From: a virus
IMG/VR virus record: IMGVR_UViG_3300004448_000470
Span: 1 to 39,370 of that record
Direction: 5' to 3' (one strand)
DNA: 39,370 bases
A model generated the notes under the pieces. That model saw only the letters and a list, made by a program, of their open reading frames with translations, did no database searches and was not told where the DNA came from. Shown here piece after piece: positions 1 to 39,370 of the stretch (position 1 is its first letter; every line of letters begins with the position of its first letter). The translations under genes were made by a program, and so were the position numbers.

Positions 1-2649
1 AAACACCTTGTGAGTAACTGTATTTTGAATTGATATATGAGTTGCAGGCGCTATAGAGTTTTGAGTTCTTAGCAATTCAAAATTATAAAAAGCCATTATT
101 GGAGATCTGCTATCTTTTGGATCGTCAATATCTAAAGGAGTTTTTACCCAAAAATCTTGACTACTACTAACACCCTCTCTAGGGTCGTCAAGACATCCTC
201 CAAGTCTTCCGGTTTGTTTATTGTAAGGAGTTATAGGACCTTGCCCTAAAATTCTTTTATTTTTATGATCACGCTTAGCATGATAAATTCTAAATCCTTG
301 CACTTTATCTGCAATGTGCCCTGGTATTTGAATGTCAGAAAGATCAAATCCTAAAATTTGAACTGTGTCACTAACTGTTCCTCCGTTTGTAACTGTTACA
401 CAATTGCCTGGTAAAGAGGAATTTGCAGGAGTCATGTGTCCTGAGTCAAATGCACCTCCAAGAGCGTTAGAAATATTTGAATCATTTGGATAATCAGCAG
501 AACTAAATTGTTCAGCAAACCAACTTCCAATTGCATCAACTAATCCACCTCCTGCCCAGTTAGGAATTCCTGAGTCTATATAATATTGCTCATGAGAAAT
601 AAGTATCCAATCGTTATCTTCTTGAACAGAAACAACAAGACCTTCATAAGTTCCTCCGCCTGTTGCCCAATCTGCCATATCCCAAGTAACGTTATACATC
701 TGCCCTACTTCAATAACAGTAGGCATATCATCAACGTGAAATGCTGTCATAGCTGCCATCATATAGGCAGGTATTACATCTCCTTGCTCATCTATCCAAG
801 TTAAGCCTAGTGAGTTTATATCAGAATCTGTAATTGCTATATCATCAAATGTTATTGTAACATTTGGAGATTCTGGAGTTGCTGTTGACATTGCGCTAAC
901 AGAAGTAAGTTGAACAGCTGCAAACTCAGGATGAGAGTTTTTAGGAAAATGATGGTGCCTAACTCTTGCAGGCTTTCCATTTTCATCTTTATATACAGGA
1001 TTTGAAAATGCTTGTGTACTAGGATAGTACTCATTTTCATTTTCCCAAAAATTCATATTATTTGCGCCTGCTTCTTGACTGTAGGATTTAACATGAAAGT
1101 TTTTTACATTACCTAAAGTTGATATTTCAGCAGAGTCTGCGCCTTGAAAATCACTATCACCAGACTCAACCTCTTCTTTTTCATCTAGTATAGCTTCTCT
1201 CCCTGGAATATGATAAGCATACGACATGCTGCCATCATTAAGTATAAACGCAATATAAAAAGCATACACTTCTCCTCGCATGTATCCTTTCATTTTATAG
1301 CAATTCCAAGGGTCTCTATACCCATTAGCTTTACTTGCATTTAAAGGTTCTACTTCTATAAAACCGTTTTCAATATTATCTGTAATTAAAGAGTAAGGAT
1401 CAAAATCAGTAATAGTACGAACTGTAGGAGTTAACTTAATATCTCCTGCATAAGGCTGGAAACCTATATCTTTTGTTCCTGTTAGATTCCCTAAATATAA
1501 AACATCATCTAATTGTGTAATAGTTTTTACAGTATCGTAAGATACCTCATCAATTATTACGTCTTCAACAGATGTAGAAATATACCCTTCAGTTCCTGAA
1601 AATGTAATATTTACTATTTGATTATTAGCAATCTGTTGAACTCCAGGTTCAACATTGCTAAATCCTATTTCTATATCGTGTAATTGAAATGCAAATCTTT
1701 GATCTTCAATTGTTTGTATAACAACAGGTCTTAAAAATTTATAAGAATCATTTATATTATTTACTCTCCACCGTATAGACTTTCCAGATTGACTACCTGC
1801 AGACGCCCCATCATATCTTTCAATAGGTGTAACGCTCTCTACATCTTCTACGATTGAAACAGGATTATCTACTATTACATAATTAGTTACAGTTAAGTCT
1901 GCATCTACATATGCTAAGGCTAGTTGGTATGTTCCTGTTACTAAAGCTCCACCAGACGTTACACTATGTAAATTTATATTAGGTATAGGACCACTGTGTG
2001 TAAATAAATTTAGTAGATCTACATAATTTGGATTAGTACTATCAGTCCATTTATTTTGATATAATAAAATATGCTCAGGCTGATTGTTACCTTCATTTCC
2101 ATAAAGCTGCCTAGTAACATTTAAAGTTCTAGGAGGATTTAAATTATCTGTCCAATAAACTATAAGCTCTCCTTTTGCATTAATTTTATATGTACCTGTT
2201 ATAGGGTAAGAAGCATTAAACTTTAGGTTAAGGTCTATATTAATTCCCATTGCATTTATATAGCCATTAGCTTCATAAGCTGCCCAATCATTATTTTCAG
2301 GATCTTCTAAAGGAAGGTTTAAAGCAGTTATGTAGTCATTGTTACTAGTAATAAGCCCTATTTCAGATCTTCCGTAATGAGGACTGTTAGTAAGCTCTTC
2401 AGTATTAGGATTCATAAATTGATACCTATTTACAGAAAATACAACAATTTCATCGCTAGTAGTTTCTATAGCACCAATAACTTTATATCCAGGAAGAAGT
2501 CCTATATTAGGCCCTTCATCAGTTCCTCGCTCGTTACTAATTGCACCATCTACTCTATTAATAATTGCGTTTCTTGCATATCTCCACGTTCCTTCAGGTT
2601 GATCTGAAGGGTGTGTGTCTCTATGCATTCCTTTTGTAAGTCTACCCAT
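1..2649 (-). CDS. Large tail (muzzle-like) protein, 3' end outside window
   Basis: An open frame runs from an ATG at 2649 to the left edge of the window, giving 883 residues with no stop seen, so the gene is partial. The start region reads MGRLTKGMHRDTHPSDQPEG and continues with a segment about an asparagine-rich gene product and an 'SNERGT' motif. This N-terminal pattern (a short basic start, DQPEGTWRYARNA, then a Ser-Asn-Glu-rich turn) is one I associate with the very large distal tail or muzzle proteins of crAss-like phages. The rest is beta-rich and low in cysteine, as expected for a tail component. Its ATG overlaps the stop of the upstream gene (TAATG), so the two are probably translationally coupled. 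The family assignment comes from memory; that it is a long virion protein is the safer claim. Confidence 0.7.
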   Translation of the reverse strand, partial: MGRLTKGMHRDTHPSDQPEGTWRYARNAIINRVDGAISNERGTDEGPNIGLLPGYKVIGAIETTSDEIVVFSVNRYQFMNPNTEELTNSPHYGRSEIGLITSNNDYITALNLPLEDPENNDWAAYEANGYINAMGINIDLNLKFNASYPITGTYKINAKGELIVYWTDNLNPPRTLNVTRQLYGNEGNNQPEHILLYQNKWTDSTNPNYVDLLNLFTHSGPIPNINLHSVTSGGALVTGTYQLALAYVDADLTVTNYVIVDNPVSIVEDVESVTPIERYDGASAGSQSGKSIRWRVNNINDSYKFLRPVVIQTIEDQRFAFQLHDIEIGFSNVEPGVQQIANNQIVNITFSGTEGYISTSVEDVIIDEVSYDTVKTITQLDDVLYLGNLTGTKDIGFQPYAGDIKLTPTVRTITDFDPYSLITDNIENGFIEVEPLNASKANGYRDPWNCYKMKGYMRGEVYAFYIAFILNDGSMSYAYHIPGREAILDEKEEVESGDSDFQGADSAEISTLGNVKNFHVKSYSQEAGANNMNFWENENEYYPSTQAFSNPVYKDENGKPARVRHHHFPKNSHPEFAAVQLTSVSAMSTATPESPNVTITFDDIAITDSDINSLGLTWIDEQGDVIPAYMMAAMTAFHVDDMPTVIEVGQMYNVTWDMADWATGGGTYEGLVVSVQEDNDWILISHEQYYIDSGIPNWAGGGLVDAIGSWFAEQFSSADYPNDSNISNALGGAFDSGHMTPANSSLPGNCVTVTNGGTVSDTVQILGFDLSDIQIPGHIADKVQGFRIYHAKRDHKNKRILGQGPITPYNKQTGRLGGCLDDPREGVSSSQDFWVKTPLDIDDPKDSRSPIMAFYNFELLRTQNSIAPATHISIQNTVTHKVF

Positions 2650-3584
2650 TATCCTCTATATAATGTTTCTCGTTCATTCATATTTTCAAAAAATGCTGCA
2701 TGCCTGTTTAAATTAGGAACAAGCCTAACCCATTGATTCATAAACGATTCGTATCTATCTATGTCTGGGTAGTTAGCAGAATTCCTAGCTTGAGAGCAGT
2801 ACTGCTTCCACTTTTGATCTGCAAAATTGTAGTCTATTTTATTGTTAGGTTTATCAAATCCTCCTAATAACATTTGCTTGTACACGTACCAAAACATGGC
2901 TTCCTTATAACTAACGTCATCTGGAATCAAAGGATAACAGTCATCATCAGTTGGAAGAGCCATGTAGCTTAAACAAACCTTACCTTGCATAAAAGATGTT
3001 TTAATATAATCTGCATCTACTATGTACGAGTCTTCACTTTGCGCAAATTCATTAACACATTCATCGCAGTGCATGCTTTTATGAAACGTACCTGCACCAT
3101 ACTTTAAAGGTTCTAACCTTGCACCACTTCCAAAATAAATATTTTCAAGCACTAGCATTCTACTTTGTAGCTCTCTAAGTTCTAATACGTTAGACTTGTA
3201 TTGAGTGTCAAACTTATCTAGGTCTGCAGTAACTAAAGTAGAAGATGTTAATTTCTCTACATCTGCATTGTACTCTTTTATATCGTCTCTAAGACCTTTT
3301 ATCTGAGTCACTAGCGTATCTAACTCTGTACTTTTTGCAGGACTGACAGACTCATTAACTGCTACTTGATTTATATAATACAAATCTTCAGGCAGTAAAC
3401 ATTTATTATTTCTAATAGTTAATACAGTTTGCTTTTGCACAAGTTGTGTAGCTGCTCCAATATGTTCAAGAGCCTCTCCTATCCACTCTACAGCATCTGT
3501 TACCCAATCTGCATTATTAGGCTTAAGATCTCTCATAACCTTTCTAATTACACATTTGCATGATGTATTTCTATATACTGCCAT
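2649..3584 (-). CDS. Conserved virion protein, probable tail ring/connector component
   Basis: This 311-residue protein has an N-terminal segment with WIGEALEHIG followed by a short beta stretch and LPEDLYYINQV, a coiled-coil-like helix around residues 90-150, and a C-terminal part with IKTSFMQGKVCLSYMALPTD and PLIPDDVSYKEAMFWY. I recognise this arrangement from structural proteins conserved in crAss-like and other Bacteroidota podoviruses, where such proteins form rings below the portal. The sequence alone does not say which ring. The gene starts at an ATG (3584) and ends in a TAATG overlap with the large tail protein, consistent with a shared tail assembly module. A general phage structural protein is secure; the ring role is inference. 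Confidence 0.65.
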   Translation of the reverse strand: MAVYRNTSCKCVIRKVMRDLKPNNADWVTDAVEWIGEALEHIGAATQLVQKQTVLTIRNNKCLLPEDLYYINQVAVNESVSPAKSTELDTLVTQIKGLRDDIKEYNADVEKLTSSTLVTADLDKFDTQYKSNVLELRELQSRMLVLENIYFGSGARLEPLKYGAGTFHKSMHCDECVNEFAQSEDSYIVDADYIKTSFMQGKVCLSYMALPTDDDCYPLIPDDVSYKEAMFWYVYKQMLLGGFDKPNNKIDYNFADQKWKQYCSQARNSANYPDIDRYESFMNQWVRLVPNLNRHAAFFENMNERETLYRG

Positions 3585-3595
3585 TGTATTGTATT

Positions 3596-3757
3596 TTATA
3601 AATTATCTATATTTGGTGTAGGAGCCTCTAAGAATCCTCCCCCTTGTTTTTTAGAAGTAGGCTTACAAATATCTTTGCCATTTTTTGTTCCAGCATAATA
3701 ATATCCTTCCCAACAAGCTTTGCCATCTACTCCTTTCTTTTTACCTTTTCTAGCCAT
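3596..3757 (-). CDS. Small lysine-rich protein with QGG-FLE tail (53 aa)
   Basis: A 53-residue frame runs from the ATG at 3757 to a TAA at 3596. It starts MARKGKKKGVDGKACWEGYY and ends KKQGGGFLEAPTPNIDNL. Its ATG overlaps the stop of the preceding gene (TAATG), and it fills the gap between that gene and the 311-aa ring-type protein almost exactly, which supports it being real despite its length. The N-terminus is strongly basic and contains two cysteines (one in KACWEG and one in DICKP). The C-terminal QGG-FLE-P motif is shared with the neighbouring 77-aa protein. No family is recognised. A DNA- or virion-associated basic peptide is possible. Confidence 0.6.
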   Translation of the reverse strand: MARKGKKKGVDGKACWEGYYYAGTKNGKDICKPTSKKQGGGFLEAPTPNIDNL

Positions 3758-3990
3758 TAGCCTATTCTTTCAATTGATGGCTCTAAAAATCCACCTTGCT
3801 GATACCGCATTGGAGAAGCCATCTTTTTTTTCTTCTTCTTTTTTGCAGCCATTCCGCCTTTTTTCATTTTCTTTTTAGAGTTAATTGCAGACTTCATACT
3901 TTCATTTTTGTTTCCGTCGCCGTCCATATCTAAGTAATCAGGCTTAGCTCCACCTTGTTTGTAACTTTTCATTTTTTTCATGTAACCCAT
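3757..3990 (-). CDS. Small Lys-rich protein with DxDGDGxxxE loop (77 aa)
   Basis: The 77-residue product contains KPDYLDMDGDGNKNE near residue 20, an acidic loop (D-x-D-G-D-G-N-x-x-E) like a calcium-binding EF-hand or dockerin loop. It is followed by poly-lysine runs and a C-terminal RYQQGGFLEPSIERIG. I associate the loop plus lysine-run pattern with small proteins common in marine phage genomes, but no function is established to my knowledge. The start is the ATG at 3990; a second in-frame ATG lies three codons in. The stop overlaps the ATG of the 53-aa gene, and the upstream 157-aa gene ends two bases before this start, so this is a polycistronic unit. The shared C-terminal motif makes the two small proteins likely relatives. 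Confidence 0.65.
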   Translation of the reverse strand: MGYMKKMKSYKQGGAKPDYLDMDGDGNKNESMKSAINSKKKMKKGGMAAKKKKKKKMASPMRYQQGGFLEPSIERIG

Positions 3991-3992
3991 AA

Positions 3993-4466
3993 CTATTCTT
4001 TTTTAAATTTTAAATATGCTAAGTCGTCTGTTTTTAACAGATTAATTAGTTTCTCTTTATTACCTTTAATGCCGCGCGTCGCATCAAACCTATATACAGA
4101 TTTATTAGAAATTCTACACTTACCTTTACGCCAGTAGAACTTACAATAAAATCCGTCAGTATAATATATATGCCATTTAGCACCTTGCTCTGTTTCCGCA
4201 TTATAAAGCTCTTTACCTTTTTCTATTAGTTCTTGTTTATATCTATTAGACTCACCCCAATCTACTCTAGGATTTCTAGGGTCTCTTTCTTTTCGTATTA
4301 TTGATAAAGTAGATAAATTACTTCCCATGTCCAAAGTACTTCCTTCTAAAATACTATTTATTATTTCTATGTTAAACTCTTCACAAATATCTCTAAAAAT
4401 CTTTTTATCGATACTGCTGTCAATTTGCGCGTACTCTTTATATATATCCTGCAAAGTGTAAGACAT
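3993..4466 (-). CDS. Conserved crAss-like-type phage protein of unknown function (157 aa)
   Basis: This 157-residue protein begins with a helical segment (LQDIYKEYAQ, KKIFRDICEEFN) followed by 'GSTLDMG', a basic stretch with RNPRVDWGESNRYKQELIEKG, and a C-terminal half rich in aromatic and basic residues (WHIYYTDGFYCKFYWRKGKC, then NKSVYRFDATRG). I recognise the order IDMG / VDWGES / FYWRK / YRFxxTRG from a family repeatedly found in the structural block of crAss-like phages, without an agreed function. Basic and aromatic content would fit a nucleic-acid or virion contact. It starts at an ATG overlapping the stop of the 234-aa gene (TAATG), so it is coupled to that ring-type protein. Confidence 0.6.
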   Translation of the reverse strand: MSYTLQDIYKEYAQIDSSIDKKIFRDICEEFNIEIINSILEGSTLDMGSNLSTLSIIRKERDPRNPRVDWGESNRYKQELIEKGKELYNAETEQGAKWHIYYTDGFYCKFYWRKGKCRISNKSVYRFDATRGIKGNKEKLINLLKTDDLAYLKFKKE

Positions 4467-5170
4467 TATTTACTTTTCTGTTTTGATGCTTTAGATGGCC
4501 TAGCTAAAGGCGGATCTTGAGCATTATCATTAGTTGTATCAGACACAGTAGTTGCCATTAGCTGTAATTCTGTACCTGCTATACCTTGAGTTATCATTTG
4601 TACCATATCCATAGGAATAGGAAAATCTGAATGATGGTCATAACACTCTGTACCATCACAGTCATATGTTCCCAAAACTTCAGGGTCTTCAAATATACCT
4701 CTAATGTTTGCAAACTGCATCCCATTTGCATTATATATATACAAATAATCTTCAATCATATATGCTCTTTTAGCATTTTTAGTAAACTTATCGTAAGGAA
4801 GCCACTGCACAGTTGTAGGGCTAACTACAGGAATAGTCTCTAAACCCGTTACATCTGACACATGTGTAATAGCGTCGCTAAAGTTTAGCCTAACTGTTTT
4901 AGGTATCTTAACTTTAGATTTGTACACATCACAATTTACAGGCAGTGCGCAACATTTAGATGCATCCACCTTTTCAAATTCTATACACTTAAGATCTTGC
5001 TCAAGATGTCTTGTAATGTTTCCATTTCTAGCAAAGTCTCTTCTAATAAACATTGCTCTGTAGTACTTAATGTTAAATTTTAGCTGAGCTATAGATATGT
5101 TTTCGCCTGTATTAGACCTACCTCCTCTAACTAAATTTAAAATGTTGTACGCTATTTCGTCTAGTGTCAT
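4466..5170 (-). CDS. Virion protein, probable head-tail connector/ring protein
   Basis: The 234-residue protein starts MTLDEIAYNILNLVRGGRSN and continues with a helix ending in KYYRAMFIRRDFAR and then LEQDLKCIEFEKVD. This N-terminal alpha-helical pattern is typical of a connector or ring-type structural protein that I associate with the portal-proximal ring of crAss-like phages and, more loosely, P22 gp4-like adaptors. The middle is beta-rich with several cysteines, and the C-terminal 25 residues are low-complexity and basic (SKASKQKSK). It sits directly downstream of the metallophosphoesterase, five bases after that gene's stop, and its own stop overlaps the next ATG. The structural role is likely; the exact ring identity is uncertain. 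Confidence 0.65.
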   Translation of the reverse strand: MTLDEIAYNILNLVRGGRSNTGENISIAQLKFNIKYYRAMFIRRDFARNGNITRHLEQDLKCIEFEKVDASKCCALPVNCDVYKSKVKIPKTVRLNFSDAITHVSDVTGLETIPVVSPTTVQWLPYDKFTKNAKRAYMIEDYLYIYNANGMQFANIRGIFEDPEVLGTYDCDGTECYDHHSDFPIPMDMVQMITQGIAGTELQLMATTVSDTTNDNAQDPPLARPSKASKQKSK

Positions 5171-5175
5171 GTTTC

Positions 5176-6348
5176 TTACACGTTAGTTTGTAAATATCCT
5201 TCGTATCCACGTTGCTTGTTCCATATATGCGCTTGTCCGGTTCTTTTGGCTTCGTATCCCATCATCTTATGCCAATCATCATTTTTGCATATTGATGGTA
5301 TAAATCTTACTTTTATTCCTCTATATTCGTTTACCATTTCTTTGTGTAGATGTCCGCAATGCGCTTCTCTAGACGTAGTTCTAGCAAACATTTCTGGTTG
5401 TTCTGTTGCCATTATGAGTGGCATATCTGCAGCTTTAACTTTATCTCCATGAGTAAATAAAATCATGTTAGTTCCATATTCATAGTACTTACGATGATCA
5501 TGAGAGTTATCTACATTGACTCTGTCATCATTTATAAAGTATGCATTTAGATACTCTCCTGAGTAAAACATTCTTTCGTAATCATGATTACCCTGTACTA
5601 CAACTACATCTATATCTGCATACTGTGCTAAATAGTCAATTGCTTTTACCATAAGTGCACAGTATCCTACAAATGTTTCTCTCCAATCTCCTGAATCAAA
5701 CTGCGGCGTACCTTTAGTTGTAGCTCTAGATAGTCCTTCAGAATTCATACCATCGTTACCGATAGGTAATATTATTTTTTCTATATCTAAACCTATAGCT
5801 TTTTTCATAAGGTCTTCTATAACATCCATGTACTCGTCTTCAGCCTCTTCTAAAGTCTGACCTGTGTATTTACCGTAATGAATATCAGGCAAAGATATTT
5901 CATACGCTACTGCGTCTGACTTTTCAGGTGTGCACTTTTTACATTTTTTTGGTCTGCCTGTTTTTACAGGACTATTTTCTTCTAACATTTGTATGATAGA
6001 ACCTTTAAGTCCAGTTAGTAAATTATCTTCGCTTTTAACTACTACTGAAAATCTAGACTCTCCTCCCATATTCTGCCAGTACTTTACTGACTTAATATCT
6101 TTTTTACTAATATTGTTATCTTTAACAAATGTGTCAAACTCTGTTGCATCTTGCGGATCAATGTTGTTTACATTTATGTTAGCTAACTGTGAGGCTTCAA
6201 ACCCCTCCATAAGCTCTATACGAGCTTCTCTAAGAGCTTCTTTACAAATCTCCTGACTGCACTCTAACTTATCAGCTAAACGCTTTGCGCCCTCTTTTAA
6301 ATAGCCTGGCTTTCTTACTAAAAATCCTTTAATTTCGTCTTTGGTCAT
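5176..6348 (-). CDS. Calcineurin-like metallophosphoesterase
   Basis: A 390-residue protein carrying the full set of metallophosphoesterase metal-binding motifs in order: DIH at residues 155-157, GND at 197-199, GNHDYER starting at 253, THGD at 299-302 and GHLH at 332-335. These bind a two-metal centre that hydrolyses phosphomono- or phosphodiesters. Ahead of the catalytic domain is a roughly 140-residue N-terminal part with an initial helical segment (FLVRKPGYLKEGAKRLADKL), which could be a nucleic-acid-binding helix-turn-helix, and a small CKKC motif at 136-139. The substrate cannot be read from sequence. The gene lies inside the virion region between a holin-like gene (ATGA overlap) and a ring-type gene, so it could be a late-acting nuclease or nucleotide-processing enzyme, or be packaged. 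Confidence 0.88.
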   Translation of the reverse strand: MTKDEIKGFLVRKPGYLKEGAKRLADKLECSQEICKEALREARIELMEGFEASQLANINVNNIDPQDATEFDTFVKDNNISKKDIKSVKYWQNMGGESRFSVVVKSEDNLLTGLKGSIIQMLEENSPVKTGRPKKCKKCTPEKSDAVAYEISLPDIHYGKYTGQTLEEAEDEYMDVIEDLMKKAIGLDIEKIILPIGNDGMNSEGLSRATTKGTPQFDSGDWRETFVGYCALMVKAIDYLAQYADIDVVVVQGNHDYERMFYSGEYLNAYFINDDRVNVDNSHDHRKYYEYGTNMILFTHGDKVKAADMPLIMATEQPEMFARTTSREAHCGHLHKEMVNEYRGIKVRFIPSICKNDDWHKMMGYEAKRTGQAHIWNKQRGYEGYLQTNV

Positions 6349-6731
6349 TTCTTTTTAATTTTTTCTATAGATCTTCCAGCAAAGTAAGCTCCATAAACGG
6401 TTATTAATAAAGTTTGGTATATTGGTATATATGCAGGAGCAATACTAAATCCTCCCGCGTTTCCGTCAAATATAGATATAACTACAAACATTGCTGTAAG
6501 AAATATACATATTAAAGGTCGTATGTTTTTTGACAACCAGTTGTCGGACTTCATGTCTGCTTCCCAACGTCGTGTCACTTGTTCCTGTGCTTGCGATTCT
6601 GCTTGCATAAGAACTTCTTCCATTTTACGCTTTGCTTCTAATCGTTCTTCTTCAGTAGTTGTAAGGCTGTCTATAACTCCTCCTACTTTTTCTATAACGT
6701 TTCCGCCTAATATTTTTAATAGTTTACTCAT
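6345..6731 (-). CDS. Holin-like membrane protein with N-terminal coiled coil
   Basis: The 128-residue protein has an amphipathic helical N-terminal half (residues about 10-65, with EERLEAKRKMEEVLMQAESQ), then a short WL-x-KNIRP segment, then hydrophobic stretches at about 72-90 and 100-120, and a basic C-terminus (RSIEKIKKK). This order, a helix, W-R-P entry and two or three membrane helices, matches the 3TM holin family known from gene transfer agents and many phages. Such proteins permeabilise the inner membrane so that endolysin can reach the cell wall. The stop overlaps the ATG of the metallophosphoesterase (ATGA). A second small membrane protein at 16234-16446 could be the actual holin, so the assignment is good by family and less sure by function. 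Confidence 0.7.
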   Translation of the reverse strand: MSKLLKILGGNVIEKVGGVIDSLTTTEEERLEAKRKMEEVLMQAESQAQEQVTRRWEADMKSDNWLSKNIRPLICIFLTAMFVVISIFDGNAGGFSIAPAYIPIYQTLLITVYGAYFAGRSIEKIKKK

Positions 6732-7113
6732 AATTTAAAATTAAGTCTAACGTTTTACTAGAATCTCCTATAACATTAACATAAAGTCCAAAGTACGGTC
6801 TATATTCAAATTTTCCTAAGCCCTCTATTATATTATAAGATGTTCCAGTAGGAATACTGATATTTTTTAAAACATAATAAGTTTCACTAGTATCGTTTCC
6901 ATCTATAGGCCTGCCTTCTGCATCTGTTTGTGTAACAGTACGTTTAGTTTTTCTTAAAAATACATCTATACTTAAATCCTCATTACACGTATTAGAAACT
7001 AAAAACAATGGTATACTATGTGTAGCAATCTTTGCACTTCTTTGTCCTATTATTTTATACTCTGCTGAGCCTTTGTCAGAATCTCCTGCTAAATGTCTAT
7101 AAATACTTGCCAT
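6724..7113 (-). CDS. Small putative virion protein (129 aa)
   Basis: This 129-residue protein has no signal peptide or membrane segment and looks like a single beta-sandwich: short strands with SIPLFLVSNT, LSIDVFLRKTKR, YYVLKNISIPTGTSYNI and ending LDLILNYE. It resembles the small structural or fibre-associated proteins that sit next to tail fibre genes, but I do not recognise a named family. It begins at an ATG two bases downstream of the LamG adhesin gene and overlaps the holin-like gene by eight bases. Its placement suggests a tail tip or fibre accessory protein. It is weakly reminiscent of the 122-aa product at 11725-12093 in size and general composition, though I cannot show homology by eye. 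Confidence 0.55.
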   Translation of the reverse strand: MASIYRHLAGDSDKGSAEYKIIGQRSAKIATHSIPLFLVSNTCNEDLSIDVFLRKTKRTVTQTDAEGRPIDGNDTSETYYVLKNISIPTGTSYNIIEGLGKFEYRPYFGLYVNVIGDSSKTLDLILNYE

Positions 7114-7115
7114 TT

Positions 7116-8768
7116 TTAACTTTCTATTATTTGTACTGCATCTACTGCTAAATCTGCTCCAAAACTTGTTGCATTTTGACTTACAAAATATATATAATAA
7201 TCTGTACCATTTCTATAGCTATTTAAGCTAATTGTTTTTTCTTGCCATACACTACTATTACTTGTAAACCCACTCCAATGTCTATTAGTAGAAGCAGTTC
7301 CTGTATGTAAATATTCTGCTAATTCTGTAGCATTACTATGATTTGCTGTAGTAGCTGTATGTATATATACAAATAAATCTCCCATATGCGTACCATATCC
7401 ATGTGCCCAAAATTTTAAATTTACATCATTAGTAGCATCAACCATACTATTACTATTAAATACAGGCATCCTTGCTACAAACGCATAAAGGTTTCTGCTA
7501 CTACTAGCTTCAGTATACATATACTTGTCTAAGTTAGTAGTTGTATAGTGGCTTCCATTTGATATATTTACTCCTCCTGTAGGTCCTGTACCACCTGACG
7601 GAGTTCCGTCTTGTCCTAGATTCCAACCTTTAACAGTTTTATTAGATGTCCTACCCCAATACGTACCATCTGTAGCGCTAGTACCATTAACCCAACTATT
7701 AGTTGGTGACCAGTTGCCTGTATTTTCAACCGCAGTTTCTCCTTCAAACTGATATGTTACACTATATAAAGGATACACTGCATCTACAAACGCTGCACCA
7801 CTAGTTAAAGTTCCGTTATTAGAATTACTAGAAGAGTCATATACAGTTGTTCCTGTGTTTTCTTCAAATTTCCAATAGCCTACTAAATTAGAACTATTGT
7901 CATAATTACCACTATTTACTAATAGATCCATAGGCTGTCCGCTATTATATACGGCAGTTATAGCATCAGCATCTAAATCAGTATCCCATATTGCAACATC
8001 ATTTAATTGGCCGTCTACAAACTGATTATAAAGATTACTTGTAGCCTGTTGTCTAATACCAATAAATATATCTTCCATAGTTGCAGTCATTACCTGCATG
8101 TCATTAATAGTTCCAGTACCATTGTGACTAGGATTAGTACTTTGGCCTTCTTGTCTAAGAACTCCATCTATGTACATTTTCATTTTACCATCATAATCAG
8201 TACCACCAACAGTTAATGTTTCAGTAGTGTCCCATGTTGCTGCTACATGATGCCATGCCCCATCTCCTATTATAGCCTCTGCATGAAACTCTGTATCTGA
8301 TGTAGCTGTACCATACGCACTAGCTATACGTTTTTTTGCTATTCCGTGATCTGCTGTTTGCGCTTTAGCATTGCACACATTACTTACAGTAGTGCCTGAC
8401 ACAGTGCTTCTATAAAAAAGTTCAAGAGCTAATGCAGAAGGAGATGCGCTAACTCTATAAAATTGAAGTTGTATAAAATCATTTGTATTACCTGCACTTG
8501 CATAATTATTTATTGCAATTACTGCGCTAGATGAAGAAGATGCATCTATCTTCATCCAAACAGAAATAGTACCTCTAGTTTTATTAATTGGGTCTGATGA
8601 TAATGCTATATCTATGTAGTCATTTGTACCGTCAAGTTCTACACCATACGCATCTGTATAAGTTTGAATAGTTTGACCAGATATATTAGCAATAGTAGCC
8701 TTAGTACGATCATCGACTTTGGCTACATTAGCTATTGCTACATCATCTATTTTACTTATTATTCCCAT
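7116..8768 (-). CDS. LamG/concanavalin-like adhesin, probable tail fibre component
   Basis: The 550-residue protein contains a LamG-type jelly-roll from about residue 45 to 300. Recognisable features are LDGTNDYIDIAL, TISVWMKID, DGAWHHVAATWD, MKMYIDGVL and VGYWKFEENTG, the usual signature of bacterial LamG/concanavalin A-like lectin domains. Such domains bind glycans. After about residue 335 follows a second beta-rich region resembling a MAM-like or other jelly-roll module (FEGETAVENTGNW and later YIYFVSQNATS). There is no signal peptide, which fits a virion part rather than a secreted protein. The gene overlaps the stop of the tail fibre gene by one base, so it probably provides host-surface glycan recognition at the end of the fibre. 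Confidence 0.8.
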   Translation of the reverse strand: MGIISKIDDVAIANVAKVDDRTKATIANISGQTIQTYTDAYGVELDGTNDYIDIALSSDPINKTRGTISVWMKIDASSSSSAVIAINNYASAGNTNDFIQLQFYRVSASPSALALELFYRSTVSGTTVSNVCNAKAQTADHGIAKKRIASAYGTATSDTEFHAEAIIGDGAWHHVAATWDTTETLTVGGTDYDGKMKMYIDGVLRQEGQSTNPSHNGTGTINDMQVMTATMEDIFIGIRQQATSNLYNQFVDGQLNDVAIWDTDLDADAITAVYNSGQPMDLLVNSGNYDNSSNLVGYWKFEENTGTTVYDSSSNSNNGTLTSGAAFVDAVYPLYSVTYQFEGETAVENTGNWSPTNSWVNGTSATDGTYWGRTSNKTVKGWNLGQDGTPSGGTGPTGGVNISNGSHYTTTNLDKYMYTEASSSRNLYAFVARMPVFNSNSMVDATNDVNLKFWAHGYGTHMGDLFVYIHTATTANHSNATELAEYLHTGTASTNRHWSGFTSNSSVWQEKTISLNSYRNGTDYYIYFVSQNATSFGADLAVDAVQIIES

Positions 8769-11254
8769 TATGCTATCTCTATCCAGTCCATTGACGGGTT
8801 AAAATACATTTGATCGTTATCTGTATCTAATGCGTATCCAATTACTCTTACTATATCTCCACTGCTTGATGGTGCAGCAATTGTAGCAACACCTGTAGTT
8901 GTAGATAAATATAGTATAGCACCCTTACCTTCTGTCCCTTCTATTTCTACGTGATGCGTAACCATTCCACGTACAAGCATTCCATCTGTACTAGGATCAG
9001 TTCCTATTGAAACTCCCAAAAATCCGTTACCTCCTAATGTAGTACTATCAGCATCTGCTAACTCCCAGTTACCCGTGCTTTTATAAAAATATATATATCC
9101 TGCAGTTGTACTACCGCCACTTGGACCGCTGCCAAAATATACTACATCTCCATCTGCGTCACCACTAGTACTTGTACTTGTAGGTGTAAGTTTTCTATGA
9201 AAATCACTAACTACATTATTTTTAAAATCTACAGAACCATCTGCTTCAATAGACATTCGTAATACATGAGGATTTACATCTGCATCACTATCTGCTGTTG
9301 AAGGACACGTGTAAAATCTCATATTACCGCCATTAGCTGTCCCTGTGCTTGCTCCTCCATAAAACGCTAATATACCGCCAGACTTATTTGTTCCTCCTCC
9401 TTCTGCTGCCCATATTTGTAAAGATCCTCCTCCACCATCACTGTGTGATCTTTTCTTTATATAAGAAGCGGTAAGATCGTCAGGGCCTATTAGTAAAGTA
9501 TCTGAATCATATGTTAACTCTGCTTCAGCTTGTATTGCTGATGTGCTATTTCCTGTTAACAATGAATTAGATGCAAAAGTAGTTGCACCTGTACCGCCAT
9601 TACCTACAGCTAAAGTACCTGTTACACCTATATCAGTAACAGCAGCACTACCATTAAAGTTAGCTGAGTCAGTCTCACTAAGAGTTACTTGCAAAGCTCT
9701 AGTAGTTGCTAAAGTTGTAGCAGTCGCTGCATTACCAGTTGTGCTTTGATTTAATGTAGGTATATTAGCAGCGTTAATAGTGGCTGTTGCACTTATATCT
9801 GTATCCCATCTGTAATGTTCTTCTTCCTCAAAATTTGCTAATGAATCGTGATTTATAGTTCCTTGTGTGGCAACTTGAACTACACCGCTGTTATTTACAA
9901 ATGCTGTACTACCCATTGTAAGGGTACCAGCTATAGTTGTTAAAGAGCTTGTTCCTTGACCAATAGTAACGTCTATTTCATCTTCTGCATCTCCATCTTC
10001 TATAACAATGCCATCTTGTAGCTCACCGTCGTGAGTAGCTACTCTTAATTTTATTTTACCCCCTTCTGTACCAGCACCAGTCTCTTCTTGAACTCCTACT
10101 ATTTGCCCATAAATTTGTGTAGCGTTTGAAGTGTCTTCACCGTTAAAAGATATTACACCTAGACTTCCACCGTCAGCAGGCGTATCATCCGCTCTTAGTT
10201 TTTGAAATATTAAATTACCTGAACTAGAATGATCAGATGTAGATTCAATAATTATATCAGGAGCCCCTAATCCACTATCAGTTATTTTTAAATTAGTGCC
10301 ATCGTAAGTAAGATTAGATTCTGCAATAATACCACTAGTACCGTTACCTGTAAGTAAAGCATTAGACGTTAAAGTCGTAACACCTGTACCTCCTTTAGAA
10401 ACTGGAACCGTATCTGACAGAGTTGATCCAGCAGCTGTGACTGTTATAGGAGTAGTACCATCAAAATCAACACCATTGATAGCCCTAGCTGTTTCCAATG
10501 CGGTTGCAGTTGCTGCATTACCTGTTGTATTTTCATTCTGTAAAGCTAATGTTCCTGTAGACGCAGGTAAAGTTACTGTTATATCAGAGCCTGGATTACC
10601 TCCCGACAATGTTGCTTCATGTACGTCATCTGATGTACCCTCAAACACAATATCATTTCCAAATATTGTTGCATCTCCTGTAGAAAAAATAGTACCAATT
10701 ATATTTAAGTTTCCACTTATAGTAGTGTCTCCGTCTGCGTCTACTTTAAGTCTAGGTGAAATCCCAAATCCATTAAGACTACTTCCTGCGGTTCCGTCAG
10801 CGGCTGTCCAAAATTCTATATCTCCACCGTCTCCAGTTCCTGTACCTTGGCCTCCATAAAACTTTAAAGCGCCTCCATTTTGGTTTGCGCCTGTTCCGTT
10901 AGCTCCTGCAATATTAAAATGACCGCCACCACCATCTCCATGGTCTTGGCGCTTGATAAATACACCGTTTGCATTATCATCACCTATACTAAGTGTATCA
11001 CTAGTAAATGATAATCCAGACTCAGAAGTAACCGTTCCGTCACCATCATCTGTTAGTAATTGATTAGCAGCACCGTCTACTCCTGCTCCGTGAAGATCTG
11101 TGACTCCGACACCACTGTCTTTAACTATTTTATTATTAGAATCTAGGCCAAGATTTCCCCCACTAGCTATAGTGCCAGTTTTTACACCTTCTAAATATAT
11201 AGAAGATCTAAATCTTGCAATAAGGTTTACGATATGTTGGCCTATAAATTTCAC
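8768..11254 (-). CDS. Repetitive tail fibre protein (828 aa)
   Basis: The product is rich in Gly, Thr, Ser, Ala and Asp, with phage-fibre phrases such as GNGGTGATTFASNSLLTGN and KGGTGVTTLTSNALLTGN. I have seen this type in many marine phage fibres and trimeric beta-structured proteins. It carries an internal duplication: a Gly-rich block DGGGG...GGALKFYGG...FW near residues 100-150 returns as DGGGG...GGILAFYGG...FY around residue 600. The C-terminal 130 residues look like a separate domain ending in WIEIA. The start is a GTG overlapping the upstream stop (TAGTG); there is no good ATG nearby. It is followed by the LamG adhesin gene, so the two probably build the receptor-binding device together. 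Confidence 0.85.
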   Translation of the reverse strand: MKFIGQHIVNLIARFRSSIYLEGVKTGTIASGGNLGLDSNNKIVKDSGVGVTDLHGAGVDGAANQLLTDDGDGTVTSESGLSFTSDTLSIGDDNANGVFIKRQDHGDGGGGHFNIAGANGTGANQNGGALKFYGGQGTGTGDGGDIEFWTAADGTAGSSLNGFGISPRLKVDADGDTTISGNLNIIGTIFSTGDATIFGNDIVFEGTSDDVHEATLSGGNPGSDITVTLPASTGTLALQNENTTGNAATATALETARAINGVDFDGTTPITVTAAGSTLSDTVPVSKGGTGVTTLTSNALLTGNGTSGIIAESNLTYDGTNLKITDSGLGAPDIIIESTSDHSSSGNLIFQKLRADDTPADGGSLGVISFNGEDTSNATQIYGQIVGVQEETGAGTEGGKIKLRVATHDGELQDGIVIEDGDAEDEIDVTIGQGTSSLTTIAGTLTMGSTAFVNNSGVVQVATQGTINHDSLANFEEEEHYRWDTDISATATINAANIPTLNQSTTGNAATATTLATTRALQVTLSETDSANFNGSAAVTDIGVTGTLAVGNGGTGATTFASNSLLTGNSTSAIQAEAELTYDSDTLLIGPDDLTASYIKKRSHSDGGGGSLQIWAAEGGGTNKSGGILAFYGGASTGTANGGNMRFYTCPSTADSDADVNPHVLRMSIEADGSVDFKNNVVSDFHRKLTPTSTSTSGDADGDVVYFGSGPSGGSTTAGYIYFYKSTGNWELADADSTTLGGNGFLGVSIGTDPSTDGMLVRGMVTHHVEIEGTEGKGAILYLSTTTGVATIAAPSSSGDIVRVIGYALDTDNDQMYFNPSMDWIEIA

Positions 11255-11721
11255 TATATAGCTCTAGGTATATCTGCAACTTTATAAGCGGTATCTCCGT
11301 CTTTATTTCTATACGCTTCTAAAACTTGCTTTCTGTTGTTTTTTTCTTTTAACGATATATGTATCCAAGCAAAGTCAAATTCATTAATCATTTGGTCAAA
11401 CTCTAAACCTGAATCTAAAATCCACTCATAGATAAGTATGTTCATCATCTTCCCCATCTGCCAAAACTGGATGTCCAATGCCTCACCTTTGCAGTGCTGC
11501 GAAGAACGGCTTCCACCAATAGCACGATTGAGTGACGGGTTGCGATAACCGCTACTGATCCGAATAGGACCAATAGAGTCACGCATAGGCTGTATAAGAT
11601 TAGATATAAGCCTTTGCATATTTTCCAAATGTTCTTTTGTCGGCTCATTACTTATTCCTAGTCTTGTTGCTGTATTACTTCGAGTTATCTCTGATAATAC
11701 AAAGTTTTTACTTAGTCTCAT
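11254..11721 (-). CDS. Peptidase M15 family endolysin (D-Ala-D-Ala carboxypeptidase-like)
   Basis: This 155-residue protein starts with LSKNFVLSEITRSNTA, a usual opening of M15A peptidases, and carries the family metal-site motifs: SGYR at 57-60, S-Q-H-x-x-G-x-A-x-D at 74-83 (His76, Asp83) and W-I-H at 119-121 (His121). M15 enzymes are zinc peptidases that cut peptidoglycan cross-links. In phages they act as endolysins or virion lysins. There is no signal peptide, so access to the wall would need a holin or delivery in a virion. The central part (DNA about 11435-11595) is visibly richer in G+C and in CGN arginine codons than both its ends, unlike most of the neighbourhood. It is coupled to the fibre gene by a TAGTG overlap. 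Confidence 0.88.
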   Translation of the reverse strand: MRLSKNFVLSEITRSNTATRLGISNEPTKEHLENMQRLISNLIQPMRDSIGPIRISSGYRNPSLNRAIGGSRSSQHCKGEALDIQFWQMGKMMNILIYEWILDSGLEFDQMINEFDFAWIHISLKEKNNRKQVLEAYRNKDGDTAYKVADIPRAI

Positions 11722-11724
11722 TTA

Positions 11725-12093
11725 TTATGATTTCGTGAATGTAGCAAATTCTACAATGCATGCACCTGTATCAGCTCTAAGATGTAAACCTGTACTTGGA
11801 GCTACACAAAAAAGTATAGCTTCTTGTGCGTGTAATCTAGCAAAAGGCGTCTCTCCTTGCGCGTCAGTTTTTAAGTATATTAAATTTGTAGAATCTATAT
11901 TTTTAACATATACGTACATGCTAGAGCCTACACTTGCCGCTACAACTACTGTATCAGCATCTGTAGCTACACTTTCTCTAGAAAGACCTGTAACAGGGTT
12001 TCCTACATTAAGAACATCTGAAATACTTAAGCTTAAAGCATTTGAAGATACCGTAGTAGAATTTATTGATAATGTTGTGTTTAATGTTGCCAT
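11725..12093 (-). CDS. Small putative virion protein (122 aa)
   Basis: A 122-residue product that begins ATLNTTLSINSTTVSSNALS and continues with alternating beta-prone segments (SMYVYVKNIDSTNLIYLKTD, FARLHAQEAILF, LHLRADTGACIVEFATFTKS). This resembles small beta-sandwich tail or capsid-decoration proteins found beside fibre genes in marine phages, but no named family is recognised. It has no signal peptide or membrane segment. It starts with ATGGC after an A-rich leader and is followed four bases later by the M15 endolysin gene. A virion protein is the most economical reading. Its position between lysis-type genes leaves a role in lysis possible. Confidence 0.55.
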   Translation of the reverse strand: MATLNTTLSINSTTVSSNALSLSISDVLNVGNPVTGLSRESVATDADTVVVAASVGSSMYVYVKNIDSTNLIYLKTDAQGETPFARLHAQEAILFCVAPSTGLHLRADTGACIVEFATFTKS

Positions 12094-12113
12094 TTTTTTA
12101 TTTTTATTAATTG

Positions 12114-12455
12114 TTAAAACGCTTCCATTACAATTTCGTCTATAGAATTTTGCACTTCTTTTTTAGTAGCTTCCATAGACATCATAATATTAGCTTGAAA
12201 TCTTTTTACTTCTTCATTATTGTTTAGTACTAATAATGTAGGTACTACTACAATTTTATACTCACTTGCCCATCTTGCGTCTGCAGTTATGTCAATTCTT
12301 TCTGTTTCACAGTCTGTTAGTTTTGGCAACCATTGCACTTCATTACTTTTATTAAAGCTAGCATTAAATTCTACAACAACTAACCCGCTTGAAAAGTCTT
12401 GACTATAAACAGTTGTACAAATAAACAAAATAACTGGTAAAAACAAATTTTTCAT
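12114..12455 (-). CDS. Secreted thioredoxin-fold protein without CxxC
   Basis: The 113-residue protein has a clear cleavable signal peptide (MKNLFLPVILFICTTVYSQ), ending in a Ser-Gln pair as is common in Bacteroidota. The mature part follows the thioredoxin order: a strand VVVEFNASFN, a helix, a second strand with IDITAD, then KIVVVPTLLVLNNNEEVKRF, which includes the cis-proline region (VVPT) and the usual beta hairpin. Where thioredoxins have the active-site WCxxC, this protein has NASFNKSN, so no redox cysteine pair is present. It would fold in the periplasm or be attached outside, but it cannot act as a normal oxidoreductase. It sits in the envelope cassette between a membrane coiled-coil protein and a small virion-like protein. 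A binding or chaperone role is inference. Confidence 0.7.
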   Translation of the reverse strand: MKNLFLPVILFICTTVYSQDFSSGLVVVEFNASFNKSNEVQWLPKLTDCETERIDITADARWASEYKIVVVPTLLVLNNNEEVKRFQANIMMSMEATKKEVQNSIDEIVMEAF

Positions 12456-12460
12456 AATTT

Positions 12461-12745
12461 TTATTTTAATTGGTCAATCTTATCCTCCATCCTCAGCATT
12501 TGTGTTTTAATTTCTGTTACGTCTTCTTGAGTAGACATAATTGTTTGTCGAATAAGTTGATCTTTCATATCATACTCCATCCGAGTAATTTCAGGGTCAG
12601 CAGGTAGAGGTAGTTTTTTAGCTTCTGCTATATCTGCTTGTAATACAAACCAACCACTAATAACTGCAGCCATTGCAAAAGCTATCCCTGCTAATGTTTT
12701 AACACTTATTTGTACTGATGTATCTTCGTTTAATTCTTTTGCCAT
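12461..12745 (-). CDS. Membrane-anchored coiled-coil protein (94 aa)
   Basis: The 94-residue protein has a short polar N-terminus, one hydrophobic segment at about residues 16-36 (LAGIAFAMAAVISGWFVL), a proline-containing linker (KKLPLPADPE), and then a long heptad-like helix ending MLRMEDKIDQLK. This is the layout of a single-pass inner-membrane protein with a periplasmic or cytoplasmic coiled coil, as in small phage lysis accessory proteins or i-spanins. Its place, between a secreted thioredoxin-fold protein and an outer-membrane barrel, supports an envelope-spanning role. I cannot decide topology or show spanin homology from sequence. It starts at an ATG two bases downstream of the barrel gene and ends just before the thioredoxin-fold gene. 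Confidence 0.6.
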   Translation of the reverse strand: MAKELNEDTSVQISVKTLAGIAFAMAAVISGWFVLQADIAEAKKLPLPADPEITRMEYDMKDQLIRQTIMSTQEDVTEIKTQMLRMEDKIDQLK

Positions 12746-12747
12746 TT

Positions 12748-13848
12748 TTAAAATATTACATAATTAAGTCCTACACTAAAGTTGTGCCATTGTCTGTTCC
12801 AATACTTGTTGTATCTACCTTCTATAAATACACCTAAGCTTTTATTAAATCTATATCCAAATATAAGTCCTGCTGAGTAATCTAACCACTGCCCGTTGTT
12901 AAACTTGTGATAAGAATATTTATTGTCTGTATCTATGTGATAAGGCATTATATTTCCCCAACTATGAAACCAAAAATCTTTTGTAAAATGATAGTAATCA
13001 AATCCTAATACTGCAGAATACTCTACTGTGTTAGATAGAGAATTTCTTTGATCTTCTACATAGTCATCTATTACTTGTGGTACAACAACCTCTTCCCATA
13101 CTTCTTGACTAGTTGCTACTACTTCTCCATTGGGTGCTGAATACTGTCCATCTAATGTTATATTGTATCCCTCTTGAAGTGCCAAGTATGTATAATGTAA
13201 TGTCCCATTGTCCAGCACCCAATCTGCCAGGGGGTCAAATCCGTATGGTTCTGCAAGACGCTGTACTGCACCTACATTAACAGATAGTTTACCTGCCTCA
13301 CCTATCTTCAAACGAAATCGCTCAGATGCTTCAAAATATTCAATATCAGCAAAACCATCTTGTAAATACTCTACTTTACTTACCCACTTATCTGCAACGT
13401 ATCTTACAAAGTGATGTTGGTTAGTATAGTTTATACCTAATCGTCTTACAAAATCAGCTTCGAACAAATATTCAAAACCATCAATTCTCCCAATTGTCGC
13501 GGCATCAGAATAAGAATTTTCTGTACCATTATAAAAAGTGTTGGCTCTGTTTTCATATCCAAATCGTTTAATTTTTCTAATACCTACAGAAAAAGTGTAG
13601 TCAAAAGGTGTTTCTATTGTTTGCTCTTCTAGCGCACCAGATGTTACAGACCATATCTGATCATCACCTAATGATGTACCACCATTAACTGCAGCATACA
13701 TCGTTGAGTATTTAAATATATTTTTTACTCCTTGCGCATTACAACTTGCAGATACTAAAGAAAATAGCACAATATAAAACACAGCCATAAAAAGCCAAAA
13801 AAACAAATAAGCTATGTCCGGTGTAATTTTTTTTAATATTTTCATCAT
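12748..13848 (-). CDS. Phage-encoded outer-membrane beta-barrel protein
   Basis: The 366-residue protein has a hydrophobic N-terminal segment (residues about 12-35, ending SASCNAQ) that looks like a long signal peptide. It then alternates amphipathic beta strands rich in aromatic residues and ends in LNYVIF, a terminal phenylalanine typical of barrels folded by BAM. Other strand-like pieces are FSVGIRKIKRFGYE, AVLGFDYYHFTKDFWF and GLIFGYRFNKSLGVFIEGRY. It is therefore probably an integral outer-membrane protein of about 16 strands. It overlaps the stop of the T9SS-cargo gene (ATGATGA, two possible ATGs at 13848 and 13845), so the two are made together. I do not recognise a named porin family. 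A lysis, exclusion or cargo-anchoring role is inference. Confidence 0.72.
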   Translation of the reverse strand: MMKILKKITPDIAYLFFWLFMAVFYIVLFSLVSASCNAQGVKNIFKYSTMYAAVNGGTSLGDDQIWSVTSGALEEQTIETPFDYTFSVGIRKIKRFGYENRANTFYNGTENSYSDAATIGRIDGFEYLFEADFVRRLGINYTNQHHFVRYVADKWVSKVEYLQDGFADIEYFEASERFRLKIGEAGKLSVNVGAVQRLAEPYGFDPLADWVLDNGTLHYTYLALQEGYNITLDGQYSAPNGEVVATSQEVWEEVVVPQVIDDYVEDQRNSLSNTVEYSAVLGFDYYHFTKDFWFHSWGNIMPYHIDTDNKYSYHKFNNGQWLDYSAGLIFGYRFNKSLGVFIEGRYNKYWNRQWHNFSVGLNYVIF

Positions 13849-16085
13849 TTCTTTAATACTTTTGTTGTATTTGTATTACCATCATATGTTACACTAAAAT
13901 TATATATACCAGAAGGTAGTAAGCTCACATCTAATTGATTTAATCCTTTTTGAGTATGACTTTCTCTAACTTGTATTACAAGCTTGCCTGATATATCATA
14001 TACTTCTATACCTACAGGACTGTTAGTTAATATATTTATTACATCTCCCATAGGATTAGGATACATAACTATATTATGTCCTCTAAGTAAATCTCTTGTA
14101 TCTAAAGGACTATCCCAAGAACAGCTCCAATATATTTGTTGACATTTGTCATCCCACTCATTATTGCAGCAATAAGGATCTATTGTAATAACCCAAGCAT
14201 AGCATGTGTCGTTTAACCAGTAAGGCACGCCAGGGCCTCCTATACAACCTGCATCATACAAACACTCTGCTTCTGTATTAGCAAAGACATCATAATTATA
14301 TGCATCACTATCCATACACCCTTCTACAACTGTCTGGCACTCATCATTTGCATTAGCTAAAGGATCGTAATTAAATGCTGTACTATCCATACAACCGTAT
14401 ATAAATGGTATACAACTGAAATCTTCTGTGTTTGCTTCTTCGTTGTAATTAAAAGCTTCAGGATCTGTACAGCCTAGCATAGTTATAAAGCAACTGCCAT
14501 TATCTACATTTGCCTGCGGATTATAGTTGTCAGCAACAGGATCCATACACCCAAAATACAAACAAGACTCATCTGCTGTATTAGCATTAGGATTATAGTT
14601 CCATGCTTCTTGATTCATACAACCAACTACTACGGCTACACAGCTACTGTCATCTACATTAGCAAGTGAATCATAATTAAATGCGAAGGGTGAGGTACAA
14701 CCTTCTACTATCTCAATGCAAGAACCATCGTCTGTGTTTGCGTTAAAGTTATAGTTTAAAGATTGTTCATCCAAACACCCGTACACTGTAGGCACACAAT
14801 AATCTCCGCAAAAAGGAAAACTAGTATATATTTGCCAAAAAGGAGGTGCATATGCTTTTAAAGCTCCTGCACCATTACCTGCAAATGGGTACATACCACC
14901 TTGCAAAGATATATTGCCTGCTGAGTTAATAAGTCTAAATGAGTTATGCATAGTCTGAAAAGCGACTTCTGCAGGAGGAGTTTGAGGACTAGCTATTTCA
15001 AAGTAATATACTTTAACAGGTTTATCTGTTTCTAGAACTATATTAAACTCTTGTGAATAAGAACCAGGTCCCATAGTATATGTGCCAAGAATACTATCTT
15101 CTTGTACTACACCTATATAACAATCACCCCATCCGTCACCACCATCATCTTCTATAATGAGAGTGTAATTACATGTAGGTATAATTTCATTTAATGTAGC
15201 GCTAGGATTAAAATTAAAAGCATTAGGATTAAGGCACCCTAACGTGTGTAAAGTTTCACATGAGCCATTATCAAAGTTTGCTTGTGGATTAAACTCTACA
15301 TATGTATTATTTGTACAGCCTTCTACTGCTGGTATATCACATTGCTCTAGCCATATAGGACCTGAATAAGCAGTGTTACCAAAAGAGGCAGAATCTAAAG
15401 ACCATAAAGTATCTAAGCTACCGCAAGGCTCTGCATCTCCAAGTATTATAAAATTACCATCTGTACCACCATTGTATAAAGAACCTTCTAAGCCATCCCC
15501 ATATGTATCACTTAGTATAAGTTCTACACCAGTTTCAGGCACACATAGATCATATATAATAGTTTGATTAGCTTGTTCGTAAGAATACTCACCGGCTATT
15601 ACACTTTCTACAGCCTCACCATTAGATATGTCTGTTAATATCCATCCTGTTTCTCCAGGAAATTGATCTAATGTTAGTTTAAGAATCATCTTAACTTCAC
15701 CGTCAGAACAACTTACACCCACACAACTGTTGTCATCAGCTTGTGCCCAAGGATTGTAGTTAGGAGCTTCAAGATTAGTACATCCAAACACAGGAAACTC
15801 GCAAGATCCGTCGTTAAAATTAGCTTCAGGTACATAGTTTAAAGCTAACATATCAGTGCACCCTGGCACAGTATCTATTGGTATAGGGCAGTCTCCATTA
15901 TCATAACCAAACTCTTCACAATTAAAGTCTATAATATTGCCATTCCATGAATACGCACTATTGTCGCAATACCCATCTCCTAGCCAATCTATAGGTGCTT
16001 CTACGCCATAACAATCTACAAATACGCTATCTTGAGAATTTGCTGATAGTGTTATTAAAAATAATATGTAAATTAATCTTTTCAT
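13845..16085 (-). CDS. Secreted Cys-repeat protein with type IX (T9SS) sorting domain
   Basis: From the ATG at 16085 the protein is 746 residues. It has a signal peptide (MKRLIYILFLITLSANSQ), an LNR/Notch-like module at about 25-66 (DWLGDGYCDNS... GYDNGDC) and two DGGDGWG/DTYGDGLEG-type beta domains (about 130-245 and 306-430). It also has eleven copies of a GCxDPxAxNYxPxA...C repeat (four at 75-305, seven in tandem at 436-608), a DPYCCNNEWDDKC module (about 613-655) and a C-terminal type A T9SS sorting domain at 672-746 (MYPNP, YDISGKLV, LPSGIYNFSV, ending TKVLKK). Such domains send cargo across the outer membrane and are cleaved or anchored there. A TTG four codons upstream is possible, but the ATG makes a cleaner signal peptide and a TAATG overlap. 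I know this architecture from host proteins; in a phage it is unusual. Confidence 0.85.
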   Translation of the reverse strand: MKRLIYILFLITLSANSQDSVFVDCYGVEAPIDWLGDGYCDNSAYSWNGNIIDFNCEEFGYDNGDCPIPIDTVPGCTDMLALNYVPEANFNDGSCEFPVFGCTNLEAPNYNPWAQADDNSCVGVSCSDGEVKMILKLTLDQFPGETGWILTDISNGEAVESVIAGEYSYEQANQTIIYDLCVPETGVELILSDTYGDGLEGSLYNGGTDGNFIILGDAEPCGSLDTLWSLDSASFGNTAYSGPIWLEQCDIPAVEGCTNNTYVEFNPQANFDNGSCETLHTLGCLNPNAFNFNPSATLNEIIPTCNYTLIIEDDGGDGWGDCYIGVVQEDSILGTYTMGPGSYSQEFNIVLETDKPVKVYYFEIASPQTPPAEVAFQTMHNSFRLINSAGNISLQGGMYPFAGNGAGALKAYAPPFWQIYTSFPFCGDYCVPTVYGCLDEQSLNYNFNANTDDGSCIEIVEGCTSPFAFNYDSLANVDDSSCVAVVVGCMNQEAWNYNPNANTADESCLYFGCMDPVADNYNPQANVDNGSCFITMLGCTDPEAFNYNEEANTEDFSCIPFIYGCMDSTAFNYDPLANANDECQTVVEGCMDSDAYNYDVFANTEAECLYDAGCIGGPGVPYWLNDTCYAWVITIDPYCCNNEWDDKCQQIYWSCSWDSPLDTRDLLRGHNIVMYPNPMGDVINILTNSPVGIEVYDISGKLVIQVRESHTQKGLNQLDVSLLPSGIYNFSVTYDGNTNTTKVLKK
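14262..14780 (-). repeat. Seven tandem GCxDPxAxNYxPxA cysteine repeats
   Basis: Within the T9SS-sorted protein, residues about 436-608 hold seven consecutive repeats of 20-21 residues, spaced by 4-6 residue linkers. Each begins Gly-Cys, has an Asn-Tyr (or Asn-Phe) near position 10 and closes with a Cys. The acidic turn before the final Cys (DDGSC, VDDSSC, VDNGSC and similar) suggests calcium binding plus one disulfide per unit, but this is inference. Four more copies lie at residues 75-95, 101-121, 256-276 and 283-305. Confidence 0.85.
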
Positions 16086-16237
16086 TAGCTTCCACAATTT
16101 TCACAATCTTCATTGTCTATTGAACACGCTTCAGGCTGTTCTTGCTCTTCTAAATCTACAATCCAAGAATCAAATGTATCTTTTTTTGATTCTTCTGCTC
16201 TTTTAATTGAGTCTTTAATGTATTCTTTGTCTATCAT
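16085..16237 (-). CDS. Small acidic protein with C-terminal CxxCGS (50 aa)
   Basis: From the ATG at 16237 the product is 50 residues: MIDKEYIKDSIKRAEESKKD, then a middle with SWIVDLEEQEQPEA and a C-terminus CSIDNEDCENCGS. An upstream TTG would lengthen it by 18 residues (through an Arg/Lys-rich stretch), but the ATG makes a clean ATGA overlap with the stop of the holin-like gene and is preferred. The helical start and three cysteines near the end are the only notable features; a CxxC pair could bind metal. The stop overlaps the ATG of the T9SS-cargo gene (TAATG), so production of the cargo may be coupled to it. No family is recognised. Confidence 0.6.
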   Translation of the reverse strand: MIDKEYIKDSIKRAEESKKDTFDSWIVDLEEQEQPEACSIDNEDCENCGS

Positions 16238-16446
16238 TTTTTTGCAAATTTTTCTGCACCGCTTATACCAAATGAACCGAGCACAACCCAAACAAATGAG
16301 TTGTACACGTATTCATTAATTACTAAATCTTGACCTATCCAACCTGTTACAAGATCAGCTACCATTATCATACACATTATAGCAAAAGCTATAAAGCCTA
16401 CAATAGCTTTCTCATTCCAGTTGTTGTCATTTTTAAATATTTCCAT
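16234..16446 (-). CDS. Small two-helix membrane protein, holin-like (70 aa)
   Basis: The 70-residue protein has a charged N-terminus (MEIFKNDNNWNEKA), a hydrophobic helix at about 15-34 (IVGFIAFAIMCMIMVADLVTG), a polar turn (GQDLVINEYVYN) and a second hydrophobic stretch at about 48-62 (SFVWVVLGSFGISGA), ending in a basic EKFAKK. Size, two helices and the basic tail fit a class II holin-like protein. It lies upstream of the T9SS-sorted protein and the other envelope genes and downstream of a coiled-coil gene, with overlaps on both sides (TAATG and ATGA). The other holin candidate at 6345-6731 means at least one of the two may serve a different membrane role. Confidence 0.65.
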   Translation of the reverse strand: MEIFKNDNNWNEKAIVGFIAFAIMCMIMVADLVTGWIGQDLVINEYVYNSFVWVVLGSFGISGAEKFAKK

Positions 16447-16838
16447 TAGCTTAATATTGTATCTATTGACGTTATTTGTGCAGCTGTTATGCTCTCAGGA
16501 AGCACATCTTCTTGCACATTGTGCAATTGTATTTCTGCCTCTTCTTCTAATAATTTATCAAGCTCTGCTAATTGTATTTTTCTTTCTTCTATAAGTTTTG
16601 AATTTTCTGCTTCTAGCTTTTCAAGATCTTCTTTTTCCAATCCATTTGCTTTAGCAGATAATGCTGAAAACTCTTCTGTAGGTTTTGACGCCTCTTCTAA
16701 ATCATTTAATTCTTGTTGTAGTATTCTAATATTCTTAGATACTACTAATCCAAACTTTACCCCTGGTAAGTCTTTTACTGATTGTAGACCGTTATATAAA
16801 TCTACTAGTTCTCTGTTTTTGGTTTTTAAAGTCAACAT
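16446..16838 (-). CDS. Coiled-coil protein of unknown function (130 aa)
   Basis: This 130-residue protein is mostly a long alpha helix: residues about 45-110 run with heptad-like leucine spacing (LEKEDLEKLEAENSKLIEER and LAELDKLLEEEAE), after an N-terminal part beginning MLTLKTKNRELVDLYNGLQ. It has no membrane segment or signal peptide. I associate the N-terminal LVDLYNGL...L...GVKF pattern with small phage proteins sitting beside fibre or tail genes, but no function is known to me. It starts at the ATG at 16838 after a TATATATATG leader, about 30 bases after the fibre gene, and its stop overlaps the holin-like gene's ATG. Confidence 0.6.
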   Translation of the reverse strand: MLTLKTKNRELVDLYNGLQSVKDLPGVKFGLVVSKNIRILQQELNDLEEASKPTEEFSALSAKANGLEKEDLEKLEAENSKLIEERKIQLAELDKLLEEEAEIQLHNVQEDVLPESITAAQITSIDTILS

Positions 16839-16867
16839 ATATATAAAAATTAATTGGTTACTAATTA

Positions 16868-18391
16868 TTAAGCTATACGGTACATAGTTACCGCGCTAGC
16901 TGAGGTTCTTCGTAATCTGAATCTACCTACACCCGCATACCCTGCATCATCTGCATCATCTTGAGATTTTACTTTCATATTACCTACAAGTGTTACCCCT
17001 GATCCTGCAGTAATTGTAATATCAGACGTACCATCTGTAGCTAAACTAATTAGGCTAAAATCAAAAGAATCGCCATCAGCTGTTAAAGATAGTCCACTTA
17101 CAATATTTGATGCAGTATCTGTAGCTTTACTTCTGTCAGCAGTTGGAGTACACTTAACAATACCTGTTAACATATTTGCTGCTGATATTGCAGTAGTGCC
17201 ATCATCTGTTGTAGCTTCAGCTCCTTGGTACCTAATCATTGTAGGAACAGAACTTGCTGTTAGTCGTAATGTTTTAGCTACAGTTGTATTCTCATAAAGG
17301 AAAAACTGCCCGTCATTTAAAACTCTTGCAGACTCTACACTTCCTGAACCATTAGCAGTTGTAGCATAAAATTTAATTGCACCACCTACTCCTGATGTTC
17401 CTGATGCTACTGCACCTGCATAAAGTAAAAGATCTCCACCTGTACCTGTACCAGAAGCATCTCCTGGTCGAACTGTCATGCCTCCACCATTAGCATCTCC
17501 TGCTGTAGCACTTCCTGATTTTAATATTAAACCTGCTCCTCCAGTTCCAGAAGCTGCAGCATCATCACATTTTACTGTATAACTTGCTTGATAACTGTTA
17601 GTTCCATTACCTATACTAATAGCATTAGAACTAGATCCCATTAAATGCAACTGAGAGTCTGCAGTTCCTAAAGTTGTTCCAGATTCATTAAGTATAACTT
17701 TACCAGAAGAATGTACATAAATACCTTTATTATCTGTGCCGTTAGGGCTAATATAATTTGTATTAAGATCTATATTGTAACTTCCTGTATCTAAATGTGC
17801 AGATAAAGCTCCTAAAGAAGCTGCAACTGTAATTGCACCTGCTGCATTTGTAATAGTAACATTTGCGCCCGCAGTAAGAGTTGCAACTGATGGATACCCT
17901 GTAGTAGCATTACCTATTAACAATTGTCCGTTTGCAGACATTGTACTTGTACCTATTACATTTGTAGAGGTTCCCATTAAAACTGCGCCTGTAGCAATTA
18001 CTCCTAATCCTGTACCTCCATTTGAAACAGGAGCTATACCTGAAACTACTCCGTTAAAATTTACTCCTGTGCTAAATTGAGCTGTAGAATTATCACAAAG
18101 GCTTAAATCAATTCCTGCAGGTAGAACTGCAACTTCTATATTATTAGAAGAAGTACCTACAGATAGCATACTTGAAGTGCTAGATTTTATTCCTTTAAAG
18201 TTTAGTTGATTTTTATTAGTTACTCCTACAAACAAAGGTTGAGAGCTAGTTCCCGAAGTATTTAAACTTGGAAACAAATTAGTTAATGCATATTTTTTAG
18301 CTGCACCTGTACTAGTATTTGTTACTAGTAAAACATCGTTTGCATTTGCACCTGTTTTAACTAACGAGACTAATGATTTTATTTCTGCCAT
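16868..18391 (-). CDS. Second repetitive tail fibre protein (507 aa)
   Basis: The 507-residue protein has the composition and phrases of a phage tail fibre: PVSNGGTGLGVIATGAVLMG near residue 125, NGQLLIGNATTGYP, and a Gly/Thr/Ala-rich middle (GGAGLILKSGSATAGDANGG, GGDLLLYAGAVASGTSG, GGAIKFYATTANG). The Gly-rich block with GGxxxFYA recalls the duplicated block of the 828-aa fibre at 8768-11254, so the two fibres probably share ancestry. The N-terminal 60 residues (IKSLVSLVKTGANANDVLLV) are probably the attachment end. It begins at ATGGC and follows the giant cysteine-repeat gene by eleven bases. Confidence 0.8.
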   Translation of the reverse strand: MAEIKSLVSLVKTGANANDVLLVTNTSTGAAKKYALTNLFPSLNTSGTSSQPLFVGVTNKNQLNFKGIKSSTSSMLSVGTSSNNIEVAVLPAGIDLSLCDNSTAQFSTGVNFNGVVSGIAPVSNGGTGLGVIATGAVLMGTSTNVIGTSTMSANGQLLIGNATTGYPSVATLTAGANVTITNAAGAITVAASLGALSAHLDTGSYNIDLNTNYISPNGTDNKGIYVHSSGKVILNESGTTLGTADSQLHLMGSSSNAISIGNGTNSYQASYTVKCDDAAASGTGGAGLILKSGSATAGDANGGGMTVRPGDASGTGTGGDLLLYAGAVASGTSGVGGAIKFYATTANGSGSVESARVLNDGQFFLYENTTVAKTLRLTASSVPTMIRYQGAEATTDDGTTAISAANMLTGIVKCTPTADRSKATDTASNIVSGLSLTADGDSFDFSLISLATDGTSDITITAGSGVTLVGNMKVKSQDDADDAGYAGVGRFRLRRTSASAVTMYRIA

Positions 18392-18401
18392 TTTATTTTA
18401 T

Positions 18402-21400
18402 TTATCTAATGTTAGAGTTATTAACTGTTATAACCATACCATTTACAGTTATTACTGATTCTGAACCTGAAGTAGCTTGTGCTTCTTCTAAAGTTACAGG
18501 CAGTTGACATTGTCTGCAATAATTTTGCACAAAGTTAATAAATTTTCCTATATAATTTTTGTTATTTGGTTTATTTGGTGGTTCTTCGCAAATTTTCCAT
18601 CCTTCCCAACTAGTAGGAGCGTATTTATAATACTCAAGATCTTCTACTGGTACTCCATTATAAGATACATGATTCGTATTATACACTTTTATTTCAGAAA
18701 GGCTGATAGTATCAGAATCTGGTAAAGATGGAAGATATTTTAAAGTGTAATATCTTTCAACATTTGAATTTGCTTCAGCAGTAGAATAACTAAATCTATG
18801 TGTATCTCCTACATAATAAATTTGAGTATTTACAATATTTAAAGATAAGTGCTCTGTAATATGTCGTTTACGATCAGATTTATTTTTACAAGTTTTAACG
18901 CTTTCTAAATTAGGAGTAGAGCTGTCTGCACAATTATATATACAGTCTAAACCTTTTTTACTCATAAGATATTCTATCAATATAAGTTTCCAAGCATCTT
19001 TAGTTATACAATCAGATTTGCCTGTTATAGTATTCATAAATGCATTAGTACCTGCCGTACCTATACATCTTCTAAGAATGTCTATTTGCTGACTTGTCTT
19101 TTTAGGCATACAAAATGCAGGAGTATACAAAGTGTCCACGTACCCATATGTACATGGCTTACAAGGCACACCGCCAGCACCATTTTGAAGAGTTGGGTCT
19201 GAACAAGGTAATGCTGCATTTGGATTGTAGTTAGTTGCATCAGGATCTGTGCATCCATAATCTGCACACAAAGCTTGATTACATACTCCACCATTTGCAG
19301 GATCTATAGTAGAGTCATATGTACCAGAACTAGAATCACAGCACCCACAAGTACCTCTATTAGCACTTCTACCAAATGATGCATTAAGTATAAATGTGTT
19401 TTCAGAAAGATAGTCTCCGTTTTCATCTGCAGGAAATCCTTGTATAAAAGCAGCATCAGCAATTCCATCTGCTACAGTAATATTACTAATACCGCAATAA
19501 CATGAATCTGGAGATGGATTTACAGCATCTTCTAAATAAGGATATATTAAAAAACTATAAGTTCCTGCACCTATATTAGTTATTGTAAAACTAGTTCCTA
19601 AAGTAGGACTTTGAAATGGAAATACTTGTACTCCGTTGTCTGTACCTTGCTGTGTAATATAACCTCCTGCATTAATTACAGTTGATAAACCTGTAGCATC
19701 ATTAATACCTGCTAATTGAGTGTTAATACCTACGGCTGCTTCTAAAGTTGTAAAATCACCGCCAGTACCAGCTACTCTAAAAGCTACAGGACCTGTCCAA
19801 GTACTATTACTAATTGTAATTGTACCTGTGTTTGTGTCACTACCCGCACACGTATTAGGAGCTTCATAAGTTGTAATGCTCCAATTATCAAAGTCAGTAC
19901 AGTTAGTCGATGGCACTTCAAAATAACAAGTACTTGGACTATATTCTGTGTTAGCCCCTTGATTTACATCATAATTACATGCTGATGGATCTGTACATCC
20001 GTAAACTACATAAGTCTCACAACTACCATCATCTTCTGTTGCATTTGAACTATATTCTACAAAACTAGGATCTGTGCATCCTGAAGTGTGAGGAGTGATA
20101 CAAGCTGTACCAGCAGAACCAGTTGGAATTTGTTCAACGCCCGGACTATATATTTGGCTGTATTCAAACGCTACAGCACTATATTCTTGATATGTAGAAT
20201 TAATACATCCACAAGGGCTTCCCCACTCTCCTAAAACTTCTGAATACCATAATCCGTCAGGAGTTATTTGAGCCTGATCTCCACTAGGAGATTGATAACC
20301 TACACATAAACCATCATCATTTGTAGCACTTATATTATAGTTACAAGCTGCTGGGTCTGTACATCCAGGAGTTAATAATTCTTCTAATCCTACACATTCT
20401 GAACATAACGCCCCGCCACTAATACTGTTAAGAAAAGTGTTAGCGCCCCCACTATTTATAACATCTGAAATACTAAAAACTTTAGGGCCGTTAGTCATTA
20501 AATTAATAGATAGTGATTCTACAAATGAGTCATTAAAAAACACATCCATAGTCCAACCTGCATTTTGAATTCCTATTGACTCAAAAAGTGAAGAAGGAGT
20601 GCTTCCAAATACAAATGTTTCATTAAAATCATAATAACCTGCAGGTGGATCATTTGGATTTATAAGATATGCATTTGGAACTCCATTAATTACACTACTA
20701 TTAGTAGTGCTATATGTATTTGACTGCGAATTATTATTTACATCTAAAGTATAATAATCTATAGTATAAACAGCATTTCTTATTTCTAAATTAGGAAGAA
20801 TGCTAGTAGCTCCATAATGATTAACAGAAATATGAGCTAAAATGTGTCGAAAAAATAGACTATAATTTGTAAATGTCCAAGCTAGACCGCCAAACCCAGC
20901 AGCGATTGTTGGTAAAGTAGGTCCGTCTGGTTGAAGTACTGTAAAACTAAAACTAGCTTCAAACTCACAAGCATCCATGCTATCATCATTAATTGTAACT
21001 AAATTAAAATCAAATAACTCGCCAATAGTATCAGATATAGTACCATTCTCGTCATCAAGAGCTGGATAATTACATAAAGTATTGTTAGAAATAACAAGAT
21101 CAGAATTTGCTGATTCATCTCCAACATAGTTTGATGCAACAGGATCTGTACACCCTTCATATCTAAATTTAATAGTAACGTATTTATGACAAAGTTCAAT
21201 ATTGTGAGCAGTATTTGAATCTGAATAAGACACTCTATAAATATAGTGTCCTGGATTTAAATTTGAAAAAAGCCCACTTGAAAGAGTAGTCTGGTCGTTA
21301 TCTACATAAGCAGTAGTTGTTGGAGTTTGTTCTGAAAATCCTGCTGCCCAATTCGCAGCACCATTTACATTTAAAGAAAGATCATTAAAATTGCTTTCTG

Positions 21401-23066
21401 TAGCAAGACTGTTATATAAAGTTTTTCTTTCTACTTTTATTAGAGCTCCACTACCATCAAGTTGAGGAGAAACTGTAGAATTTCCTATTTCAAATGTGTA
21501 TTGTGAAGAATAACTATTATTAGTAATATCGTGAAATTCAACTCCTAAGCTCCAACTTCCTGTAGGAGTTAGGCCAACACTCTGAGTAAAACTTAATTGT
21601 TGAACCTTAAAAAGCTGCTGTGTAGAAATGGTTACATTAGTCTGACTGCCAATTGCTGAGTCATAGGCTTTTAGAACGTTTTGAGCATTTGGAAGATCCA
21701 TGTCTTCTGCTGCTACTAATCTACCATGAGAATCACACCATCTACACAAACCATTTTCTGTTGTTCCAGTATTTACATAGTTTATAGCACTAGATTCTTT
21801 ACAGTTTAAAGTAGCCTGAGCTTCTACATTTCCTACACCTGAAATTGGTAAAAATTGAGTTAAACCTGTAGAATCTTCAACTGTTAGTCCGTAACTAAAT
21901 GCAGGATCCGCAGTACCTGATAAACCTGACACTGCGTATGTAAGAGCTGCAGTGTTTTCTACTGTAGCACTACTACATGTTGCATCACCTGTCGCACATG
22001 TAAATGTTAAATCATAAGGCGGAGTTCCTCCTTCCCATGTCCATTGTATTTGTCCTCCATCAGAATCCGCTTCGCTAGGAACAGCTATAACTTCTCCTGA
22101 TGTAATACTAAAATTTTCATCTTCTACACTTGCATACGTGCAACAATCTATAAATTGTAAATTATGAGTATTTATTGCATTTTGTGCAGATGCTAGATCT
22201 CCAAAACTGGCACCACTAACATCGCATCCTTTTGGGTAAGGCGACGATAAATAATAATTTTCTGCATTAGGATCATTACATACTTTTATAGTAGGCTTTA
22301 CAGGATCAGGTTGAATTGAGTCATTTAAAAATACTACACTAACTACTGTTCCTCCAACCCCAGGATCTTTTATTTTATCATCTACAAAAGAATGTGCATC
22401 ATTAATATTTCCAATAGATCCTACAAAATTTAAGTTTTGCAATCCTGTTTTACCAGGAGATAAAATAAGATTTTTAACTTCTTCTTGTGTTAAAGATTCA
22501 GTAAGTAGTCTACTATTATTATATAATATAATGTCACTTGAGTTGTATATAATATAATCTTTATTATTAGAACCGTAATATAAAAAGTTTTTAACACCTG
22601 TATCAGGAACTTCTACGTACAAATTATAATTGTAAGGAGTGGTATCAGACGGCTCGTAAATAAAATTATTAGAATATTGAAAAGCATCTAAAATAAGACC
22701 GTCTTGATATATAGGAATTAAATTATTTAACTTAACATCAAGAACCAAGTTAATTGCTCCAGCATTAAAAAATATTCCAACTTTTAAATTTTGATTATTT
22801 AATAAAGTTGCTTTTGCAGGATCGTTAGGCTCATAAGGAATTCTAAGACCGTCTAATATATTATTAACTGAAAAATTTATTTCAGTTACTCTATTTTTAT
22901 TACTTGTAAAAGAAATTTCTTTTACTGGTTTTAGAGATGTTCCTGAAATACTAATAGCTACTGCTTCGTGCGCATTAGTTTGAGTGTTGTCTGTAGTTTC
23001 TATTCTTACACGAAGGGTATCATTCTGTGTTGTTATAAATATTCCGCCGTATTGATACGTAGCCAT
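18402..23066 (-). CDS. Giant Cys-repeat tail/adhesin protein (1554 aa)
   Basis: The largest complete gene in the window. The N-terminal ~220 residues are beta-rich without cysteine (TYQYGGIFITTQNDTLRVRI start) and probably attach to the virion. From about residue 260 on the protein alternates Ig-like or PKD-like beta domains with about eight GC-TDP-type repeats (GCTDPVASNY, GCTDPAACNY, GCTDPSFVEY, GCTDPSACNY, GCTDPDATNYNPNA and less perfect copies). The C-terminal ~280 residues carry CMPKKTSQQIDILRRCIG, a Cys-rich helical region and a final beta domain. There is no signal peptide and no T9SS domain, unlike the secreted protein at 13845-16085 that uses the same repeat family. A large receptor-binding or tail spike role is likely, by size, position and repeat type. 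Confidence 0.75.
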   Translation of the reverse strand: MATYQYGGIFITTQNDTLRVRIETTDNTQTNAHEAVAISISGTSLKPVKEISFTSNKNRVTEINFSVNNILDGLRIPYEPNDPAKATLLNNQNLKVGIFFNAGAINLVLDVKLNNLIPIYQDGLILDAFQYSNNFIYEPSDTTPYNYNLYVEVPDTGVKNFLYYGSNNKDYIIYNSSDIILYNNSRLLTESLTQEEVKNLILSPGKTGLQNLNFVGSIGNINDAHSFVDDKIKDPGVGGTVVSVVFLNDSIQPDPVKPTIKVCNDPNAENYYLSSPYPKGCDVSGASFGDLASAQNAINTHNLQFIDCCTYASVEDENFSITSGEVIAVPSEADSDGGQIQWTWEGGTPPYDLTFTCATGDATCSSATVENTAALTYAVSGLSGTADPAFSYGLTVEDSTGLTQFLPISGVGNVEAQATLNCKESSAINYVNTGTTENGLCRWCDSHGRLVAAEDMDLPNAQNVLKAYDSAIGSQTNVTISTQQLFKVQQLSFTQSVGLTPTGSWSLGVEFHDITNNSYSSQYTFEIGNSTVSPQLDGSGALIKVERKTLYNSLATESNFNDLSLNVNGAANWAAGFSEQTPTTTAYVDNDQTTLSSGLFSNLNPGHYIYRVSYSDSNTAHNIELCHKYVTIKFRYEGCTDPVASNYVGDESANSDLVISNNTLCNYPALDDENGTISDTIGELFDFNLVTINDDSMDACEFEASFSFTVLQPDGPTLPTIAAGFGGLAWTFTNYSLFFRHILAHISVNHYGATSILPNLEIRNAVYTIDYYTLDVNNNSQSNTYSTTNSSVINGVPNAYLINPNDPPAGYYDFNETFVFGSTPSSLFESIGIQNAGWTMDVFFNDSFVESLSINLMTNGPKVFSISDVINSGGANTFLNSISGGALCSECVGLEELLTPGCTDPAACNYNISATNDDGLCVGYQSPSGDQAQITPDGLWYSEVLGEWGSPCGCINSTYQEYSAVAFEYSQIYSPGVEQIPTGSAGTACITPHTSGCTDPSFVEYSSNATEDDGSCETYVVYGCTDPSACNYDVNQGANTEYSPSTCYFEVPSTNCTDFDNWSITTYEAPNTCAGSDTNTGTITISNSTWTGPVAFRVAGTGGDFTTLEAAVGINTQLAGINDATGLSTVINAGGYITQQGTDNGVQVFPFQSPTLGTSFTITNIGAGTYSFLIYPYLEDAVNPSPDSCYCGISNITVADGIADAAFIQGFPADENGDYLSENTFILNASFGRSANRGTCGCCDSSSGTYDSTIDPANGGVCNQALCADYGCTDPDATNYNPNAALPCSDPTLQNGAGGVPCKPCTYGYVDTLYTPAFCMPKKTSQQIDILRRCIGTAGTNAFMNTITGKSDCITKDAWKLILIEYLMSKKGLDCIYNCADSSTPNLESVKTCKNKSDRKRHITEHLSLNIVNTQIYYVGDTHRFSYSTAEANSNVERYYTLKYLPSLPDSDTISLSEIKVYNTNHVSYNGVPVEDLEYYKYAPTSWEGWKICEEPPNKPNNKNYIGKFINFVQNYCRQCQLPVTLEEAQATSGSESVITVNGMVITVNNSNIR
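19190..21160 (-). repeat. GCTDPxAxNY cysteine repeats dispersed in the giant protein
   Basis: Recurring Gly-Cys-Thr-Asp-Pro units of about 20-30 residues occur near DNA positions 19190-19260, 19925-20000, 20010-20080, 20290-20370 and 21070-21150, with less perfect ones to either side. The DNA word coding the repeat start (ggatctgt[a/g]ca[t/c]cc on the plus strand) is nearly the same each time, which points to recent duplication or strong codon constraint. Coordinates are approximate. Confidence 0.75.
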
Positions 23067-23085
23067 TTTTTATATAGTTTTTATA

Positions 23086-23700
23086 TTAGTATCCTCCTGA
23101 CCCTGAAGATACAGAGTTTGAACCTGAACTTGAACCTCCACATCCGCATCCGGTTGAACAAAGCTCTACAGCTTTATCATATTTTTTTTGAGCGTCCTGA
23201 ATAACTGCTTGAGAAGTTAATGAATCAGGGCCATCCGCATTGTTTAAACTTTTTAAAGCAAACTCTGCAGATTGTTTAAATAAAAACATTTTTTGTGCAT
23301 CTAATAAGCTTTCATTGCATTTATCATCTGTACAGTCGCAATCTACAGCTGTATACATTTTATCAGCTATACAACAATCTATTACTTTTCCTAGTAAAAC
23401 AGATCCGTATGAGCTAACTGCCGCGCCACTTGAAAGTGTATTTAGTTCAAACATGTAAACACCTTTCCACGATAAACTATTAGTTGTAAATGTTGAAATT
23501 GGAACAGTTAGAGTAAACGTTCCATTTATGTTAGTAGCACCACTATGGTTTGTATTCAAAGGGCCTACAACTTGTACCCCTTGCCCTGCTGTAACAGGAT
23601 TTCCAAATACTTTAATGCTACTAAAAGTCTCGTTTATAAGACTGTATTTTATTAGTATAACATCAGAATCAGAAGATTCTAACACGCTTAATATAGCCAT
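23086..23700 (-). CDS. Putative virion protein with Cys-rich helical C-terminus (204 aa)
   Basis: The first ~110 residues are beta-rich (DVILIKYSLINETFSSIKVF, FTLTVPISTFTTNSLSWKGV, YMFELNTL), followed by a Cys cluster (DCCIAD, DCDCTDDKC) and then a helix (LLDAQKMFLFKQSAEFALKS) and a low-complexity tail ending CGCGGSSSGSNSVSSGSGGY. I associate this beta domain plus CC...C...C and helix arrangement with proteins encoded upstream of large adhesins in marine Bacteroidota phages; the function is not known to me. It lies immediately downstream of the strong terminator at 23726-23757, and 19 bases upstream of the giant repeat gene, so it is probably an adaptor or partner of that protein. Confidence 0.55.
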   Translation of the reverse strand: MAILSVLESSDSDVILIKYSLINETFSSIKVFGNPVTAGQGVQVVGPLNTNHSGATNINGTFTLTVPISTFTTNSLSWKGVYMFELNTLSSGAAVSSYGSVLLGKVIDCCIADKMYTAVDCDCTDDKCNESLLDAQKMFLFKQSAEFALKSLNNADGPDSLTSQAVIQDAQKKYDKAVELCSTGCGCGGSSSGSNSVSSGSGGY

Positions 23701-23725
23701 GCGAAAAGAGTTTTTTAAAAATTAT

Positions 23726-23757
23726 AAAAAAGCTACTAAGGGGACCAGCCCCTTAGT
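23726..23757 (-). terminator. Intrinsic terminator after the 302-aa virion protein gene
   Basis: On the minus strand, nine perfect base pairs (ACTAAGGGG paired with CCCCTTAGT; 23735-23743 with 23749-23757) close a five-base loop and are followed, after GC, by six T residues (23726-23731). It sits 20 bases downstream of the stop of the gene ending at 23778. It is the clearest terminator in the window and probably limits read-through from a highly expressed capsid region into the tail genes. Confidence 0.85.
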
Positions 23758-23777
23758 TGCTTAGTATATTAAGATAA

Positions 23778-24686
23778 TTACGCTGTAACATCTATCTCTG
23801 CAAAATCTATGCTAGTGAAGTATGCATTAATTGCAGTTTGCAAAGTCTCTAGTACAGCGTCATCTACCATTGCAATATTAATCTCAATAAGATTATCTAC
23901 GCCATTAATAGCAGAAGTTGTACTACCATCTTTAGTAGCTACAATAGTTATAACACTATACGAAGACGATCCTACAGCTGTTAAAGCAGGTGCGTTAGGC
24001 AGTTTTAATCTATCATAAAAACCATGTTGAACTCCTTGTAACTCTTTTTCAAGTCTACGAACTTCCCAGCCTACTCCTGTACCAGCTTTTGCTGTTGCTA
24101 CATTATTAGCAGCTGTAAAAGTTGAAGCTCCAAAAGTGTTTTCTTCAACTATTACCATAAAGTCTACTAAACCTTCTTCCCAAGTAGCGCTTGGTACAGA
24201 TCCAGAGAATGTTACTACTCCGTCAGCTTCAGTACAAGCAGCAGCTAACCAATCTGGTTTAACTAAAGAATTATACTCATTAAAGATAGCGATACCTAAA
24301 TTATCAGCCGTAGTTACAGCTGCAGATATTCCCACAGACATGTGGAAAAATTGTGCGTGTGTTCCACCTTTTCTTACAAATTTAAGAGATACAGTACCCC
24401 CTGAAGTTGAGTTAGTTGCAGCAGTAACTGTTGATGTATTTGCAACCGCATCTACAAATAATTGTCCAGTAACAGAAATTATATTTTTACCTTTAATCCA
24501 AGGTGATGCAATATTAGCTCCTGCAGTACCTTGTAATACTCTAAAGCTTGGGCTTGTTATAACCGTTTCAGCTGTTGCGTGAAAAACTAAATTGTCTTCT
24601 GCCTGAAATACAATTCCAGTATCTGGTACTAGCCCGTTAGTAATGGTTGCGGCTCCGCCGTTCCCAATTAACAAATGTCTTGCCAT
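23778..24686 (-). CDS. Probable abundant capsid-associated protein (302 aa)
   Basis: The 302-residue protein starts ARHLLIGNGGAATITNGLVP and is Ala, Thr, Ser and Val-rich with several beta segments (ISVTGQLFVDAVANTSTV, GTVSLKFVRKGG, GLVDFMVIVEENTFGA) and a helix (VGWEVRRLEKELQGVQHGFY). No catalytic motif or signal peptide is present. Two features suggest an abundant virion protein: a perfect A-rich Bacteroidota start (AAAACAAAATGGC) and a strong terminator directly behind it. Its place after two conserved structural genes downstream of the major capsid gene fits a head decoration or auxiliary capsid protein. A tail tube role is not excluded. I do not recognise a named family. Confidence 0.55.
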   Translation of the reverse strand: MARHLLIGNGGAATITNGLVPDTGIVFQAEDNLVFHATAETVITSPSFRVLQGTAGANIASPWIKGKNIISVTGQLFVDAVANTSTVTAATNSTSGGTVSLKFVRKGGTHAQFFHMSVGISAAVTTADNLGIAIFNEYNSLVKPDWLAAACTEADGVVTFSGSVPSATWEEGLVDFMVIVEENTFGASTFTAANNVATAKAGTGVGWEVRRLEKELQGVQHGFYDRLKLPNAPALTAVGSSSYSVITIVATKDGSTTSAINGVDNLIEINIAMVDDAVLETLQTAINAYFTSIDFAEIDVTA

Positions 24687-24708
24687 TTTGTTTTAATTTT
24701 AATTATTA

Positions 24709-26553
24709 TTATTCATTTCTCATAAGCTCATTCATGTGAGACTTATATCGAGGATCACTAATGCCCTCTAAGATACTACTAACTGTCATAGCAACGATCT
24801 CTTCATGAGTATGTTGCGGTAAGTCACAGTTTATATTTGCATTATAATCTACTTGTGCAGGCTTTTTTAAATATTTTAATTTTACACTGTACGGTAATAT
24901 AGACACTAAATCTGCAGTATCCTGTGTTACATTTTTTATTAAAGTGTAGACAAGTATAGTGTTTGAGTCAAAAACACCTAATATTCTACTATCTGTTGGT
25001 TTATTAAAAGGATCATACATTAATCCTAAAATGTCATCGTGCTGAATATACTTTATAGGTCTAGAAATACCTGGAAAATCTTTACCTATTGAATCAACAG
25101 ATTCATACAAAGTATCTGAAATAGTCCAAGTTTCATTTACTATATATCTTTTTAAACCTGAAGTATTAAACTCAAACATATTAAAACTTGGAAAATTATG
25201 CCTGTTTACAATTCCACTATTAAAATTTTCTATATTAGCTTCACTCATTGCTGCTTGTACATTCGGCAGATTTTCATATAATTCCCAAAAATTGGATAAA
25301 TTTGCATGTGCTTCCGTAAACCCATCTGCACTAGCTATATCAAGATCTACATTTGAATTAACAAGATTTCCTGCTGATCCATAAACTGTCCGCTGAACGT
25401 GCCCTTCATATCTAGTATCTGCTGCAATATTAAGAAAACTTGTAAAATCTTGGCTATTTTGACTTCCTGTAGTATCATTTAAAATTGCTCCTGTTTCTAA
25501 ATTTACAGATTTACCTAAAGAATTTAAAGTTTCTGCAAACTGCCCAGCTTGTTCAGGAGTTGTTAAAAAATTCCAAATATTTAAATCTAATTCTACAGTA
25601 AATGTTTCGTCTTGAGTTTGTCCATCATACTCTTCATAAAAAATATCTACTCCAGGATTAGAATTACCTGCTTCTAAAATACTATCTATAATAGCTTGCT
25701 CTCTACTCCAATTATCCTCATCTGGAATAAAAGAATTATAAGATTTTAAAACTTTTGCTTGATATTCTGTAAGAAATCCTCCAGCAGCTGTAATACCATC
25801 TATAGTAGCTTCTGGAACCATATTATATCCTACAACTTCAAAAGCTTGCTCAACTGTGCTTGAACTCCAATCTAATGAACTAATTGGTAGATTAGGATAT
25901 GCAGCATCTGTATATCCATATTCAACTGCATTCCATAAATTTTTAGTAAATACTTGACGACCTCCTACTTCATCTACAGTTGCAACATTTGAAAAATCAA
26001 TTTCACCATCTGCAGTACTAGGAGTCATTCCTCCAATTATATCTATCCTAGGAATCCACCCATGTAGATATATTACTTCTGAAGCATTTGGCCTAAGGTG
26101 CACAATTCTTAATTGTGAAAGTTTAAATGAAAATACCATTTTGAACTCAGAAATACGCTCTAACTTAAATTTAACGCTTCTATCACAGCTTGGATTTTGC
26201 AACACATTACAATAACTATTTATATGATATAAATAATTATTAGGCAACACAAACTTGTCAACATATAATAGATCAAATTTATTTCCAAAATTATTACTTA
26301 AAACTCTACGCTCTTTAAAAAATACAAAATCCTCTGAACTAGACACTAAACTACGTAAATCATCAATACGTTTTTGTGACTGCTCAAATCCTTGTTGGTA
26401 CATATTATTTCTACCGTATTTGAGGTTTACAAAACGCATTATAGACTTGTTAAGTTCTAAATCTATTTCTTGAGTTAATAAACTGTCAGCTTGGAGTGAA
26501 TTAATCTTATCCACTCCTTGCTGTACAGCTATATGCATTTTTTGTATATTCAT
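24709..26553 (-). CDS. Conserved virion structural protein (614 aa)
   Basis: The N-terminus has a distinctive pattern: MNIQKMHIAVQQGVDKINSL, an acidic helix, KSIMRFVNLKYGRNN, then GFEQSQKRIDDLRSLV at about residues 55-70. I associate this Q-K-R-I-D-D-L-R pattern with a structural protein conserved in crAss-like and related Bacteroidota phages. The rest is long and mixed, with many aromatic beta segments, and ends in a helix (HEEIVAMTVSSILEGISDPRYKSH). There are no signal peptide, membrane or enzymatic motifs. It lies between a conserved unknown gene (26569-27378) and the probable auxiliary capsid gene, in the block following the major capsid protein, so a head-tail or connector role is likely. 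Exact placement in the particle is not readable from sequence. Confidence 0.65.
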   Translation of the reverse strand: MNIQKMHIAVQQGVDKINSLQADSLLTQEIDLELNKSIMRFVNLKYGRNNMYQQGFEQSQKRIDDLRSLVSSSEDFVFFKERRVLSNNFGNKFDLLYVDKFVLPNNYLYHINSYCNVLQNPSCDRSVKFKLERISEFKMVFSFKLSQLRIVHLRPNASEVIYLHGWIPRIDIIGGMTPSTADGEIDFSNVATVDEVGGRQVFTKNLWNAVEYGYTDAAYPNLPISSLDWSSSTVEQAFEVVGYNMVPEATIDGITAAGGFLTEYQAKVLKSYNSFIPDEDNWSREQAIIDSILEAGNSNPGVDIFYEEYDGQTQDETFTVELDLNIWNFLTTPEQAGQFAETLNSLGKSVNLETGAILNDTTGSQNSQDFTSFLNIAADTRYEGHVQRTVYGSAGNLVNSNVDLDIASADGFTEAHANLSNFWELYENLPNVQAAMSEANIENFNSGIVNRHNFPSFNMFEFNTSGLKRYIVNETWTISDTLYESVDSIGKDFPGISRPIKYIQHDDILGLMYDPFNKPTDSRILGVFDSNTILVYTLIKNVTQDTADLVSILPYSVKLKYLKKPAQVDYNANINCDLPQHTHEEIVAMTVSSILEGISDPRYKSHMNELMRNE

Positions 26554-26568
26554 TAACCTATTATTCCA

Positions 26569-27378
26569 TTATAATGCCAACTCTTTAAGCTTTGCTCTAA
26601 GAATTGTCAAAGTTCCTGAATTCTTTTTATCTTTTAAGAACACCACAGTGTCATCTATTGTTTCACCAAGTACCTCATCAATAAAGATAATTTGGTTTCC
26701 AATTTTACGAAGAACACTTGCTGTTACCATTTCTTCAATTTCAGCTTTTACTTCTAAGTTCTTATCTTTTGCAATTTTTAAGAACTGTTTAGTCTTAGAA
26801 TTCTTAAGTTCATATAGAGAGTTCTCTATTTGCTCCTCAGTCATTCTGTCTGGATTTATATTAGATAAAAGTCTTAATACTCGTTTCATGCTCTTAGGAT
26901 TAGATGCAAGTTTAATAAACTCTTTATCAGCATCTTTCTTAAATTGAATTGCAGTATTTTTAACTTTATCTTCTCTAGTTAAATCCTGGATATAGAATTT
27001 TTTTGCAAAGTCTTCATCCATTTCTTCTTTTGTCAAAGCTACGTGAGGATGTTTAAGTGCAAATTTGTATTTAAGGTAATCCATAATACTAATTGGCGAT
27101 CCATTTTCATCTACTCCAATTTCTAATTCAACTCCTGTAAATCCTACAGGTATTGTCATTTCTGCCCAGAATTTTTTAGAATGACGAGGCCAATCAACAT
27201 GTTCAGGGCTTACATCTAATAATTCTGTCATTAATTCTTTTTCTTCTTTAGGAGTTATTCCTTTCAAAGGTTGTCTATTCACATACACACTACTGAGTTT
27301 CATTACAGCCTCAGCTCTTACTGCTTTTGGTAGATGATTATTAATCTCTCTACGCCGTATAAATACTTTTTTACTCAT
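26569..27378 (-). CDS. Conserved phage protein, likely structural/assembly (269 aa)
   Basis: A mostly helical 269-residue protein that begins SKKVFIRRREINNHLPKAVR, has a DYLKYKFALKHPHVA segment in the middle and ends with GNQIIFIDEVLGETIDDTVVFLKD and TILRAKLKELAL. Basic and acidic residues alternate, with no membrane helix or known catalytic motif. I associate the family with a gene found between the major capsid protein and conserved structural genes in Bacteroidota phages; function is unknown. It begins 74 bases downstream of the hairpin behind the capsid gene, so its expression depends on read-through or on a weak promoter I could not identify. The next gene starts 15 bases after its stop. 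Confidence 0.6.
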   Translation of the reverse strand: MSKKVFIRRREINNHLPKAVRAEAVMKLSSVYVNRQPLKGITPKEEKELMTELLDVSPEHVDWPRHSKKFWAEMTIPVGFTGVELEIGVDENGSPISIMDYLKYKFALKHPHVALTKEEMDEDFAKKFYIQDLTREDKVKNTAIQFKKDADKEFIKLASNPKSMKRVLRLLSNINPDRMTEEQIENSLYELKNSKTKQFLKIAKDKNLEVKAEIEEMVTASVLRKIGNQIIFIDEVLGETIDDTVVFLKDKKNSGTLTILRAKLKELAL

Positions 27379-27451
27379 AATCTAGTACTTTTAAAGTTTT
27401 AATTAGTTGGATGTAAAGTATAACTCTCCTATAATTAATTTAGTTAAAGGA

Positions 27452-27471
27452 GTGGGGGATCACTCCCCCAC
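27452..27471 (-). terminator. GC-rich hairpin behind the major capsid gene
   Basis: Eight base pairs (GTGGGGGA paired with TCCCCCAC; 27452-27459 with 27464-27471) close a four-base loop, 46 bases after the capsid stop. On the minus strand it is followed by CTCCTTTAACTAAATT, not a pure U tract, so it may be a partial terminator or an RNA-stabilising 3' structure that favours capsid mRNA. The region around it, 27379-27516, holds no gene. Confidence 0.65.
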
Positions 27472-27516
27472 AACCTAACCAAAAACCAATATATGTGAAC
27501 CGCAACGAATTGCCTG

Positions 27517-28959
27517 TTACGAAGCCACACACGTGATGTCAAGCGAAGTATCAAAACGCTTAAGCGCAATACCTGCTGTTTTCAACATGTGTATGGATGC
27601 ACCGTCCACGTCGGATGCTCTAGAAGAACTAGCGTCAAACCCACGAGGAACTACAGAACCTGCTACACACCATCTCATCATCTCACGACCTTTCTTAGAG
27701 ATCATTTGTAGGTTATTTTGACCATCGTAATTAGATTGATCAACAAATACCATACGGTAAGACTCAAGTGAGTAACCTGTTACTGGGTGTTTTGCACGAG
27801 CTTGTGCAACAGCACCGTGATCAAATAATGGTAATTTTACCACATTGATTACGTGACCATCTACATGCTCATACGAGTTAAAGTATCCAGTCAAACCTAA
27901 GTTACGACCAGATCCTGTGATAAAGCGACTGTCTCCACTTGAAACTTTCCAAGTGTTAGTAGCACCACCAAAGTGACTCTTAAGTGCTTCATCGAATTCA
28001 CGAGCACCACCGGTACCAGTGTATAATGTAACTTGCTTAGCAGAAGCATCAGTCATTCCGTAGAACAAGTCACCAATAATATTCTTTAATTTAGTCTCAG
28101 TCATTGTAGAGTAAGTATCTTTATTGATAACTTGCTGTAATAACCCAGGACCAACAATTACAGGCTGACCATTCTCATCTTTCATGTGAGTGTGCCCGTT
28201 AGAATCGTAAGATTTGTTACCGTACCAGTAGTACATTTCACACTCTTCTTTAAAGTCAAGCATGTGTAAATACTCTTCATAGTCCATCCACAATTTAGTT
28301 GTAGATCCACCTTTAGTTGGTAACGAGAATTCTGCTACAAAATCTTTAGCGTTACCAGACATGTGGTAAGACTTACGAACTGTAGTTAATTTGTTACGAA
28401 CTAAACCAGGAGTTTCCCAGTTAGATGCATTACCACGAGAGAAGTCAACTCCTACTGGCGCATACATAGAAGCAAATAATGCTCCTACTGCTACATCTGC
28501 CGCTGGCATAGTTGCGGTAGTTGATGGGTTAACTAATTGTAGAGTATACTTCCAGTTAGATCCACTTGGTACTGGCTCTTTCATAATACGAGCTTGTACA
28601 CCTGATTGGGATACTAATACATAAGGAAATACAAAATTTTTGTCAGGGAATTCTACATCAAAAGGTGCACCACCTGCACCTTGTGCACTTGCTATTGCTA
28701 CTGCCACTGGACGAGTTCTCAATCGTTGTGTCGCTACGCGATACTCATACTCAAGACGGTCAATAGACTTAACGTTACCAACACCTTCAGTTAAGAAAGA
28801 TAGTGGAAAACGTTTATCATCTTTACCTGATAAATGAGTAATGATTGGAGATAATTCAGCAGGCTTAGAAAGCAACGCGTTCGCTAGACTGTTCATGTCA
28901 GTCATTTGCGAATCGTTATAAAACGTTTTTTGAACGCTTATATTTGTTCCATTTACCAT
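27517..28959 (-). CDS. Major capsid protein
   Basis: The 480-residue protein has the size and position of a HK97-fold major capsid protein: directly after an acidic scaffold-like gene, in the order TerL, portal, peptidase, scaffold, capsid. Segments such as MTDMNSLANALLSKPAELSP, FPLSFLTEGVGNVKSIDRLE and YWYGNKSYDSNGHTHMKDEN, and a C-terminal AGSVVPRGFDA, match my memory of capsid proteins of crAss-like and other Bacteroidota phages. No signal or membrane segment is present. Codon use is visibly different from most neighbours: more C-ending and CGT codons, as expected for a highly expressed gene. It is followed by a GC-rich hairpin. The fold assignment is inference from context and length; being the capsid protein is likely. 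Confidence 0.82.
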   Translation of the reverse strand: MVNGTNISVQKTFYNDSQMTDMNSLANALLSKPAELSPIITHLSGKDDKRFPLSFLTEGVGNVKSIDRLEYEYRVATQRLRTRPVAVAIASAQGAGGAPFDVEFPDKNFVFPYVLVSQSGVQARIMKEPVPSGSNWKYTLQLVNPSTTATMPAADVAVGALFASMYAPVGVDFSRGNASNWETPGLVRNKLTTVRKSYHMSGNAKDFVAEFSLPTKGGSTTKLWMDYEEYLHMLDFKEECEMYYWYGNKSYDSNGHTHMKDENGQPVIVGPGLLQQVINKDTYSTMTETKLKNIIGDLFYGMTDASAKQVTLYTGTGGAREFDEALKSHFGGATNTWKVSSGDSRFITGSGRNLGLTGYFNSYEHVDGHVINVVKLPLFDHGAVAQARAKHPVTGYSLESYRMVFVDQSNYDGQNNLQMISKKGREMMRWCVAGSVVPRGFDASSSRASDVDGASIHMLKTAGIALKRFDTSLDITCVAS

Positions 28960-29010
28960 TTTTTATCTATTTTTAAAAGTTATATATGCAGTCGTGTTTC
29001 CACTAATTGC

Positions 29011-30072
29011 CTAAGTTAATAAATCGAGACTTAAATCGTCAAAATCAACATTTGACTTTCTTCTTGATGCTTTGTTAGCACTCTTAAGAGGCTTACCTGA
29101 TCTAGATATTTTATCTTTAAGTGACTTCGCACTTTTAGTTTTAGCTTTTGAATCTATGATTTTCTCTAAATCAAATCCTCTATACATGAGGTAATCCATT
29201 GCTAATTTAACATCTAGCTTTGCATCTTTGTGATCCAAATCTCGCTGTGTGTGACCTTCTTTAGTCACGGGTTTAGAGATATAGTCAAAAAATTTCTTTT
29301 TATCTCTAGCTGGTAAGGTTACTCCTGCAAGTTCTGTAGAATCATCTATAGTCTTGCTTAGACCGTCCCAAAATTTTTGTTGCTCCGCCTCAGACTGTTG
29401 TCTTTGTTCTTGCTGCTTTGCAATCAATTGTTCTCTTTGCTGAGCTTGCTGCTTTACTAAAGCATCTTTTGCTCTTCCAGATCTTTCAAACAACTTGCCA
29501 CTATCTTCATAATCTTCAAGAGTTTCTTCTATGAAATCTTTATCATGTCCTTTAGCGTTAAAATATTCCGCTAAAATAGCTTTTTGTGTTCTAGTATCTT
29601 CTTTAGAAATATTCAAAGTTGAATAATCGTTATTAGATCCGTAAGTATCCATAAACTGTTTAGAATCTCCTCCCGCAAGAGTGTACTCTAAATGTTTTTT
29701 GATTATAGGAAACTTATTAAATATCTCTTCAAGATTATCTTCAGCCATTTTAGCTGCTGCATCTTTTGTAAGAGCTACTAAGCCATCGCTAGTATCTTCG
29801 TAGTCACCTTCAAGCTCATATCCAAGTTTTGCTAACACTTCAGAAACTACAGTATCATCTTCTGTTTCTTCTGCCTCTTCTTGAACTTCTTCTTCAACTT
29901 CCTCCTCTTGCTCTTCGACTACTTCTTGCTCAGGTTCTTCCTGAACTTCCTCTTCTACTTTGTTTTCTACTTCGTCAAGTTCCACTTCTGGAACGTCGAT
30001 TGTAACACCCTCTCCTGAGATCATATCATCAAAAGAGATGTCGTCTAATTGTATTTTATCTGGTTCTTTCAT
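29011..30072 (-). CDS. Acidic scaffolding-type protein
   Basis: The 353-residue protein is strongly acidic at its start, with long Glu/Val/Gln-rich runs between about residues 24 and 75 (e.g. EEVQEEPEQEVVEEQEEEVE), then helical and Gln-rich in the middle (QQAQQREQLIAKQQEQRQQS) and basic at its C-terminus (KSANKASRRKSNVDFDD). An acidic helical protein directly before the major capsid gene, with a basic tail, is the usual signature of a scaffolding protein that shapes the prohead and then leaves or is cleaved. It is preceded by a Bacteroidota-type promoter element (30089-30096) with a short A-rich leader. No protease motif is seen, so it is unlikely to be a protease-scaffold fusion. Confidence 0.78.
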   Translation of the reverse strand: MKEPDKIQLDDISFDDMISGEGVTIDVPEVELDEVENKVEEEVQEEPEQEVVEEQEEEVEEEVQEEAEETEDDTVVSEVLAKLGYELEGDYEDTSDGLVALTKDAAAKMAEDNLEEIFNKFPIIKKHLEYTLAGGDSKQFMDTYGSNNDYSTLNISKEDTRTQKAILAEYFNAKGHDKDFIEETLEDYEDSGKLFERSGRAKDALVKQQAQQREQLIAKQQEQRQQSEAEQQKFWDGLSKTIDDSTELAGVTLPARDKKKFFDYISKPVTKEGHTQRDLDHKDAKLDVKLAMDYLMYRGFDLEKIIDSKAKTKSAKSLKDKISRSGKPLKSANKASRRKSNVDFDDLSLDLLT

Positions 30073-30088
30073 TGTATTTTGGTTTTTA

Positions 30089-30096
30089 CAAATTTA
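30089..30096 (-). promoter_or_regulatory. Bacteroidota-type -7 element before scaffold/capsid genes
   Basis: The minus strand reads TAAATTTG, a perfect TAnnTTTG, ending 17 bases upstream of the scaffold ATG. Downstream comes an A-rich leader without a Shine-Dalgarno site. A matching -33 TTTG is not obvious, so this may be a late promoter needing another factor. The surrounding intergenic stretch 30073-30158 has no gene. Confidence 0.5.
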
Positions 30097-30158
30097 CTAA
30101 TATAGTAGTTAGTTTTACACTTAACTTATATTTTAGCAGCGTCTTTATTATATAACAC

Positions 30159-32102
30159 TTATTCTTTTTTGTACCTATAGTATACTTTACCTATTGCTTT
30201 ATCATTTAAAGGAATTTTAGAATTTTTCATTAATTCTGCAGTTGTAGGTTCATTTTTTTCATGCCAAGGTTTATCAAAATATCCATCATTAAAGTATTGA
30301 CCGTCTTTACCATGTATACCCATATGACTATAATCTCTATTATCATAAGTACCTTTATAGAATTGCACTATATCTCCAGGCAAAGCGTTTTCTTCTTGAA
30401 CTAGTTCGTAACCATGCGATGCATAATCTTTAGCAAAAGCATCATTATCTTGTTCTAACTTTCCTTCCCACTTACCAGACTCTTTTAATATTTCAGAAGT
30501 AGACTGTACACAAGTGTTTCCATAACATATAGGTACTCCGCCTGGTATTTTTATACCTGTAGCGTCTTGTAAAAACTTTTGAGTTTTTATTGCTTTTACT
30601 TTTACAGAAGCTGGAAGCATATCTATAACTTTACCAGCAAAACTAGTTGGTTCTACATCTCCAGGAAACCAAGTTTTACTTAATCTACTAAAATCTCTTT
30701 TTTCCTCTGCAGCTTTTTGAGCATTTTGAATTACAATATTATCCTCTTTAAAATCTCCTTCTTGTTTATAGAACTGTGTCATCTGTTCCATAACTGCTTT
30801 TGAATCTCCTATATGAGTTGAGTATCCTGGACCACTGCCACTTCTCATAGATTTTACAATTTCAGGCGGTAAAATATACTCAGTGTCTACATATTTATTT
30901 CCTGCACCACCACTTAATGTTTTTGCTCTATTAGTGCTACTAGCTACATTAAATTGTTTAGCTAATTCTTTATCGACATTTGCAGTAATTAATCTTTTAG
31001 CCTCATCAGGAGCTAACTTAGTAGATCCTTTAAGATTAGGATTTCGTTTAGTAAGATTTACATAAAATTCATTAGGCTGATTTAAAAACCAATTACCATC
31101 TTCATATTTATTAAAAGTTTTAGATGTTATATTTGCATCCTCTACTCTATTTAATCTAGTTACCTGGCTTTTTGGAATCTTTTTAACTCCTTCTTTTGTA
31201 AATGCTACAGTTTTTGGAGTTACTCCCCATTTAGCTGCTTTAAGAGTTTTAGAATATGGAAACATAGCTTCAAAAGTTAAGTGAGAAGCATCTGCATCAG
31301 GTATAGGTATACCATGTTCGTGTAACCACATTTCATTATGTTTATTTTTTTCATACTCTTCTTGAAACGCCATATTATTAAACATTTCCTGAGTTGTATT
31401 TTCAAAATCTATTCCAGTAGGTGCTACTCTAGTATTATCAACAGCAGCACTAAAATCACCTTCTTGCTTTTTAACATATTTTAGAGACCTTTCTCCAAAA
31501 TACCCAGAAGGATCTTTTACTATCTTATGAGTACTTGGGTGTGGTGTCCCCATAAGAGCTTTTGTATTCTTTTGATTTTTAAACCAAGCTATTTCTTCTT
31601 TTGTACTTTTATGGTCAGAAGCTTTTAAAAATTCTAACGTCTTAGGATTTACAGATTGTAAATGATATTTACCATCAGGCGCTATTGTAGGAGTTAGTCC
31701 TGCTTCATACGCACCTCTTAAATTATAAGTTGTAGTATCTGAATTTCGCAGATTAGAAGGCAATGCTTCTTTCCACGCATCAAATCCTCCGTCTTGATAA
31801 TTTGCAGGCGTTTCTATTACAGTTCCTACATCGTCACCCATAGGAAGACTTTCTACACCGGGGGGCACATTTTCATAACTCCTAACTAAATCTCCTTGCG
31901 GACTTACTTTTTGTATGTCAATAGGATAGTCCATGCCTACTGTATTAAAATTACCAGTAGATTCAGGAAATGTCATTATTGTACCTTCAGGCTGATTACG
32001 TAAACCTTCTTGTTGTTGTTCAGGAGTTTCTGCAACTTGAGATTGTTGCATCAAGTCAGCCATAGGTACATTAGTAACTATAGACTGCTTTAATATGTCC
32101 AT
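30159..32102 (-). CDS. Virion protein with C-terminal NlpC/P60- or CHAP-like peptidase
   Basis: From the ATG at 32102 the protein is 647 residues. The N-terminal third contains YQDGGFDAWKEALPSNL and YNLRGAYEAGLTP followed by DGKYHLQSVNPKTLEFLK, a motif series I know from structural proteins of many Bacteroidota phages. The C-terminal ~120 residues look like a papain-like peptidoglycan peptidase: Cys526 and Cys531 (CYGNTCVQS) as nucleophile candidates, LPGDIVQFY at 574-582 and SHMGIH with His593, in the order Cys then His seen in NlpC/P60 and CHAP domains. Such a virion enzyme could open the cell wall during DNA entry. A TTG overlapping the portal stop would add five residues; the ATG is preferred. 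Peptidase activity is inference. Confidence 0.7.
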   Translation of the reverse strand: MDILKQSIVTNVPMADLMQQSQVAETPEQQQEGLRNQPEGTIMTFPESTGNFNTVGMDYPIDIQKVSPQGDLVRSYENVPPGVESLPMGDDVGTVIETPANYQDGGFDAWKEALPSNLRNSDTTTYNLRGAYEAGLTPTIAPDGKYHLQSVNPKTLEFLKASDHKSTKEEIAWFKNQKNTKALMGTPHPSTHKIVKDPSGYFGERSLKYVKKQEGDFSAAVDNTRVAPTGIDFENTTQEMFNNMAFQEEYEKNKHNEMWLHEHGIPIPDADASHLTFEAMFPYSKTLKAAKWGVTPKTVAFTKEGVKKIPKSQVTRLNRVEDANITSKTFNKYEDGNWFLNQPNEFYVNLTKRNPNLKGSTKLAPDEAKRLITANVDKELAKQFNVASSTNRAKTLSGGAGNKYVDTEYILPPEIVKSMRSGSGPGYSTHIGDSKAVMEQMTQFYKQEGDFKEDNIVIQNAQKAAEEKRDFSRLSKTWFPGDVEPTSFAGKVIDMLPASVKVKAIKTQKFLQDATGIKIPGGVPICYGNTCVQSTSEILKESGKWEGKLEQDNDAFAKDYASHGYELVQEENALPGDIVQFYKGTYDNRDYSHMGIHGKDGQYFNDGYFDKPWHEKNEPTTAELMKNSKIPLNDKAIGKVYYRYKKE

Positions 32103-32113
32103 CGGATTTAAAC

Positions 32114-34462
32114 TCAACTTTCGCTAGATGATTTATTTTCTTTAGCTTGCTTTTCTTGTGACGCTAAAGATTCTCTATTTTGTCTTTCTTTTGATTGTCT
32201 ATCTGCAGCAGATTGTCTTTCTTTAGACTTCATGTCTTCTCTTTTAGCAGATGCATCTCCTCGTTTAGATCTAGCAGATTCATTTGCAGCTGATGCTTGT
32301 ATATCTGTTTGACGTTCTTTTACTAGCTGATCTCCTTGTTGTTTATCAACTTGAGCATCTATTTTCATCATGTCAACCTTAGCTCGTATCATTGCAACTT
32401 CAATATCAGTCTCACGATCTTTTTCTTTATTCATGTTCTCATTCTCTACTTCAGCTTGTTGCTGTTGTAGTTGAGCTTGTTGCATTTGTTGTTCAGCTTC
32501 TTGTTGTTGTTGCTGCAGTTCTTGCATTTGTTTCTCAGCTGATGATATTTTAGTTTTAATCTCTGTAAAGCTTTCTGCATCAAACATCTCTGCTATAGTA
32601 GATGCTGGCACCCCGTTTTGTACCATAGACTGTGATAGCTGCTTAATAGCCTCTAATTTATCTTGGTCTTTACCAGAATCAGACACAAATATGCCGTACT
32701 CTGACTCCATATGCTCCATAGAATCTAAACTTAAAAACTCTTGCACACCATCAGCCATAACGTACATAGATTTTTTACCATTAATCCACGCCTCTTTAGA
32801 ATAGTCTATTAATGCTTGTAAATCTCTTTGCTCTAATCTTCCAAACTTACGAAACAGGTCTTCTGTAATATGAGATGACTGTACAATAGCTTGTTGAGAC
32901 GTAGCCTTACCTTCGTAACTTCCAACTTGTCCTTGACGTTGTCTATTTACACCAGATAGCTTTTCCCACTCTTCCATAATAGAATTAAGTAGTACAATAT
33001 ACTGCTCAATAGTTTTTATAGACATATCTAGCACAGACTGGTGTTGCGGGGATAGTGTTACACCTTCTTTGTTGTAATCTACCCAGGCAATTCCAGTTCC
33101 TTCTACGTAGTACATAAATTTATCCATGTCCCACTTTTTAGGTATCATGTTTATGTCAAATTGTGCTATTATATCTTTACTTCTAGCTATTGCTAGTTCT
33201 AATCTATATTTATAAATATTATAATTCAATTGGTAAGGAATACCAAGAGATACTAATGATATGTTTCGTGCATTTCTATCAGAATATTTTCTACCGTTTA
33301 TAGGCAGCTTACAAAGAGATGGATTGTCTAATGAAACTCTTTGATTTTGAATAGGATTCATTTTTACATAAATATCACCATCAATTCTTGTTCCTTCCCA
33401 CACTTCATTTACCCACATCCAATTTAAATTAGCTCCTTGCTCTTTTAATTCTTTTGGCATTCTAAATGACTCGTCTACTTCTATTTCTTCTACAGATCCT
33501 GTTGTAGGGTCCATGTATTCTAAAAATCCTATTCTTTTTCTAGATTTCCAGTAAACTGTAACAACTTCTATAAGTCTACTTCTATGCACATTCTGATCTG
33601 CATTTGTACTTTCAGGTCTAAATGCTAAAAACGAATGCATGTCGTGATTTTCAGGATTTTCTAATTTTAAAACCTGTTCATCATTAAGCTCGTCATAATA
33701 ATGATCTATTATAGTAGATGCGTGCACAAATTTACGAACAAGTGCCCAATCACCGTCTTCAACAAACTCTATGTCAGGATCTTTATCGTAATCTACATCA
33801 ATAGGATTTAAAATATCATAAAAAGGCTCATTACCTCTTACCCCTCTTTGTGTATACACTTCTCCAGTTACTAAAAAGTCAAACCAAGCTTTGTTTAGCT
33901 TTTCATAAATCTCTTCACTATACATAATATAGTTCAAAGCTTTTTGACCGTGAATAGCTCTAGAATCTACATAAGATCGTTCAAATTGTTCTAAGATATG
34001 CTGAGGCAGTTCTACTTCTTCGCTTGGAACTCCTGTTTCCATCCCCTGCTCGTTTAACCTATTAACAAACATCTTCTCCATTAACTGGTACAAAGTTTGT
34101 TGTTTTGCTAACTCTTTATTAGTAACAGTATCTGCATTTTTAACAGTAACAGTGTAATTAAGAGGACGTTTAGATTTCTCACCTAAAAGAAGATCAATAA
34201 TAGGTTTAATAATAGGATAATTACGCATCTTAGAAGGAAAGTTCTTACGAGCTTTACCATAAGGCTTTAATACATAGCGATAGTCTGACTCTTCAATCAC
34301 ACCATTATAATAATCGTATAAAGTTCTTAAATAATCTTTACGCTCGCTTGTACCATGAGAGGAAATATTTATAAATGCTTCTATACATTCTTGTTTCCAG
34401 TCTTTAGTTTTTTTACTTAGCGGTAAACGCTGTTGTGGTATGTTATCTTCTCCTTTGTACAT
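32114..34462 (-). CDS. Portal protein
   Basis: From the ATG at 34462 the protein is 782 residues. It starts with a loader-like helical region (ERKDYLRTLYDYYNGVIEES), then SKMRNYPIIKPIIDLLLGEK and a long domain with LNPIDVDYDKDPDIEFVEDG and ITEDLFRKFGRLEQRDLQAL. The last ~150 residues are a Gln-rich coiled coil (LQQQQQEAEQQMQQAQLQQQ) followed by Lys/Arg/Ser/Glu-rich sequence. The order portal after TerL and before scaffold and capsid genes is standard, and length and composition fit the long portals of crAss-like phages. Portals are dodecameric rings through which DNA enters and leaves. A TTG three codons upstream (34471) overlaps the candidate -7 element and is less likely. Confidence 0.82.
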   Translation of the reverse strand: MYKGEDNIPQQRLPLSKKTKDWKQECIEAFINISSHGTSERKDYLRTLYDYYNGVIEESDYRYVLKPYGKARKNFPSKMRNYPIIKPIIDLLLGEKSKRPLNYTVTVKNADTVTNKELAKQQTLYQLMEKMFVNRLNEQGMETGVPSEEVELPQHILEQFERSYVDSRAIHGQKALNYIMYSEEIYEKLNKAWFDFLVTGEVYTQRGVRGNEPFYDILNPIDVDYDKDPDIEFVEDGDWALVRKFVHASTIIDHYYDELNDEQVLKLENPENHDMHSFLAFRPESTNADQNVHRSRLIEVVTVYWKSRKRIGFLEYMDPTTGSVEEIEVDESFRMPKELKEQGANLNWMWVNEVWEGTRIDGDIYVKMNPIQNQRVSLDNPSLCKLPINGRKYSDRNARNISLVSLGIPYQLNYNIYKYRLELAIARSKDIIAQFDINMIPKKWDMDKFMYYVEGTGIAWVDYNKEGVTLSPQHQSVLDMSIKTIEQYIVLLNSIMEEWEKLSGVNRQRQGQVGSYEGKATSQQAIVQSSHITEDLFRKFGRLEQRDLQALIDYSKEAWINGKKSMYVMADGVQEFLSLDSMEHMESEYGIFVSDSGKDQDKLEAIKQLSQSMVQNGVPASTIAEMFDAESFTEIKTKISSAEKQMQELQQQQQEAEQQMQQAQLQQQQAEVENENMNKEKDRETDIEVAMIRAKVDMMKIDAQVDKQQGDQLVKERQTDIQASAANESARSKRGDASAKREDMKSKERQSAADRQSKERQNRESLASQEKQAKENKSSSES

Positions 34463-34468
34463 AATTTT

Positions 34469-34476
34469 CAAAAATA
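34469..34476 (-). promoter_or_regulatory. Candidate -7 element before the portal gene
   Basis: TATTTTTG on the minus strand fits TAnnTTTG and ends seven bases before the portal ATG at 34462, so a transcript from it would be almost leaderless. No convincing -33 TTTG is present at the right distance. The 67-base gap after TerL (34472-34538) has no gene. It may be chance in AT-rich DNA. Confidence 0.35.
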
Positions 34477-34538
34477 CGAATTAATAATTTATAGTGCACT
34501 GCCTCTATAAATTTTTAGCATTACCTTATAGTATAACA

Positions 34539-36503
34539 CTAATAATAATTTTGATCAAACCATTTGGATGCAGCTGCGTCTTCTAAAGTCTCTTTAACTT
34601 CAGCATTATACAACTCTCTAGTATGATACATGCCTACCATTAATGACATTACGCGGTCAAAGTTACCCATATGGTTAAACTTTATAAGCTCTTGCAGTAA
34701 AGCTAAGTCATATATCTTGTGCATGTTTAAAACTTGTGACCCGTCTTCATTTTTACTTCTTACAGTGTTAAGCCAATCACGTATATATAGCTCACCCTGT
34801 CGTTTTCTAGCTTCTGTAGTGTGCATACCATACTGACGCTTTACAGTTTTACTTCTTAGATCTTTTTTGTCAAGCATTTCAAACTCTTCCTGTAATCTAT
34901 TAAGTTTTCTGTGTCTTCTAGCATATGCAATAACTTCACCACGATCATTCTCAAAACCTATCTTTGCATTATAATAATCTGCAAGCATAAACATGTTTCT
35001 ATTGTATTCGTCTTGACTATGCGGCCTTCCTACATAAGATGCTACAATCATGTCATCTGGCCTTGATATATTGTTAACTCTTTTAAGAACATAGCAAGAT
35101 CCTAAAGAAGAAGAGTCTGCAGATTGATTTTGCCCATATGGATCATGACATATGATATACAAATTAACAGGTACTTGCTGTTTTTCGTTTTTATAGGGAG
35201 CTTCATATATTACAATTGCTCCATTTAAGTCATCTTCTTTTCTATGCGGATACCTTATTATAGGTTTTGCGTCTCCGTCAAGTCTAAATTCAATTTTATT
35301 ATCTTTTCCAAAATATAACTTACCTGCAGTACCTATTTTATTAAGTTTGTTAACTTTTACATTGTTGTAGTGCTCTTGTAACGAAGCTATGTCAAATAAG
35401 TTAGCAGAAATTTGCAATGTAGCCTCTCTTGGATTCATAGGATGCTCTGCAATATACTGATCAAGTGCTTTAGGGTCATTTGTCCCTTTTTTCTTTACTC
35501 TGTTCTCTTCTTCAAAAGCAATCGCACTATCCATGCTGGAATTACCATCTTTATCTATAAATCCTTCTAAATTTTCATAAATAGGTACAAAATGACCGCA
35601 ATATGTTCCTCGTGCTCCTGCATCCCACACATTTTCAAATGCTAAGCAGTCATACGAGTCAGGATTGTAAAATAGTTCTTCCATTCCTTCAAAATCAGCT
35701 CCCTCTGTACCACCTGTACCAAATGCTATCATTGTTCCAAGAGTATTTGCACCTTGACGCATTGTAGGCATAGCAACTTCCCAAGCTTTTAGTAATCCTG
35801 GAAATGCACCGGCTTCTTCAAAGAAAATAAGCTCTCCTGCTTTACCACGCACTTTATCTGGGTTATCTTTTAGAGACACGCCCATAATCATAGATTTCAT
35901 ACCTAGTTCAACATCAGCACCGTTTACATTTTTCTTATATCCTGACATTTTATTCATCTCTCTGTCTTTTAGACGAGGCTGAGTCCATGCAGTGTTGTTA
36001 TCTACAAATGATAGTATTTCCCAAGCTTTAGATAAAAGTCCATCACCAATTAAATATTCTTTTTGTCCTGCAAATACATAATTTTTACTATTACGTACTA
36101 AAAAATAGTTACGAGCTAGCATTGCTGCAGCTTTATAAGAATATCCTTTACGACGAGCTTTTAAAACTGTCATATGTCTGTTAGACTTTCTACATGTATC
36201 TACTGCTGTAAAATATTTAAAATCTCCATCATAAAATGCAGGAAAAGTACGCTCACGTTTAGCTAATACAATGCCATCTGGCAATACCTCTTCAACAGAT
36301 CTGTCTATAGGACAAAAATTTAAATAAAAATAATGATTTCCTGTAATTGTAATATCTCCTACAGTATAACCGTAAATACATCTATGTCTTTGATTATCCC
36401 AGTACTCATAATAGTCTTTAGTTCCTGGCAAAGCTCTTGTATATAAGCCGGAGTCCATATACTCTAAAGCAGCTTTTCTAAACTCGTCAGTTTTTGTAAA
36501 CAT
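34539..36503 (-). CDS. Terminase large subunit
   Basis: The 654-residue protein has the two-domain layout of TerL. The ATPase part shows a Walker A-like ARRKGYSYK at 116-124 (a variant in which the usual GKS/GKT is GYSYK, as in several phage terminases) and a Walker B LIFFEEAG at 225-232 with the catalytic glutamate pair, followed by a TMIAFGTGGTEG coupling motif near 257-268. The RNase H-like nuclease part has acidic residues in HDPYG (454), FEND (518-520) and NFDRVMSLMVGMY (616). TerL pumps DNA into the prohead through the portal and cuts it. It overlaps the preceding 83-aa gene by 17 bases. No obvious small terminase gene is recognised, but one of the small upstream proteins could fill that role. 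Confidence 0.9.
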   Translation of the reverse strand: MFTKTDEFRKAALEYMDSGLYTRALPGTKDYYEYWDNQRHRCIYGYTVGDITITGNHYFYLNFCPIDRSVEEVLPDGIVLAKRERTFPAFYDGDFKYFTAVDTCRKSNRHMTVLKARRKGYSYKAAAMLARNYFLVRNSKNYVFAGQKEYLIGDGLLSKAWEILSFVDNNTAWTQPRLKDREMNKMSGYKKNVNGADVELGMKSMIMGVSLKDNPDKVRGKAGELIFFEEAGAFPGLLKAWEVAMPTMRQGANTLGTMIAFGTGGTEGADFEGMEELFYNPDSYDCLAFENVWDAGARGTYCGHFVPIYENLEGFIDKDGNSSMDSAIAFEEENRVKKKGTNDPKALDQYIAEHPMNPREATLQISANLFDIASLQEHYNNVKVNKLNKIGTAGKLYFGKDNKIEFRLDGDAKPIIRYPHRKEDDLNGAIVIYEAPYKNEKQQVPVNLYIICHDPYGQNQSADSSSLGSCYVLKRVNNISRPDDMIVASYVGRPHSQDEYNRNMFMLADYYNAKIGFENDRGEVIAYARRHRKLNRLQEEFEMLDKKDLRSKTVKRQYGMHTTEARKRQGELYIRDWLNTVRSKNEDGSQVLNMHKIYDLALLQELIKFNHMGNFDRVMSLMVGMYHTRELYNAEVKETLEDAAASKWFDQNYY

Positions 36504-36738
36504 GTAAGATTTTTTTTAATTTGACGCATTTATCTGAATCTTCTAAAGATTCGTAGTGCTCTATAAGCATATCTATTACAGAAGGGACGTTAGAAAAATT
36601 AAAAGGCAAAGAAAAGTAATCTTTGTCGCTATCGTTAAGCTCTTTGTATAATATATTTAAATCTTTTTTCTTTGTAACAACTTGATACGCATTATCCATT
36701 GCATTATTGTATTCTTCTAATCCTTCTAAAAAATCCAT
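36487..36738 (-). CDS. Small helical protein before TerL (83 aa)
   Basis: The product is 83 residues, acidic and helical: DFLEGLEEYNNAMDNAYQVV, then KKKDLNILYKELNDSDKDYF, and VIDMLIEHYESLEDSDKCVK. No motif is recognised. It starts at an ATG whose codon overlaps the stop of the upstream 174-aa gene (TAATG), and its own end overlaps TerL by 17 bases, so the three genes are translationally linked. Its size, helical character and place directly before TerL make a small terminase or terminase-accessory role possible, but nothing in the sequence proves it. Confidence 0.55.
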   Translation of the reverse strand: MDFLEGLEEYNNAMDNAYQVVTKKKDLNILYKELNDSDKDYFSLPFNFSNVPSVIDMLIEHYESLEDSDKCVKLKKILHVYKN

Positions 36739-37262
36739 TACTGACTATATTTATTTACTACAACTCCTCCTCTGTTTGCAGATAAAGTTTGTTGTTCTTT
36801 TTTAACTAAGTCTTCTAATTTGCTTAATCCGTTAACAACATCTGCCATTTTAGATAAATTAGCAACTAAATCTTTTGCTTGATAGATAGGCCGACCATTA
36901 TCATCAATATCAGTTAAATCTACAATCTCAAAATAATTTTTTAGCTTATTTACTGCAGATCTTGCAGCTTTTAGAAGTTTTATTGCGTGTGTTTCTTTTA
37001 ATTCTACATATTTATTGCATGCTGCCTTTACTTTTGTATCAGGAGACCACTTTGTTTTAAATATACTATTAATAACATGCTCTTCTTTTTCTTTTGCGTC
37101 ATATACAGCAAATGGAGAGTTATGATCGCACATATGATACACATATGACAATTCTTTTACAGCTATTTCTTGTTTTTTCTTAGAAATCTCTGCAAACTCT
37201 TTAATTGTTAACACATATGGAGATGCTATTACCGCATCATTACTTACTATTAATAATTCCAT
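36738..37262 (-). CDS. Hypothetical protein upstream of terminase (174 aa)
   Basis: The 174-residue protein has a helical N-terminal half with a possible zinc-like or structural element YHMCDHNSPF near residue 43, followed by KYVELKETHAIKLLKAARSA, YFEIVDLTDIDDNGRPIYQA and a C-terminal helix with LVKKEQQTLSANRGGV. The pattern DITDIDDNGRPIYxAKD...L is one I associate with conserved phage proteins near terminase genes; function is unknown to me. It might be a small terminase subunit, given its size and place, but a DNA-binding motif is not evident. It overlaps the HU/IHF-like gene by 23 bases and is followed by the 83-aa gene in a TAATG overlap. Confidence 0.55.
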   Translation of the reverse strand: MELLIVSNDAVIASPYVLTIKEFAEISKKKQEIAVKELSYVYHMCDHNSPFAVYDAKEKEEHVINSIFKTKWSPDTKVKAACNKYVELKETHAIKLLKAARSAVNKLKNYFEIVDLTDIDDNGRPIYQAKDLVANLSKMADVVNGLSKLEDLVKKEQQTLSANRGGVVVNKYSQ

Positions 37263-37467
37263 CTTTTTTGTTTTGTATATGCTTTAGTCTTCCAGCTTTT
37301 ACAGAAAATTTACCAAAATATGGCAATCTTACTGATTCAAAATTACCTTTCTTAATAATGTCTGCTACAAACTTAAACTGATAGTTTACAATCTCTTCAA
37401 TTTTACTTAAAGGTAAATTATGTTTCGTCGCTATACGTTGTATTATTTCTTTTTTGCTCGTGCTCAC
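37240..37467 (-). CDS. HU/IHF-like DNA-bending protein
   Basis: The 75-residue protein matches the first two thirds of the HU/IHF family: two N-terminal helices (KKEIIQRIATKHNLPLSKIE, then VNYQFKFVADIIKKGN) followed by the strand VRLPYFGKFSVKAGR, which corresponds to the family's conserved 'xxLxGFGxFxV' core. The usual long beta arm is short or missing, as is common in the IHF-like proteins of crAss-like phages. It likely binds and bends phage DNA during packaging or transcription. It starts at a GTG (37467) because no ATG is in frame, and overlaps the zinc-ribbon gene upstream by 50 bases. Confidence 0.78.
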   Translation of the reverse strand: MSTSKKEIIQRIATKHNLPLSKIEEIVNYQFKFVADIIKKGNFESVRLPYFGKFSVKAGRLKHIQNKKDGIINSK

Positions 37468-37744
37468 GTCTAGTAATCATTATTTCTGGTTTCCATCTAC
37501 TTGGCTTATCTGGACAGTTAGTTGTTTTCCACCTAGCTTTGTGCTCGATTAAACATCCACATTTTCCGCATCTCATAGTAGATTTAATTAAAAGAGGACA
37601 TTTTTTACATTCTTCTAATCTAGCTTCATAATTTTCAGCAGAAACATTAGGCGCCCCTTCTTTTATATATTTTGCTAAATCTGTTGCAAAGTTTTTTGCC
37701 ATTGTAGCAAAGCTAGGCAACTTTGGTTTTTCTTCTTCAGACAT
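37418..37744 (-). CDS. Zinc-ribbon-type phage protein (108 aa)
   Basis: A 108-residue protein with an N-terminal helical segment (FATMAKNFATDLAKYIKEGA) and a cysteine-rich part ECKKCPLLIKSTMRCGKCGC followed by CPDKPSRW. Two CxxC pairs and a further CP-W motif are the signature of a small zinc-ribbon family common in Bacteroidota and T4-like phages. Zinc ribbons bind nucleic acids or proteins, and the target is not readable here. The start is the ATG at 37744, after about 30 bases without another gene. Its C-terminus overlaps the HU/IHF-like gene. Confidence 0.7.
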   Translation of the reverse strand: MSEEEKPKLPSFATMAKNFATDLAKYIKEGAPNVSAENYEARLEECKKCPLLIKSTMRCGKCGCLIEHKARWKTTNCPDKPSRWKPEIMITRREHEQKRNNTTYSDET

Positions 37745-37773
37745 CTTTTTCTATTTGGATTAGTTTTTCTATA

Positions 37774-37938
37774 TTACTCATAATCTTTAAGGCTTGTGTG
37801 TGATATTTCTACTACTTTTCCTTTTTCATCTTGTAGTACTAATATATATTGAGAATTTAGTAAAAACTCTGTAACAACATAGCCTGATGTAAGTAAATCA
37901 ATATTATCTCCATGATAAAGATATTTGAATGCTTCCAT
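37774..37938 (-). CDS. Small hypothetical protein (54 aa)
   Basis: An uninterrupted frame of 54 codons runs from the ATG at 37938 to a TAA at 37774. The product is MEAFKYLYHGDNIDLLTSGY, then mixed hydrophobic and charged residues (VVTEFLLNSQYILVLQDEKG), ending HTSLKDYE. It reads like a small beta-rich domain. The ATG lies within the 3' end of the upstream gene (35-base overlap), as with other genes in this compact block, and it fills an otherwise empty 160-base gap. Overlap, gap filling and amino-acid composition support it; no family is recognised. Confidence 0.55.
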   Translation of the reverse strand: MEAFKYLYHGDNIDLLTSGYVVTEFLLNSQYILVLQDEKGKVVEISHTSLKDYE

Positions 37939-38224
37939 TTTTTGGATTTAAAAATTTGTTTAATGAATAAGATCCGTTTTTAAATATAAACACGTTCTTA
38001 TCTTTTAACTTTTTAATGTAGTTATTAAGAGTATTTTTATCTTTAAACCCTAAAGCTTCTGCTACACATTTTTTATTATCTAAGGTGCACAAGTCTTCAT
38101 AACTATCTGCGCAAGTTAGAAATAAATTTAAAATATCAAGTTCTTTAGGAGTCATATTAAAAACACCATTCCAAAATTGTAGGTATTTATAATTCGAGTT
38201 TATTGGTATTGTTATCTGTTTCAT
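37904..38224 (-). CDS. Winged-helix-like conserved phage protein (106 aa)
   Basis: From the ATG at 38224 the product is 106 residues. It has an N-terminal strand (QITIPINSNYKYLQFW), a helical segment MTPKELDILNLFLTC, then a DNA-binding-type part with KKCVAEALGFKDKNTLNNYI followed by KKLKDKNVFIFKNGSYSLNK. The order, ILxLF helix, 'LGFKDKNTLNNYIKKL' recognition-helix-like segment and short beta wing, resembles a winged helix-turn-helix. I associate it with a protein conserved in crAss-like phages and without experimental function. A GTG one codon upstream is the alternative start. A transcription or packaging regulator is inference. It overlaps both neighbours. Confidence 0.62.
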   Translation of the reverse strand: MKQITIPINSNYKYLQFWNGVFNMTPKELDILNLFLTCADSYEDLCTLDNKKCVAEALGFKDKNTLNNYIKKLKDKNVFIFKNGSYSLNKFLNPKNGSIQISLSWR

Positions 38225-38393
38225 CACTTTCTACTGTTACTATTAAATAATATTCTCCTTCTCCTACATAGACATCCATTTCATAGGTTGCATTAGTATT
38301 TTCACTACACCACAATGTTAATTTATCTTCAAATTCTATCATCATTGATACCCAGTCATATACTTTGCTAGTTGCAAATTTAGTTCTTATCAT
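38187..38393 (-). CDS. Small hypothetical protein (68 aa)
   Basis: The 68-residue product has a helical start (TKFATSKVYDWVSMMIEFED) and a beta-rich middle (ATYEMDVYVGEGEYYLIVTV), ending in an acidic DNNTNKLEL. No motif or family is recognised. It starts at an ATG inside the end of the upstream gene (14-base overlap) and overlaps the winged-helix-like gene by 38 bases. The composition and coupling pattern match the genes around it, which is the main reason to accept it. Confidence 0.5.
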   Translation of the reverse strand: MIRTKFATSKVYDWVSMMIEFEDKLTLWCSENTNATYEMDVYVGEGEYYLIVTVESDETDNNTNKLEL

Positions 38394-38625
38394 CTTTAAA
38401 TTTTATACGAGCTACACCATTTATAACAGCAATTTCAGACAGCTTAGACTGCCTGTTAAACTCGTCTACATGCTCTTCTATAGAACTTCGAGTACATAAA
38501 AAACTTAAAAATACTTGTAATTCTTTTGCAGCTTTACGAGTAGAAGATTCTATCTCTTGCGCGACTTTAGAAGAATCTTTAAGTTTTTCATAATCACCTA
38601 AACTTATTGTAACTGTTCCTTTCAT
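38380..38625 (-). CDS. Small hypothetical protein (81 aa)
   Basis: I start this gene at the ATG at 38625 (product MKGTVTISLGDYEKLKDSSK, then helix and strand), one base after the stop of the upstream zinc-ribbon gene. A longer GTG-started frame would run inside that gene and adds a low-complexity hydrophobic segment; it is not needed. The 81-residue product is helical in the middle (ARKAAKELQ-type segment with ESSTRKAAKELQVFLSFL) and ends with a strand, INGVARIKFKDDKN. No function is recognised. It precedes the 68-aa gene with an overlap. Confidence 0.5.
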   Translation of the reverse strand: MKGTVTISLGDYEKLKDSSKVAQEIESSTRKAAKELQVFLSFLCTRSSIEEHVDEFNRQSKLSEIAVINGVARIKFKDDKN

Positions 38626-38626
38626 T

Positions 38627-38818
38627 TTAAAACTTCTTAGAAACAGTCCCACCTGGCTTTTTAATAATACCGCCAAGGCCTTCATATTTAGATACATCTT
38701 GCATTTGTTCTCCACAATTGCAGATAGATTCTGACTTAACTATCTTTTCATTTACTATCTTCATAGTAAACGTAGTAACCTCTACTTTATTGTCGCACTT
38801 TTCGCAATACAATTCCAT
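38627..38818 (-). CDS. Small zinc-ribbon-like protein (63 aa)
   Basis: The 63-residue product starts MELYCEKCDNKVEVTTFTMK, giving a first CxxC pair at residues 5 and 8, and carries a second cysteine cluster ICNCGEQM near residue 33. Together they make a likely zinc-binding rubredoxin- or ribbon-like knuckle. The tail is flexible and basic (GGIIKKPGGTVSKKF). The ATG overlaps the stop of the GroES-like gene (TAATG), so the two are coupled. It may bind RNA or act in a phage-specific complex; no family name is justified. Confidence 0.6.
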   Translation of the reverse strand: MELYCEKCDNKVEVTTFTMKIVNEKIVKSESICNCGEQMQDVSKYEGLGGIIKKPGGTVSKKF

Positions 38819-39081
38819 TACATTATCCCTAAGATTTGTTGCTCCATTACCATTACATATTCTGTTTCTTCAATTTCTACCATAACACCTTCTCCTCTAG
38901 GGTCAATCATTATAGTGTCACCTTCTTTAGCAAACATGCAATTAGGCCCTACAGCTAATACTTTTAAAATGTTAGTTTTTAATTTATTAACAGTAGCGTC
39001 ATCTAGAATAATTCCTGACTCTGTTTTTCTTTTAGCTGGATTAGGTAGTACTACCCAATTTCCATTTGGTTTAAAGTTCAT
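38818..39081 (-). CDS. GroES-like co-chaperonin (Cpn10)
   Basis: From the ATG at 39081 the product is 87 residues: MNFKPNGNWVVLPNPAKRK, then TESGIILDDA, the mobile loop with the IIL tripeptide that docks to GroEL, followed by KVLAVGPNCMFAKEGDTIMI and ending MVMEQQILGIM. This is the full Cpn10 order (V-L strand, mobile loop, V-A-V-G-P, G-D strand, and the C-terminal E-Q-I-L). A GTG at 39102 would extend it by seven residues but falls inside the promoter -7 element, so the ATG is right. Phage GroES homologues replace or assist the host cap for folding capsid proteins. It is the first gene after a well-formed Bacteroidota promoter. Confidence 0.85.
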   Translation of the reverse strand: MNFKPNGNWVVLPNPAKRKTESGIILDDATVNKLKTNILKVLAVGPNCMFAKEGDTIMIDPRGEGVMVEIEETEYVMVMEQQILGIM

Positions 39082-39101
39082 TCTTTTAGTTTTTGTTTTC
39101 A

Positions 39102-39134
39102 CAAAGATATAAAAGATTTTCTTACAAATCCAAA
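39102..39134 (-). promoter_or_regulatory. Bacteroidota-type promoter before the GroES-like gene
   Basis: On the minus strand TTTG (39131-39134) and TATCTTTG (39102-39109) are separated by 21 bases, which fits the -33 TTTG / -7 TAnnTTTG promoter of Bacteroidota. A short A-rich leader (AAAACAAAAACTAAAAGA) leads into the ATG at 39081, with no Shine-Dalgarno site. It is the best promoter of the window and probably drives the block down to at least TerL. Confidence 0.7.
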
Positions 39135-39370
39135 CTGTTTAAAAGATTTTTCAATTAGATATAGGTTCCCCCTTGAGATTTGATCTTTTCGATTGGAACT
39201 TTACGTTTAGCAGTGCTTCTCAAATGAGACCAAAGGATAATAAAACTGGTGTTGATTCACCGCACATACCTGTGTGCATTCTATCCTAACTAACGCTATA
39301 TCCTTTCTTTTAGAAGCTATTGGAGAAAACTCTATTCCTTATTTAGGAACTACAATCCAACGTCTGACCC
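39135..39370. other. Non-coding stretch with several small hairpins
   Basis: No convincing gene occupies this end of the window. It contains several short inverted repeats: GGTG/CACC at 39248-39261, GCACA/TGTGC at 39262-39277, TTCCT/AGGAA at 39335-39349, and GGTTCC with GGAAC at 39164-39169 and 39195-39199 enclosing a further stem. Which strand is transcribed is not known. On the minus strand a nine-codon tail ends in TAA at 39339; it could be the end of a gene outside the window. Confidence 0.45.

Follow-up and report, generated by a model that had tools for sequence, protein, structure and literature searches.

A phage gene for a predicted type IX secretion cargo lies with an outer-membrane-barrel-like gene in a cassette apparently exchanged between crAss-like phages

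The type IX secretion system (T9SS) is specific to Bacteroidota, and a sorting tag addresses its proteins to the cell surface. Phage action on the host envelope is usually ascribed to lysis proteins and small lipoproteins. Llp of phage T5, for example, is a small lipoprotein that faces the periplasm and blocks the receptor at the outer membrane. Phage-encoded T9SS cargo was reported in 2020 for Cryophage, where effects on superinfection were also suggested (PMC7468147). In 2019, proteins with T9SS sorting domains had been reported for the cluster 2 BACON-repeat phages (PMC6949934). Phage T9SS cargo is therefore already known from two papers, and the near-novelty implied in an initial annotation of the locus described here is unsupported.

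The locus lies in an IMG/VR record of 39,370 bases, the whole of which was analyzed (referred to as the window). The window is a fragment of a crAss-like phage. Its tail ring protein matches the crAss-type profile PF24228 with 187.5 bits, and crAss-type MCP, portal and TerL were matched as well (phrog_11589, 288.9 bits; phrog_6547, 425 bits; phrog_6681, 457 bits). Among the database matches listed for the portal, which belong mostly to Crassvirales and Flavobacterium phages, identities are roughly 22–36%. The neighborhood of the cargo gene comprises an M15 endolysin, a 3-TM holin and tail-fibre-like proteins. Promoter-like matches were no more numerous than in shuffled sequences; terminator-like matches numbered 6 against a mean of 2.5 and do not mark the cargo boundaries. 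For the coordinates of all features see Table 1.

Table 1. Features of the cargo gene and its surroundings in the window.
Feature	Position	Strand	Basis or remark
Small membrane protein, 70 aa, holin-like by anatomy	16234..16446	-	upstream of cargo in many relatives
ORF of 49-50 aa between small membrane protein and cargo	16085..16234	-	shares 1 nt of its stop with the cargo ATG
T9SS cargo gene, Cys-rich, 746 aa	13845..16085	-	ATG at 16085
Predicted Sec signal peptide MKRLIYILFLITLSANS, cleavage before Q18 (Bacteroidota Q-rule)	16035..16085	-	sequence; family statistics
N-terminal Cys/Asp-rich module (initially called LNR-like)	15888..16013	-	sequence; no Pfam match
GC..NY..C repeats 1-2	15723..15863	-	pattern search
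GC..NY..C repeats 3-4	15171..15320	-	pattern search
GC..NY..C repeats 5-11	14262..14780	-	pattern search
T9SS type A C-terminal sorting domain (TIGR04183, PF18962), predicted beta-sandwich	13848..14066	-	profiles, fold
Predicted outer-membrane beta-barrel, 365-366 aa, exported	12748..13848	-	fold, linkage; overlaps cargo stop by 4 nt
h94, 94 aa, membrane-anchored, helical, probably coiled-coil tail	12461..12745	-	i-spanin-like by anatomy only
h113, 113 aa, secreted, thioredoxin-fold-like, without CxxC	12114..12455	-	signal peptide; PF00085
Protein of 122 aa, present in only some cassettes	11725..12093	-	neighborhood comparison
M15 peptidase endolysin	11254..11721	-	profile match
3-TM holin, GTA_holin_3TM	6345..6731	-	PF11351, 32.5 bits; in relatives it often immediately follows M15

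The initial annotation had described the cargo as a reading frame amid lysis and tail genes, with a signal peptide, an LNR-like module, eleven cysteine repeats, a type A sorting domain and overlaps on both sides. Apart from the LNR-like module, this description holds for a phage gene that is conserved, under selection and embedded in the lysis region. The N-terminus, MKRLIYILFLITLSANS followed by QDS, looks like a Sec-type signal peptide and places Gln at position +1, as judged by the sequence and by rule-based statistics over the family. A pattern search found exactly 11 GC..NY..C repeats, and the protein contains 39 cysteines in total. The start codon shares its single overlapping nucleotide with a TAA stop codon, and the overlap at the 3' end reads ATGA. 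The LNR-like module was not recovered: residues 19–74 have no match to an LNR/Notch or any other Pfam profile even at E ≤ 10.

The sorting domain is built up by the C-terminal residues 674–746, which match TIGR04183 with 46.6 bits (E = 2.4e-12, curated cut-off 23 bits) and PF18962 with 49.2 bits (curated cut-off 27 bits). In a six-frame search the cargo was the only TIGR04183 match of the whole record. AlphaFold2 predicts seven strands for residues 672–745 (pLDDT mostly 75–90), and this predicted fold agrees with the 3+4 β-sandwich described for T9SS C-terminal domains (PMC11285876). Foldseek matched the domain to NucA (8glk, TMt 0.77), RemA (8gl6) and RemZ (8gl8), all solved in T9SS complexes, as well as to the C-terminal domain of mirolase (8qb1); a profile search of PDB sequences led to 8glk and 8glj. 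By profile and predicted fold, the cargo bears a genuine type A T9SS sorting domain. Because of the established knowledge of type A cargo, we infer that the protein is likely exported by Sec and then by the host T9SS.

One scan of viral contigs yielded cargo relatives at 57 other IMG/VR loci with identities of 34–86%, most of them with the same neighbor genes around the cargo. TIGR04183 matches 28 of 30 aligned cargo homologues. Across phage contigs a match is present in 27 of 30 (above the cut-off in 26 of 30) and occurs nearly always once per contig, which argues for the cargo family as a stable phage gene. The number of repeats among the homologues ranges from 9 to 25. By Nei-Gojobori estimates the median dN/dS is 0.11 in the cargo body, 0.03 in the stretch that precedes the sorting domain, 0.16 in the domain itself and 0.10 in the barrel; all parts of the cassette tested are under purifying selection. 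Four homologues (L046, L047, L048 and L056) keep the cargo body and the barrel and carry a different C-terminal tail, so the module does not depend strictly on a type A domain. A search of 50,697 phage records revealed no homologue of cargo or barrel, and the sorting domain gave no more than two matches, both of them weak and partial and located in huge metagenomic phages.

The protein encoded by the partner gene begins with a signal peptide and ends in Phe. Its AlphaFold2 model (pLDDT 68.7, medium confidence) contains about 12 long strands and resembles outer-membrane barrels with a VIA Z of up to 11.5 (Omp33, OmpG, CymA). For PorV (chain 8gl6_F) Z was 8.9, no better than for unrelated barrels. 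Since the Foldseek matches are generic porins, we do not name a specific function; a sequence search against the sequences of solved structures gave no match. The partner is thus predicted to be an outer-membrane-barrel-like protein. Cargo and barrel are followed by h94, the thioredoxin-like h113 and the M15 endolysin, in this order. On h113, PF00085 scores 20.5 bits in the window and 24.8 bits in L046 (cut-off 23.5 bits). The 4-nt overlap of cargo and barrel is found in 33 of 46 loci. A search started from the barrel gave 78 further loci, of which 73 contain, besides the barrel, a cargo that has a sorting domain; the contig ends less than 1 kb from the barrel in the remaining five. So constant a partnership suggests that the two proteins act together at the outer membrane. 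The cassette is located beside endolysin and holin, a position that a role in lysis would fit equally.

The predicted exported proteins of the cassette share a further property. In Bacteroidetes, cleavage of signal peptides follows a Q-rule (PMC5837995), and a Gln preceded by Ala, Ser, Gly or Cys was observed near the end of the signal peptide in 34 of 36 cargos, 49 of 49 barrels and 48 of 50 thioredoxin-like proteins (background 19%), as counted by a simple hydrophobicity and motif rule rather than by SignalP. All three proteins, as far as their sequences tell, follow the rule.

A pairwise comparison of the window with ten other cassette carriers resulted in identities of 23–26% for TerL, 78–84% for the barrel and 70–77% for the M15 endolysin. 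Among the other carriers, TerL forms groups of ~47–58% identity, and barrels are 81–90% identical, with higher values for near-identical pairs. The MCP family of the window was undetected in 22 of 30 contigs, two of which contain the structural protein family phrog_13704 together with crAss portals. In L046 the backbone genes are 56–66% identical to those of the window, the barrel only 51%. The lineages are intermixed in the barrel tree. Barrels this similar despite such distant terminases indicate that the cassette moves between Crassvirales lineages. Neither TIGR04183 nor the barrel was found in ten reference crAss-like genomes (the barrel search was run without a positive control). The initial annotation, whose interpretation is partly supported overall, had missed that the cargo belongs to a mobile cassette, in which a barrel-like protein and other exported proteins are encoded as well.

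As very different phages swap this cassette of cargo and barrel, the viruses that carry it probably remodel their host cell's surface during infection. The explanation that we prefer as a whole, with a probability of roughly 45%, is that a true cargo of the host T9SS and the barrel carry out this remodeling together. We infer the actual export, timing, partnership and function of the cargo as follows. The protein is probably made late in infection, and would be exported by Sec and cleaved by signal peptidase I before Gln18. Once it is in the periplasm, disulfides presumably form within its Cys-rich repeats. The C-terminal domain would then hand the protein to the host SprA/PorV translocon, which brings it to the cell surface, where it could act jointly with the adjoining barrel-like protein of the phage. 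The most likely benefit of a surface remodeled by the pair is that further phages would be kept from adsorbing, either as superinfection exclusion or in order that progeny are not lost to infected cells and debris. SprA is encoded in both MAGs with related cassette contigs (about 2384 bits), which would be compatible with T9SS-bearing hosts of cassette phages, MAG binning being weak host evidence.

A block of re-adsorption is favored because SprB and RemA, T9SS-exported adhesins of Flavobacteriia, may be phage receptors (PMC13288928), and because cargo and tail have repeats in common. The GC..NY..C repeats recur in a putative tail protein of 1554 residues (positions 18402–23066; blastp 1e-7, and 5e-25 in L003), which would be expected of a cargo and a tail that contact one common target. 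Repeats of this type are, however, widespread in Flavobacteriales proteins according to the bacterial genome search, so their sharing is weak evidence. Exclusion as the function of cargo and barrel is thus a tentative assignment. In its most specific form, the proposal is a two-gene surface-display module, exchanged by Crassvirales lineages, in which a dedicated phage barrel anchors or presents the T9SS cargo and which gives the infected cell a new surface late in infection and excludes competing phages. Such a module would be a viral hijack of the T9SS in which the virus itself supplies the cargo's surface receptor; this form we regard as doubtful.

Because endolysin and holin are close by, the main rival is a role in lysis. 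Once holin and endolysin have acted, cargo, barrel, h94 and the thioredoxin-like protein would together open or weaken the outer membrane, in place of classical spanins. The M15 endolysin and often the 3-TM holin are located at the end of the cassette, h94 has the layout of an i-spanin (one N-terminal TM segment and a long helix), and the cassette moves between phages as a unit, as lysis genes do. However, export of a protein with 39 cysteines via the PMF-driven T9SS takes time and should precede lysis, h94 has no Pfam match above the cut-off, and a repeat number that varies this widely is easier to reconcile with a binding surface than with a lysis machine. On balance a lysis role seems rather unlikely.

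Another possibility is that an abundant late cargo fills the T9SS and thus lowers the adhesins on the host surface, with little importance of the passenger. Some of the adhesins lowered in this way would be phage receptors or gliding proteins. An authentic sorting domain is consistent with such competition, as is the possible receptor role of the T9SS cargo proteins SprB and RemA (PMC13288928). A mere decoy would not need a passenger with a dN/dS of 0.11 and a conserved architecture, and we consider competition improbable. Slightly more so is an adhesin, i.e. a secreted or surface-bound cargo that alters how infected cells or debris aggregate or attach and favors spread of the phage. The passenger is rich in repeats and cysteines, a type common in Flavobacteriales proteins, and its repeat number is variable; Pfam recognized no binding domain in the cargo, though, and an adhesin role alone leaves the constant barrel partner unexplained. 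That the cargo is a virion protein instead of a cell-surface protein is very improbable: the repeats shared with the putative tail protein would fit, but the cargo has a Sec signal peptide and a T9SS domain, whereas the tail protein starts with MATYQYGG... and has no signal peptide.

The best 80 matches of the cargo in bacterial genomes are mostly to its repeats, which are common in marine Flavobacteriales. Among these 80, only L065 and L066 match over most of the cargo length, and both are apparent phage contigs in MAGs that also hold the barrel, h94 and h113. The barrel occurs in one of 296 genomes of the order, the one that holds L065. A recently captured host gene or an assembly chimera lacking a phage function has a negligible probability, for the related repeats in Flavobacteriales genomes are outweighed by 57 independent loci with conserved neighbors, which make a chimera unneeded and refute it, by the near absence of the barrel from the order and by purifying selection on the cargo. 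As the initial annotation had claimed, the locus is no stray host insertion, and a profile score below threshold is likewise excluded.

The T9SS appears to be put to use by many crAss-like phages from the environment, together with a predicted outer-membrane protein of their own, in a conserved module exchanged between distant lineages. Confirmation would show how uncultured crAss-like phages alter the surface of infected cells, and would allow the cassette to serve as a marker for phages whose hosts are T9SS-bearing Flavobacteriales.

The Crassvirales phages phi14:2, crAss001 and DAC15 and the Fipvunavirus Fpv1 have portal genes related to that of the window; they are among the ten genomes that lack TIGR04183 and the barrel. 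Like T5 Llp, a phage protein at the outer membrane of the infected cell would prevent further adsorption. Here, a large protein with predicted T9SS export and a barrel would take the place of Llp, with exclusion as the proposed effect (a T5 exclusion paper is cited in PMC13288928). With the type A cargo of Bacteroidota (NucA, RemA, RemZ and mirolase; 8glk, 8gl6, 8gl8, 8qb1) the cargo shares the profile of the C-terminal domain and its predicted fold, whereas passenger and gene context are phage-specific. The BACON phages resemble the present one in their sorting-domain proteins. They are gut lineages in which these proteins are located near head genes, a different neighborhood, and the accessible portion of the paper does not mention a barrel partner (PMC6949934); Pfam reported no BACON domain in the phage studied here. 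Cryophage likewise has genes with type A sorting domains, and its cargo varies between related phages, with an endoglucanase, a GH39 protein and a PA14 protein encoded in variable islands (PMC7468147). In contrast, the crAss-like phages described here couple a single Cys-repeat cargo to a barrel-like protein, and the cassette that holds both is conserved. As far as we searched the open-licence literature, this cassette, the barrel partner encoded by the phage and the apparent exchange between Crassvirales lineages are new.

The repeats of the GC..NY..C type in the cysteine-rich cargo protein are also present in a putative tail protein encoded in the window (blastp, 1e-7). For the counterpart in L003, the blastp value was 5e-25. 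Contigs frequently end within the cargo repeats (loci L020, L024, L026, L027, L043 and L049), which suggests that these repeats break assemblies and that their copy number in the cargo is under-counted.

On the 96-kb contig IMGVR_UViG_3300030116_004105, cargo cassettes that differ in sequence lie close to both ends (loci L007 and L044); the contig contains either two cassettes or an assembly artefact.

In the cargo homologues of loci L046 (7608-9812), L047, L048 and L056, the TIGR04183 domain is replaced by a C-terminal end of the form DLLGRP..NKLLLYIYDDGSVERKIIIK, which may be a sorting signal of a shorter or different kind. A similar tail is also present at the bacterial MAG locus L084.

For the secreted thioredoxin-like protein, a CxxC motif at the corresponding place was absent from every aligned homologue inspected. 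The 550-aa protein with lectin-like domains is a possible receptor-binding or glycan-binding protein.

Further genes of the window
Feature	Position	Characteristics
Putative tail protein	18402-23066	1554 aa, 48 Cys; GC..NY..C-type repeats
GroES-like co-chaperonin, phage-encoded	38818-39102	PF00166, 35.2 bits
550-aa protein	7116-8768	Lectin-like domains (Laminin_G_3, MAM); located between the endolysin and the holin
Secreted thioredoxin-like protein	12114-12455	CxxC replaced; VPT cis-Pro loop conserved
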